64,000 nt of DNA from Paracamarosporium sp. OC-R06-R3. Its lineage: Eukaryota > Ascomycota > Dothideomycetes > Pleosporales > Didymosphaeriaceae. Numbering within the stretch: the stretch's first letter is position 1; each line of letters opens with the position of its first letter. This document shows positions 1 through 64,000 of this stretch, piece after piece. The notes beneath the pieces were generated by a model. The model worked only from the letters and a program-made list of their open reading frames with translations. It made no database searches and was not told where the DNA came from. The stretch lies in contig JACVRA010000257.1 in the NCBI GenBank assembly GCA_019828545.1, forward strand, positions 174,246 to 238,245, in the 5' to 3' direction. The position numbers and the translations under genes are program-made.

Positions 1-1532
1 AAAACGTCAATCCTGATTCTTTCCTACATTCGCCGACTTCTACGTCTTTAGACGTTCCTAACTTTCCTTTTTTTCAAAATATTGAGCTCGAAGCCGACGA
101 CAGAGAAAAGGTGGAATCTCTTTTTCACCAGCAGACACTTGGCATACTCTCAATATGGGAAGACAGGGACAGGAATCCCTGGCGGCATATGATATGGCCT
201 ATGACGCAAGAATCAAAAGCGCTCTATCACGCTATAGCTGCAATGACATTCCTAATGCAGAGCAAATCTGCGCCATCAATGCGAGAAAGAGGACTTGTAC
301 ATGCGCGCAAAAGCACACAACAACTTGCAGCAGACTTGAGCAGTGGCGAAATTCAGATTGATGCTGCTCTTGCTGCGACTATAGCGCTTGGATTTGCTGA
401 AGCATGGGACTTTCAAAAGTCGTCTACGGGGCGAACACATATTCAAGGCGCGAGGATTCTTCTTCAACAGTCCATTTCACAGCATACATTATCTCAACCA
501 CCCGATGCAGTCTCAGCTCGCCTTAGGTTTCTGGCGAACACCTGGATCTATATGGATGTTCTAGCTCGCTTTACCTCTGATTGTGGACCTAGCTTAGATT
601 CAGAGCTCTTAAGTTTCTTCACTGACGCAGGCCCGTTAGCGATTAGAGAGGAACTTGACCCGCTTATGGGTTATGCAGCTTCGCTTTTTCCGATCATCGG
701 CCGTGTCGCAGACCTAATCACCCAAATTCGAACCCGTTGTACCCGTCGCAACTCCCCTGTCATTATCTCTAAAGGTATTGAGCTTAGGCATATAATCGAG
801 GATTGGTCACCAGCCGTCGATTTGGAACAAATCGAAAAGCCCACGTCCAACATGGTGGAAGCCATTCAGACCGCCGAAGCTTACAGGTGGTCTACACTCT
901 TACTCCTCCAAGAAGCTGTGCCTGAGCTACCCAGCTTGGCCTCGTACAAAGAGCTAGGTCAGAAGACACTTGTCTATCTTGCCACCATACCCAGCAATTC
1001 CGCCACACTCAACGTCCATATATACCCCCTCATGGTTGCCGCCACTGAAGCTGTCGAAGAAGAAGACCGAGAATTTGTCCGTGACCGCTGGAACATTATG
1101 CGCAAACGCATGGTCAACGGTATAATCGACCGATGCGAAGATGTCATGGAAGAAATTTGGCGCAGGAGGGATGCACATTTCTCTGAATGGCTCGCTCGAA
1201 ATAGTCCAGACCCTTCCACCTTTGACTTCTCACCGTCTAGTGCTAGCGGTATTGCTGGACTCATAGGAAGTGCACACAATGTATCATCGGGTATGGGTAG
1301 AGAGCAAGCTAGGTCTCCGTCGAGAAAATCGACTGCGCATTCTGACTTTCCGATATCCATTGCGTTCAAGAAAGGTGTGGATCCAATTACTAGAAGCGGG
1401 AACGTCGATTATACCGTCAAAGGCAATTTACATTGGATCGAAGTGATGAAAGAGCGAGGATGGGAAGGCACGTTACTTATACCTCGAACGTATGATCCCT
1501 TCACTAACCCACTACTAGTCTTACTTGGATAA
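1..1532 (+). CDS. Fungal-specific transcription factor, C-terminal part (5' end outside window)
   Basis: The frame is open from the left edge of the window to the stop at 1530-1532, with no good start codon inside, so this is the C-terminal ~510 residues of a longer gene. It matches the Fungal_trans_2 regulatory domain found C-terminal to a Zn2Cys6 DNA-binding domain (UGA3/ARCA/ACR-2 type regulators). Typical landmarks are the N-terminal ETLKHAI-like helix (ALYHAIAAMTFL), the AGARILL-like motif (IQGARILLQQ), and the late block with EDRDFVRDRW, a Met-rich helix and EEIWRRRD. The zinc cluster would lie upstream of the window. Expected role: nuclear transcription regulator; the target is unknown. 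No intron is needed in the visible part. Family sure, function not. Confidence 0.85.
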   Translation, partial: NVNPDSFLHSPTSTSLDVPNFPFFQNIELEADDREKVESLFHQQTLGILSIWEDRDRNPWRHMIWPMTQESKALYHAIAAMTFLMQSKSAPSMRERGLVHARKSTQQLAADLSSGEIQIDAALAATIALGFAEAWDFQKSSTGRTHIQGARILLQQSISQHTLSQPPDAVSARLRFLANTWIYMDVLARFTSDCGPSLDSELLSFFTDAGPLAIREELDPLMGYAASLFPIIGRVADLITQIRTRCTRRNSPVIISKGIELRHIIEDWSPAVDLEQIEKPTSNMVEAIQTAEAYRWSTLLLLQEAVPELPSLASYKELGQKTLVYLATIPSNSATLNVHIYPLMVAATEAVEEEDREFVRDRWNIMRKRMVNGIIDRCEDVMEEIWRRRDAHFSEWLARNSPDPSTFDFSPSSASGIAGLIGSAHNVSSGMGREQARSPSRKSTAHSDFPISIAFKKGVDPITRSGNVDYTVKGNLHWIEVMKERGWEGTLLIPRTYDPFTNPLLVLLG

Positions 1533-1715
1533 ACGACACGCCGAACTGCTACATTAGAAATGATGGCATGCGCAATCTAGGCGCTGTCTACGATATGAGC
1601 ACTTCAGACGAGCCAACATTAAACATGTATATATGACAACGGTGTGCTGTTATATATAAACTATATATTACGTCTTGAACATGTAGAATTCCCATAGATG
1701 TCCAGTTTATCAAGC

Positions 1716-2558
1716 TTACAAGAACATCGCAACAGCAGCACCCAGCCCAGCCAATGCAGGTGCCATTGTCTTCATCGGCCCAACGCCAGGAGAATCGCTA
1801 CCGGAAGCCGGATTATTTGATCCACCTCCAGTCCCTGTAGGCACTACACTTTCTGTACTAATAGCCCCACCCGTCGTCGCACTGGGAAGCTTCTCCTCGC
1901 CAGCAGTAATGATAAATTGATACAGACCAAAGGTGCTCTTTTGACCTTTGTAAGTGCTAACCAAAGCACTACTCGGAACAGAAATGTCAGACCAGTAAGA
2001 TACAGAATTCAAAGAGCCACACCACTCAGGCTGAAGGCTACTACTCGGCGATCCTGGAATTGTCCGCACAATGGTCTCCACGCCTGCCGTGTCCGTATCG
2101 CTAAATGTCCAGAGCTTCGTGTAATACTGTGCAGAACGCGAACTGTAGTTGATCGGATCGCATCTCCCCTTCACAAGGTCAGGCCCTAGGGACACAGTGC
2201 AGTCTGCTGCAGAGGCCGTAGATTGCGTCTCGCACCGCAAGCTGTACGCAGCTCCTTCTCTTGTCGAGTATGGGCCCCTACCGAACAAATTCGACGTCGA
2301 ATAGTCGATGAGTGTGGATGCGAGGGTCCAAGTTTCGGTCACGAAACCGCCCAAGGCGGAGTAGTCTGGGTCATCGTCGACAATAGCGGCTAGAGTGAGG
2401 CGGTCGTCGGATGCGTTGATGACAGAAGCGACGAAACGGAGTCTGTTCGTGCCGAAGCTGCTGTTGGGCAGGAAAAACGAGGTCGTAACGTTTGCACATG
2501 CGGTTGCTGCCAGGAGGGAGAAGAGCAGGGCTGCGCGTGTCATCATGATGTTTATCAT
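1716..2558 (-). CDS. Secreted, probably GPI-anchored surface protein
   Basis: Single-exon gene of about 280 residues. The ATG at 2558 is the first in frame; two further Mets follow at once (MINIMMTRA). The N-terminus is a classical signal peptide (ALLFSLLAATACA). The body is Ser/Thr-rich with several Cys and N-glycosylation sequons. It ends in a Gly/Ser/Pro-rich linker and a short hydrophobic tail (APALAGLGAAVAMFL) with no charged residues after it, the normal layout of a GPI-attachment signal. I recognise no catalytic domain; it resembles lineage-specific ascomycete wall or surface proteins. It is tail-to-tail with the transcription-factor gene, 183 bp away. Confidence is high for a secreted protein and moderate for the anchor. 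Confidence 0.7.
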   Translation of the reverse strand: MINIMMTRAALLFSLLAATACANVTTSFFLPNSSFGTNRLRFVASVINASDDRLTLAAIVDDDPDYSALGGFVTETWTLASTLIDYSTSNLFGRGPYSTREGAAYSLRCETQSTASAADCTVSLGPDLVKGRCDPINYSSRSAQYYTKLWTFSDTDTAGVETIVRTIPGSPSSSLQPEWCGSLNSVSYWSDISVPSSALVSTYKGQKSTFGLYQFIITAGEEKLPSATTGGAISTESVVPTGTGGGSNNPASGSDSPGVGPMKTMAPALAGLGAAVAMFL

Positions 2559-4165
2559 GGGAGTATGTCGACGCAAACACTTTGTGAGTCCGGAGTTTAG
2601 GAACGCTATGCAGCAGCAAGCTGATCAAAACTTTATTTGAGAAGTATAGTGGGAACTTCGAAACTATATAGTCGATGTTCCTCGGGATCGCTTAGAACTG
2701 TCGATGTCATTTCGCTTCCCCGGGAAGCCTCATCTGGGGTACAAGTTAGTGTAGCGTGGCGCATTTCAGGACCGCCAATACTGCGTCTCTCTTGTCATTG
2801 GTGGTTTAATTTATGTATACTCACGAGGAGGTTCGCCAAGCTGGAATGCCCTGTTGCCTAGTCTTTGTGTGTGGCTGTGCGAATACAAGATCTTACCTGC
2901 AGTAGTATTTCATGTACGCAGAGTTAAAGAAATGTGCAAGGATTAGTGAGTGAATCGTATGGCAGGTGATGTTAGACCCCAACACAGCCCGTAACCCCCA
3001 AACATCACAGTGATACGAAAACTAGTCTTACCACGTGCGAATGTGATTGAACTACTTGTTTCTAACTTGTGCTTGACACGTAGGGTCTGGTTATATAGCA
3101 TAGATTCAGATCGCAGAGATCGTCATTTTTCAGTAACGAAGTGTGACCGCGGTAGAATTCAATGACTATATGGAGCGAGCGACCCCTCCACCATAACTGA
3201 TGCAATTTTGTTGTAAGAATTGTATGTAGAAACAACTGTTCTATACTACTACTAGATCGACGTTACGTTTGCCACTTTCACGGCACTAAATCGACGTTTC
3301 CTCAGTACACTCAAACCATTAATCAAAACATACGCATCTGCGAATACTTGAATGATTTATAGACAGATACCATGAGTTTATAGCCGGCTCATTGTGTCCA
3401 ACCACTCATAGACGGCTCGCTGAAGGCTTCTTTGTCGCTTCTAGCTTTTACTGGTATAAATCGACAACGATACTATGTGAGAGCATCGTCTATCTACCAA
3501 TTGGCCACTCTTCCATAAGTTATGACAGCTCTACCAAAGAGAATTAGCGAGGCTAACGAACTCCACCATGTCGATAATTCGACCTATCTGGGGAGCCTAC
3601 TGGTGCAACCCGACGCGCACGACATACCCAGCCTAACTATAACGTGCGATGTTTGCCAGAAATTGTGACACGGTACAGGTTTAGAGAGATACATGAAACG
3701 GTGTTCGTTTCTCTCACCATACCATAGACTTAAGACCCGAGCTTTGTGATTCATGCTTAGGTACAACCAAATGATACAGGTCCGTTTAAAAACTCAAACC
3801 TAGTCGAGTCATTGTTAATCTATACGCTGAGATAATATTTGACTATACATCGTCACAATCATGCGTCTGCTGACAGATTTTCTCGACGCTTGATAAGGAA
3901 AAGACACGTCGGGGTCGTTTAACATTGCATCGGAGGTGGAAGAATCATTGGGGATGTCCACTAACTCCCTGCAAAGCACCAAAACTGAAAACCGTGAACG
4001 TAGTCGTGACAAAAGTATCTTTTTGTGCTTCGCTTGTAATGTCTATGCAGGTCCTCGTTGGTGACTACCCTTCTCCATGCATATTTAGCAGCTTTAATAT
4101 CTTAAAAGCCTGGCTTTGCGAGCCCACATGATCCATCCCATCCGTCTGCACTATCGTAAAATACC
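2559..4165. other. Gene-free stretch, 1.6 kb
   Basis: Between the divergent surface-protein gene and the 3' end of the tyrosyl-tRNA synthetase gene. Only short overlapping frames without splice-compatible partners are present. Composition is moderately AT-rich, without obvious repeats, tRNA or transposon ends. The first few hundred bases should hold the promoter of the surface-protein gene. Confidence 0.5.
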
Positions 4166-5632
4166 TCACTTATCCTCGAGCCCTAATTTCTCCACCGCCG
4201 CCGCCCCACCATCTACACCAACATCGACCTTGGCTTTGTCTGCGCCTTCTACATGCCCATCAGGCTTGGCCTCCACCTTCTTTGCACCACCAGGGTAGCC
4301 AGTGCCCTTATCCTTCTTCTTCTTTTCCTTCTTCTTCTCAGCAGGTGGCGGCGGGTAAGCCCTCTGCTCGATGTCTTTCCACTTGCTGTCGGCTTGGAAG
4401 GCTTCTTGAACGGGTGCAAGCAACTGGATGAGAGCTTCTGTGACGGCGGGTTTGAGGATTTGGGGTGTGAGCTATCAAGGTCAGCAACAGGGATATACAA
4501 GGATAGTAAATGTGGGAGGAGCCTTACAATATCGTTCTTATAGTCTTCCTGCATCTTCGTAATATCGGTGTAGACGAGTGGCTCGCCTTCTCTCCTCTCG
4601 ACAACGAATTTGGGCGTTCCGTGGCGCAGCTCACCAGCGGGCAGCAGCACGTACTCGACGAAGCTAAGCACACCGTTCTCCTCGACCTGTTTCGGAGGCG
4701 CGAATGCCTTTTTGAGCTTCTTACGCACCATATCAGGCGTATCCAAGACATCAATCTTAGAGTCGGGGTCGCTCGCACTCATCTTTCCGCCCTGGAGACC
4801 GGGAACCATAGGGTTCATTAAGTGTGCGCGCTCCTTGTATCCAATCTTGGGAAGGACATCCTTCGCAAGTGCAAAGATTTTGCGCTGGTCCAATCCACCA
4901 AACTGTACGTCTACGTCCAGGTACTGTTCATCCAGCGCTTGCATAAGCGGGTAGATAAGCCCACTGAGCGGTGCGTTCTCCGTCTGCTTGACGACTTCAG
5001 CACCTGCCCTCTTCGAATCGTGCTCGCTCGTTATACTAGCCAACCGCAGCAAATCCATCATGTAATCGGGGGCGAGTTCGTACGATGAACCAAGCACAAA
5101 TTCGAGCTTGTTGATGGGAACGTTGACAGCCTGGAGTAGCGCGGTGATGACATAGCGGTAGTATTCGGCGCGGAACTTGACTAGCTCAATGGGTGCCTTG
5201 AGATTGTCGAGGAAGCCGTGGATATCTGCAAGCAGGATTTTGACGTGGCAGCCGGCGCGGAGGAATTGGGCAATCTTGAGGATGGGTACGAACTATGATG
5301 GCTTAGCACACGACCAACTTTTGCTGCTGTGCAACACAACATACGTATCCGCAATGCGGCCTGCCTGTTGTTGCAGTTCCCCAGTAGACTTTCAAACTTT
5401 GACCCTTCTTGAGTACCTCCTCCATGATCTCAGGGTTCAGCACCTCCTTCAAATTGACCTTGATCAACGCTAGGCGGTCTTCCATGCTCATCTCTTGCTG
5501 TCCTGACCGGTCCACTGCATCCGACTGCGCATTTTGTAACCGCGCCTTTGCATCTTTCAGCTGGTCTTGTAGCTCAGCAATGTTCTTCTCCAGGAGAGCA
5601 ATCTCGTCCTGGATGGCGACCGGGTCTGCCAT
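4166..5632 (-). CDS. TYS1: Cytosolic tyrosyl-tRNA synthetase
   Basis: Three exons: 5632-5345, 5292-4528 and 4471-4166. The introns (52 and 56 nt) start GTATGT and GTAAGG; all phases close, giving 452 residues. It charges tRNA-Tyr in the cytoplasm (class Ic synthetase). An N-terminal coiled coil (residues ~8-40) precedes the catalytic core. The HIGH-type signature is PHCG, just before intron 1, and the KMSKS-type signature is GKMSAS in exon 2. The C-terminus has a Lys-rich stretch (AEKKKEKKKKDKG) in place of the EMAPII-like domain of animal enzymes, consistent with fungal proteins but longer than the ~394-residue yeast enzyme. The start follows from a clean ATG ahead of the coiled coil; longer readings would use non-ATG codons. 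Confidence 0.93.
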
Positions 5633-6229
5633 GGTGGGGTAGTAGGGTGCTTCAAAGCGTACTCGGATCAATTGCTCTGGAGATATCAAAACTTTTGGGA
5701 CAGAGCTGAGGCTAATACACTCGTATCCCTCGCCTTGAGAGAACGCGTGTTGTACTGGTGAAAACGCTGGTTCAAGGGTCGATGAGTCCGCGGCTGGACG
5801 AGTCAACGTGGGGCAGAGTTGTAGCTAATAAAAATTGTGGACCCTGGTTCGCGGAACGGGTGCGCGAGTTGTGATTACGTCAGTTAGATAGCCGCGTATC
5901 AAAGAGTAAAGTATTCATACACAATGACTGGATATGGAGGAGTGGGTTGCGTTGCGTGTTAGAGAAGGGACTTGTTCCTATGAATCCAAGACCTTTAGTT
6001 GAGATCACGGAGGCGTGCTGCATGGCTGAACTTGGGTGTGAACATTATCTCATGTAGCATTTTATCAACAGGTACATCCACCTGTCTTTCGCGTTCCATC
6101 CTTTCCTCCGACAGATCTCTCCTAGGGCCTCTGAATCCTAGTAATGTAGTTCGGGTCTAACATCATACGCTACAATATTCCAAATGGCTTCGGACCAAAA
6201 TTGTCAAACACTACCAAACACTAACCACT
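5633..6229. other. Intergenic, 0.6 kb
   Basis: Lies upstream of the tyrosyl-tRNA synthetase gene and downstream of the coatomer gene, both on the minus strand. It should hold the synthetase promoter and the coatomer 3' UTR. No coding or RNA signal seen. Confidence 0.5.
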
Positions 6230-9200
6230 TCAACCCACCAGCCTCAATCCGCTCGCCGGAGCACCGATTTGACATACTTCGCAGACCTTGCAAATTGTAC
6301 CCTTGTACTTCGCATGATACTTAGCGCCGTCGTAAGGGCACGCTGCAGATGGACTGCCTTGGTATATCGGTGTATACGACGCAGCACAAACCTCAAAGTC
6401 AGCGAATTGATCAAAATCGATCTCAATAGCGTCATTCGGATTTCGCTCCGCCGACGTCTTGATCCTCTTTGCTTGCTCTTTCAGCTTGGCATTCGCGGTG
6501 CGGTCGAGAAGGGCGTTTGCAAAGTTGAGCGCCGTGTTCAACTGTTTGTTCTTGTTGGCAAAGTTCATCGCCGCAGAAAGTGGAAGAGATTTATGAGGGC
6601 CTTCAAGTTCAGGGACGGTAAAGTATGCTGAAAGCTCAAGTGCGCGCTTCTTCGTGTCTTCGGGAAGGCCAGAGATATCAGTGGCGCCCTGGACCAGCGA
6701 TCGTCGCGCTAATTCGATAGACATGGCGACAACATATTGAGCGGCGGTGTGAATTGCTTGTCTGGCCTATTGATTTCGTTAGTGATTGTGAGTTGATTCG
6801 TTCAACACAACTATAACGTACCTCCGAGAGCTGTGCCTGCGACGAAACAACATTGACGATCAATAGCTGCAACAAGCGCTTGAAGACAGCGACACCGTCT
6901 TCTAACTTGTTTTTCAGCATTGCGGATTTACCAGCCGGTAGTTCGTTCGCCAATATTGACTCTAGATCGCGCGGTATGATGGGCAGAATCTTCCGTGAAT
7001 CCGTCTCGTTAACGGTTCTTCGTACGTAGTTGACGATAGAAGGCATGTTAGGCGTGGCCGGAAGGAAGGTTCGGGAGGCTTGGTAAATCTCTTCGAAGCG
7101 CCATTCGAGCGGCGCAAAGTTCACAGCGCCTATTTGTCTGTTCAGGAGCTGCATGGCGGTTTCAAACGAACCGGCAGCAACATGATCCGCAGCCAAGGGA
7201 GAGTTACGAGCCCACAAGTCTGCCTCACTGCTGCCCGCACCAGCCTCTGCACCCTCAACCTCAACGAAGTCGTCTTCGGCTTCGGCTTCGCCATCATCAC
7301 CCATGTCCCAGCCCCCAACATCATCTTCATCGTCTCCGCCGAGTTCGCCAGCAGCAGCATTCGGCGCTTCAGCATCACCGAGGAGATCTTCGTCTCCAAA
7401 GCCGTTCGCTGCTGGCTCTTCCGCACCAACGCCTTCGACTTCACCCGCAAGTGCCCTCTCAAATACTGTGGATGACGCAGCACGTGTTGGCCAGTTGGCT
7501 TTGTGCGTGGGAACGATAGGTTTTGGCGGTGTTAGTGAAGTTCCAATAGATGGTAAGTTGATCTGGTCCTCGGAGAGTCCGCTAGCCTCTAGTAATGACT
7601 GAGCCTGCTCTTCCAATCCGTGTGCTTTTGCTGTAGCGTATGCGAGAGGATAGAGGTCGATCTCCTGGAACATCTCGATCCGATTTTGTACGTCGCCGAG
7701 GTAAAGAGCGTTCTGGAAGCGAGCAGTCATATCGCCACGATGCTCGGCGATTTTAGCCATACGCTTCAGCTTTTCTTGATCTCCAGTAGAGAGATAAAGG
7801 AAAGATAGCTTGTCAAAGTTGCGGAGCTTCTGGTAGGTCATTTCTACGACTTGATGGTTTCCGTGTGCTAGGGCTTCAACGCTGAGCCGTTGCCAAAGCT
7901 TCGGTCGGTCGAGCTGCTTGGCCATTTCAACCGCGACATCCAAGTTACCGCACTCGATCGCAAGCTCAAAACGCGTTTGTGGATCTTGAACGAATTGAAG
8001 TGCAATTTCTGGGTAGCCCTTCTTTTGCAAGTACGAGATAATGCTCTGACCGACAAGACTGGAGTTTTTGATTATGTTGAGCATCTCGTCGTAGTTGCGT
8101 TTAATCAGCGCGAGCTTGAAGCGATATTCCGTCGGATCGATTTGTAGAACTTTAGGCTTCGCTGCCCGATCCAAGCAATATATGTTGCGACCCTTGACTT
8201 TGACTAAGTAAACGGTGTGCTCCAGCGTGCGAACGATGCCATTGTCACCGTTCATCAAGCTATACTTGACGTGGTTCAACGTAGAGTACAAAAGGACACC
8301 TGCATCGTCCCAGGTGGCGCTCTTGATGCGGATAGTCTCATGAAGTGTGCTGACTTGCTCTAGATTCTTGGTGGCAATGGTAACGTTATGTTTACTCAAC
8401 AGCGCAACATGAAGACCGTCAGATGACCAGACAACGTATTTGACGCCGTTAACAGAAAGCTCGGCAACATTCTTCTTTGCTTGAGTGTCGTAAAGGACCA
8501 CGGAGGTCGGCGTAATAAGGAGTAGGTTACCAGTTCCGCCAAAGTAGATGTCAGTCGTTCCATGCGGGGGTTTGATCGTTTTCGTAGTACTGTTTTGCAA
8601 ATCTTTGATGTCAATCTGTTGGTTTGCCTGACTAAATACTGCAAACCTGTTGCGAGCAACGAAGACGGCTGAGCTACCAGTACCCCGCTTGGTGTCCGTA
8701 GGTTCCACAGCCCCGGAAGCATCGCGAGGTAGACTAATGAGTTCGTATGTGCCGTTGTCCGCGGGAGATGTAACCAGTATGGATCGCTCAGCAGGGTTGT
8801 AGGAAAGCGTCCGAGGCGGGACCCAGGCACTACCGAGCTTCTTCAAAGATAGCATTGAGGGAGACTCAATGTTCTTCTGAAAATCGTAGGACCGCACGTG
8901 TTTCTCCTTGGTAATATAAAACAACTGGTTTTGGAATACCGCAGACGCCGGACGCTCACGCTCGAGTTTGAACACCATGACTCCGTTGTCATGGCCGGCT
9001 GCGAATAGGTTGATCTCCGGATGCGCAGCAATTACCCAGAAACGATCATTCTCCCTCTTGAATGATTGGACTGATGTTCGTCGATTGAGGTCCCATACGC
9101 GCACAGTCTTGTCTTCGCCGACGGAAAGTATGAGGTCCTGGTGTGGGTGGAACAGACATGCAGATGCGTTCTGGAAATGTCCTCGACAAGTGTCCACCTC

Positions 9201-10105
9201 CCAAGCTTTCGTCTCAGACATCCTCCACAGCTTCACCAATCTATCGTCACCAGCCGAAACAATGAGCGGAAGCGTAGGGTGGAATGCGACCCAATTCACA
9301 CCTCGGTCGTGGCCCTCGAGCACAAATTTGACGACAGCATCCGTGTTTCCAAACATATCAGCCTGGTTCTGGTTGGCGCGCGCCATCTGATCCTCAAATG
9401 ACATGGACGTCGGCGCCGAGTGCTTTTTCCTTAACCCTGAGATATCCCATACGCGAACGGATTGATCGAGCGAGGCGGAGACGATGAGGTCCTCCTTGGG
9501 GTGGAACTGCGCACACATGGTGTAGTGGTTGTGCCCAGTCATGGTGCATATGAGCGACCGATTCTGCCAATTCCATATGCGGATCGTCTGGTCGTCGGAA
9601 CTGCTCAAGATCCATGGTAGCTCGTGGTGGAAGAAAACCGTGCGGACGTAATCCAGATGTCCGTTCAGCGTGAACAGACACCTGCGCGTCTGGTACGACC
9701 AGACCTTAATCTTGTAGTCATCGCCGCCAGAGACGAACCTGCCAGCCGTTTAGCATCAGCCCTTTCCATGCCCAACGCCAGCTCTGCTTACAATGGCTGT
9801 GTCTTGTGAAAGTCGATGCCGCGGACCGGCCCGTCGTGCTCCTCGAAGCGATCTATCAGGGTGCCCATGCGGTAGTCCCACAATTGGATGGTGGAGGAGT
9901 GCAGTGATACGAGGATCCATGGTCTGAGGCGGTCAGCAGCGGCGCAGACAGCAAGGAGACGCGCGGAGCAGGTACCTCTTGGGGTGGAAGGCAATGCCCT
10001 TGGCCCGCGAGGACTTGGACTCGAACTGCGGGCGGTCAGTTGGGGGGATGGCAGTGTGGGGAGCTAGGCACATGCCTTGGTCAACATGGATGGGGAGGAT
10101 GCCAT
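6230..10105 (-). CDS. COP1: Coatomer subunit alpha (COPI coat)
   Basis: Five exons: 10105-10076, 10025-9976, 9923-9792, 9738-6822 and 6766-6230, with introns of 50-55 nt; phases close to 1221 residues, the normal family length. It is the alpha subunit of the COPI coat in Golgi-to-ER and intra-Golgi transport. The N-terminal ~320 residues are WD40 repeats (RIWNW, RVWD, KLWRM, RVWDLN endings) that read dilysine cargo. A helical solenoid follows, then an acidic linker (~residues 790-860), then the C-terminal epsilon-COP binding domain with paired cysteines ([19 protein letters not shown]). The start ATG gives [10 protein letters not shown] joined to [10 protein letters not shown], the conserved fungal N-terminus. 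That join requires a GC..AG intron (10026-10075, 5' end GCATGT); the other introns are GT..AG. Confidence 0.95.
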
Positions 10106-11257
10106 GGTGGAAGGGTAGGAGCCGCCGCAGCTCCAGGGGCGCGGGGGACGGCTTCAATGGGCAGACGCAGGGGCAGCAGACCGGGGGAAGAGGCGGGAGA
10201 AGGGGAGACAGAAGATGGGGCGGTATCGCTGGCGGTGCTGCTGCCTGTGTTGGAGCTGTATACTCGCCAAATGTTCAATGTGTCCACGGAGCAAGTGCGG
10301 AAGCCGCCTTGCCCGGGCGGGCCTAGCGCGCGCGCGATGTGCCCCCGCCTCACGTGCCCCACGTGACCTGGGACGGCGGCGACGGAATGCAGCAGGGCGG
10401 CGGCGTCGGCGGCGTCGTCAGGCATCTTCAGGCATCTCCGGGCATTCCCAGGCATCGAGTCTCATGCCCATCCGTCCCTCGGCCGCAGAGCCTCAGTGCG
10501 GTGCGCGGCGGGTCGCCTCAGCGGTGCCCCGCCCACGCTCCAATGGCCGCCCCGCCAGGCTGTTCGCTGCTGGGCGCCAGCACGCCCTGGCAGCCCTGCG
10601 CCGTCTAATTTTGCGCGCGGCGGCGATTGGGCAGGGTGAGATTGCTCGAGTCTGCGCTGCACGCTGGCAACCCGCGGCCGCTAATCGCTGGCGAACACAT
10701 AGCGGACGGCGTGCAGGCAGCGCAGGGAAAAACCCCTCGAGCCTCGCCGCGCGCCCGTGCCGCCAGCGCAGCGTGGACCGCAGCTTGAATATCAGTCCGT
10801 GGCCCGCCCGGCAACGAGGCCCAAGGGAGCACCGCAGCCCGCCTTCTCTACCCTCGTCCCCATTGCCTGCTCATTCGGCCACCGCTCTCGCACCGCTTCC
10901 GACTGACAGCTCTCTGTGGCTAATCCTGCAATTGCTGCATTGCTGCCTATAGCTTTCTCCTCTCCTCCGCCCGCACGCACGATAAGCCCACTGTGCAGGG
11001 TCTGACCTGTCAACCGCTCCCACCACCTGCCCGCCCTCTCGCTGTCAACGCACTTCCAAAGCACTTCTAGAAAATGCTCCTGTCTCCCAAACTCTCTCCC
11101 CACTTGACACACACCACTCTCGTCCGCCGGCACCTGATCCCCTGAGCGCTGGAACTTTCGACCCAATTTGTGAGCACCGAGATTTTTGATATTCGCCTTG
11201 CGGGGCTTTTCCGGTGAACACCACCACCACCACCACCTCCGCCACCCGCCACCCGCC
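10106..11257. promoter_or_regulatory. GC-rich divergent promoter region, 1.15 kb
   Basis: Shared upstream region of the coatomer alpha gene (minus strand) and the acidic orphan gene (plus strand). It is clearly richer in G+C than its surroundings, with CpG-dense runs such as gcgcgcgcg near 10327 and a CAC-triplet run just before 11258. Several long frames exist on both strands, including one of 245 codons at 10215-10952, but they are low-complexity Arg/Ala/Pro/Gly translations expected by chance in GC-rich DNA. I see no conserved protein motif in them. Confidence 0.5.
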
Positions 11258-12202
11258 ATGGAGACGACCCAGCGCCCGCCCGTCTTCGCCTTTGCCCACG
11301 GCCCGTCGTCGCCGCCCATGACGCCCGGCACCCGCACCCACGCACGCTTTCCCCAAAAAGACGACCACCCTTCGCCCGGTTACAAGCGCATGGGCATCGT
11401 GCACTCCGCGCAGTCCCCGCCGCTTGAATTCATAAAGCCCATTGGTCAGGGTCCCCAATTCCACTTCACCAGGCCACAGTCGCGCGGCGCTTCCTCCCGC
11501 CCGTCGACAGCTTCGGTTGCGTGTGCGACGACTCCGCAGGACTCCGAAGACGAAGATGAAGATGCATCCGACGAAGAGAGCATGTATGAAGACACAACGC
11601 CGTTCCGCAGGGCTGAAGAAGGTGACATCAGCTTCATACTCGAATACCTAGACAGCGAACTAGGCTACGATAGCGACATAGAGGTGGTGCGGCCGGACCA
11701 TTTTGAAGATGCGAAAAGCGATAGGAGTAGATCCAGACTAGACGACAGCGGAATTATTGATGACATGAAGGAGATACACCTCTCGGCGGACTCGTCAGAA
11801 GATGAAGAAACAAGGCAACGAATCAATTGGAAGAAGAAGAAAAGATTGAGCGCCAGGGTGTACAAGGCCAAGCGCACCTACAGCATGAGCGTTGAGGGCG
11901 ATAGCAGCTACTCCGACAACGATCCATTAGATGACGTCGACGAATCCGCTCGCCGCCTTCGCCGCCGGTTGCGTGGCCCCGGTGATCGTTCCTCTCTAGT
12001 CTTTGAGGACGGAGGCTTCCCCAACATTAACAACATTGCGGAAGTGGAAGAGCCTGAGGATGGAGGGATCGTCGTCAAGAAGGTGCAAGGCCCACCATCC
12101 ATTCCTTCCGACGACGCATTCACACTGGACGATGCGTTTGGGTTTGATGAGTTGCCGTTCTGCCATGTCGAGGAGTGGATGGAAGTGGAATCGGTATCAT
12201 GA
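11258..12202 (+). CDS. Acidic, Ser-rich protein of unknown function
   Basis: Single exon, 314 residues. The ATG at 11258 has a good context (gccATGG) and is preferred over the upstream in-frame ATG at 11186, which would add a CAC-repeat-derived His tract. The N-terminal third is Pro/Ser/Thr-rich and looks disordered. Residues ~90-110 are an acidic run (SEDEDEDASDEE). A middle part has a basic segment (WKKKKRLSARVYKAKR) that could be a nuclear localisation signal and a second Arg-rich run (RRLRRRLRG). The C-terminal ~40 residues (SDDAFTLDDAFGFDELPF) look like the best-conserved part. I recognise no family. Inference only: a nuclear or regulatory protein of the lineage. It shares its promoter region with coatomer alpha. 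Confidence 0.6.
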   Translation: METTQRPPVFAFAHGPSSPPMTPGTRTHARFPQKDDHPSPGYKRMGIVHSAQSPPLEFIKPIGQGPQFHFTRPQSRGASSRPSTASVACATTPQDSEDEDEDASDEESMYEDTTPFRRAEEGDISFILEYLDSELGYDSDIEVVRPDHFEDAKSDRSRSRLDDSGIIDDMKEIHLSADSSEDEETRQRINWKKKKRLSARVYKAKRTYSMSVEGDSSYSDNDPLDDVDESARRLRRRLRGPGDRSSLVFEDGGFPNINNIAEVEEPEDGGIVVKKVQGPPSIPSDDAFTLDDAFGFDELPFCHVEEWMEVESVS

Positions 12203-13314
12203 TTAACGTTTGACTACGGCCGACTTATGAAGAGCACATAGACTGGATTGACTTCTTTTTTTATTTCTTTTTTCTGAGATTCGAAATCTCATCAGCGAGC
12301 ATCTTTAGCGTTTGCGTTATCTTTATTTTCAGCTTTTTCCAATTTAATATTTGCACTCACATTGCTAAGCCGATCGAAAGTGACTTTGCACGTAAATGCG
12401 CAGCAACTCTAGTGAGCAATCCTTCGATCTGCAGGATGTGGGTTTGCCAGCCAAGTTGACCGAGGTGTTGTGTTTTTAAAAACCTGGCCTATTTATGGAC
12501 GTTGATTACCCAGCCTCCTCCCCCGCCAAGGCTGGGGGCCAGCCAGGCGCTTACCGTTGCGATCACCACCTTCACCTTCACAACCGTGTACGCAACATCT
12601 CCGGAAAAAGTTGTGCATCGATGTCTATGGCTATGGTTATGATGTGCAGTTTTGGTTAAGTTGCTGCCCGCATTCTTGCTTGCTCCACCATACCAGCTCA
12701 GGTATATGCTACATACAACGGCGACCTGCACAGAAACGATCCCTCTACTTTACGTGCCTAGCGTAGAGCGAGAACAATATGATTGGCAAGGAAGCCAGCC
12801 ACACAACCCATCTCCACTTTGCACAGATCTCCTTTGTCTCGGTGCGGAAACCCAGCTTTCCTCTTTCACGATCGACTGTCATCCTGTCAATTGCGCCAGC
12901 TTCAATTAGCGCCGCGGGTCAGTGGCTTCCCGACGAAACGCGCGCCCAATCGTATCTTTAGCAGCTGCTAAAAAAGAATAAGCTTCTGCTTGCTAAGAAA
13001 CAACCTTATTCTTAGGGTAGAGGCTACAGCACGTGGCAGCTGTCGTGGCTCAGCCCGCTCAAAATCTCACGGGTCGAAACGCATCCGGGGATAGCTGTGG
13101 CTGCTGATGGCTGTTTGTCTATCAGCTTCTGTAAGTTGGAAGGCGACGACGTTGGTATAAAGATGTTGTGGGAGTCCACGATGTTTAACCCTCATCTCAG
13201 TATCTCCTTGCCTACAACGCAGAAAACCATACTCTCTCATCTCTTTTTATATTTTTCCTGTTTCTTTTATCTCGGTGTTTTCGCTACTTCAACAGCCTTA
13301 CTCGCATAATCAAA
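12203..13314. other. Intergenic, 1.1 kb, promoter of the cupin gene
   Basis: Short open frames only. The last ~100 bp before 13315 are pyrimidine-rich (CT runs ending ctactt...cataatcaaaATGG), the usual 5' leader of a highly expressed filamentous-fungal gene. No repeats or RNA genes seen. Confidence 0.45.
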
Positions 13315-14231
13315 ATGGTCACCATCATCAAGACTCTTGTTGCGGCTATCGCCGTCTCTGCTGTGCAAGCTCTCCCTCAACCGACTTTGGAGACTGTGGC
13401 GACTCCCAGCACCGCAACCGCTACTCCTTCAGCAGCTGCCCCTACACCTGATCCTGAGGTACAGGCTGCTTTGTTCCGCGACCTCTTCAGTGCCCCTACG
13501 GCTATCAAGCGGTTCCAACGTCTCCTCACTGCAAAGGGACAATCTCTGCTCTCCGGCGATGCTCTGAGGAACCTCGTCGTTTTCAACTTCAATGGAGCAA
13601 CGCCTGCCAAGGGTGCCCTAGGTGGAGCCACCAAGGCTGCCGTAAGGACCATCCCACTTATCTCTCCTATACATCAGACTAATATAGCCAACAGAACATT
13701 GAGACTTTCCCCATCCTCACTGGCTTGGGCATCTCCACAACGCTCGGTTTCCTGGACGCCTGCGGTATCAACACACCGCACGTTCACCCACGAGCTACCG
13801 AGTTCCTCACCGTTGTTGACGGCGAAGTGGACTTCGGTTACATCCTGGAGAATGGGCTTGTCGCGGCTGGTCAGAACGCCGAGATTGCTGGCACCCTCTC
13901 CAAATTCCAGGGTACCGTGTTCCCGCTGGGAAGCATTCATTACCAGATCAACAACCAGTGCCAGCCCGCCACATTCGTTGCTGCCCTTAACAACGAGGAT
14001 CCCGGTACCTCGCAGGTTGCGCAGAACTTCTTCGGCCTCAACCCTGATGTCGTCAATGCCACGCTCGGCTTCCCCAAAACTATTGATGGAAAGAACATTG
14101 AGCAGTTCCGCAAGTACCTTCCCGCCAACATTGCTCAGAGCGTCGACATTTGCTTGAAGAAGTGCGAAGCCCAGGGATCCTCTACTGGATCTCCATCTGG
14201 TACTCCTACACCCAAGCCGAGCGGCTACTAA
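13315..14231 (+). CDS. Secreted germin-like cupin (spherulin type)
   Basis: Two exons, 13315-13641 and 13695-14231, with a 53-nt intron (GTAAGG..ACAG); 287 residues. The signal peptide (MVTIIKTLVAAIAVSAVQA) is followed by a Pro/Thr/Ala-rich linker. The cupin barrel carries both germin boxes: box 1 (GINTPHVHPRATEF) with the His-x-His and Glu metal ligands, and box 2 (PLGSIHYQIN) with the third His and the Asn. The C-terminus ends in a Ser/Gly/Thr/Pro-rich tail. Family members are secreted Mn-binding proteins, some with oxalate oxidase or superoxide dismutase activity, others structural and induced on encystment (spherulin). Which applies here cannot be read from the sequence. Confidence 0.9.
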
Positions 14232-14635
14232 ATTGTCGGATTTTGCATTACAGAGACGGTAGACATAGAACAAGACATTGCATAACGCTACATCTTGGTG
14301 GATCATTTGGATTTTACATAGCATCGGCGTTGGTTTGGCTTCTGCATTATACTCTTCTATCATTTGCCTTGTTGATTCCAACTAATGGTAACTTTTGGAA
14401 GACAATAGGCACTCCTTGTAGTTTGAATATGGTAATGGTTAGACGATGATAGAGTACTTAGCACTACCAATCATTATGATTGCGTCGTGCTTGTTACGAA
14501 TCATGATTAGAATAAATTATTGTCCTCTCAGATTGTCTACTAGAAGCATGAAAACACGAAATCTCTTTACAAGAGCGCCCATACCACACCACACACACAC
14601 TCGATGATGACGATATCCCCTCCTAAAAAGCCATA
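14232..14635. other. Convergent intergenic, 0.4 kb
   Basis: The 3' flanks of the cupin gene and of the small minus-strand gene meet here. AT-rich; nothing else seen. Confidence 0.4.
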
Positions 14636-15130
14636 TTACCACAATCCAATGCACCACCATTTCCCATTCTCGTTGCGCCAATATCCCGCCTGCACCCAGT
14701 ATCTCTGCCCATTGTCATACACTTCCAAAAACCACTTCTTCTTTGCGTCGATCTTCCAATTCTTCCAATCCAATAACACACTGCGTACCCTTTCCTCGGT
14801 CCAATCTTCCCTGGAAGTCATGTTGATATGGCATCGTTGACCGGCATCGTTGTATGTGTACCGCGTGAGATACAAATAACACTGCTTTCTAGGCGCCCAG
14901 ACAAAAAGTTCTCTCCATGAAGGGTCCCAAGACCACTGGTACTGAGGTAACCCGGGGGGTTGCGGAGGCGGAAAAACGATGGTATGCCGTTGCACTCGGT
15001 TTGCAAGACGTGTTGCTAGCTCTGCGACTTTTGCCTTGAGTGGTGAGGGGTGGGAGTTGTTGTTTTTATAAGAGGGGGATATCGCGTTGTGTTTTTCGAG
15101 GCTGAGGACTGTAAGATCACTGTCCGACAT
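14636..15130 (-). CDS. Small protein of unknown function
   Basis: Single exon, 164 residues, ATG at 15130, TAA at 14636-14638. The N-terminal 40 residues are polar and probably disordered. The remaining ~110 residues are strikingly aromatic (WSWDPSWRELFVW, YLYLTRYTYN, WFLEVYDNGQRYWVQAGYW), suggesting a small beta-rich fold. I do not recognise the family; proteins of this kind are scattered in Pleosporales. No signal peptide or membrane segment. Supported by length, amino-acid composition and lack of a competing gene; could still be a lineage orphan. Confidence 0.55.
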   Translation of the reverse strand: MSDSDLTVLSLEKHNAISPSYKNNNSHPSPLKAKVAELATRLANRVQRHTIVFPPPQPPGLPQYQWSWDPSWRELFVWAPRKQCYLYLTRYTYNDAGQRCHINMTSREDWTEERVRSVLLDWKNWKIDAKKKWFLEVYDNGQRYWVQAGYWRNENGKWWCIGLW

Positions 15131-16295
15131 GGCAATTGTGAACTTGGTAAGAAAAGGTATTTTGTAATGCCGGTCGTGGAGAAGTGTTTGATGGAGGCAG
15201 AGTTAAGTACAGTAGTCTGTGAAAGGAAAATAGCTGGTGATCATTTCATAGAAGACTCGTGAAGTAACGATAAGGCTCGGCTGACGGTCTTTAGTGCGGG
15301 GTCTCGTGTAACACCTTGTATAGTATCAGGCTGTGAGATCTGAAGAACTGCGCATCAGCATCGCTTGGCGGGTGAGTTAATATACGGATACTAGTCAAGG
15401 TAAGACATTTTACAACTCAAAAACTCCGCGCTCACATGGCTCTTTTCTTTATCTCAATCGCACTTGTTGTGGACCTAAAACCTATTGTCGATGCAACTTT
15501 GTGCGTATAGATGCTTCTTCTACTGACGCAATATGTAACCCGGGATCATCTACTCACTATATAGGCTCATTCATGTTTGTAGCCACAAGCTACGGCTGTT
15601 GCTGCGAACCACGTCCATATACTTCTTTGAATACTCGTTTCGAAATCTGCAACACCGATGAGTTAGAGATACCCACATATAACACTACCAACACTAATAA
15701 ATTAGCTTTCGAAGAATTGCGCATAACTGAGAACTTTATCGTTGGTTTTATGAAGACCAAGGTAAAGCTTAATTGGCAGAGGTGACAATACTGCAGATTC
15801 TAGCACCGCTGCCTTCAGGCAGCTAACTTGAGCGATCTGATCCACTGTAACAGTACGCCGTGAATACTTCAACTGATCTATTTCTCTGCGTGTATCATCT
15901 TTGGCGCAACATTTTCTTGTTGTAATTGTGCATGGTTACTTGTCCATCGCGCTACGTCATGGTGCACGTTCGTCAGCCTCAGCTCGAATCGTAGATACGA
16001 CGAAGATTTCAAGCTACCGCGCAACAACGTTTTTTCAGCGAACAGATATTTACTGCTATAGATGGGGCAGCACCAACAGTTAACTGGTGGACAGTATAGT
16101 TACAAATACAAAATGGACGCCAGATCGACGGCTGACTACCTACAGTGCCGGTACCGGCTCTCCACAGGCTCCAACGTTCGTTAGCCTCCGTCGGAAGCGT
16201 TCCGCACCTCGGCAAAGAATCTAACAATCTGACTACATCTCTTCCAAGCGATTGCGAATTCCCTACTATCTCACGATCACAATTCGCTTCTCAAA
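15131..16295. other. Intergenic, 1.2 kb
   Basis: Divergent upstream region of the small orphan and the MFS transporter. One 94-codon plus-strand frame (15501-15785) has no recognisable motif and no splice partners, so I do not call it. No repeats seen. Confidence 0.4.
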
Positions 16296-18011
16296 ATGTC
16301 GCACTCGACTACGTCGATCGAGTTGGAGCACTATGCAGCATCCACGCCCATAGCGCCTACGGAACCGCCCAGATCATACATCAAGGGCGACGACACACCG
16401 CCAATAGTAGATGACCGTCAACCCATCACTGCAATTATTTCGGCGGAACCGCAATCCCCAACAAAGGGTACGACAACTATTGTGTTGGTCACAGTCGTGT
16501 GTGTGACGATGATCAGTACGCTGCTGGCGGGCTTGGTCACCGTAGGTCTGCCAACTATGGCGACAGAATTAGACATCCCACCCAGCTTACTCTTGTGGTG
16601 AGTCAATGACTTCAAGCTCATAGTTAGAGAAAGAATACTGAAACTCCATAGGCCAATCTCCATCTATGCACTGGCGTGTGGCTGTTGTCTTTTGTTGCTT
16701 GGATCGGTAGCCGACGTTGTTGGGAGTAGACCAATGTATCTCACGGGCTGCGTGCTACAATCTGCGTTCACATTAGCGTGTGGGCTTTCACAAACAGCAA
16801 CGCAGCTCATTGTATTCCGTGCATTTGCTGGAGTGGCGATCAGCTTCTGCCTACCTTCGGCTGTTAGTATCATTACAAGCACGTTTCCCGAAGGCAAGAG
16901 CAGGAACATCGCTTTCGCTTCGATGGGTGGCGGACAGCCCATCGGGTTTTCCGTAGGCCTTGCGCTCGGCGGCGTTCTCTCAAGCACCATTGGTTGGAGA
17001 TGGGGCTTTCATATCGCAGCCATCATCAACAGCGTGGTGTTTGTGGTAGGTCTTTTTGGTCTGCCCAAAGTTGATACTGCGCAAGGGAATGTTTGGAAAC
17101 GACTACGTACCGAGATTGACTGGGTTGGCATCGCGATTGGAGCTGCATCGTTAGCAATGCTTTCATACTCGTTCGCGTAAGTTCTTCTTTTGCGTCATGG
17201 CCATCAAATTCCCGCTGACTTTCGAAGTTTGCTCAGTAATAGTGGGTCTAGCATAAAACAGCCCGCCACCCTTTCAATGCTGTTGGTTTCCCTTGCTTTG
17301 ATCCCAGCTTTTGTATTCTGGGTCGGTCGGCAAGAGCGACTTGGCAGACCTGCCGTCATACCGAACTCTTTATGGCGCAACCGCATCTTTACGACCACCT
17401 GCATTGGCGTTTTCATGACTTGGGGTGTCTTCAACGCTATCGAATCTTTCCTTACGCTCTACTTCCAAGATGTCCAGGAGATTTCTGCTATTCAGACATC
17501 TATCCGCTTCTTGCCTTCGCCAATTACAGGAGCTCTGGCAAACCTAATCATGGGCCTCCTGGCTCACAAGATTCGAGCTGACTGGGCTGTCACTTTCGGG
17601 ATCGCCATGACCGCAATAGCTGCACTTCTTATGTGCATCATTGAGCCTGACTGGTCGTACTGGGCGTGTGCGTTTTTTGCTGTAGCGCTTAATCCCATCG
17701 GTGCGGACGCTTTGTTTACCGTTTCAAATCTGGTCATTACGTCTGTGTTTCCAGCGAAGACGCAAGCCTTGGCAGGTGGTGTCTTCAATACGGTCGCTCA
17801 GATCGGCAAGAGTGTAGGACTTGCAGCGAGCGGTCTTATTGCTGCAAGCGTTACGGAAAACAGTAAATGGGCCGACAAACAGAGTCCCCAGGCACTGATG
17901 GAAGGATACAGAGCTGCGTTCTGGTATACATTTGCTGGGAGTGTAGGGACAGTATTACTGTTTAGTTGGGGTTTGAGAGGTATTGGAAGAGTTGGCATGA
18001 AGAGGGAGTAA
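16296..18011 (+). CDS. MFS transporter, DHA2-like drug:H+ antiporter type
   Basis: Three exons: 16296-16597, 16652-17176 and 17237-18011, introns 54 and 60 nt, GT..AG; 533 residues. The ~60-residue N-terminal cytoplasmic tail is followed by up to 14 hydrophobic segments, the count typical of DHA2. The loop between TM2 and TM3 carries motif A in the form GSVADVVGSRP. Another conserved element is the motif C-like glycine run in TM5 (GGGQPIGFSVGLALGGVL). It should sit in the plasma or vacuolar membrane and export small molecules with proton exchange; the substrate is unknown. No biosynthetic partner genes adjoin it, so a secondary-metabolite link is not suggested here. Confidence 0.88.
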
Positions 18012-18513
18012 GAGGTGAATATGATACGCTTAGTGTTCGCAAATAAGTTTGTATGAGTCTGGTTACGAGAGCTTCATTGCTCAGAGCGCGCAGCATTATG
18101 TATATAAGATCAGAATAGTGCATACATCCTATGGCAGCTATGTAGCTCTCCATCAAACTCCACCACCCACATCATTCAGCGAGCGACCTAGTTGTCCAGG
18201 ACACACTGCCTCGTATCCAAAGAGTGAGGACGTGGAACGCTGCTCCGATGCATGGAAGAGTGATCATGTACCTGGTTATAATGCTTGCATTCTTTAAGCT
18301 TAGGGATTATTTAGGTAAACCTGGCTGAGCCTATGTCATGTTTGTATGTGCAACGAGATCGTTTGCTTTCATTCTCATGAACGGAAATTGTACAGAATAA
18401 GGTCTGGTAGTTATTTATACACCGCTGCAAGAGTATGCATGCTCTACACTGCCATACTTATACATGCAAGCAACGACATCGCTTACCCAATATCACGCCG
18501 AACTACATCAGAT
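18012..18513. other. Convergent intergenic, 0.5 kb
   Basis: The 3' flanks of the MFS and pseudouridine-enzyme genes meet here. No coding or repeat signal. Confidence 0.4.
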
Positions 18514-21045
18514 CTAGAATTCTCCTCGCAAGCTCTGCAGCTCGGGGCTTACACTCTCCCTACTCCTCAATGTTAACCCTGCCGCTCTCTGCGCCAACTC
18601 AATGGAATCTTGCACCCGCTTATTTTTCGCCAGTCCTACCGCCAATGCCCCCACGAATGTGTCTCCACACCCGTTCACACTAACTACTTGCTCCTTTTCA
18701 AGTACCTTCGTAGGAAACAATCGTACATACAGGCCGCCCACATTCTCGTCCCCATTGCGGCACCGCGAGAGGACATACTGGGCCTCATCCAGCGAGCTGA
18801 GCACTGGGTCGTCCGCCTTGAGTAGCTGCGTTAGGAGAACACCTTGCGGGCCAAGCTTCGTTAAGATGGTGGGGAAGAACGGGAGAAGCTTAATGGCCTG
18901 TTGGGGAATCCCTGCATCTACGAGGGTGGGAGATGTAGAGTGGGAGAGTGGGACACGAAGGCCAGATGATGGAATGCCAAGGGCGTCAATGGTCGAGAAC
19001 CATTCCGGTGAATCGAACAAGCTAAGACTGTAGGCGTGGTTGTGTAGAGCTTGGAGTTCAAGCTCGTTGGGCGTTATGATATCCACTAAGGGGTAAGTGA
19101 CCCAATTCTGATCGGATTTAGGAGGAAAGATGCGTAGAGCTTTTGCAGTGGAGACGGGCTCAAAGATGGTTGTTGTATCGGGTGAGGTTTTGCCTATGTT
19201 AAGCCATTTATGAAGAGAGGTGGAGTCCCAATTTGCGTCTACGACAAGAACTTTTGGTAAAGAGGACTGGGACCAAAATTGCAGCATGTCCATCATCTGG
19301 GTTGTGGGTATGTTTTCGAGGATTTTCATGTCGGCCATGGCGAGGGTGAGGTCCTTATTTGCATTGTTGATGGCGACGTATTGAGCCGTACGTGCTGGTT
19401 TCGGAAGAGTATGGATACCTACAGTTGACATGCCTTCGTCTTCGAGTTGGGATAGAGCTGCTCGCCCACTGAGATCATCACCGACGGCGCTCTGAAGCTG
19501 GACCGCAGAACCAAGTAGGTGTGCTGATTTGGCGATATTGTGAGCTACTCCTCCCAAGGTCTGATTGACTACGGCAGGGTTGGAAGTATGTAAGGCAGGC
19601 TCGACTGGATTGGGAGAGTTGGAGAAGGGTGCATAGTCACAGGAGAAATCCACTGCCAGAGCGCCTGCCACCACAACATCAACTTTTTGGGAGTCTATTG
19701 ACAATTGGGCTGCTGAAGGCGTCGAAAGCGATATGGATGCATTGTTCAAATGGTCTTCCGCTGTGGATACAGAGCCAGACAAGACTGGATTAAAGCCTGA
19801 AGAAGCACGTCTATATACTTACATCAGCACCAAGGTCTATCATTGAGCGGCAAGACAGGTCGCTCACCCTTGGGCATTGTCTTGCTTTGATTCTAATATT
19901 GCAAGTTCCCGGGCTACAATTGCGGCACGTCGGACATTAGACTCTATAAGTGCCCTATTTGCGGGTATGCTTGCACCCTTGGTCAGTTCCTTGATCTTAG
20001 CAAGGATAAAAGGTGTATTGTCTTTGCCGGTGACACCCAGTGCATTAGCCTGGCGTATGGCTTCTTCAATGACGGAGTCCATCGTTTCCTTAGGAATAGC
20101 ACTCTCAGATGGAACCGGGTTGGCGAAGAGTAACCCAGAAGATATATTCAGTGAGTGTTGCGCATCTTGCGATAGTGAGCTATATGACCTGGTCATGGCT
20201 AGGGAGTACGTACGAATGATTGCAGCAGCCTCGATTTCGTTCTGGACCGTTGTAGGACTCTTCACGCCACTGTCTCTAGACCAGAACGCAGGAAAATCTA
20301 CGTTACCCTTACGTCCGTCAGCGAATGTGCCAACGTAGGCACCTTCAGTCTCGAGATACTCCAATGTTCGGGGTATATCAAGAAAGCTCTTGCACCCGCT
20401 AGAGACAACGGTGACTGGTGTCCTGCCTAGCTCCGTCAGGTCCGCAGAGATATCCATGGTAGACTCGGCTCCGCGATGCACTCCACCAAGGCCACCAGTA
20501 CCAAACACTTTGATGCCAGCCAGATGTGCTAATAACATGGTAGCTGATATGGTAGTTCCTCCGTTGTAGTTCTTTCCCACTAATCGCTGTCCACAGACAT
20601 AACTAAGGTCTCTCCTTGAGAGCTTTAATGTTGTAGACCTGCCAGCTGACTCGGTGAGGCGTATTAATTCCTCTGGATCCATTCCCACGCGGGCCACGCC
20701 ATCGAGAATGCCTATAGTCGCAGGGACACCGCCGTTTACGCGCACAACGCTTTCGAGGAGGGAAGCTAAGGCTACATTCTCGGGGTAAGGAAAACCTGCG
20801 GAAGTATGAATATATGAGCATAAACAGGCTTATCATCAGAACGTACCGTGGGTATATATCGTCGTCTCGAGTGCGACAACGGGCTTTTTGGCATGCAGGG
20901 CTTCTCGTACCTCTTCCGACACGCGAAAGAAGCCATTGTTAGTGAGGTAGCGTCTTCCATTGCCTATGAATGTTGCTCTGCTGCGCAAAGGGAGGCGAGA
21001 CCTATGGGGCGCTCCCACTCTAAGAAAGGGTCGCATCGCGTGCAT
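18514..21045 (-). CDS. Bifunctional pseudouridine-5'-phosphate glycosidase / PfkB pseudouridine kinase
   Basis: Three exons: 21045-20847, 20795-19868 and 19810-18514, introns 51 and 57 nt; 807 residues. The N-terminal ~370 residues are the PsuG/indigoidine-synthase-A domain (ETTIYTHGFPYPEN, NGGTTISATM, FGTGGLGGVHRGAE). The C-terminal ~420 residues are a PfkB sugar kinase with the ATP/anion-hole signature NGCGDTFVGA. Together they phosphorylate pseudouridine and split the C-C bond to uracil and ribose 5-phosphate. A comparable fusion is known in Schizosaccharomyces pombe. Intron 2 removes an in-frame TGA between the domains; its branch site (gctgat) and phase support the join. The first ATG (21045) gives an Arg-rich, acid-poor N-terminus (MHAMRPFLRVGAPHRSR) that looks like a mitochondrial presequence. 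Confidence 0.9.
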
Positions 21046-21355
21046 TGAGGAAGACCGGCTGCGCGAGGGTAGAAGAAGCCAAGGGGGGAGTTTCAATGGG
21101 CTATCGCCAACCACCTCGCTCAGTAGCTTACGATATCAGAGTGATTCATGTAGACCTCGGTGCGGTGGAGCAAAGCTCGAGGGAACCGAGGGCGGGGCGG
21201 AGGTCTTGGCCCAGCCAGGGTACACCGCCCGGAGCGGAAAGCACGTCCGGCGTAAGATGCCACGTTCCTGGAGCTCCAGCGCCGCGCAAGCTCCACGAAA
21301 TCCCCAATTCCAACCTCGCCTCACCTATGCTTGGGTAACTTGACTGCTACCCAAC
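21046..21355. promoter_or_regulatory. Divergent promoter, PsuG/K and OST1
   Basis: The 310 bp between two divergent start codons must hold both promoters. No clear motif beyond short GC-rich blocks. Confidence 0.45.
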
Positions 21356-22895
21356 ATGAGGTCTCTCCCTCTATTTTCGAGCTGCCTGGCAGCGCTCTCG
21401 AGCTTCGTTTGCGCCGAATTGAACCTCTCGCAACCGCTACTGTCGAAGCAGGTGCTCCCCAGCACGTTCAAGCCGCCGCAGGTCTTCAAGAACGTCAACC
21501 TGGTTCGCACCACAAACCTGGACAAGTCATACCCAAGGGAAACAATCAATGTCATCATAGAAAACATCGATTCCAAACCCCAATCGGAGTATTACTTGCC
21601 GTTTGAAACAAGCTTGTTATCGAGAGTCGGCGGCCTGGAGGTCAAGGACAAGAAGGATGCAGGGAAGGGCTCCTTCAAGGTGGAGGTCGTAGGGCTCGAC
21701 GCCCAAAGGTAGGGCGCAGCGCATCCATGAAGCTCAGGCTGTGCTAATACGAGACAGCTCAACCGAATTCTATCTGATCCACTTCCCGACCCCCCTCGCA
21801 CCCAAGCAGCAACAGACCCTTAGCATCACCTATTCTGTCCTATCTGCGCTGGCACCGGTACCTGCAAAGATCGGTCAATCTGAGAAACAATACGTGCAAT
21901 ACACCCTCAGCGCTTACACGCCCTCCGCCTACCTTACCGAGAAGCAGAAGACAAAGATAAAATTCCCCAGCGGTGACGTCCCTGACTACACTTCCCTTCC
22001 GGCCGATCTCAATGCCGAGAAGAAGGCAGATCCACAGAAGCAGGGCTCCACCTTCACATACGGCCCGTATAATGACATTCCAGCTGGTGCTGAGGAATTC
22101 GTTAGTGTGCGCTATGAGTTTACGAAGCCGCTCACACATGCTTCGCTGTTGGAACGTGACCTCGAAGTCTCGCACTGGGGTGGCAATCTGGCTTCTGAGG
22201 AGCGCTACTGGCTTAGCAACCAGGGTGCCGAGCTTAAGAACCACTTCTCCCGCGTGGAGTGGCAGAAGACTCAATACCTGAACCCTGCTTCTTCCGCTTT
22301 GAAGGGACTCAACCTTCCCTTACACCCCGGCGCCGTCGATGCATACTTTACTGACGACATCGGCAATGTCTCGACCTCGCGTTTCCGACCTGGCAAGAAG
22401 GAGAATTTGCTAGAGTTGAAGCCTCGCTACCCAATCTTTGGAGGTTGGAAATACAGCTTCCGTGTTGGCTGGAATGCTGACTTGAGCACTTATCTTCGCA
22501 AGCTCGCCAAGGGCGATACTTATGTATTGAAGGTTCCTTTCCTGGAGGGTCCCCGCTTGCCTGAAGGTATTCAATACGCAAGGGTGCATCTTCGCGTTAT
22601 TCTTCCCGAGGGTGCCACGAATGTCAAGTACTCTACCACCGTGCCGCTGGTCGACAGCACGACGAGCATCCACAAGACTTTCATGGACACACTAGGCAGA
22701 TCCGCACTGGAATTGCACGCCATCAATCTGGTTGATGAGTTCAGGGAGCGTGATCTGATCGTAACCTATGATTACCCGTGGATCGCTGGCTACAGGAAGC
22801 CAATTGTTATTTCTCTGGGCATGTTCGCGGTTTTCACAGTGACTTGGGTATTGGGCAGCATTGACACAAGCATTGGAAAGTCCAAGAAGGCTTAG
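21356..22895 (+). CDS. OST1: Oligosaccharyltransferase subunit 1 (ribophorin I)
   Basis: Two exons, 21356-21708 and 21758-22895, with a 49-nt intron (GTAGGG..ACAG); 496 residues, close to yeast Ost1 (476). A subunit of the ER oligosaccharyltransferase that transfers the dolichol-linked glycan to Asn in nascent proteins. Seen: an N-terminal signal peptide (LFSSCLAALSSFVCA), a long lumenal part with family blocks (NLVRTTNLDKSYPRE, SHWGGNLASEERYWL, FGGWKYSFRVGWNADLS), and a single C-terminal membrane segment (PIVISLGMFAVFTVTWVLGSI) with a short basic cytosolic tail. It contains N-glycosylation sequons (NVS, NLS). Confidence 0.95.
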
Positions 22896-23607
22896 AGTAA
22901 GGGTTGGGAAAGGACATTGCGTCAAAGGAACATCGGTAACGACCGTCTCGCGGAGGCATGAAACGCGTAGAAGTATATTGGGCTGGAAAAAGTCTATGTA
23001 GGAGTAACATCGGTTGGAGCCTCATGAATTCGGCATGGAACCCTTTTTTGATGTAGAAAGTATCTAAGCGTTTGCAATTGTTCAACAGCCGAAGTTTAAA
23101 TGACGGAAGTCTTTACGGGCTGGCTGGCTGGCCTGTGATTTGCGAGAGTACCTTGACCTCAGATATCTGTTGTTACTGACAGTATTGTCAAAAACAATTT
23201 CAACGCAAGATGGAAAAATCTGAGGCACAACATTGGGGTTTTCTTGTCTCCGTGCCTCATACGTCTTCTTGTCTTGTCCACTGTGTCACTTCAAACTTGT
23301 CGCTGCACTCACGATGTTCCTGCTGGTGAAGTCCGGCTTCACACCGAGGAGGATTACGGCTCCACTAGACTTGACAGCATTGTATTCAGCTCTCGATGGC
23401 GAACATGGGATTGTCTCACAGACTTGCCAAGCTGAGGCATGAACCAACAGAATTAAAAGCAATAGATATTTTACAAAACACACAATTCAATGAATATGGA
23501 CTGTAATATCTGAGGAATGAGTATATACACCAGATTACTTATGCTATGAGGTTCACACATATAAATATTTCCCATCCTTTCATTCAGTACGAACCATACC
23601 ATGCGCA
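22896..23607. other. Convergent intergenic, 0.7 kb
   Basis: The 3' flanks of OST1 and the Gal80-like gene meet here. Only short frames; nothing supported. Confidence 0.4.
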
Positions 23608-24770
23608 TCACTGCACGCCGGCTCTCTTGTACAGCTCTTCCACAAAAGATTGCCTCAGCACCGCATCCTCCCAGCCCAAGACCCCATCTGCAGCGCCCTT
23701 TCGATCCGCGAAGCCCTCATACAACCTCGCAATGTTCTTCGAATACAGCGAATACTGATCTGCACTCCACTCGTCCTTCCCAGCATGCACTTCCTCCAAC
23801 CCTTCCTTCGCATAATCAAACAATGTGATGCTCACGTTGCTCTCGGCAATCTGGAGGTACGAGTCTGGACCAGTGACTTGTATGGCGCCTTTAGTACCGT
23901 AGATGCGCCAGAAGGCACCGCCTGTACCATCAAAAGCAGGCCCACCGCGAAGAGAGTATGAGAGCACGGCACCGGAGGATAGCGTTCCGTTGAGGAATAA
24001 GTGATCGTGGGAAGTACGAGGTATAGTGGTGGTTGGGGCGCCAGTGTGGTCGGTAAGTTGGACAGTTGGAAACTGAACAGCCAGTAATGGGTTGTAGTCC
24101 TTCAAAGGGCCTAACACGACCTGGATAGCTTCGAGTGCTATGCACGTGTTAGTAATCCCAGACAAACGCATATCGGAGAAAGCGGTGACTTACAGTGCAT
24201 CCCGTAAATACTGACCAAGTTCCCTCCAACAGTGCGGTCTTGCTGGTACGCCTGCCCCTCCCAATCGCTCTCTCCAAAGAATTTCGGTGTCCCGTGGAAC
24301 ACACTGCTAACCACCCTGCCAATCCTCCCCTCATCAATCACACTCTTGATTTTCTGCAGCGTGGGACTAACACCAGCTTGCAATCCCACCAGCGTCTTCA
24401 CGCCCTTCTCCCTCGCCAAAGCAAGCATCTCCTTGGCCTGCTCAGCGTTAATTGCGAGCGGCCACTCGCAAAAGACGTCTTTGCCTGCCTTCAGGGCTGG
24501 GAGGAGGCCGCTATAATGCCTATCCACACGGGTTGAGCAGACGACCAACTCGACCTCTGGATCGGCTGCCAACTCTTCGGGCGAGCCATATGCCTTTGTA
24601 GAAGGCGGTAGACCATGGGTCTTGATGGCTGCTTGGGCGGACTCGAGAGACGAATTGCAGAGGGCAACGACGTGGTATTTGGAGGAGGCCTTCAAGTAGG
24701 GGAGGTGTGCCCAGACGGCCCAGGATTGGGTGGAGGAGAGGCCAATAAAGCCGACTTTTATAGGTGCCAT
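23608..24770 (-). CDS. Gal80-like Gfo/Idh/MocA family oxidoreductase
   Basis: Two exons, 24770-24194 and 24137-23608; the 56-nt intron has a perfect branch site (tactaac). 368 residues. The N-terminal Rossmann fold opens with KVGFIGLSSTQSWAVWAHLPYL, and the usual EKP motif is CEWPLA, as in the yeast repressor Gal80 (VEWALA) rather than in active sugar dehydrogenases. The C-terminal alpha/beta domain follows (YGTKGAIQVTGP). Family members are NAD(P)-binding: some oxidise sugars or inositol, and Gal80 itself is a non-enzymatic regulator. The missing Lys of the EKP motif suggests a non-catalytic or altered role. No galactose genes adjoin it. The upstream in-frame Met at 24815 would add 15 residues and is less likely. 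Confidence 0.82.
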
Positions 24771-25695
24771 TGCGGAGGGAGATGAGAAGGGAGAGGGATA
24801 TGAATAACAGATCAATTGGTGATGTGCAGACGAGGAAATGTCAGCGTGGTTGGGTGGGTGTGTAACGTTGACATGGTGGTATATATGCGTTTCTGCTGCT
24901 CTCTTGCGTTACGAAGAGCTGCGGAGGACATTGCGGAGGAGGATCATGGAAGTTGAAGCTACGCTTTGCTGAGCAAGCGTGGGTGCGATGTAGGATGTAC
25001 GCATGTGGTCGCCTGCGGAGGAGGAAGATGGAAGTTGGGGGCCTACACTTTGTTGAGCAGGCGTAGGTGCGATGTAGGATGTACGTATATGGTCGCTTGC
25101 GGAGGAGCTGCGGACAGCATTGCGGACTTGCGGAAGCGGGCCATGACACGCCGTGGAGAAGGGAAAGCGGACGAGGGAACCTGCTAGAGGGAACCTGCTA
25201 GAGCCTACGTGGACAAGGTTCAAGCCTCGGCGATAACTGCACGGCATAACAAGGTGGTGTTGGGCAGGGACACCCACGTGCCTTGTTGCCCGATGCGGAA
25301 GCAACGCCTGCTTGGGCACGGGGTGTTGTTTGTGCGACGGTGCGGGCGACGAAACCACCATGAGCTGCTGCACGCCGCGGATCGCTGCACGCAAGGACAT
25401 TCACCATACAAGTAGAGGCACGAGGGGGCAGAGGGCACACACGTGGGCCATTCGGGCCTTCTCACTCGTCACCACGGCGGCCCGTCCTGCGTCGAGCCCA
25501 CCCGCGGTGGACCTGGAGCTTGGGCCACGCCAGCCCTCAGTTCCCAGAGTCTGCAACCAAACAGATGCTTGGGCGGGGGTTCCGCTCTTCTGCTCGAGAC
25601 GTCTTGCACCCGCGAGAGCTTTTGCATTCTTCTTACCACCCTTCCGATCGTTGTGAAAGGCGTTCTCGGCACGCAATTGCCGCAGCCCCCCCAGC
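24771..25695. other. Divergent intergenic, 0.9 kb, with a tandem repeat
   Basis: Lies between the Gal80-like gene and VTC4 and holds both promoters. Contains the repeat listed separately at 24932-25113. Frames of 60-160 codons on both strands here are translations of the repeat or of GC-rich sequence and show no family motif. Confidence 0.45.
24932..25113. repeat. Two imperfect ~83-bp tandem units plus a partial third
   Basis: Units start at 24932, 25014 and 25098 with tgcggaggag. Each full unit repeats the order tgcggaggag...atggaagttg...tttg.tgagca.gcgt.ggtgcgatgtaggatgtacg..tatggtcgc. The second differs from the first by about a dozen substitutions; the third stops after some 16 bases. 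Probably a decaying minisatellite. Confidence 0.75.
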
Positions 25696-28234
25696 ATGAG
25701 GTGCGCATATCCCGGCTCGTTTATGCATGTCGCGCGCGTATGATGTAACCAGGCTGACCGCAGCCTGCAGATTCGGCCAGCAGCTCAAACAGTCGCTGAA
25801 CCGCGATTGGGTCTTCAACTACATCGACTATGAGGGCCTCAAGGCAACGCTGCGTGCGCCCCGCGCCTGGGACCACACGACGGAGCAGAGCTTCATCGAG
25901 CAGCTCGAGGCCGAGCTGGACAAGGTCTACACCTTCCAGAAGGTCAAGGCCGAGGAGATCATCCGCCGCATAGCTGCGTCGGAGAAGGAGGTCAACGACG
26001 TCGTCGGAAAGGTCGACAACAATGCCCTCGCGCCGGGCGAGGAATCGCCGTCCGAGGAGGACTTCGAGCTGCTCGAGGAGGACCTGAGCGACATCATCGC
26101 CGACGTGCACGATCTGGCAAAGTTCACCCAGCTCAACTACACCGGTTTCCAGAAGATCATCAAGAAGCACGATGTGCGTCACCACCACATCCTTCCCTAC
26201 AGTCTATCCTAACCATGCGCAGAAAGTCACCGGCCTCGCGCTGAAACCTGTCTTCGCTACCCGTCTCAAGCAGAAGCCCTTCTACCAAGACAACTACGAC
26301 GCTTATGTCCTCAAGCTCTCGAAGCTCTACGATACCGTCCGGACGCGTGGCAACCCGGTCAAGGGCGATTCATCTGCGGGAGGCAAGCAGCAGAACTTCG
26401 TCCGTCAGACGACCAAGTACTGGGTGCATCCGGATAACGTACTCGAGTTAAAGCTCATCATTCTAAAGCATCTGCCTGTCTTGGTCTTCAATGCTAGCAA
26501 AGCCTGGAGCGAGGACGACACTGCCATTTCTTCCATCTATTTCGACAACACAGATACATGGGAGCTGTACGAGGGCCGTCTCAAGAAGACCGAGGGCGCC
26601 GAAGCTATTCGCATACGCTGGTACGGTGACATGTCCGCAGAGACCGCCTTCATCGAGCGCAAAACACACCGAGAAGACTGGACTGGTGAGGAGTCGGTCA
26701 AGGCCCGCTTCAAGCTCAAGGAGAAGAACGTTAACGCCTATCTTCGTGGTGAGCATACTCCGGAACAAATCTTTGAGAAAGAGCGGAGGGAGCAGAAGAG
26801 GCCTGAGAAGGATATTGCGTCAGACGAACAACTGGCGAGGGAGATCCAATACCGCGTCCTGACCCGCAAGCTGGTGCCCGTTACCCGCTCCTTTTACCAC
26901 CGGACTGCCTTCCAGCTCCCCGGCGATGCCCGCGTGCGCATATCGCTCGATACCGAACTTGCCATGACGCGCGAAGACAACTTGGATGGCCGCCAGCGTG
27001 CTGGAGACAATTGGCGCCGAATGGACATTGGTGTCGACTGGCCATTCAAGCAATTGCCCAAGGAGGATGTTGAGCTCTTCCCTTATGCTGTGCTTGAAGT
27101 CAAGCTTCAAACCCAGGCTGGCCAAGAACCCCCACAGTGGATCCGCGATCTGACGTCTTCCCACCTTGTCGAAGCCGTGCCCAAGTTTTCTAAATACATT
27201 CATGGAACCTCCACCCTTCAGCCCAAACGCATTAAGCTCCTCCCATACTGGGCACCACAGATGCATATTGACATTCGCAAACCCATCAGCCATAAATTCG
27301 GCATTGAAAGGCCTGGTGCCAGCAACGACATCAGTACTAGTGGTAATATGGAAGACGATAGTGATGATGAAGACGATGTCGCGGGCCTGCCTCCTGCACA
27401 GGATAACACTCAGGATGACGAGCACCTCAAAAGGCTTCGCGAGGCGCGCGATATCCAAGAGCAGAATGATCTTGATCGTCGCCGTGATTATGGTACAATC
27501 GGAAACGGAGATGGGCCAAACGCATTGGATGTGGAAGAGCGCATTTCTGCACAGCAGATTTACAACAGCGATCACCCGATATACGATTCCGATAGCGATG
27601 ATGAAGATGAGTTGGACGAGGCTCGGCAGAAGGGCGGTTGGCAATATCGTTCTTTGGTTGTCAAGCAAAAGGCCAAGGAACTTAGCAATACAGTGTTGAA
27701 CGGGCTGGTGACCCTTATCCCGCGGCCTAGAGCGACCGACGTTGGCGAGGGTGGCTTCCAGCTTGGTGTACCGAGCTGGAAGCAGCCGGGAGAGATTAAG
27801 CATTTCAAAGCTCCTAAAGGAAAGCGTACGTCATCTCAGTTCCCATGTATATCCCAATCATGCTCACTTTAATATTAGGTATCCACGTTCCCGTCCGTGT
27901 TGAGCCCAAAGTCCAACTTGCCACCGAGCGAACCTTCCTCTCATGGCTCGAATTCAGCATTTTGCTTGGCTCCATTGCAGCCACGCTGCTCAATTTCGGT
28001 GACGGCCTAGCACTTGCAGCGGCGTGGGCCTTTACCATTATTGCATGCTGTGCGCTGCTGTACTCGGTTGGCCTGTACTTGTGGCGTGTGAGCATGATTA
28101 AGAAACGGCGAGCTGTTACGTATCATGACAAAGTCGGGCCGACGCTGCTCTGTTTGGGCCTATTTGCTGCAGTGGCAGTGAGTTTCGGGTTCAGATTAGG
28201 TGTCGGTGGCTGGAGTGGAGGCTTGAAAGGCTAA
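25696..28234 (+). CDS. VTC4: Vacuolar transporter chaperone 4 (polyphosphate polymerase)
   Basis: Four exons: 25696-25700, 25771-26173, 26223-27825 and 27879-28234; 788 residues. The first coding exon is only 5 nt (ATGAG) and joins to give [15 protein letters not shown], the canonical SPX-domain start. Layout: SPX domain (residues 1-~150; inositol-pyrophosphate sensor), the tunnel-shaped polymerase domain (~180-510), an acidic linker, and three C-terminal membrane spans (DUF202). Catalytic-type motifs are present: [16 protein letters not shown], the RSFYHR and VRISLDTE arginines, LEVKLQT and FSKYIHG. VTC4 is the catalytic subunit that makes polyphosphate from ATP while moving it into the vacuole. 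Three acidic blocks in the linker ([14 protein letters not shown]) lengthen it relative to yeast (721 residues). Confidence 0.95.
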
Positions 28235-28906
28235 ACGACTGTTCGCGGAGCTTGAATGAAGCTGTAATGGTGCCTATTGTTACATATTGTTTGGTTCGCA
28301 TGCGGTGTATTTATGGTACAACGCCGGTCGGAACACGTTACGTGTATATTTGGTTTTTGGCACGCACCGTTTTGTTGAGCAAGGTGTGGTTATATACATG
28401 GATGGTGCCCTCGAACCAGTGGTAAATGAGTACCAACAGACCACCAAAGTGTACAACTGATGTCATACATTCGTCACGTTATCCACTTCTATTTTTGAGT
28501 TTTGCTATTGCTAGGAATTGGTTCTCTGATCTTCTAAACTCGATGCCCGATTTAGCGTCAAATGTGTGCTGTGGGTGAGCATGGCAAACATGAAGTTTCT
28601 TGGTACACATTCTTTTGATCGTTGCATGGCTCGCTCATAAGCCGCATCGTCAATATTCTTAGTGCAGATACGATTTTCGAAGGGTAGATATGCCTCAAAG
28701 CGATCGCCGTGTGTCGACTGTGCAAATCAACCATACATTGAGGTTGACTAGTCAAGTTGTCAAGGGGTCTTCTGATCTACGATCAATCTATATATTTGGC
28801 GTATAGGTCGGCCAAAATATGATCACATGCTCTTACTCTCATGCTTCCTAGGACGGGCTTTATGAGGTAGTCAATATCCGTTTCTACCAGTCCATCGCTA
28901 TTCTCA
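28235..28906. other. Convergent intergenic, 0.7 kb
   Basis: The 3' flanks of VTC4 and the tetraspan gene meet here. No supported feature. Confidence 0.4.
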
Positions 28907-29693
28907 CTACCTCTTCGGCATCTCACTCCACGGTCGATGCGGCCTCATGTTTGCAGCCTCCATGTTCTTTGCCACTGCCAACGGCCAGCTCACCGCCTCC
29001 TCCTTGCCACTCTTCGTCGAGTCTCGCCTTCCCATCTCAGCCCCAGCCCCAGCTAATCCTTTCTCTTCATCTCCGCTCTGCGTATTGTGTATCGTCGGCA
29101 CCTCATACCCGTGACTCATGCCCAAAGCACTCGCCGTCGGCTCAAAAGAACACGCTTTCGAGTCCCTTACTCGATGGATGGTCTGAATTAGGAAAGAAAT
29201 TGTCGTCGCGAGACCGATGAACATACCGGTGCCGGAACCGATGGCGTATGCTCTACTTAATGGGAGGAGCATGGCGAAGGCAGCAAGGTCGGATGAGGAG
29301 TTAGGATTGGATAGTGAGGCAGGATATTTCATGGCGAGGGAGAGCGTGGCGCCGAAGGCGGTGGCTAGGCTGAGGGCGGAGAGGAGTTCGATGGGGAGGA
29401 GGAAGGGCGTTGGTAGGCGCATTCGTTGGATGTTGAGGGAGAGTATGACGAGGAGCGTTGCGAGAGTTGTAAAGGAGCCCTGTTACATCTGTTAGTCAGG
29501 CGGCGGAAGGGTGCTTAGCACAGGAAAGATGACATACGGCAGCAATGGCAATCCAGATTCGGAGTTGGTTGTCCATTGCCGTTCTCATAAAGGAGCGCCA
29601 TGCTGCGTCGTCTTGCGACTCGAGGTTGGCCAGATTCAGTATGATGAAGCCGCGAGCTTCGATATCGTGAATAATGAACTTTGCTGTCATCAT
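28907..29693 (-). CDS. Multi-span membrane protein of unknown function
   Basis: Two exons, 29693-29538 and 29479-28907; the 58-nt intron (GTATGT..TAACAG) uses the second of two closely spaced AGs, because the first would bring in an immediate stop. 242 residues. About four hydrophobic segments: IWIAIAAGSFTTLATLLVIL across the splice, IELLSALSLATAFGATLSLAM, then two around SDLAAFAMLLP and GTGMFIGLATTISFLI. A polar ~85-residue C-terminal tail follows. The tetraspan size recalls fungal MARVEL-like proteins, but I see no diagnostic motif. The start is uncertain: in-frame Mets at 29693, 29690, 29588 and 29576 (MDNQLRIW) are all possible. Confidence 0.65.
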
Positions 29694-30725
29694 CTTCGTC
29701 AGCCACGTTCTTCAGATACTCGTCCTATACATCATGACATACTCCAAGTTCCCAAGCCTACGACTCCCAACGCTATCAATACAACCAACACCCTCAAGAT
29801 AGTGAGTATGACTTGAGACCCCATATTACCAAGATTCGTTCTGCAACTCAACCCAAAGTATTAAGAAGACTAAATCCAGACCAGCTGGCAGCAAGCTTCC
29901 AGAGCGCTAACGAAACGAAAGATCGGCTTTGGTGGCGAGGATACTCGTAACACACAAAGCCATCACACACAGGCTGAAGGCGCATCCTTAAGAGACGCCA
30001 TGCACGACCATGCGTTACGTATCGCCCGGCCAACGGCCGGCCACGCTGCTCCCGAAGATCGCATCGCCGTTGGTTCCGCCACACCTTGGCTTACTTGTCG
30101 CAGCTACGATTGATCACAGCATTCTAGTGTAAGCCCAGAAGCAACGCGGTGCCATGAAGCCACTCCCATGTGAACTGAAGGCAACGATTGGATGCCGCCG
30201 CGACCCGGCCTCAGGCTTTCCGGTAGGAACCCGGGAACTACGTGTGCGTCATGCCGTGCGGCGTGCAGGTTGTCGCAATCTGCGCTGACTTTGTGTCTGG
30301 GTGTTCTTGCTGAGACGTTCCTGAGGCAGGGAGGCGAGGTTAGAACCCCTGCAGATCTGCGCATTCACCTATGATCGAGCCGCGACCAACACTCATTTAT
30401 ACACAAGCGGCCGGTCTTCTCCGTGTCGAAGGGCCGAATGTACTGTTTGAGAAGTCTTTGCTGCTGCTGCTGCTGTAAAGTTCATGAGTGCAGCTTTTAG
30501 ACGGGCGTGTAGCGGGCTTGTGGGTATTCCTTGATGGCTTATCGTCAAGAAACTCTCATTAAATTCATGCCATGGTAATCCCATTCTATCTACGTTCAAT
30601 CCGTTCGAACGCCACCCAATGCAAGCTTACCCAAGCCCAGATGCAATCTATGCAGTTCCTTTACCAATAAAACGCCGATGTTCTAAATACTTGCTCATAT
30701 CTCATAAAATTATCGCCTCACGCAT
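29694..30725. other. Intergenic, 1.0 kb
   Basis: Lies upstream of the tetraspan gene and downstream of Elongin A. Short frames only. A ggccaacggccggcc block near 30030 is palindromic but isolated. A (CTG)n-like run lies near 30460. No tRNA or 5S rRNA pattern found. Confidence 0.4.
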
Positions 30726-31643
30726 TCACACCTTTCTTCGCTTCGGTTCCACCATGACACTGGGCCCTGTCCGTGCCCTTTTGAGCGACTGACTGGTTGC
30801 TGATGGTGGAGGTCTTGAAGTAGGCTTCGGGGCAGAAAACTGCTGTCCAGGAGGTAACCGAGGCCGTTCAGCTCGTTCCGGAGCCGCATCACTAACGCGG
30901 GGCATCGGCTGTTGTCTGATAACGGGACGTCTTGTGGCGTTTGCTGCAGCTACAGACGCCGAAGCCCCCTTGGGAACGAGCATGCGCTTCGGCGCTTCAG
31001 TAATCGCCTCTGCCTCCGCCATTCTCACCATTCTAGCAGGCACCTGCGTAACAGTTCTCTTCCTCTCGTTGAGCAAGTGTTGAGGTAATGTGGATGCTTT
31101 GGGTCGGGCTCGTTTCGCATCGTAAATGCCCCTCTTAAGTTTATCAAAAGCCACTTTGCCCGTCTTCTTTGGTGCAGCCGGATCCCCCCATCCCGACCGC
31201 GCACCCCCTCCAAAAGACCAACCTGGACGCCGCGCAGAGGGGAGATTGATGTTGCTGGTAATGATGGTAGTCTGATTTCCATTACGATCCTTCTGCAGAG
31301 CCTGCATCTTTTGCCTCAGCTCCTCTTGCTGGGCCTCTGCCTCTTTTTCTGCCTCTTTCTTGAGCTTTTTGTAGACTTTGCCCCAGTTCCTTGGGTCGCG
31401 CGGCTGATGCGGCTTCTTCTCCCAGCCGGGTATGTCTTTCTTGATGAGACGAAGCCATATCTCGCCTGTTTCGCCTTGTATTTGCGGACAGTTTGTTTCG
31501 AGCTGGATGAGCTGGTCTGGGATTTGGATCTGGCGGAGGACAGGTGCGAGGAACGCGTAGGGCAAGTCGCCTATGTCGTCCAGCAAGTGGATGTTTTGTA
31601 CGAGCCGGGTTTTGGCGAGGTTGAAGAGACTCGGAACAGGCAT
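30726..31643 (-). CDS. ELA1: Elongin-A (RNA polymerase II elongation/ubiquitin ligase adaptor)
   Basis: Single exon, 305 residues, ATG at 31643. The N-terminal ~100 residues are the Elongin-A domain with its F-box-like helix (SLFNLAKTRLVQNIHLLDDIGDLPYAFLAPVL) and the following LETNCPQI..ETGEIWLRLIKKDIPGWE block. A coiled coil (KVYKKLKKEAEKEAEAQQEEL) comes next, then a basic disordered tail with several Lys/Arg clusters ending KRRKV, likely nuclear localisation. In yeasts Ela1 pairs with Elc1 and a cullin to ubiquitylate stalled Rpb1; in animals it also stimulates elongation. It shares a divergent promoter region with THO7. Confidence 0.9.
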   Translation of the reverse strand: MPVPSLFNLAKTRLVQNIHLLDDIGDLPYAFLAPVLRQIQIPDQLIQLETNCPQIQGETGEIWLRLIKKDIPGWEKKPHQPRDPRNWGKVYKKLKKEAEKEAEAQQEELRQKMQALQKDRNGNQTTIITSNINLPSARRPGWSFGGGARSGWGDPAAPKKTGKVAFDKLKRGIYDAKRARPKASTLPQHLLNERKRTVTQVPARMVRMAEAEAITEAPKRMLVPKGASASVAAANATRRPVIRQQPMPRVSDAAPERAERPRLPPGQQFSAPKPTSRPPPSATSQSLKRARTGPSVMVEPKRRKV

Positions 31644-32133
31644 GATGTATCACGGACTTTGTATGAATGACGGCTGGTGGCTGGTCTGGGGCTGGCGTCC
31701 TGCTCTGTATGCTTGGTGAATTCCAGCGGTGCTACTTCTGGAGCCTTTGAAAGCTGAATTGGGGCTCAGAACGGCACGAGTTGACGTGCGCTGCTGTATC
31801 TGTTTGCCTAGATAGGTGTGGCTGAACTGCAGCTCCGACTCGTGTCCTGCGAGGATACCGGTCGAGGCAGCTATTGTGGCATCTGGTGGCTGGACTGTGA
31901 CTTTTTTGAAGCTGTGATGTTCTATAGCGGAAGCGTGTACGTCGGTTGCGTTGAAGAGAGAGCTGCGGAAAGTTGCGTGGGTGGTGATCAATAGTAAAGG
32001 CAAGGCGCGCTGATGTCCATCCATGGGCCGGGCACCAAGGGTCCGCTGGTTTGCTTAGCTCAACGCGCCGATAATCTCCAACCTTGATTCCCCAACCACG
32101 GTTTGCAGACGGCAGTTGAACGAATTTTGCACC
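31644..32133. promoter_or_regulatory. Divergent promoter, Elongin-A and THO7
   Basis: The 490 bp between start codons of two genes that both act on RNA polymerase II transcripts. A 124-codon frame on the minus strand (31650-32024) shows no family motif and overlaps the expected promoters, so it is not called. Confidence 0.45.
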
Positions 32134-33244
32134 ATGGCGCCCAACATCTGGTCTCTGCTGCCTCAAGGAGACGAAGGTAATCTTCTCGACGCTTCTGCAT
32201 TGTACATCCGCTAATTGTCCAGACGCTCTTCACAATGTCTCGCGTCTCTTCAACGTCGAATCACGACCCTACAGCCGTGTTGCGCATCGCATAATCACCA
32301 CCAGGGAAAAGGACAAGCCCACCGATTTCATTCTCTCAGATGCGCGACCCAGGCAATTACCGACCCCGCCTCCCGATGTCTCGGCGGCAGACGAGGAGGC
32401 TGCAGCGCGCGACGCCGCCCGAAAAGAGGAAGCGGGCAGGATTGAGGCCTGGAGAAAGGAGCTTATGAACGAGCTGGAACTGCTCGACTTCGCAACACTG
32501 CGCTTCGAGCTCACAACGGGGATCAATAACGAGGAACGAGAGCGCTACGCAAAAGACAAAGTAGCCATCACAGAAAAGCAGGACCACGTCCGACGGAACA
32601 TTGAGAAGCTACATGTGAATTTGCAGCAGGCAAAGGAGACCTTGGCTATCCGCAAGACCTACGATGAGCTGACGGAGAAGATCACCAACAACAAGATGCT
32701 GAAGCCGCGGGATGAGCAAGCCATCGCGCATGAAAAGCTGGATCAGGAAATCGCTGAGCTGGAACAGGAGGTGCAAAATGCAAAGACCACTTGGAGCGAG
32801 CGCCGCACGCAGTTTAATCGTATCGAAACCGAGGCGATGAGCTTGATGCAAATGATCAAAGACGAGAAGGAAGAGGCCGAACGTAAGGAAGGCATGCGCG
32901 ACGACGGAGGTGACGACAAAGATGCTAGCACAAGGGGCGATGTCAGCCATGCGGCAACTCCCAGACCTGATGGTGGTCTCACACCGGTGCATGTTAGCCA
33001 AACTGCAGAGTCTTCGAGCACTCTCAAAGTCCCGCCGCACGATCGACTCTCAGCCCTTTCTGTTGCTGCATCACCTATACCTTCTGGTGCCGGAGAGGAC
33101 ACCGAGATGGGCGAATCGGGCGACAATACAGGCGCCAACCCGGCCGAGGACTCCGAGATTGAGGAGGGAGAAGATGTGGAAGAAGGCGAGCACGAAGGTT
33201 CTGAGCATGGAGAGACTTCAGGACGCGAAATGGACGAATCATGA
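32134..33244 (+). CDS. THO7: THO complex subunit 7
   Basis: Two exons, 32134-32176 and 32223-33244, with a 46-nt intron (GTAATC..CCAG); 354 residues. The start ATG (accATGG) gives MAPNIWSLLPQGDE. Residues ~45-240 form the Tho7 domain with a long coiled coil (AWRKELMNELELLDFATLRFELTTG, then heptads to ~residue 250). The C-terminal ~110 residues are acidic and disordered (EIEEGEDVEEGEHEGSEHGE). THO couples transcription elongation to mRNA export and limits R-loops. It is longer than animal THOC7 (~204) because of the fungal acidic tail. Confidence 0.88.
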
Positions 33245-33411
33245 AAGACAGCAGTTGCATCGGTGGCATTGGCCCTCGATTGCTTGTGATACCCTACGTT
33301 TTTGCATAGCGCGGTGTCTGGGACAGATCTTTTGTTTTATCACGTTATTTATATTTATACTTCAAACTGGGTATATTATCTACAATTTGGACTACATCAT
33401 CCACAATACCC

Positions 33412-33860
33412 TTATGCAGATTCGCGAAGTGCCTCCTTCGCCTTTGCAATGGCCTCTTTGGCCTTCGTGACCTCCTCCGTTGAGGCCTCGCCTCCAGCCT
33501 CCTTGTTGCTTTCCTGGGTTTGGTCAACACATGCACAATCACGGAGGTGGACATCACTTACAAGCTGCTCCTCTAGCTTCTCTAGAGCGTCACTGATCTT
33601 GGAACGCACCGTCGGTATGACGTTTTTGGTCTCTTCAAGACCTTGTTTCTGGGTGATGATCAGATACATGATACTAAAGCTTGCAGGGAATAAAATACCT
33701 CTTGCTTCAACAGATACTCTGCGTTCTCTTCCTCGCTGCCAGCTTCGAGTTTCTTGATGCGGGCCTCCTGCTGCTCCATCTCTTTGTAGTAGCTAGCTTC
33801 CTCCTTCACTAAGCGGGTCAGAGAAGAGGTCGCAACGGCGAGCTTCGATGGGGGAGGCAT
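33412..33860 (-). CDS. RBL2: Tubulin-specific chaperone A (cofactor A)
   Basis: Three exons: 33860-33699, 33648-33562 and 33513-33412, introns 50 and 48 nt; 116 residues, the family size. Seen: the N-terminal helix MPPPSKLAVATSSLTRLVKEE with YYKEMEQQEARIKKLE, and the second helix QGLEETKNVIPTVRSKISDALEKLEEQL. Cofactor A binds and stabilises beta-tubulin monomers in the folding pathway. The second intron (GTAAGT..CCAG) is a multiple of three and has no stop, so its retention would insert 16 residues rather than break the protein. The 3' ends of this gene and THO7 are only 167 bp apart. Confidence 0.92.
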
Positions 33861-34924
33861 GTTTAGGTAGATTGATCGAGTGCGAGTGAGACGACTCGTT
33901 CGATGAGCTAAGGCGTTAAATTTATATTCGGTTGCTGCCTTGTGCCTCTGGTGCGTGTTTATGGTCCGTGAAAATGCATCCACCCCCCACCCCGCGAACC
34001 TATCGATAACCCTGTATGCGCGCTATGCCTGTTACGGTGAGATTGGACCAAACCCCACATCATTCAAGATGCGTTTTGTGACTGGACCTCTGCACCTTCT
34101 TCCATCTGGAGTGCTGTTTTTGACGAGACTTCGGCATACGCCTTGGCACAAAAAACGATACAAAAAAGGTGATCCCCTTGGGATTCGGCACAAAAAAAGG
34201 GCGTGATAAAAAAGAGTAAAAAGTCAACATATCTTATATACAGTTGTTCATCGACAGCGCTGTTAGTCGTTACCCTCTCCACTTCGTCAGGCGACCATGA
34301 CCATGCTGCGCGCTATTGTAATAGACAGCCTCAAGGACCTTCAACTTGGCGTCTAGCTTGCAACTAACATATGCCTCCATAGATGAAGAGCTAGATACAA
34401 GTTTACCCCAAGAGTGCGAAGAAGAAGCTTTTCTTTAACACCAGAGGCGAAAGCACTTCATCGTACAATAAGGAAAGCTTATTCAAGCATTCTCAGAAGT
34501 ACAACGGAAAGATCTAAGGAGTCGAAGTCTATAAAAACACTTGAAGATAGCCTAGGCCCAAGGAACGCGACGAGGGAACTCCAGCAGAAAGCATTTATGC
34601 GATTGACGTCCTAGCTATACCCGTCGAATGTTATCTCCTTTACAGAATACATATTATGAGAAAATACTAACCTCGCTTATAATATAAGTTTTATCTGTCA
34701 ATTCCTTTGTGCTGTTGCACTGATTGAAAGAAAAGGTAGAGATAGTCTCGTTATTCGCTCATATTGGGTACCGAGTCCGAGCTTTTTGCCGGCGCGTAGG
34801 CGTGTCACAGACGCGAAAGAAGAACCACTTTAACGACGCGTCCCCTCCACCATCCCACTTCCTCAGCCTCCACCCCTCATTGTTGCGCGCTTTGGTCATT
34901 CTGGGTTGATACCCATTTGCCTAG
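33861..34924. other. Divergent intergenic, 1.1 kb, AT-rich
   Basis: Lies upstream of both cofactor A and MCM4. It contains several poly-A/T runs and at 34400-34700 an AT-rich part with degenerate short frames that might be an old, unrecognisable insertion. No terminal repeats or conserved motif found. Confidence 0.4.
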
Positions 34925-37900
34925 ATGTCTTCACCGGCGCAGCGTCGCTCGCAGCGCAGCTCTGCTACCCCGCGCAGGAGCACGAGAAATTCCCAGATCC
35001 CTTCAAGCCCAGCGCCTGAAGGACCTGACGCCCAGCTACAGTCAGAGGCATCGCAAGCATCGCAGCGCGGATTCAACGCAACGCCAAGGGCGAGTCGCCT
35101 TCAAGCGCCATCGACACAATCACCACTGTTTTTCCGTTCCTCTCCCGCAACACAGTCGAACTCAGGGGCTCTAAACGATGCTCAAGAGAGCGACGGCGGC
35201 GCTACGCCCAAAGCTAGCGGCATAACAATCGGCGGTGAGAATGTTTACAGCTCTTCTGCGGCAAATCGCTGAAACTACTAGATTCTTCTCCTATTCGATA
35301 CGCCTCCAGCTCCAGCCCTGACCGTGCTCGACATGCCCAAAACACTGATATCCGAAGCAGTAGCAGCGCGCTTTTCGTTCGTGGCCCGACCGATACCGCA
35401 GCAAGGAACCGACGTAGCGATATTCATTCTGATATTCTTGGTCCCAGTTCTACCGGCAGGCGCCGCAGGTTGTTTGTTGATGAGAATGGTATGGCCGTAG
35501 AAAATGCCTCCGATGCACCAACCTTCTCGAACCTGAATCCGGACACTTCAGACGCGGATGTCCTGGGCGGTAACTCGTCGAGGTTCATCTGGGGTACCAA
35601 TGTGTCCCTTGTAGACTCGATGAATGCGATGAAGGACTTCCTGTTCAACTTCCAGAGGAAATACCGCATGATACAGGATGGAGAACTCGCTGAAGGTGCT
35701 AGCCTACCGGCCGACGACCCAGCGATGGCCAAGGAGTATATTGAGATGATGAAGGCCATGCTCGAGATGGGCGTAACACCCCTTAACCTGGATGCACGCA
35801 ATCTGAAAGCCTACCCTCCCACTAGGAAACTATGGCATCAGCTTCAAGCCTTCCCGAGCGAGATCATCCCACTTATGGATGTGGCAGTTAAAGATGCCAT
35901 GATTGAACTTGCAGAGAAGCGCATGGCAGAGCTACGAGTGCAGCTGTCTCAGGCTCAACGAGGACCGCAACGTGGGCACGATTCCAGCTCCCTTCCGCCC
36001 ATGCTCAGTTCGGATGCTCCGACTCCAGGTGCGCCCTCCCCTGCAGTCGCTGCACTCGATATCCCAGATCTTGTGAGGGAAGTCGACCAGAAGACGTACC
36101 GTGTTCGCCCCTTCGGTTTGGACAAGTCCGTGAACTTGCGGGACTTGAATCCAGGAGATATGGATAGGCTTGTGAGCGTCAAGGGTCTAGTAATCAGAGC
36201 TACGCCAATTATCCCAGATATGAAGGATGGTGAGTCGAGAATAATCTTACAGACGGAGAGACCACTGACACTTTGCAGCCTTTTTCAAATGCTCCGTCTG
36301 TAACCATACTGTGAGGGTGGATATTGATCGTGGCAAGATCACTGAGCCGACTCGTTGCCCTCGCCCAGTCTGCGAGTCCTCCAACTCCATGCAGATTGTT
36401 CATAATCGCTCGGGTTTTGCAGACAAGCAGGTGATCAAGCTTCAGGAAACCCCGGACAGTGTGCCAGACGGTCAGACACCACATTCAGTCTCTCTGTGCG
36501 TGTACGACGAGCTTGTTGATGTTTGCAAGGCTGGTGATCGGGTCGAAATCACTGGCATCTTCAAGAGCGATCAAGTTCGCATCAACCCACGTCAACGGTC
36601 TGTCAAGAACATCTTCAAAACCTACGTGGACGCGTTGCACATTCAAAAGGTCGACAAGAGGCGTATGGGCATCGATGTTTCCACTATCGAGGAGGAGCTT
36701 GCTGAGCATGTCGCTGGCAGCGCTGAAGAAACTCGAAAGGTATCCGAGGAGGAAGAAGCCAAAATCAAGGCAACTGCCGCGCGACCAGACATCTACGAGC
36801 TTCTCTCACGCTCGCTTGCGCCTAGTATTTACGAGATGGACGACGTCAAGAAGGGAATATTGCTTCAGCTCTTCGGCGGCACAAACAAGTCGTTCGACAA
36901 GGGCGGAAGCCCAAAGTATAGAGGCGACATCAACGTGCTCTTGTGCGGTGACCCCTCAACAGCCAAATCGCAGATTCTGCAGTACGTGCATCGTATTGCC
37001 CCTCGCGGTGTCTACACGTCCGGTAAAGGTTCATCTGCCGTCGGTCTGACTGCGTACATCACCCGCGACCCTGAGACGCGACAACTCGTACTTGAGTCTG
37101 GTGCACTTGTCTTGTCGGATGGCGGTGTCTGCTGCATCGATGAATTCGACAAGATGTCGGACGCTACGCGATCTGTGCTTCACGAAGTCATGGAACAGCA
37201 AACAGTCTCTATTGCGAAAGCTGGAATTATCACCACTCTGAATGCCCGAACCTCTATTCTTGCCTCTGCCAATCCTATCGGATCGAAGTACAACGTCAAC
37301 CTACCGGTCCCACAGAACATCGATCTTCCCCCTACGTTGCTCTCGCGTTTTGATCTAGTGTATCTAGTTCTTGATCGCATCGATGAGATGACCGACCGGA
37401 GGCTGGCAAAGCATTTGGTGGGCATGTATCTTGAAGATACACCTGAGCATGCAAACCGTAATGAGGTACTCCCAATCGAATTCCTCACGGCGTACATCTC
37501 CTATGCACGCACGAACATTCACCCCAAGATCACCGACGGTGCTCAAAAAGCGCTCGTAGACGCCTATGTCGCCATGCGCGCCCTCGGTGCAGACGTTCGC
37601 TCGCAGGAACGTCGTATCACTGCAACAACTCGTCAACTTGAGTCGATGATCCGTCTCTCCGAGGCACACGCTAAGATGCGCCTCAGTGAGGTAGTGACGG
37701 CAGACGACGTCCACGAAGCTGTTCGTTTGATCAAATCAGCGCTTAAGCAAGCCGCTACCGACGCCCGAACCGGACTAATCGATATGTCTCTCCTTACTGA
37801 AGGCACATCTACTAGCGACCGGAGGAGGAAAGAGGATCTTAAGCGTGCTGTACTTAGTGTTCTTGATGAACTTGGTAGCGCCGGACAGAATGTGAGATTG

Positions 37901-38056
37901 AGCGACTTGACCAAGAAGGTCAGGGATGGGGCAACAGAGCAGGTGGAAAACCAGGAGTTTTTGGAGGTGTTGAAGGCGGCTGAGTTGGAAGGGAGCGTGC
38001 AATTGTCTGGTGAGGGGCCCAGGAGAATGGTCAAGAGGATTGTAGGTACTTTCTAG
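34925..38056 (+). CDS. MCM4: DNA replication licensing factor Mcm4
   Basis: Three exons: 34925-35234, 35282-36229 and 36279-38056, introns 47 and 49 nt; 1011 residues. A subunit of the Mcm2-7 replicative helicase. The ~180-residue N-terminal tail is Ser/Thr/Pro/Arg-rich, as expected for the kinase-regulated Mcm4 tail. The N-terminal domain holds a C4 zinc ribbon (CSVCNH...CPRPVC; its first half lies right after intron 2). The AAA+ domain has Walker A GDPSTAKSQ, Walker B CCIDEFDKM, sensor 1 ASANPIGSKYN and the arginine finger LLSRFDL. A winged helix closes the protein. Spacing, length and motifs are all normal. Confidence 0.97.
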
Positions 38057-38402
38057 ATGATGGTACGATGAAACGACTTGGAACGGGATGATTTTCGGGC
38101 ATGTATAGCAGTGCAGTAATGAAGAGCTGGAATCCAGGTTGCGCTATCACGGATCACGCATGAGAGGCTGGGCGCTTATGGATATCTTCCTTGACATTTG
38201 GTGCGCTGTCTGAAGTGCAGTGCGTCGCCGCTGAACAGTGACGGCATGTCATGGGCACGATGGGTTCGCATATGTAGATACGCTAAGGAATCTCTTCCTC
38301 ACACTTCAGCCATCGTGAACATTGAACTTCTATCAGAGCTGCATTCAAGATACTTTTCTCTGTCCTCATGTATACCAACCCAACCACCTTCACCTTTCTA
38401 TC
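38057..38402. other. Convergent intergenic, 0.35 kb
   Basis: The 3' flanks of MCM4 and the hydrolase gene meet here. Nothing seen. Confidence 0.4.
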
Positions 38403-39542
38403 CTACCATCTCTCCTCAATCCACCTAACCACATCCATGACCCACTCCTCATCTAACGTGCAATCCATGTCAAATCCGTGGTCCTCACCTTCTCTCTCCA
38501 CTAACTTCACCTCTGGCCTCCCCCCACTAATGTCTCCAGCTTTCTTCACGAAAGCCCTCGAGTCGTCGATGCTGACCGCCGTATCTTGAACGCCATGTAC
38601 AATAACAGTGGGCGGCAGGTAGCATGAAGTAACTGAGGATAACAAGGAGATAGGCCATAAATGGTTTCCAGTGCCAAAGAACTCGTTGTAACGCCCGTAA
38701 GCAGAGAGCGCATAAGATAAGCGGGCTCGAGGGTGTGGTGTGGCACTTGAGACTATAGTGCCGTGTTTCACGTTTTGTAGGTGTTCCTGTATGAGGATGT
38801 GAGTGGTGAGTGTTGTGATGAGTGGCTGTTGGGGTTGTTGGAGGCACTTGCATCGATAATGGACTCAGACGGCGATGGTTCGCCCATAAATTCAGCTTGT
38901 GGTCTCCGTCGCAAGTATGTCGTCATGGGGTAGCATGCAAGTATAGCCTTGATGGTGCTGTTGGGTTGGGTAAGCCCAGATTGGATGGCTAAATAGCCAC
39001 CTGCTGAGTCGCCGCCCGTTAGGACGCGTGAGTAGTCTAGTTCGCATGCTGTATTCCAAGCGTTCTGAGTAGAAAGGTACTCGCTTACGCCGCCGTTCTT
39101 AAACCTAGTTACACTTGAGTGTTGATTGGTACATATGAAAGCGTCTGAAGAAGCATACCATGCCCAAAAATCGGCGAGGTCTTCTTGAATGTCATTGCCA
39201 TTGTGCTCCGGAAGAAGTCGATAGTTCGGAGACACAACGATCGCATTATTACGGTGGACGAGTGAAACCAGCCAGTTTGCAAACCAATTTGGATACTCCC
39301 AAGTTCCAGTAACCTTAAGTAGTTTCAGTATTGGCATCCTCCATATGGAACACTGGATACGATAAACTTACACATCCTCCACCATGGAATTTTACGAAAA
39401 CTGGGTGTAGCCCGGGTTGAAGATTTTTTGGAACGAGAATTCCTACCTTAATCTCATGATTTAGGACTTTCTTGTAACCTGTGCGGTAAATTTCGAAACT
39501 GTTGAATCGTTCTGGACTAGGAATTACACTCGTAACCTTCAT
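38403..39542 (-). CDS. Alpha/beta hydrolase, hormone-sensitive-lipase type
   Basis: Three exons: 39542-39372, 39313-38852 and 38786-38403; 338 residues. The oxyanion-hole motif is HGGGC (ends exon 1), the nucleophile elbow GGDSAGG, the Asp is in VHGVQDTAVS and the His in EGEDHGFD, so the triad is complete. Intron 1 (58 nt) is GT..AG. Intron 2 (65 nt, 38787-38851) only joins the frames if it starts with GC (GAT|GCAAGT..ACAG), a minor but genuine 5' splice class. No signal peptide, so probably cytosolic. It is an esterase or deacetylase of unknown substrate. It lies near the galactonate module but is separated from it by 0.9 kb and shows no direct functional link. Confidence 0.82.
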
Positions 39543-40419
39543 TCTCGCTCGATTTGCGGCTTTCTTCTTGTTAAAGTAGGTTGACTAGACGATGCAACGC
39601 AGACCAAAGCGAAAGACGGGTACGGCAAAAAGATGCTCTTCTTTATAATCTCTCCTGTTCAATGATATTTTTTTTTTACCATAAGAACAAAAGCCATCTA
39701 TTGTGAATGTACTCAAACCCTTATATGCCCCACCTGTTAACTACTGTTACACCACTAGCGGTAACATGCATTCACATTCTCGTTGTTTGCTTCTGCCTCG
39801 TTATCTCAAACAATTTCCTTTAATCCCTAAAGCAGACTAACATATCAATCAATCGGATATTTTCCGGACCCAACCATTTTGAGTATGCCAAACGATCTAC
39901 TCACCATGAGGACTAGATTTGCAGAAGCGCTTCACCGCTCGGACTGTAAAATGATATTTTAGAGGCAAAATGTGCGAGTATGTCTTGAAATAAGCGTGCT
40001 ACACTACGCTAGGAGTGTAGATCAATACGGCCCTACATAGTGAAGTGGCGACATTGCAAGGTATTGTAAGCACTATGATGCAATCGAATGCGGCCGGTAT
40101 CGCAATCACAAACAAACTTTATGAGAATTAGCAGAAAAGTTTCTCATGTCGTCACCTTGCTATTTTTTGAAACGTCTCCGATATTGTTGAGAAGTAAGAT
40201 GGTTCAGACAGCAGAAATAGATTCGTTGATCTTTATACAAGATATTGGCTAATCATCTTTTTGATTTCTCATTAGTCCCATCTTTGTTCGGTGCGTTCTT
40301 TTCTTGGGGGACAACTTGATGAAAGTATTTCTTACTGAATTAGAATTTTCGTTTAGAATTGAGAGGTATCTAGAAGTAGTCATTGTATCTTCTATCGCAT
40401 GCTTACACTACACTCAGCC
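39543..40419. other. Intergenic, 0.9 kb, AT-rich
   Basis: Between the 5' end of the hydrolase gene and the 3' end of the aldolase gene. AT-rich with a T10 run near 39670; no coding signal. Confidence 0.4.
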
Positions 40420-41458
40420 TCACCTAAACTCAGCCTCAGTAATTGAATCCTCCAGCTTCTGCACACGACTCAGTATCTTCTTATCCCACTTCTCCCATGT
40501 TCCTTCGGGTGTGCTGCCCTTGATGGGTAGGCGTCCACCTTCGTATGTACCGAAGCCAAGAACGCGCGTAACAGCCTCCTTGATGCCTTTTACACCCGTT
40601 GCGCCAATGTAGTCTTCCGCCGCCGATACAGTATATTGCAGCTCCTTCAATTGTCTCAACGTGTCGTCATCAAGGGGGCGCTTCTCTGCAAGCTTGAACA
40701 GCTTGGACACTGTTCGGGGATATATGCCAGCGAGCGCATCGATAACACCGGCAGCATCGAAGACGACAATTGGACCTAGCTGTGCACCAAAGCCGCTGTA
40801 AACCCGGAACTTCTTGTGGTCGATTTCGGGGTCCGTTGAGACTTGGACATGAATTGATACATTTCCGTGGGACATCTTGCAGCCGACAATGTTAGGATGC
40901 TGAGCGAGCGCGCGGTACGTGTCTGGCAGAACGGTAACACCGTTCGTCACACCAGGGTAGTTGTAGCTATCAATGTCAAGGCTGCCTCTAACCTAATTCA
41001 CGGAATGCTTACATCAAAATAGGGAGCGGTGATCGGTCAGCGACGAGCGTGTACCACTCCTGCAAATTCTCTTGGTTGGCTTCCGCACCAAAGTATCCTG
41101 GTGCAAGCACTAATCCCCATTGCGCGCCCGCTTTCTTGAAGTCTTCTATCCATTCCAGAACCTCTTCTAAATGGTTTATGAGGACGCCAGCCATGATAGG
41201 ATAATCTGGAAAGCCAGCGTCGTTCAATCCTTTGCGAACACCAGACACCAAATCGAAGCGCTCCTGGCGCGACAAGTGGATAGCTTCACCGGTTGAGCCG
41301 AGCAACACCAGGCCACGAACGCCATTTTTTGCAAGGTGCACGCTGTGCTTGATTTGTGTTTCAACATCCAACTCGGCTTGCAGCGATTTAGATTCGGCTG
41401 CCGGCTTGAAGAACGTTGGGACTGGCACGAAGACGCCCGTAGGAGGAGATGAGGTCAT
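40420..41458 (-). CDS. Dihydrodipicolinate-synthase family aldolase (2-keto-3-deoxy sugar-acid aldolase type)
   Basis: Two exons, 41458-41013 and 40966-40420, with a 46-nt intron (GTAAGC..ATAG); 330 residues. A (beta/alpha)8 class I aldolase of the DapA/NAL family: substrate loop LGSTGEAIHLS, catalytic Tyr in PILIYNYPGV (split by the intron), Schiff-base Lys in GCKMSHG. Fungal members include 2-keto-3-deoxy-L-galactonate and 2-keto-3-deoxy-L-rhamnonate aldolases and 4-hydroxy-2-oxoglutarate aldolase. The divergent neighbour is a galactonate-dehydratase homologue whose expected product, a 2-keto-3-deoxy-galactonate, is a fitting substrate that would give pyruvate and glyceraldehyde. That assignment is inference from context. 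Confidence 0.88.
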
Positions 41459-41965
41459 GATGAGATGCGGTGTTTTGCAAATTGATATGGACCGTCCGGA
41501 ATGGTCGAACAATGCAGATTGATGAGTCACTTAGGAATATAGTTTTGAATCAAAGCGATATTCTCCCAGCTCATGTGCACCACAGTGTTTATACCCTTCG
41601 GGCGCAATTCATCCGAAGCCAACGTTCTAAGTGGGGGTGCTGCTGTCGCGATTACCCCGCAACATCCGACCTCGGATTACATGCCCCTCCAGTAGTGTTC
41701 CAGAAAGCGTTACACTACTATGCCAGCAAGGAAGGTTCTGACTCGACGACCAAGAACGTTTTCATAGCAGTACCTGCGGCGTATCCAACTTAAACTCTTT
41801 GCATGAACCTTTCGCTACAGTGCTCTTCACAAGAGAATGACGGACCAACTGAGCACATCCCCTCTTGTCTAAGGTTGCCATCTATTTGTTTTCACTTACA
41901 GGCCGAATAGATCTCTTTTGTTTTTATGTTCATCTGACTGTCACACAAGGAGAAACTTTATAGAA
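41459..41965. promoter_or_regulatory. Divergent promoter of the sugar-acid module
   Basis: The 507 bp between aldolase and dehydratase start codons; a shared control region is likely for two genes of one pathway. I could not pick out a convincing activator site by eye. Confidence 0.5.
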
Positions 41966-43226
41966 ATGGGGAAAATCGCAAAGATCGAATACTTCCGCGT
42001 TCCACCGCGGTGGCTTTTCGTCAAGATTACCGATGAAACAGGCAATTTTGGCTGGGGCGAAGCTTCTCTTGAGGGCCATACACAAGCAGTAGAGGGATGT
42101 CTTGATGCCTGGATAGAACGATATATAGGCTTCGAAGCCGAGTACGTTGATTGAATGCTGTTCCAATGCTCCTTAGTAGTGATTTACTAATGCTTCCGTA
42201 GTGACATTGAGCACATTTGGCAAATGTCGTGGCGAACCAGCTTCTATAGAGGCGGGCCTGTCTTTATGAGCGCACTGGCTGGCCTGGACATTGCCCTTTG
42301 GGATCTAAAGGCCCGTAAACTCAACGTACCCATTTACCAGCTACTTGGCGGTAAAGTCCGCTCCAAGCTTAAAGTCTACGCTTGGATAGGTGGCGATAGG
42401 CCTTCGGATGTAGAAGCCCAAGCGTAACCTACCCTCACCGCATTTCTGCTGATCATAAACTGACCCTTTGTTCAACAGCCGCGCCCGCAAAGACCAAGGC
42501 TTCAAAGCAGTGAAGATGAATGCCACAGAAGATGTCGCCTGGCTCGACTCCCCTTCAGCCCTGGAATCTAGTGTCGAAAGACTGAAAGTCGTCAAGAGCC
42601 TTGGTATGGACGCAGGGATGGACTTTCACGGTCGAATCCACAAGCCTATGGCGAAACAACTAGCTGCAGCTCTCGAACCGCACCGCCCGCTTTTCATCGA
42701 AGAACCACTACTTTCCGAACATATCGGCGGCATACAGAAGCTTTCCAGCCATACCAGTATCCCTGTCGCGCTTGGCGAGCGCTTGCATTCGCGCTGGGAT
42801 GTGCGACCCTTCCTTGAAGCAAACTGCGTTGACATATTGCAACCAGACATATCACACGTGGGAGGCATATCCGAGCTCAAGCGTATAGCAGCCATGTGTG
42901 AGGCGTACGATGTGGCACTCGCACCGCACTGTCCGTTGGGTCCTATTGCACTTGCTGCATGTATCCAGGTTGATGCTAATGTAGCCAATTTTGCGATACA
43001 GGAAATGAGCTTAGGAATACATTACAATGCAGGGAGCCAAGACCTAACGAGCTATACAAAGAACCCCGAGGTGTGGAAGGTAGACGACGGTTATATTCAA
43101 CTGATGACAGGACCGGGGCTGGGTATCGAGGTTGATGAAGAGTGGGTTAGGAGGGAGGCCAAGAATGCGAAAGCGTGGGTTTCGCCTGGATTTATTGGAC
43201 CGGGTGGTGAGATACGAGAGTGGTAA
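41966..43226 (+). CDS. D-galactonate dehydratase-like enolase-superfamily enzyme
   Basis: Three exons: 41966-42141, 42202-42423 and 42479-43226, introns 60 and 55 nt; 381 residues. It tracks bacterial DgoD closely: [61 protein letters not shown]. Metal ligands of the mandelate-racemase group appear as Asp in GMDFHGR, Glu in FIEEPLL and Glu in LGERLHS; the catalytic His is in DISHVGG or APHCPLGP. The predicted reaction is dehydration of a galactonate to 2-keto-3-deoxy-galactonate. Fungal L-galactonate dehydratases are longer (~450), so the D-galactonate (or a related aldonate) substrate is favoured. It pairs divergently with the aldolase. Confidence 0.9.
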
Positions 43227-43669
43227 AGCATCGTTGGTGCAAGCACCTATTCTATTGAATACGATATACACTCAACTTGCTCTGCTCACAGTATTTTAGC
43301 TTACCCTGCACCGTCCTATCTATTCATGTTCCTCGCACGTGCCACGTGTGCCAATGTACCCTTCTTGGTGCTTTTCCTTGCTTATTTCTCCTCCTAAACG
43401 GAAGCTTCCTTAAATCTTCTTTAGTGTTTATTAGAACTGTATCCTCTATATACCAGTTTACCCGCTAAATCCTGCCTATCCCTTGTCACATAATCCGGTT
43501 GTTTGGTCAGATACGGCTCACTATAAACTACTAATACACTCTGATTGAGCATGCTGGGAGGTGACGCAAATGGTGTATGATATATTAGACGTTGGCATCG
43601 TGTGTTGCTTAGCAGGGTAACTAACTACAATTACGCGCAAACATCCCTTCCTATTATTACCATTGGTAA
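43227..43669. other. Convergent intergenic, 0.44 kb
   Basis: Between the 3' ends of the dehydratase and the membrane-protein gene. Nothing supported. Confidence 0.4.
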
Positions 43670-44998
43670 TCAGAACAGCGTTGTCAAGATTCTAACGGCG
43701 CTTAAACAGACCGTCATGACGGTGGAATACACAATCGCCTTGTCTGCATTCAAAAAGAGTGTACTTGTCAATACAAAGGTTGCGTATAAGTATATCCCCA
43801 CTGCAAGTACTTCGATAACCGCTTCGTAACAGCGCCAACTGCGGAAGCCAAAATTCGACGGCATGGTGATACAGACTCTAACGTAGGCTCCGTCGTAAAA
43901 TGCAATGGTATTGCTACGGTTCGCGGAGTGATTCAAGGGCGGCGAACGCTCGGGAGCTTCGCGACGACCCTGAGCGATGGATGATTCGTCTTTCTTCACT
44001 CCCATAGGAGTAGAGGACTCGACTTCAGGCTTCGCTTCGCTAGAGGTTGGAAGCACTGGTGCGTGAACTATGTCATGAGAGCATCTTTTTGGCGCGAATT
44101 GGTAGGGCACCTTCAAGAGGTCTAGCATGCCATAACTCAGTTTGTGACCGAAGCCATCGTAAACTTCCATGGATTCCTTCATGAAAACGACAAGCCCTAC
44201 CGCAATGAGAAGCCATATCATGCATGCGATAGGCCTGGGAAAGCTTGTTAGTACCTTCTCTAATCTGCCATTCATAGTGGCTCGATTGGACGTACCAGGC
44301 AAAGAGAAGCATGGAATATTCACATCGCCATGGGACCATGGTAAAACTGGAGACTATCCAATTCTGCCACAGCATGATGCATGCTAGTGCCATAATTAAC
44401 ATATCCATGCCGACTTTTGCTACGATGTTTGGCCACCGCCGATCGCTAATATGTGGCAAAGGTATTGTCCACTCTCTCATTCTTGGTTCTCGTGGATTGA
44501 TGTGCGATAGTTGCGTGCGCAGAGGTCGCAATTGTCGGAACAGACCGCTCGGAAGACCAATCGTGAAACAGCACGTTGCCAGAGCACGATGGGGCGATAC
44601 CAAACCAAGCTGTATAATTTCAAGTGGCGGTGAACCTTGAGAGAATCAATACAATTGACATTCAAAGAGTAAGGTCTAGACGCGGAAATGCATTGAGGGC
44701 CCCTACCTATCAAAGCAAGTATGGTGGGCAAAAGCGCCGCGATGCTGGTTCCACTGCTCAAGCTCGCCTTGAAAGCTTCAGAGAGATTTTCATACACGCA
44801 GCTGATAAGAAGGGAGCAAGTTCGAAACTGAAAGGCTTTCGGATTATGGCCGTCGCAAATTCTTGTTACGTTGATAAACCTGTAATCGGATGCAGGCCCG
44901 ATTGTACGCTTCATTGCCTGGATCGGAAGTACGAGAGCCAAGATGATGAGATAGCTATGGTAGGCACGCGTTAAGTAAAGATAATGCAGTGCTCCCAT
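43670..44998 (-). CDS. Polytopic membrane protein of unknown function
   Basis: Three exons: 44998-44707, 44635-44296 and 44234-43670, introns 71 and 61 nt; the second has a perfect branch site (tactaac). 398 residues in this model. About seven hydrophobic stretches, for example YLIILALVLPIQA, LLISCVYENLSEAF.., LIMALACIMLW, MLLFAWPIACMIWLLIAVGLVVFM (across intron 2), AVIEVLAVGIYLYATFVLTSTL and AIVYSTVMTVCLSAVRIL. A polar cytoplasmic loop lies between the last two groups. It resembles fungal integral membrane proteins without assigned function. The 5' end is unsure: an alternative upstream exon (ATG near 45120 reading MYANITA, intron GTGTGC..CATAG) would join in frame at TATCTCATC. Confidence 0.6.
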
Positions 44999-45880
44999 GT
45001 CTGATCAGAGTCTCGTAATAAGTTTGATGAATAAGTTTGAAGGGTGAGAAGGGACACGTCAAAGTAAAAGGCGAGGGCAAAGGAAGCGAGCAAGTGCACA
45101 CCAGGCTGTGATGTTTGCATACATCTGGATAGCCGCCTCCCTGCATGCACGGTTTCAGAAGAGTTTTCATCTTGCAAATAGAGCCACACCACCATCACTG
45201 GACAAAAGCAAAAAGGTAGGCTTGAAGAGGCGTTGCTGTTAGCTTAGGTGCGCTTCGTCAGCCCGTGTCTCATTGCGACTACCGTGTGCGTCGCGCTTGT
45301 TTTACGAACAGGGCACACCTCATTTCGAAACCACCCTACATCAGCATTCACACCACAAGCTCGTCCATTCAACTAATTGGTACGGAATTATCGCAATGAG
45401 AAAGGTACTAGTTCTAACCGAAAAGAATCAACATGTTGTCGCTACCTCTAAGGCAACGCTTAGTCGGCCACATGTTCGGCCCCCACACGGCCCGTCCCTA
45501 GCTGAATACGGGGCGCTAAATAAATACTACAATCTGATTCCGGCCCAAAAGGCTTCGATCCGTATGCGCGATTCGTCGCCACGGACGGAGCACTGACCTT
45601 TTTGAGATGACAATCCTTCGTTCGCGCGTGAGATAGATCAGCTGCCAACCTCTGGGAAGCCAATCATCAATCAAAACTAGGAGGACAGGCCGCGTGCCGT
45701 GCATCACTGCGCGAGAAGGCATTTGCCTGAAGCGTGAACCACAGCAGAGGCTGATCATTTGCCAAGCTTTGCCCCAAGCTTTCATTGTTGGCGCGACTGG
45801 TCCTTGTCGGAGTGATTCTCGCGACGCGTTTCTGTCGTCCTATATACGTTGCCAGCGCCTCCGCTGGCGATTCTGAAGCC
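44999..45880. other. Divergent intergenic, 0.9 kb
   Basis: Upstream of the membrane protein and of GT69. May contain the first exon of the membrane-protein gene (see that entry). No other signal. Confidence 0.4.
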
Positions 45881-47508
45881 ATGGTCCCAAGGGCCCGCCG
45901 CTCTGAGGAGTATGAGCTTCTCCGGAGGACGTCTTCCGACTCGGACCTTGAACACGACGTGCCATTTACGAGACCTACCCCGCGCAAACCCCATTACCTG
46001 AAATTCCCCAAAGATTCTAATATTCGACGTTGCATCGCACCCATTTCAGCTGTATGTGTGGCAGGGTGGCGCTCGACGAGAAAGCGACGGCGCACGCGCC
46101 TATGTTGCTACGCAATAGCTTCTTGCGCAGGCGTTACCTTCTTGTTGGTCTTGTTGACCGCTCTTTTTTGGCCTTCATACACCCGTCTACCACATCACTA
46201 CAAAGTGCTTCGAAAAGCTTGTACAGAGTCCATGAAACCAGGACGAGGAAACATCAACAACGAGAAAATTTTCATCGCGGCTGCCTTGCATGACCCTGGG
46301 GGGTCCCTCGTAGGGGGTGACTGGGGCAATGCTGTCTTGAGCTTGGTGGATCTGTTAGGGCCGGATAATGTTTATGTCAGTGTATATGAGAACGATGCTG
46401 ATTCTGCGGCGAACACAGCACTTGAAAAATTCAAGGATAAGCTAGATTGTTAGTACTATATTCCGGTGTTGACTGTAACAGCGACTAATGCAATTATCTC
46501 ATAGGCGCTTCATCTCTTGTTTCCGAACATCTCCCTCTCGAAGATATACCTCGCGTTACGACACCCACCGGGGAAAGACGAATGAAACGAATCGCATTCC
46601 TCGCCGAAGTCAGGAACCGAGCCCTACGTCCACTCCAAGCGAATTCTTCCGTTTCTTATGATAGAATTCTATTCATCAACGATGTCATGTTCAACCCAAT
46701 CGATGCTATTCACCTCTTGTTTTCGTCAAACGTCGATACAACTGGTCGCGCACAATATGGAGCAGTCTGTGCAGTAGATTTTATTAACGCATTTAAATTC
46801 TACGACAGGTTTGCAACTAGAGATTTAGAGGGCTACGAAATGGGCATCCCCTTTTTTCCATGGTTTACAAATGCTGGAAATGGAGTAAGCAGACAAGACG
46901 TTCTAGACCAAAAAGATGCCGTCCGAGTGCGCGCTTGTTGGGGAGGCATGACGGCATTCGAAGCAAAATGGTTTGTACAAACGATAGTCCATAGCCAGCC
47001 TCCTTTAGATGTATCGCCCGTCCGCTTTCGATATGAAGTGGATCCGTTTTGGGAGTCATCCGAATGCTGTCTCATTCATGCGGACCTTACATATCTTCGC
47101 CATGGGTCCGACATAACGACAGACTCCGGGATCTATACCAACCCTTACATCCGCGTAGCCTACGATTCGCGGACTCTTGGATGGCTTCCTCTCACGCGTC
47201 GCATAGAAGGTCTATATTCCTTCATTCACAACATGCTCAACCATCTAGTTGGATTGCCTTATCCAAATCCACGGAGGTTAGAGCAACCAGGAGACGAAGT
47301 AGCAGAAAAGGTCTGGAGCTGGGACGAGTCCACGGGAGTGCCACCGGAAAAATCTGGGGCAAAGCTCCAAGGGTCTTACCATGATGTCGAGCGTGTTGCT
47401 GGGCCAGGACGCTTTTGTGGGGGCAGAACACTGCAGGTAATAAATGAAAACCCCGGGCCAGGCGAGAAGAAGTGGGCTACTATTCCTCTTCCAGTTCCGC
47501 CTAGGTAA
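45881..47508 (+). CDS. GT69 alpha-1,3-mannosyltransferase-like protein (CAP59/CMT1 family)
   Basis: Two exons, 45881-46448 and 46505-47508; the 56-nt intron begins GTTAGT and ends ATAG. 523 residues. A type II Golgi-type membrane protein: an ~75-residue basic cytosolic tail, one membrane anchor (IASCAGVTFLLVLLTALFW), then the lumenal catalytic domain. Family blocks: EKIFIAAALHDPGGSLVGGDWGNAVLSL, NVYVSVYENDADS, YDRILFINDVMF and ACWGGMTAFEAKWF. Members of this family in Cryptococcus add alpha-1,3-mannose to capsule or wall glycans; in filamentous ascomycetes they are usually unassigned. The start at 45881 (gccATGG) is preferred; the frame continues ~96 nt upstream without a good ATG. Confidence 0.88.
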
Positions 47509-48294
47509 GAAAAAAGGTTCTGTAGGATTGATACGGTTATGTTCTGAAAATCACCGCATCTTTCGTTAACATCCTTAGCTGTTTAGTACGCTGATTGTCA
47601 CTCGCAATTTTATGAGTAAAACTGGGAGAGCTTTCGGTACTGCTGTATTCGAAAGCGTATCTACTACACCTGTATAATTGGAATGTAACTTCAAACTAGA
47701 ATAAATTATTTTGTAGGCTCCCACACAGTTTAGTCATGCCTTGCTTGTATTATGACATAGTTCGAAGTTAATGTGTAGAAATCTTTGTCAAGCCTGTTTT
47801 AGGCCACATCATTTAGTTACGTGTACGTGATGCTAACTACATAATCTAAAGAGTGTGAAGCGTCTAACAGCTATGCCTTAATGCTAGTTGCTACTTTTTG
47901 GCCTTTTGGCACTTCGCTAACCAGAGTCGTATTGTTCTCTCAAAGTATCATCAACCTGATAGATTTGTGGATGTCAGTGGTCTCTCCTGTGTTATGGTGT
48001 CCTCCGGGTTGAACACCATTCCACAAGACACGGTATTTTTCATTAGTAGCGTGCGATGCAATCTATATCTCTTTTGGGAACTCGAATGAAACGGGCATAG
48101 ATAACTTTTACGGAAAGGCCGCCTTGATATAGATAGTGAAAGCCATGGGCGGTCTAGGTAGTTCCATAAAAGAGGAAGTATTGAGTCAAGAGCGGGAATA
48201 ACCTTTCTGTTTTACTAGAACGACACTCAGGCTGCAAAAAATCAAAGTCATGAGAAGTGTAACTTGACACACAACACTAGCACCGCAAACGAAC
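47509..48294. other. Intergenic, 0.8 kb
   Basis: AT-rich 3' flank of the GT69 gene. Frames are short and stop-rich. It marks the change from conserved to accessory sequence. Confidence 0.4.
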
Positions 48295-48578
48295 TTATTC
48301 CTCATTAGAGTTGTTCCACGCCTCCTCCAGCGCATCGAGATTGATATCCAAAGGAATATTATTGAGACCAATGGTTTCACTCTTGGTCAGTCCATATTCC
48401 GTCGGATCATAGATCTTCGTCTGGTCAAAGTTATCCGGTTTCACCTAGGTAATGTCAACTATGAATAAACGGCATCAGTGACGAGCGGGCAACCAACCTG
48501 GATGATCCTCGTGATCCTGCCGCTCTTCAGACCCTTCTTGACAATAGGCCACTCGACTTTGTGAAATAATGTGATCAT
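48295..48578 (-). pseudogene. Orphan C-terminal gene fragment, two exons
   Basis: Exon-like blocks 48578-48498 and 48444-48295 join through a 53-nt GTTGGT..CCTAG intron into a 76-residue frame beginning MITLFHKVEW and ending ALEEAWNNSNEE. The composition is clearly protein-like (for example VKPDNFDQTKIYDPTEYGL). Further upstream on the same strand a GTAAGT donor follows GPHSKL near 48631, but the sequence beyond is stop-rich, so this is probably the 3' end of a larger gene whose 5' part is lost. I do not recognise the family. A short real gene is the alternative. Confidence 0.4.
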
Positions 48579-49297
48579 ACATCACCATGCCTACCTGGCT
48601 GTGCTAGATAGAACTTAGGTGATCACTTACGAGCTTGGAATGAGGACCAAGGGCAGTATGCGTTAATTAGCTCATTTTACGCGTATAAGGTGCTACTAAT
48701 GTTGTTATGAGTAGAATCTACGAGCGTCAAGAACATCTCAGCCCCTCAGGTGTCACCGAAAAGAGATGACTTGGACAAAAAGCTGAACGCGGGTTAGGTG
48801 TATACGAGCGCAGTCTAAGAAGCGGGATAGCTTGTATAAGCGTATCTAGGATCGTATAAGTATGGTTGATTGATTGTAAGTCTTGATGCTAATTCTTGAT
48901 GCTAACTAGTGTGGAGACTAAAGCTATATATGCCAAGACCATGGTCTCGTGACAGCTTGCTTGTGAGGCGGTTTCATAACTATCGAGACGCCTTCTCGAA
49001 TCCTACAGCCCTCTGGCACATGTTAAAGACCCGTGCAAGTACCGCAGGTAACATATATGGGTCGAGTAAGGCTTTACTCATAGTTGAACACACTGGAAAC
49101 CACTGACATGTGCATACACTCCATAGTAGTGGGGAAAGTGGTTTTTTAGAGGATAGTATTTGTTATCTAAAATACCCAGCATGTTTTTTGTTTAGAATAC
49201 TTCATGTAGAACACACAGCGCATGTGATCATGAAAAGCATTGGATTCGCTCTACTCAGGATATGTTGTCCAGTGTCACGAGTTCTATCTACAAGGCA
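48579..49297. other. Intergenic, 0.7 kb, degenerate
   Basis: Stop-rich, AT-rich sequence between the orphan fragment and the first UstYa-like gene. Possible decayed 5' part of the fragment, otherwise nothing seen. Confidence 0.4.
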
Positions 49298-50290
49298 TTA
49301 TTTGGATCCATGATGGGCGGCATAGCCATACTGCGAATTTGGCCCATATCTCCGCTCGAGCATGTACAATGGATTCGAGTTGCGGCAATACCTTGTGTCC
49401 GCTCCGCCATCAATAACCCGGACAACTTTACCATCATCGACCGGACCCGGCTCTAATGTCATACTCTCGAGAGTTGAATCAGCGAAGCATAGGATGGTCT
49501 ATGAGTACTTGTCAGCGCGTACATCTCCGCCGGGATGGTTACGTTTCGTACCATGCGGAGGTAGTCAAAGCAATGTGGCCAGTGAAAGTCATCTGTCTCA
49601 TCCTTTCCAATCTTCTCTCCTTCGCGCGCCTTCTGCAAGACGTCTCTCATCGCTGCGAGGCAGTGCATTTGGTGGAACCTGAACACTTATCGTCAACGCT
49701 TCAATTCTCGTTTGCACATGCCAGGCTACTTACATTGCAATAGCCTTCAGAGATGCATTCCCATTGGCATCAGCGGGCGGCAGCTTGATGTTTCCCGTAA
49801 CCATATGAAGATGCTCTTGCCATAAGTAGTCGGCCTCGTGATCGAGCGTCATATATCTCAAGTCCTTGTAGAATTTCGTAGTTACAATATTGTCTTCTTG
49901 GTAGCTTCCTAAGCCCAAAGGATACCCATCGAGCCGGTCATCGGTGTTTTGAGAGTGATGGGGCTCTTTGTGCAATTCTGAAGGCAGCGGTTTCGTGTAC
50001 TCTAGTGGCAAAGAATCGAGACCTTTAGCCGGGCATTCGCCCTCAGCTTTTGGCCTGGTATTTTCATGGATAGCAGTGACGAGTAAAACCAAAGAGATAG
50101 CTGTTATGAAGAGAGAGTAGAATTTCCAGAAAAGACTGTCGTTTGCTGGCCACTGGAGCCATCGCCGTTGACGAGAATAGAGAGCAAAGCCACGCTCATC
50201 CCCATTAAGGGGAAGTTCTTCAAGGCCATCTGAAAGTGATTCCCGAGAGGTGCTGCTATCCGTGACGTCTTTCTCTTCATCGTATGCCAT
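49298..50290 (-). CDS. UstYa-like (DUF3328) oxidase, cluster member 1
   Basis: Three exons: 50290-49734, 49678-49552 and 49498-49298, introns 55 and 53 nt; 294 residues. An N-terminal cytosolic tail (~70 residues) precedes one membrane segment (FYSLFITAISLVLLVTAI); the rest is lumenal. Both DUF3328 signatures are present: HxxHC as HQMHC (formed across intron 1, MFHQMHC) and HCFDYLR, followed by ILCFADSTLE. UstYa/UstYb proteins catalyse oxidative macrocyclisation of the core peptide in ustiloxin-type RiPPs; relatives also act in cyclochlorotine biosynthesis. Its place 3.5 kb from the repeat precursor fits such a role. The second motif lacks the usual Gln after LR (here Met). Confidence 0.88.
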
Positions 50291-51526
50291 TGTTAACTAG
50301 AGAATGATTGTGAGTGAAGAAGTCTCGGAGCAAGTAGGACATTGAGCATACTGATTTCAGCGGGTCGTACAGCTTACTTCCAAGTATTCTACTGATCGGA
50401 GCTTATTGTTCCACAATGTCTCTGTTAGGACTCGGTTCTATCAACATCCGTATTGAAGATAGTTAGCCCATGTCGATGTGCCAACGCGGGGGAGTTGATC
50501 CTGTTGATGCTAGTTGATGATAGCCGATGCAGTTGATCACAGAGAAACATGCAATAGGAAGGTGTCAATAGAGGGTCAATGGTGTAAGCCATGAGCGGGA
50601 ACTATTGGAGAAATCTCGAATCATCTTAGAGATGACGAAGAGGGATGCTCCAGACCGACTATACCACCGGCGATCAAAGCATCAGCTCGGCAAACACGAA
50701 AGTGGTTGTATAGGATTATAGACAAGGAATCGAATCCATCTACCGAGCTCTGCGCTCGATCCTTTGTATTCGTACTAGTCATGTGAATTCGGTTCGATTG
50801 TGGAGTCATCGCAGGAACAGGCGTAATGCTTGACGAGTATTGGTAACGAATCAAAGCTACAGATCGCATTGCACAAGCTGTGAAAGCTGTGTGTAGCATT
50901 CTCTTATTTTGTATTAGCTCTATGCCGGCGGATCTTTACTTAAGAGATCTCGATGTCTCTCGCACGAGTTACGCCCGGGTGGTAATCCTGAACCGGTTCA
51001 TCTCAAAGAGCCCATGTCAGCTTACAATACTACTCGCATAAGTTTCTTTAGGATTGATGCTAGGCGTTCAGCCAAGAGCATTGGACTGTGATATGCATGA
51101 GTTGATGAATAGAAGCATATTCTACGTGCCGGCTAAGATATTCACATGCTTCTCTTGTACACGTCGGCTGAAGAAAAAGGCCACAGGTTACAAATCAATA
51201 TCGAGATAGCGACTGTCCTGCATATGCACAAGATTCCCTGACACCTTTCTTCAACTCTACCCATATCGGTCCCCCAATTAAGGTTACGCTCTGGTAGAAT
51301 TCTGAATCAATAAAACGATAAACTTCCATTTATATCTAAGGCTCCATAATTATTGTCGCCACCAGAAAATCCAATCAGATTAACTGAATATATATAACAC
51401 TGGATCAAACCGAGGCTCATTTGGTAACCAAAATGGGATGACCAGCGCGAGTAGTCCAGTATGTGCTTAGTCTCACCGTCACGCTGTATCACCGTTAAGC
51501 TTTACTAGCGGCGGGAGGCGCATTGC
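50291..51526. other. Intergenic, 1.2 kb, between two UstYa-like genes
   Basis: Upstream of UstYa-like 1 and downstream of UstYa-like 2. A 92-codon minus-strand frame (50621-50899) has no motif and is not called. It holds the GTTGAT array listed separately. Confidence 0.4.
50494..50537. promoter_or_regulatory. Array of GTTGAT motifs at ~10-bp spacing
   Basis: GTTGAT starts at 50494, 50503, 50513 and 50532, with an imperfect copy (gccgat) filling the gap near 50523. The array lies about 205-245 bp upstream of the UstYa-like 1 start codon. One-helical-turn spacing is what a cooperative factor-binding array looks like, but a small decayed tandem repeat is equally possible. Confidence 0.35.
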
Positions 51527-52594
51527 TTAGTCCGGACCATCGAACACGACACCGTGCTTCCAATTGCCACGACGTTCGCCATCCTTCATACCATCGTAAC
51601 CGTGATCGCAATAGCCTGCGTACTCATAAATTAGTGTGAGCCTGGAAATCTGAATGCTCGGCTTCAACTCACCAAAATGGGCTCCCAGCGGAAAAGTGTC
51701 TCTGTCTACGCCTGGAGGTGTGTCCCGATAACAGGCTGAGTTGTCTGTTGCAAAGTCTCGCAACGCGTCCCAGTCGTTGCATTTGCGATACTGCTCGTCG
51801 CCGGCTGTATCATCACCGAAGACGTATAGAGGGGTATTGTCCGCTTTGCACATGATATACTGTCGCATCATATCGATACAGTGACCAGCATGGGGTGGCC
51901 GGAAAGAGTATTCCTCAGCACCATGAATGGCTTCCCAGAAGACTTTCCGGATAACAGTCTTAGAATGGAGTCAGACACGCAACTGTTTCCAGGATCTCGG
52001 TGAATAGACTTACGACGCAATGGACCAAGTGATATGCTTCCAGCAGATATACATTCTTGCTCGGATCCGTCGGATATGGCATCGTGTCCGGCCAATTCTG
52101 GCTCTTTGCCCACTCGCGGTCCATGGCAATGAAGCCATGAGCTGGATTGATGTCGTCCCAGAGAGCATCAGTTTCGGTGAAATTCTTGTCTGAGTATTCA
52201 GTCCACCAGTTGAAGCGCTTCCATTTTGTTGGCATCGATTGGACACGGGCTAGGGCAAGGCTTTAATACTTGTGTCGCAATTAGGAAGGGGACGCTCACC
52301 AGCTGATTTTGGAGTATATTTTGGTTCTATAGCGTCCATCTGCACCATCAGATACTTGGTTGCAACGAGACCAGTAATGGTAAGAATGTTTGATAATACG
52401 AGCAGGAGGACGACACAGGAAGGAAAGAGTCTTGACCATTTCTTCCTCGCTGGACGAGCGAAAATTTGGTCCTCATAGTCCCTCTCGCTGTCTTTCTCGC
52501 TAGGGGATGAGGTTCCATCGTGAAGGGGAGCATATACTGTCTTGTCTCGCTCCATGCTTGGAAACTTGTTAGACTTAAGAGTAAAACCAAACAT
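51527..52594 (-). CDS. UstYa-like (DUF3328) oxidase, cluster member 2
   Basis: Four exons: 52594-52300, 52249-52014, 51958-51673 and 51615-51527, introns 50, 55 and 57 nt, all GT..AG in matching phase; 301 residues. An alternative ATG at 52555 (MERDKTVYAP) would give 288. The cytosolic tail is followed by one membrane span (LFPSCVVLLLVLSNILTITGLV). Lumenal signatures are HLVHC (HxxHC) near the end of exon 2 and HCIDMMRQ in exon 3, followed by YIMCKAD..P and a late CNDWDALRDFA block typical of the family. Predicted to oxidise or cyclise a secreted peptide in the secretory pathway. It is divergent from the repeat precursor across 1.25 kb that carries the hairpin repeats. Confidence 0.9.
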
Positions 52595-53841
52595 AGTTTC
52601 AGGGCAGTAACTCTGACAGCAGAGTATGCAGGGAATGTAAAAAGAAGAGGTGAGATGGCAGCGATAGTAATCGAAAGTAGCGCTACAAAGAGTTGCTGGT
52701 AGTTCTACCGCACTGTCCAAGTGTCGGCACAGCTTACTTACTAAGAGCGGGGAGCTGCCCGCGTCTGGGCCCACCCTGCTAGGTAGAGTACCCAATTTTA
52801 ATGACCGGGGCTATTGCGAACACAATATCACATCAGAAATGAGCTAAGAGGGTAGGTCAAGCACGCGATCTTACTGTTGTTAGCCTTGGAGCATATACGC
52901 CCCGTTGAAGGATAAGCCACGGGGCGTAAATTAGTAGATGAACATACATATTTCTGTTTATACGCCCCGTCGAAGGAAGCTGCGGGGCGTAAACTAGTCG
53001 ATGGACATACGTATTCCTGTTTCTACAACCCGTCGAAGGATAAGTCACGGGGCGTAAACTGGGATGAACATACGTATTCCTGTTTCGAAAGAAAGAAATG
53101 CATCAATGTAACATCGGCTTGATTGATTCTCGGCCTTTCAGCTTTGTCAAACCATTTTACTGGCTTGCCAACTCACTGCTGTCCATCATTCCTTTCACGT
53201 ATAGGATCGATATCCTAGCGTACGTACTTCGATTGATTGAATTTTGGTGAGATCGGCGGCTAATGGAAGTCTCATATAGGACGAATTTGCATGGCGTATG
53301 TAATCCTATCACACTTTCTCGGTGACCTGGTAGTGGTCCATCATCAGTACGCGATCTCTCCTCATTCCGAGAGCAATATAGCCGTCTAGGCACTCAAAAC
53401 AAGTGAGATTGAGCTAGGATCTACGTGGATAGTCACCGGTCACGGCGAGCAATGTCTCAATACCATGCGTCTAGACTAGCGCTGTGAGCTAACACTGGGT
53501 TGCGTTGCATATGGTGTAATAGTATGCATTGACAAGCGCCAAAAAGTGGAGCAAAAAGAGTGGAAAAACAGAAACTGTCACATCTGGAGTAAGCCATGTG
53601 ATTCATAGCCCTGGTGACCCGTCGATGCAAGCTGAGGGGGAATAATTGGTCACTAACGATTTCGCTCGGAAACGAGAAGACCCTATTCCGGAGAAGTTGG
53701 TGGCCGTGTTACAGTGTCAATATATGAAGCTTGCTCTTCAGCATCTCTAGTTGAAGAACAGCAGGCAACGTTTTCACTTTGGATCACAAACCGGCTTCGT
53801 CAAAACCCTGCTCATACAATTCCTCTCAGCGCTCAATCATC
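52595..53841. promoter_or_regulatory. Divergent control region between UstYa-like 2 and the repeat precursor
   Basis: 1.25 kb with no supported gene. The region contains the three-unit hairpin repeat at 52896-53086. The last 150 bp before 53842 lead into the precursor start through a pyrimidine-containing leader (cctctcagcgctcaatcatc). Confidence 0.55.
52896..53086. repeat. Three ~64-bp tandem units, each with a GC-rich inverted repeat
   Basis: Units start at 52896, 52961 and 53024. In the first, tacgccccgt (52896-52905) and acggggcgta (52919-52928) are a perfect 10-bp inverted repeat around a 13-base loop. The second has one arm mismatch and the third two. Each arm pair is followed by a shared tail (aaaYtagt.gatg.acatac.tattYctgttt). 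The GC-rich palindromes stand out in AT-rich surroundings. They lie about 300 bp upstream of UstYa-like 2 and 0.75 kb upstream of the precursor. Confidence 0.85.
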
Positions 53842-54353
53842 ATGAAATTCTCTATCGCATTCATCACGCTTGTAGCCGGCCTTGTTGCTGCCGCTCCAGT
53901 TGGTAAGATTCTTCTCATCTAAACCTTGTTGTGAGACGATATTGACGACTCGCAGAGAAGCGTGATGTTGCCTACAACAACCTGGCTGAAAACCCAAGCC
54001 AGATCGAGTCTGCTGATAAGGTAGACTTCACGGCTGCGCGTGGTGGATACAAGAAGCGTGACGTTGCCTACAACAACTTGGCTGAAAACCCAAGCCAGAT
54101 CGAATCTGCTGAGGAAGTAGACTTCACGGCTGCGCGTGGTGGATATAAGGAGCGGGATGTTGCATACAACAATTTGGCTGAGAACCCGAGCCAGATCGAG
54201 TCCGCTGAGGAGGTTGATTTTACTGCTGCCCGTGGTGGATACAAACAGCGTGACGTTGCCTACAACAACCTGGCCGAAAACCCAAGCCAGATCGAGTCTG
54301 CTGAGGAGGTAGACTTCACGGCTGCCCGCGGCGGTTACAAGGAACGCGTCTAA
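53842..54353 (+). CDS. Secreted repeat precursor, candidate RiPP (dikaritin-type) or Kex2-processed repeat protein
   Basis: Two exons, 53842-53902 and 53956-54353, with a 53-nt intron (GTAAGA..GCAG); 152 residues. A signal peptide (MKFSIAFITLVAGLVAAAP) is followed by V-EKR, a Kex2 site, then four 32-residue repeats and a final Val. Each repeat runs DVAYNNLAENPSQIES.., then VDFTAARGGYK, then x-R. The residue before the last Arg is Lys in unit 1 but Glu, Gln and Glu in units 2-4. Repeated cores with Kex2 sites behind a signal peptide are the hallmark of ustiloxin/asperipin/victorin/epichloecyclin precursors, and UstYa-like genes flank it on both sides. The Tyr in AYNNL or in RGGY would be candidate crosslink sites. 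It is not an alpha-pheromone (no CxxPGQP-type core). Confidence 0.85.
53964..54347 (+). repeat. Four in-frame 96-bp coding repeats
   Basis: Units: 53964-54059, 54060-54155, 54156-54251 and 54252-54347, with no indel between them. Most differences are synonymous third-position changes. Amino-acid changes are limited to two positions in the middle (DK in unit 1, EE in the rest) and the residue before the terminal Arg. Confidence 0.95.
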
Positions 54354-55030
54354 GCGTTGCTGGCTATTTCGCTAGTAGTGGCGGTATGTCGGGGGCCATT
54401 GGCAAGTTGGGTTTGGTGCGGTGTAGGCACAACACTCCTTTGATGATCTTGAATGTTCTAAGGTGAAATGGACTTAGGTAGCTGCTGCCGATCGATGTAG
54501 TTGTGGGGAAAGTGCTTATTGGCTTGCAAGCGGCGAACAACTCATTGCAACAAAAACAATTCTTACCCTGATCCCCATGTCTTGACTGGTCTAAATCATG
54601 GAAATTCTTGTGACGATCGTGTAGTTAACCACGAGCTAAGACGCATACCCTGAGTTATGTTCTTTCTACAGCAGAGAATTCAAGTCTAACAAAGTGATAG
54701 ACGTCAATAGTATGGTAACACCCTCTGGCTAGTTGTAAATCTACGTACTATCTTAAGAGAGGTTAGCGGATGCGTCGTACAACGAGTGGGGTAAATCACT
54801 GGGTTTGATTGCCATAAATCCTTCCCGCACGATAGAAACTGGACCTGCCATCTTGAGCGACTACAATAATAGTTGAAGTATTACGCAACTCATTCAAGGA
54901 TATCACGGGATTTGGTTCTTGGGTGACGAAAGCTCACTCATGCTGACACTCTTACGCGGGCTTACGCTCAGTTTCCCACGACTTACTTTCACATTTATCT
55001 TTACCTCTCGTTTGAAGGCCATCTAAAAAC
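54354..55030. other. Intergenic, 0.7 kb
   Basis: The 3' flank of the precursor and the promoter of UstYa-like 3, both on the plus strand. Nothing else supported. Confidence 0.4.
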
Positions 55031-55831
55031 ATGGTGACGACCTTAACCTACCAGCGCTTACCACAAGAGCAAGACGCTGACGTAGAAGAGCGCAATATTA
55101 TACCAGAGTACTCTGATCTTGGCGGTGATAGACCACGGCGGTCGAGGCTCACGACGATCCGCGATGTTCTCATCATCAGTCTCGCATTCTGGGGTACTCT
55201 TGATCTTGGTCTTAGGATGATCAACACTTTCACATCCATTCGCCGCGTCACGTCCATCACCATCAACTCAAGTACGGAGCAGCCGAAGTGTTCTTGCGGC
55301 TCCACCCCGGCAGAAGCTATCGCTAACAACTGCACTTTCGATCCTTTCGCCGCAGCCTGGGTACCGGACTCGTGTCTCGACACAGAACTTCTTGATCTAT
55401 TTCACTCTCTCGAAAAACTCCAACGTAACTCGACAAGTCCCAGGGATGACTCGGGGCATCCCCATTCGTCATCTGCACCACTAAATGCCTCATCCATATC
55501 CACTTCACCCTTCTATGCCTTCTCCGAAGGTCTTGAACAGCTTTCTGTTGAGGAAGTATCCCAGTTGGCGATGCCCCCGGCAACCGAGCGAAATGGTGGC
55601 ATGGCCTCGTGGGTTTGGACAACAATGGATTGGCACAACACGCATTGTTTGTATGTGTTGTTGAAAATCGCAAGAGCGAGGGAGACAAGGTTGGAGATAG
55701 AACCAAGGTACACAAACTTGGGCCACACGCAGCATTGTACGGTCAAATTATTAAATTGGATTCGAGAAGAAAGTGATGTTGGAGCGTTGAAGGCATTGAA
55801 CGGAATTAGCTCAGTAGATGTCTATCCATAG
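55031..55831 (+). CDS. Divergent UstYa-like (DUF3328-related) membrane protein, cluster member 3
   Basis: Single exon, 266 residues. An acidic cytosolic tail (~45 residues) is followed by one membrane segment (VLIISLAFWGTLDLGLRM). The lumenal part has the CxCGxTPAEAIANNCTFDPFAAAWVP block, then SCLDTELLDLF, found in a distinct fungal branch. The C-terminal half carries WTTMDWHNTHCLYVLLK and LGHTQHCTVKLL, two HxxHC motifs. This branch is commonly met in fungal genomes near UstYa genes; its own activity is unknown to me. It lies 677 bp downstream of the precursor on the same strand, so it is likely a third oxidase-type enzyme of the same pathway. Confidence 0.8.
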   Translation: MVTTLTYQRLPQEQDADVEERNIIPEYSDLGGDRPRRSRLTTIRDVLIISLAFWGTLDLGLRMINTFTSIRRVTSITINSSTEQPKCSCGSTPAEAIANNCTFDPFAAAWVPDSCLDTELLDLFHSLEKLQRNSTSPRDDSGHPHSSSAPLNASSISTSPFYAFSEGLEQLSVEEVSQLAMPPATERNGGMASWVWTTMDWHNTHCLYVLLKIARARETRLEIEPRYTNLGHTQHCTVKLLNWIREESDVGALKALNGISSVDVYP

Positions 55832-56759
55832 CTATTTCTGGTAGATTGCGATATACAAAGAGATCCAATACCAACTCTCGGCAACAGAAAAAGATCTATA
55901 TACGATCTGTAGTGTACTATCACTGTGAGTACGAGCCACGGTTTAAAGTAACTCACAGTGATTATCGAGAAGAGTAGAAACTGTAGGCTGTCCTTGCCAG
56001 AAGTACAAATTTGGGGCTGAGGACGCTAAAGGAGGCTTGGCACACGTAACAAAAGAGACCGACCTTAGACTTAGCCGAAATACATACAATTATCAATCGC
56101 AACAATTACTCCCTTGGCGTAATTGTCTGGTTCTTGCCATCGTGGCTGCCTTGGGATCGTAACAACTTCCTTGTAATCCCGCCAGGATTGCATAGTCCCT
56201 GGGGGTTTGTCAGACTCACTGTGAATAATGATGGCCCACGGTAAAACCTTGACGAGATTGAAGATACCGCTCGGGAACACCAAGTGTCGCATGGCGGCTT
56301 AGATAATCGGTCACGTGACATTCTGCCCGGTAAGCGGATGTCTGAGGGACAACGGAGCTTGGACGGGACAACAACGGTATTTCAAATAATAATAAGGAAC
56401 GGGAGGACTAGTACACAATCTAGACAATCTCGTATGTCTTACTGCTCTTCGTAGTCAACGTCTCATATCGAAATTGAAGCCCTTCCTCTATACAAGCAAC
56501 ATCGATCTTCTCATACGATAGTTATCCCGTGACCCGTCACGAGGTTGGTATTGTCCACCTTACCTACCCGCGTAACCGGTTTCTACCACTGAATAATCCC
56601 GCAAGGACCAGGTACGTGCGACCCCCTTGTAACAAGCAAGGTATACGACGCTTTTCGCGATATCCTTGCGGATGCTACAGGTAAGGCGTGAAAGTGCAAC
56701 ACACCGTTCATGCGCTAAATTGTTTTAGTAATATCATCTATATCTCGCGAAACACCAGC
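55832..56759. other. Intergenic, 0.9 kb, possibly decayed coding sequence
   Basis: A 73-codon minus-strand frame (56071-56292) and a plus-strand frame over the same bases (GLHSPWGFVRLTVNNDGPR) both look partly protein-like, but neither has a family motif. At 56600-56725 a plus-strand GTAAGG..TTTTAG intron-like segment leads towards the pseudogene below. Not called as genes. Confidence 0.35.
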
Positions 56760-57232
56760 AACACCACTAGACCTATCGACTTTAAGCTCCGCCCCACATT
56801 CACCCAAGCGGGTATCTCCTATGCGCGGCCAGATTGCTCCATCGGCCTTGGAAGATACCTTTGCTAGCATATCCGCCTCGTACAGAGCTTCTGATATATC
56901 AACACATTCTAATTCAAATCCTACCTCTTCTGATCCCTCATCCTCCGACTCAACCTCCGAGCGTTCTTCTTCTTCGCCTTCGCTCTCTCGATCTGACAGT
57001 ATCGCGCTTGGTGTGGGTATCGGGATGTCTGCCCGCGATTGTTTTGACTGCGATAGCGTGGTGGTGTCCGCGTCGCAATAAGACGTAGAGCAATGAGTAC
57101 AGTACATCCCTGCCAGCGCAGCCACCTGCGAATGTGTCAGCAGCGGTGCCTTCTCCGCCCGTCCAGACGACTGCTTATGTGCCGGCCAGTGAAGGGTATG
57201 AGGTCGGTGGGCAGGAGTATGCGTACAGATGA
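56760..57232 (+). pseudogene. Broken gene for a single-span membrane protein
   Basis: A Ser/Thr/Pro-rich stalk (TSSDPSSSDSTSERSSSSPSLS) leads into the start of a Gly-rich membrane span (SIALGVGIG), as in fungal Mid2/WSC-type and related surface proteins. The frame then shifts at about 57030-57040. The rest of the span and the basic stop-transfer (LPAIVLTAIAWWCPRRNK) are in another frame, followed by one TAG, and then a typical cytosolic tail (QPPANVSAAVPSPPVQTTAY ... EYAYR) ending TGA at 57230-57232. One frameshift plus one stop indicate a dead gene. The 5' limit is uncertain. Confidence 0.5.
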
Positions 57233-57579
57233 GGTGAGCTAGGATTAGCAATGAAGGTTGTCTAGGAGCAAATCACGGGTAGTTTAAAGTAAACTGCATT
57301 GGGAATGAGATCAAAGCTCAGAGTTGAAATGTATATTATTGATGCTGCTCTCTATTCTACGGCCCTTTTGAAAGAAACGTTGCTGCCGAGGTATCCGAAC
57401 TTAAGTGGTTCGCTGCTACCAAGCAAGATCATCCACGCATCTGCCAGGATGCCAACAAATCGTATGTCCAGGGAGGAATTTGCTTTTCCTATAGATGCGT
57501 AGTAACTGCCGTTCGTTTGTCGCAGCAACTAAAAAACCCCACGCGATTGATAGATGTGGCTCGCTCCCTTCCCCATGGG
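57233..57579. other. Intergenic, 0.35 kb
   Basis: Between the pseudogene and the 3' end of the kinase/ankyrin gene. Nothing seen. Confidence 0.4.
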
Positions 57580-60500
57580 TCACCGGCCTTCGCAATGACG
57601 CCTCCTTTTCCATAATGCACTCCGTTCTGCGGAGAGAAGGCCAGCACGAGCTGTGCTATCTTGTGTGTATCTGGGGCTTGATTCTTGAATGATGGGATTG
57701 GTAGGTCGGACTTGAGAAATCTGATAGGGCTGTAGGGCGAATAGCGGATCATTTCGTGGAGATGAGTCATCCCCTGTGGCATGTGCAGCTGGATTGAAGA
57801 CAGATGGCAAAGACGATCTCCGAGTTTCGCAAAGGTTGTGTAGCGCTGGGCCTACGCTAAGGCACAAGCTTTTGTGGTATTCTCGGACTTCGCTATATTG
57901 TCTCGACTTTTCATTGGACGCACTCATATCTTCGACACTCTTAATGTGCTCCTTTGTTGGCCTCGAAGAGACCGAGACGTGTGTAACCAAACTCTTCGGC
58001 AACATTTCTATGGCCACGAGGTTATTCCATTCGGCAGCAACATGAAGCGCAAGTAGACCCATATTATTTTGGATAGAGGGATCGGCATTATTGTTCAGCA
58101 AGAGATTGATCTCATACTGGGACGATCTGCGTGCCGCGACGTGGAGAGGTGTGTCCCCAGCCTCATTCTTCCGATTCACCCGAGCTCCAAATCGAATAAG
58201 GGCATTCGCTATTTCTGGCTTAGAGAAATGGATAGCCATGTGTAGAGGGCCCCAAGGAGAACCGTCCGGCGCATCGATGACTGCTTTATTTCGGCAAAGG
58301 CAATTAACAACATCAATGAGTCCTTTGTTTGTTGCATAGAGGAGAGGAGATAGCCCATGACCATCGAGTCCGTCAATCGACGCGCCCAGCTCTAACAACT
58401 GTTCAACAACCGCAGTTGACTCGCTATAGTGCAGAGGCGATGCTCCTTGATGGTCTTTCATGTGTAGTAACGAAGAATCCTGCTCTACTAAAAATCTTAC
58501 GACGTAAAGGTTCAACCCAGACGCTGCTAGATGGAGACATGTTCGACCTTGGCTGTCTACACGGGACAGTCCAATCGGATCGCGCTTCAGAATCAGCTTT
58601 ATAGCCGTGAGAACATCTGGATCTGTACGTTGAGAAGCCAGTAATACCGCATCATGTATGGGATTCCTGAAAGCCATAGAATCATCGTACGTAGGTATGT
58701 ACTCTTCCCTGGCGAGAGACTCGTTGCAAGCGATGATGGCCTCCGTCATCGCATCATCTCCTAGGTCTAATGACATCTTGAGTGCCTCCAGGCGCCAATT
58801 CGTTCTTCCTTCCGACGCGAAATATTCAGTCTTTGAGGGTAAGCTTGGCCCGCTTTCTTTAGCTACTGGAATCACCAACTGAACAATGCGTTCTGCGTTC
58901 TTTCTCATATCTCGACCGTGCATAGCCATCCTTTCAGGGATGGTTGCCATGCATAATGCTCGCGAGAGATCAAAAGGCAGATCCACGGTGCCCATTTGCG
59001 TTTTTTTAGTCAACAGGATGAATACATCTGGATTATGATACTTCACAGCAACATGGAAGGCCGTCCATCGGATACTATTCGCGGTGTAGCCCACGGCAAG
59101 TGGGTCTGCGCCTAGATTGAGCAAGGCAATAACCGTGTTTATACTTCCTGTGGCAATTGCATGCATCAAAGGAGTTCCAAGGAGCTGTAGAGGCCATTGT
59201 GGATATATGCCCATCTCTTGAGTCGCGGGTAGGTTGATAGCGTCCAAAAGCTCCGGACCACTGCGCTCGAGGACTCGATGTGAAAACGATAGTACATCAT
59301 CATCTACCATAAAGAGCCAATGGAACATATTGCGACCACTTCTATCCGATCTGAATGGATACTCGACCCGACTCAATAGAGCCAGAGCCACTCGGGGATC
59401 TTGCCTACGCATGGCTAGCACTAAGGGACTTTCTCCGCAAGGAAGTTGCGTCCACGGAACTCGCTTGACGAATTTGGCTTCGATCGTTCTTGAGTCTCCG
59501 CTCAGGATAGCGTCTTCTAGAACCAGCGCGTCGTGGTTTCCCGTTGAAATGTTGATAGTGTCTTGCGCCGGGATGGGAGTAGGTCCTTGGTCAAACATTG
59601 TCCCAGGCGGGGTAGTCTCTATCGAAAGCATATTTTGAGCGGCTTCTCGACATTTTTCTACCGCACCGTTCAATCCCTGTTGGACAATCAACGGACCAAA
59701 GTTCCGAGCGATACTGTTACCAAGTTCGATTGCTTGCTCAATATAAATGTCAGCTTTTGAATGATCCGTCGGGATACCGAAACCGATGGAGTAGCAGAGA
59801 CCAAGTTGCCACGCGGCTGAACTCTTAGCCATAACGGATGCGGACTGATGCTCATAGATAGTTCGAAAATCTTCCATGATGAGAGATTTGTGTGTCCAGG
59901 ATATCGCATGATCAACATTCTGTCGAAAGATCTGCATGCGACAATAATTTAGACAAAACTACAATTGATTGCGGTGGGAGCAAGCTCTGGGTCTACTAAC
60001 CTCATATGACCATGCAGCTACACCACTACAGATAGCCAACTGGGCACTAGGATCCGTGCTCTCACTACCTCTGGAATCTCGTCAGTCGAGGTCATAGAGT
60101 GCTGTGCGCAAGCTGTTTTCACTGCGTCGAGCCACACTCTCGTCTTTCTATTGACGCAATCGAGATAACTTGATACAATCAAAAGTCTCAATGCATAGTT
60201 ATACATACCTCCAATTCTTCATAATTTGAAGCGAGCTTAGCCGGTCGCTACGGAAGTGGGCACGATGCTGTAACGTGTGCCTCAAGACGTCTTTGAACAC
60301 CTTCCTTTGTCCCAGATCATCGACTTTGTCTGCTGACCTTAGAGCAACCCAGAATATTAGCCTGAAGCGGAGATCATCATCTGACTTGTCTGAGCCCTCG
60401 CCTAGAGTGAGTCCACGTTTATAAGTTACTTGCTCCTTATACGAAGCACCGTCAAGTAGCGTTTCCCAAGTGAGTATTCCAAACGCCCAAATATCACAAC

Positions 60501-61437
60501 GTTTCATCCCTGTCTGGTCAAGAGGCTTCACATCTTGAGTCATGACCTCGGGTGCGTTGTAGCTTTGAGACTAGATCAGCAAGATGCCTAAGCGCACAAC
60601 GATGGATACATACCTTTGGGTTCCTCTATATTTATTAGACATCTGGCTGTCTTCGTTCGGTGCTTTCACGATCGAGTGTCCAAAATCGCAGATCTTAGCG
60701 ATTGGAAACTGATCTTGTTCATCTGGGACAGAGACTAGCACATTTTCGAGTTTGATATCTCCGTGTATAATATTTGCTGTATGAAGTGCGTGGATCCCAG
60801 CAGCTACATCTGCTAATAACTTTTCTTTCTGCCAGGTAGTCTCTTCCTGTACGATCGGTTCATTAGTATGACTTTTAGTAAGCTTGTGATTGCTAAGGTA
60901 CTGGCGTAAGTTTCCTCCAGAACAGTAGTCTACTAAAATGTACGGCAGAGTGGCCGTGCCGGCTGAACTCCAGCCGTAGCCGATTAGGGTTAGAATGTTA
61001 GAATGATTTCTTAGCGGCGTATGATGCATAATCCGCAGCTCCAAAATAAGGGATGAAATTCGGCGGATAAACTCTTCTCGGGAGTTATTCGCCAACTTCA
61101 ACCGTTTAATAGCTATAATCTTTCCCCGAACTGTGCATCTTTCGACCCAGAAAGTCTCCCCTTCATCGATAAACTCAGTCCGCTCGATGACACTGTACGG
61201 GTACATGTCCAGCTTCAGTGTCTGCACAGTTTTGATAACATCTTGAAATCCTTGTGTTCGAACGGATGAGTTCGTACGGATGCTAAGTCGTGATAGCTCG
61301 AGGCTGTCTACGGTCGGGCACGTTGACGCGACTGAGGCTGAGAAAATGCTCTTGTGCTCTCCTGTCAGTCCGATCAAATGTCGAGGAAGTGCATGTTGCC
61401 TTACCGCCAAAGATTCGACATCATCAGAGGAAGACAT
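57580..61437 (-). CDS. Protein kinase / ankyrin-repeat fusion protein
   Basis: Four exons: 61437-60614, 60562-60209, 60070-60001 and 59931-57580; introns 51, 138 and 69 nt; phases close to 1199 residues. The N-terminal kinase (residues ~70-400) has the ATP-binding Lys in IIAIKRLK, catalytic loop HGDIKLENVLV (HGD instead of HRD), DFGHS and NAPEV. A linker with TPR/Sel1-like helices (SSAAWQLGLCYSIGFGIPTDHSKADIYIEQAIELGN) follows. The C-terminal ~650 residues contain ankyrin repeats (TCLHLAASGLNLYVVRFLVE, GDTPLHVAARRSSQ, GLLALHVAAEWNNL). No membrane segment or NACHT domain. Such fusions are expanded, variable families in Pezizomycotina; signalling or non-self recognition roles are guessed. The 138-nt intron is the least certain, though its branch site (ctgac) and phase fit. 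Confidence 0.8.
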
Positions 61438-61566
61438 CGTTCCTCCATTAGCTTTTATGGCGGGCGCATTGTGGTATGTCCGCACTGTCAGTTGTTCGGC
61501 GAGGCGCGAAATTGAGGAGGGGTTGATGTATGGGACAGGGTTGCAGCGCACAGGCGGCCCCCAATA

Positions 61567-61590
61567 CAGTGTCTGTGCGCGTGCCGCCCA
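61567..61590. repeat. Left terminal inverted repeat of the pogo-like element
   Basis: 24 bp, identical to the reverse complement of the right end at 63649-63672. Confidence 0.95.
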
Positions 61591-61655
61591 TGTTCGCGTG
61601 CCGCCCACCCCAACAGTGCAACACCATACTTTCGACGCGTGATTCAACCACAACT

Positions 61656-63527
61656 ATGCCTAGAATCAATGATGCGCTGCAGCGGATCGATAATTTAAAG
61701 CCTAGCGAAAAGATTTCCTATAGTAAAATTACAAAAGATGCGCGTTGTGATCGCTCAACCTTATCGCGCCGTCACCGAGGTGTTCAAGTGGATAACACTA
61801 CTAAGAATATTAGGCAGCGTAAAGTAACACCCCAACAGGAGGACGACCTTGTTCAGTACATTATAGGGCTTACAGAGCGCCACTTTCCTCCCACAAGAGA
61901 GATGATTAAGAATTTCGTACGTGGAATGGCCCATATTGAGGTCTCTGAGACCTGGGTTACGCACTTCCTCTAGCGACACCGCGATGTACTTTCGAACCAA
62001 TGGACCTCCCCTATGGCTGCCAATCGTCACGCTGCTGACTCCTGGGGCAAGTAAAAGGCGTACTTCGACCTTCTAACGCACCGGATAAATAAGTACTCTA
62101 TCGAGCCTCGGCACACATACAATATGGATGAGAAGGGCTTCATGGCCGGTATCATTGGCAAACAGAAGAGGGTGTTTAGTAAGGCTTCGTTTGAGCGTAA
62201 ACATGCTCGGCAGAGCTCTCATGATGGCAGCCGTGAATGGATTACGCTTGTAGCGTGTGTGTGTGGCGATGGTACAACTCTTCCTCCAAGCCTCATCTTC
62301 CAGGCTGACTCCGCGAACGTACAATCGAACTGGGTGAGCGATATTGACAAGAAGAAGCACTCTATCTATACAACTGTCTCCCCCTCCAGCTAGTCCAACG
62401 ATGACGCAGGCTTAGGCTGGGTTGAGCAGGTGTTCAACCCACTTACAAAGCATAAAGCGCGAAGAAAGTGGCGGCTCTTGATTATGGATGGCCACAGCAG
62501 CTATATAACAATGGATTTCTTATCCCATTGTGCTGAGGAGCGCATACTAGTACTTATCTATCCTCCACACAGTACCCATACTCTCCAGCTACTTGATGTA
62601 GTATGCTTCTCGCTATTAGCAACTAACTACTCTACGGTCCTTATGAATTACCTTTACAGCAGCTAGGGCTTAACGCCTATTGAGAAAGGTGACTTCTTTA
62701 AGATCTTCTGGCAAGCATGGACGCAAACGTTCACTGAAAAGCTGGTCCTTCGCTCTTTTGAGGCAGTGGGGATCGCTCCGCTCAACCCTGAGGTTATACT
62801 GAATTGTTTCACCCCTAGCCAAGCTGAAGCAGCCGCAGCACAGGCCTTTAATAAAGCTGGCGATTGGCGACATAATGATAGGGCTTGGCGGCAATTGGTA
62901 AAGAACCCAGCTGCAGATGAGGCAAAAGAGCTGAGGCAAACCCTTCACCAGCTCACGAACTAAAATGAGCTGTTAAAGATGGAAAGAAACGGCTTACAAG
63001 AAGCTCTCTGTCACGCAAGAAGTAAGCCTAGAAAAAGCAAGCCTCTGCCGCTTATTCAGCGCAAAGAGACTTGTTCAAAGACGCAATGGTACTCACCCTG
63101 AGGTGTTAACGAGGCTCAACACCTCTAGAACATATTTGAGCAAGAGGAGAAGGATAATGAGCTCTGTAAACACACTGCGCGAGAGATTCGTGAGTCCAAC
63201 AGGAAGCTGAAGCAGAAGCTTGATGCTGAGAAGAAAGTCGCTGCTGCAACAAGAAGAAGGGAAGCTGCTGAGCGAGCCCAGTTGAAGCGTGAGGAAGCAG
63301 CTCAACGTAAAGCTGAACGAGAGCGTCAAAAGCAAGAGCGCGACGCTGCGAAAGCTATACAACTGTCCTAAAAAGGCAGGCGGAAGGTTTCACAGTCTAC
63401 AGCACCTAGAAAGAAGCAGAATCGTGGTGTAGTGGCTGCGCGGCGTAGTGTTGTTACTGCAGCATCTCTTCTAGCACCTCGCACCTACACTACACGCAGC
63501 GGCCGAACTGCCACTCTATACAATTAA
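61656..63527 (+). pseudogene. Pogo-type transposase, inactivated by in-frame stops
   Basis: One continuous frame of 624 codons from ATG 61656 (MPRINDALQRID) to TAA 63525-63527, interrupted by eight stops: TAG 61971, TAA 62052, TAG 62391, TAG 62664, TAA 62961, TGA 63099, TAG 63126, TAA 63369. There is no indel. Domains: N-terminal Psq/CENP-B helix-turn-helix (YSKITKDARCDRSTLSRRHRG), a second HTH (TREMIKNFV), and the DDE_1 core with the first Asp in YNMDEKGF, the second in LLIMDGHSSY and the third in HTLQLLDV. A Lys/Glu-rich coiled tail follows, then the usual C-terminus (TTRSGRTATLYN). All stops fit single C-to-T (or G-to-A) transitions, the RIP pattern. Confidence 0.92.
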
Positions 63528-63648
63528 CACGTATAAGGGAATCTCGTCGCATAGGTCTATAGAACATTCTACTAAAAGATCTTATAGTAATAGCTATTGT
63601 GTGTGGCTCTACAGCTTCATTTCTCTATACTGCGTGAGGTGGTTGGGG

Positions 63649-63672
63649 TGGGCGGCACGCGCACAGACACTG
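63649..63672. repeat. Right terminal inverted repeat of the pogo-like element
   Basis: 24 bp, perfect inverted match to 61567-61590; flanked by TA at 63673-63674. Confidence 0.95.
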
Positions 63673-63674
63673 TA

Positions 63675-64000
63675 ACGTGTCTGTGCGCGTGCCGAGCCAC
63701 TTCGCGTGACGAGCCACCCAACACCATAATAGCTGATGTAGAAATGAGGCTATAGAGCCACCCACAATCAATATTATCACGAGATTTTCTAGAGGAGCAC
63801 TATATCAATCCTCGCGATTAATTTGCACTATTGATATCTATCTGGAAGCCTGACGTTGCGGCCACGGCGCGTTGATCTGGTTGGTGCAGCAGATGCGCCC
63901 TCGAAGGCCTTACTAGAATCTGAAGCATCAACAACACGTTTCTGACGCTTTCTGCCTTGTAGAGATAACTGTGAGGCCTTTCTCTTACCCTTTTGGGATA
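63675..64000 (-). mobile_element. Second pogo-like transposon, partial (runs off the window)
   Basis: Immediately after the TA of the first element a related terminus begins: cgtgtctgtgcgcgtgccg (63676-63694), then agccacttcgcgtgacgagccaccc, matching the duplicated layout of the first element's left end. The minus strand then holds a transposase C-terminus. So the two elements lie back to back and share one TA. Confidence 0.8.
63828..64000 (-). CDS. Transposase C-terminus, partial
   Basis: Open from the right window edge to TAG at 63828-63830, about 56 residues, very basic (KGKRKASQLSLQGRKRQKR) and ending RRGRNVRLPDRYQ. That resembles the (T)RSGRxxRxPxRY-type end of pogo/Fot transposases. 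No internal stop in this short part. It belongs to the second element. Confidence 0.7.
   Translation of the reverse strand, partial: SQKGKRKASQLSLQGRKRQKRVVDASDSSKAFEGASAAPTRSTRRGRNVRLPDRYQ

Follow-up and report, generated by a model that had tools for sequence, protein, structure and literature searches.

The described systems nearest to the locus reported here are those of ustiloxin B, asperipin-2a and the epichloecyclins, as outlined in sections of one source (PMC6514808), and the KEPs with DUF3328 neighbors, which account for 1,758 of the 7,878 KEPs in a 2020 survey (PMC7329392). In the ustiloxin B cluster of Aspergillus flavus (UstA, UstYa, UstYb, UstQ), a secreted multi-core precursor is accompanied by two DUF3328 proteins, and ED and KR motifs flank each core (sections of PMC6514808). 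The asperipin-2a cluster (AprA, AprY, AprT, AprR) is compact, comprises four genes among which those sections list no tyrosinase, and pairs a Phe/Tyr core, FYYTGY, with one DUF3328 protein, a transporter and a reductase. For the epichloecyclins (GigA), the same sections report a signal sequence, four repeats containing a KR recognition site, and a Tyr-based ring. A KEP carries at least three tandem repeats of at least 8 amino acids, each between KR, KK, RK or RR (Umemura, 2020). Excerpts of PMC12048977 give two definitions of the dikaritins: the five-gene set of Ding et al., consisting of a precursor, a tyrosinase, a methyltransferase, several DUF3328 proteins, and a transporter or peptidase, and a later definition in which the DUF3328 protein is the class-defining enzyme.

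Within the window, that is, the whole 64,000-nucleotide stretch of DNA analyzed, positions 49298-55831 hold a four-repeat precursor gene and genes for three membrane-type proteins with two HxxHC motifs each (Table 1). This compact cluster probably directs the synthesis of a RiPP with oxidative crosslinks, of the UstYa (dikaritin-like) type, with FTAARGGY(K) as its core. It resembles the ustiloxin B cluster in its multi-core precursor and two DUF3328 proteins, and differs from it in a core unlike YAIG, a third, divergent HxxHC protein, and the lack of a tyrosinase match on the contig or of any further tailoring gene observed within the cluster. Its unit ends are mostly not KR, unlike the sites in both the ustiloxin and epichloecyclin precursors; the number of repeats is shared with the latter, whose signal sequence has a signal-like start as its counterpart here. 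The asperipin-2a core is the nearest in flavor to FTAARGGY, and that cluster is likewise compact and four-gene, but its transporter and reductase have no counterpart seen here. Tandem repeats, nearby UstYa genes and, given the signal-like start here, a putative signal peptide are common to this locus and the KEPs with DUF3328 neighbors, whereas the dibasic spacing of the KEP rule is not. Judged by its sequence, the locus belongs to the dikaritins under the later of the two definitions; of the five-gene set, the precursor and DUF3328 proteins are present and the other components were not found. The initial annotation had listed no tyrosinase, methyltransferase or transporter in the cluster. None of 39 tyrosinase matches fell on contig C111, and when the cluster proteins and 10 long open frames (47.9-57.3 kb) were compared with Pfam, none matched a methyltransferase, a transporter or a peptidase, in a search that could miss genes divided into small exons. 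Its designation of a RiPP cluster is well supported by a secreted-looking repeat precursor, two PF11807 proteins, one divergent relative and the missing tyrosinase match, but goes too far in three respects: the arrangement is a common one, the third protein scores below the family cut-off and the strict KEP rule failed.

Table 1. Features of the cluster, in window positions
Feature	Position	Strand	Description
UstY-A	49298-50290	-	294 aa, 3 exons; introns 49733-49679, 49551-49499; PF11807 membrane-type protein
UstY-B	51527-52555	-	288 aa, 4 exons; introns 52299-52250, 52013-51959, 51672-51616; PF11807 membrane-type protein
Tandem array	52894-53085	.	three 63-bp copies (3.0 copies, score 254), within the 1.3 kb that separates UstY-B from the precursor
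Precursor gene	53842-54353	+	152 aa, intron 53903-53955; signal-like N-terminus, leader KR and four units of 32 aa
Repeat unit 1	53964-54059	+	end KKR; invariant block VDFTAARGGYK 54021-54053
Repeat unit 2	54060-54155	+	end KER; invariant block 54117-54149
Repeat unit 3	54156-54251	+	end KQR; invariant block 54213-54245
Repeat unit 4	54252-54347	+	end KER, then V and stop; invariant block 54309-54341
UstY-C	55031-55831	+	266 aa, one exon; divergent double-HxxHC membrane-type protein

In the pathway that we envisage, the signal peptide would take the precursor into the ER, where the membrane-anchored UstY-A and UstY-B, whose double HxxHC centers would face the lumen, would oxidize the aromatic core, with the divergent UstY-C as a third partner in maturation. 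FTAARGGY(K) would most likely be the core, with acidic residues (E-E-V-D) on one side and a basic cleavage site on the other, much as ED and KR motifs flank each core in the ustiloxin precursor. A Kex2-type protease would cut after Arg at K-x-R, beyond dibasic sites alone, and trimming would then release a small peptide with a ring based on Phe/Tyr.

The secreted-looking precursor with four 32-residue repeats, as first annotated, is borne out by the gene model. A tandem-repeat scan finds 4.0 copies with a period of 96 bp (score 576), and the array is not a chance one. Its N-terminus is hydrophobic and Ala-rich ahead of PVEKR, and each unit contains two Tyr and one Phe. The encoded repeat is under constraint, as substitutions favor silent sites in all six repeat pairs. 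Repeats 2 and 4 encode identical residues despite 11 base differences; repeats 3 and 4 differ at 19 bases and a single residue, where about 12 residue differences would be expected without constraint and 0 of 20,000 simulations were as low. In the weakest pair, repeats 1 and 2, there are 9 differing bases and 3 differing residues (P 0.02). Across codons 1-30 of repeats 2-4, each pair differs at 9-16 bases and at no residue, and the sole residue difference among these repeats is the Q of repeat 3, placed before Arg. Conservation covers most of the unit and extends beyond a short core, an observation that we count against our explanation. A paralog of the precursor was not found in its own genome. 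Membership in another Pfam family was considered and rejected, the 12 matches listed all being below cut-off and taken as noise (best DUF2015, 24.6 bits against 27). Among five repeat stretches searched for in literature text, only the shortest, 'aarggy', matched, in 14 papers whose titles suggest coincidence.

A protein search in which the best 7,994 candidates were scored yielded two precursor relatives, P0001 and P0002; scans of contigs gave 33 pattern matches in genome contigs and 2 in viral contigs, of which 0 were confirmed as relatives. Over nine units (four here, three in P0001 and two in P0002), no invariant block is longer than VDFTAARGGYK, which has 11 of 11 positions unchanged, as compared with 10 of 19 in the part of the unit ahead of it. 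This invariance could also be read the other way, with VDFTAARGGYK as a recognition motif held by the oxidases and the core in the N-terminal part of the unit (VAYNNL; VAYDRL in relatives), or with two cores per unit. Such an arrangement is the best placed of the alternatives, if still unlikely: VAY contains a tyrosine, is invariant in all nine units and directly follows the cut site, a recognition motif may well be the conserved part, and the residues behind VAY differ between species (NN, DR, DS), as cores often do. The precursors at four other loci (L021, L022, L023 and L035), however, carry a run of acidic residues and, in most cases, an F ahead of a Y/W near K/R, as in VDEGFSKIIYKR and VDFDAVGDEYKR, which points to the C-terminal part, in a comparison made by eye and after the fact.

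With FTAARGGY(K) as the favored core, the mode of its release becomes the next consideration. The initial annotation described a Kex2 site, a term to be used with care here: dibasic sites are limited to the leader KR and the KKR that ends unit 1, and the later ends are KER, KQR and KER. K and R of the K-x-R motif are kept in all four units, while the residue before Arg varies, being K, E or Q here and P in the relatives, where all three inter-unit junctions read KPR, each followed by RK. Three features count against our explanation: dibasic sites are mostly lost here, RK follows each KPR in the relatives, and the final unit of both P0001 and P0002 has KRE at its end, unlike K-x-R. Under the strict KEP rule the precursor fails, as a single 29-residue stretch is bounded by dibasic sites and the last 98 residues contain none; P0001 would satisfy it through RK. 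Products of repeat precursors have been reported as apparently cut after a single Arg (PMC9769878), another precursor of this genome (L033) has junctions with no basic residue before Arg (QPR, NAR) alongside KR ones, and the genome has one match to P_proprotein (Kex2-type). Cutting at K-x-R, if correct, would widen the recognition rule for repeat precursors. Decay of the cluster, whereby dibasic sites were lost once single units did not have to be released any more and the gene persists with an unprocessed repeat protein as its product, would accord with dibasic sites remaining only in the leader and at one unit end and with KPR at every inter-unit junction of P0001 and P0002, but is very improbable given open reading frames, residues 1-30 of units 2-4 fixed amid silent change, the retained K and R, the single-Arg cutting reported as likely for such proteins and the mixed junctions of L033.

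The two genes on the minus strand encode members of PF11807 (UstYa/DUF3328; curated Pfam cut-off 25 bits), UstY-A scoring 62.5 bits and UstY-B 93 bits, with HxxHC motifs at 188 and 218 and at 159 and 187, respectively. In each of UstY-A, -B and -C, the strongest hydrophobic window is near the N-terminus. Protein searches returned 18 UstY-A relatives (42-75% identity), and the end of the UstY-A model matches that of P0005, a protein annotated in Pleomassaria siparia. Named fungi are among the sources of these relatives, P. siparia at 74%, but none of them yielded a precursor relative among the best 7,994 candidates scored; either the small gene was missed by annotation, or UstY-A has other substrates elsewhere. 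The protein searches with UstY-A and UstY-C gave no relative that could be placed on the contigs of P0001 and P0002, which is weak evidence as intron-split genes are easily missed.

These observations bear on whether the precursor instead yields an unmodified, secreted, pheromone- or signal-like repeat peptide, with the neighboring UstY genes acting on another substrate. The UstY-A relatives in fungi that yielded no relative of the precursor would fit such an arrangement, as would the 6,120 of 7,878 surveyed repeat precursors with no DUF3328 neighbor (PMC7329392) and the several known repeat precursors that yield linear peptides (PMC7329392; PMC9769878). Against it, three double-HxxHC genes adjoin the precursor, DUF3328 genes are concentrated beside precursors (PMC7329392), and every unit offers two Tyr and one Phe; we regard a linear product as improbable.

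The crosslinked-peptide reading leaves a particular place for UstY-C. The initial annotation counted three UstYa-type proteins; all three carry two HxxHC motifs and two of them belong to PF11807, but UstY-C, at 17.4 bits (E 0.0042), is below the cut-off and is not filed as a member. Its HxxHC motifs, at 202 and 232, follow a Cys-rich stretch, and a profile comparison links this HxxHC region to UstYa (59 columns, E 2.5e-6, probability 88.8). A protein search gave 0 of 691 candidates at E <= 1e-3, no solved structure matched UstY-B or the C-type profile, and structure predictions were too poor to use (mean pLDDT 37.6 for UstY-C alone and 48.5 for P0005 with 15 relatives). Because three HxxHC proteins adjoin one precursor, the cluster would, if correctly interpreted, provide a small, testable system for the role of such extra proteins in fungal RiPPs.

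UstY-C is the reference member of what we define as the C-type family, by a Cys-Gly ... Cys-x-Phe ... Trp ... Cys-x-Asp stretch together with HxxHC and HTxHC, all of which it has. This genome contains seven such genes at six loci, one of them placed weakly. Alignment of five members of this genome gave 22 invariant columns, with the relatives of UstY-C at 24-26% identity; two incompletely modeled members were kept out, one (C148:30.3 kb) in which no second motif was found and one (C199) that reads HIAHC. Five of the six loci lie within 5 kb of a UstYa match (chance about 1e-9, a rough estimate), or four of five with the window's locus set aside (about 8e-8, likewise rough). Five of the six also hold a repeat precursor, and C199 pairs a precursor and a C-type gene with no UstYa match within the stretch examined. 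A VD..F motif common to precursors at C-type loci was noted by eye only and is not claimed. We also considered, and set aside, the notion that a C-type gene is a better marker of a repeat precursor than a UstYa gene, since 5 of 6 is not clearly stronger than the 8 of 14 among other UstYa loci read. Tentatively, C-type genes and K-x-R sites, neither of which the surveys consulted ask for, may together delineate a RiPP sub-class. In it, a third maturation protein would work alongside a PF11807 oxidase, or perhaps on its own at C199, and a Kex2-type protease would cut at K-x-R whatever the middle residue. Were this so, such loci would escape searches that require PF11807 and dibasic sites, and the C-type family would be an additional means of locating RiPP loci.

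Repeat precursors occur elsewhere in this genome, being present at 11 of the 18 other UstYa loci that were read, out of 46. At least 13 further precursors were recognized, 12 of them at the 19 other loci covered at length (the 18 UstYa loci plus C199) and one among four short stretches. The product would be new, as initially annotated; yet with the KEP and DUF3328 arrangement common and published, and so many precursors in one genome, novelty is the normal expectation for most such clusters.

Between UstY-B and the precursor, two of the three copies of the 63-bp array have perfect CGCCCCG..CGGGGCG arms. The array has no further match in the 43-Mb genome, and it is possibly a shared regulatory element through which the genes on its two sides would be co-regulated.

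The window cluster is real and constrained, and it is very probably a UstYa-type RiPP cluster whose product would be new; it differs from the known kind in its separators and its third HxxHC protein. All four genes of the initial annotation, namely a four-repeat precursor and the membrane-type proteins UstY-A, UstY-B and UstY-C, proved real once their models were rebuilt from the raw sequence, intron borders included (table below). The UstY-A model ends in agreement with an annotated Pleomassaria siparia protein (P0005), and its first exon agrees with the proteins P0003 and P0004. Since UstY-A and UstY-B are transcribed away from the precursor gene and UstY-C, a 1.3-kb divergent intergenic region is common to UstY-B and the precursor. 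This region holds three copies of a 63-bp element, two of them with CGCCCCG..CGGGGCG arms, for which the search, at the sensitivity applied, gave no other match in the genome. The element is a third unusual feature of the cluster and might, at a guess, be a regulator binding site. None of 39 tyrosinase matches falls on the window's contig (C111), and the cluster showed no regulator. A set of ten other open frames, taken from the 47.9-57.3 kb interval for their length, returned no Pfam hits at E <= 0.01. On the left lies a short coding remnant (KPDNFDQTKIYDPTEYG...) without a Pfam match; the transposon remains on the right flank are a Tc5-type fragment.

Features of the window and of other loci in the same genome (C, contig; L, stretch read for precursors; C-type, the divergent HxxHC family of UstY-C)
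Feature	Position	Strand	Remark
CAP59-type mannosyltransferase gene	45.9-47.5 kb		left boundary of cluster
Coding remnant	~48310-48580	-	two-exon-like
UstY-A	49298-50290	-	rebuilt model
UstY-B	51527-52555	-	rebuilt model
63-bp element	52894-53085		three copies
Precursor gene	53842-54353	+	rebuilt model
UstY-C	55031-55831	+	rebuilt model; C-type locus
Ankyrin-repeat gene	57.6-59.9 kb		right boundary of cluster
Protein kinase-like frame			right flank
Tc5-type transposase DNA-binding domain fragment	61527-61970	+	adjoins kinase-like frame
C-type gene	C142
C-type gene	C260 near 218 kb
C-type gene	C241 near 384 kb
C-type genes	C148		two genes
C-type gene	C199 near 83.6 kb
L024	C199:79500-87683		repeat precursor
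L033	C260:242500-252400		repeat precursor
L035	C23:88500-98400		repeat precursor
Tyrosinase matches	C23:96040-96666		within L035
Short frame	L019:5849-6058	-	secreted-looking
Large frames	L021:6519-8325		arylsulfotransferase-type by eye

The precursor opens with a hydrophobic stretch and A-P-V-E-K-R, runs on through four units of 32 residues, each patterned DVAYNNLAENPSQIESAEEVDFTAARGGYK-x-R except that unit 1 carries DK for EE, and ends with V and a stop; Tandem Repeats Finder gave the array a score of 576 (96 bp, 4.0 copies). Its repeat copies are under constraint, with residue changes below expectation in all six pairs. Between repeats 3 and 4 there are 19 base differences in 96 and a single residue difference, where about 12 residue changes are expected without constraint; repeats 2 and 4 differ at 11 bases and in no residue (about 7 expected), and the weakest pair, repeats 1 and 2, at 9 bases and in 3 residues (P 0.02). 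The 43-Mb genome yielded no paralog, and the open-licence papers searched did not contain the repeat sequence. A protein search, scoring the 7994 best candidates by most words in common, returned P0001 (three units) and P0002 (two units), and among these candidates no relative from a named species.

The three membrane proteins had been annotated as UstYa-type with HxxHC motifs. Two motifs are present in each of them, and each has its strongest hydrophobic window close to the N-terminus; UstY-A and UstY-B also pass PF11807, the Pfam model for UstYa/DUF3328 (62.5 and 93 bits, cut-off 25), whereas UstY-C falls below it at 17.4 bits. Of 210 candidates for UstY-A, 18 matched at E <= 0.001; named relatives among them come from Pleomassaria siparia, Lindgomyces ingoldianus, Clohesyomyces aquaticus, Rasamsonia emersonii, Pyrenochaeta sp., Zopfia rhizophila, Polyplosphaeria fusca, Lophium mytilinum and Cadophora sp., several of which belong to the Pleosporales. 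In these fungi, for which the precursor search gave no record, either annotation has passed over small repeat genes or UstY-A acts with different precursors.

Across the nine units of the three precursor sequences, VDFTAARGGYK is invariant (11/11 positions), 10 of the 19 positions ahead of it are kept, and the last two vary. In the ustiloxin precursor, as described in PMC6514808, ED and KR motifs flank each core; similarly, the window units carry acidic E-E-V-D before and K-x-R after F-T-A-A-R-G-G-Y. FTAARGGY(K) is the favoured core, VAYNNL being its main rival.

The Umemura rule for Kex2-processed repeat proteins (KEPs), as given in PMC7329392, calls for at least three repeats, each between KR, KK, RK or RR. 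The window precursor has just two dibasic sites, the leader KR and a single KKR, the remaining unit ends being KER, KQR and KER. In P0001 and P0002, all three unit junctions read KPRK, QRK precedes the first unit and the last ends KRE. Thus, K and R are kept at most unit ends around a middle K, E, Q or P. Repeats 2, 3 and 4 are identical over residues 1-30, their sole residue difference being the Q before Arg in repeat 3. Coprinopsis repeat proteins, expressed in Pichia, are described in PMC9769878 as apparently cut after a single Arg, and PMC2515848 reports other residues before Arg at Kex2 sites. From the fixed K and R at most ends, these reported cuts and the one P_proprotein match in the genome, we infer that K-x-R is the working cleavage site. 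The separators are an unusual feature relative to the known arrangement.

The C-type protein is another. Searches of this genome with UstY-C and two of its relatives yielded seven C-type genes in six loci through individually weak links, the best from UstY-C being to C148 (E 1.4e-6); one search with a relative failed to recover the window gene, and the C199 gene, matched in one search only (E 0.007), was assigned by eye from an SCSCG stretch and two HxxHC-like motifs. Five members, two with incomplete models being excluded, align at 24-26% identity to UstY-C with 22 invariant columns, in the pattern Cys-Gly...Cys-x-Phe...Trp...Cys-x-Asp, then HxxHC and HTxHC. PF11807 at E <= 1 touches two of the five (best E 0.0042). 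Their profile aligns with a profile made from four UstYa sequences over 59 columns around both motifs (probability 88.8, E 2.5e-6), and on this basis the C-type family seems distantly related to UstYa, with its own N-terminal stretch. No description of the family was recognised in open-licence literature on UstYa, DUF3328, dikaritins and KEPs, although one may exist already. From 75 PF11807 matches, 54 gene-like places were hand-picked and merged into 47 UstYa loci. The regions within 5 kb of such a locus make up 1.1% of the genome, and five of six C-type loci fall in them (P ~1e-9), or four of five with the window excluded (P 8e-8). On C199, a repeat precursor (DPPVNAITIPSAEKR units) adjoins the C-type gene; that contig has no PF11807 match and stops 2.1 kb past the repeats. 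The C148 stretches (L019 and L020) hold two C-type genes and UstYa matches with no visible repeat precursor; the short L019 frame is perhaps a single-core precursor. At L021, one precursor, one UstYa and one C-type gene adjoin the large frames, and an MFS-like frame lies on the opposite side.

The pairing of precursor and UstYa genes is itself ordinary, with many instances in this genome. Eighteen of the 46 other UstYa loci, picked for nearness to C-type genes, several matches or good scores, were sampled together with C199 by scanning all six frames for tandem repeats within open frames and then inspecting by eye. Eleven of the 18, as well as C199, showed repeat precursors (L021-L024, L026, L029, L031-L036), which were not seen at C148 (L019 and L020), L025, L027, L028, L030, L037 or L038; short stretches of four further loci gave one (L004). 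L029, the weakest case with irregular spacing, and L033 were found by a looser rule only. As a rough control, applying the strict rule to the remainder of the window yielded one weak frame, and the looser rule yielded five at two places (the 63-bp array and 24.8-25.4 kb), both tandem DNA; by itself the looser rule therefore lacks specificity. Umemura 2020 (PMC7329392) lists 7878 KEPs, 1758 with DUF3328 genes nearby.

In this genome, at least 13 further precursors at UstYa or C-type loci amount to a large RiPP-like repertoire within one fungus, and their units are very diverse (e.g., IIYKR, AFPTWIKR, QWYDLTYIDKR, APWYRATNILP, NYTGPGNGKR, QYHGKNVVK). Junctions at L033 mix KR with QPR and NAR, the residue before Arg in the latter two again not being basic. 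L035, with VDFDAVGDEYKR units, two UstYa matches and tyrosinase matches, comes closest to the classical ustiloxin-type layout among the loci read.
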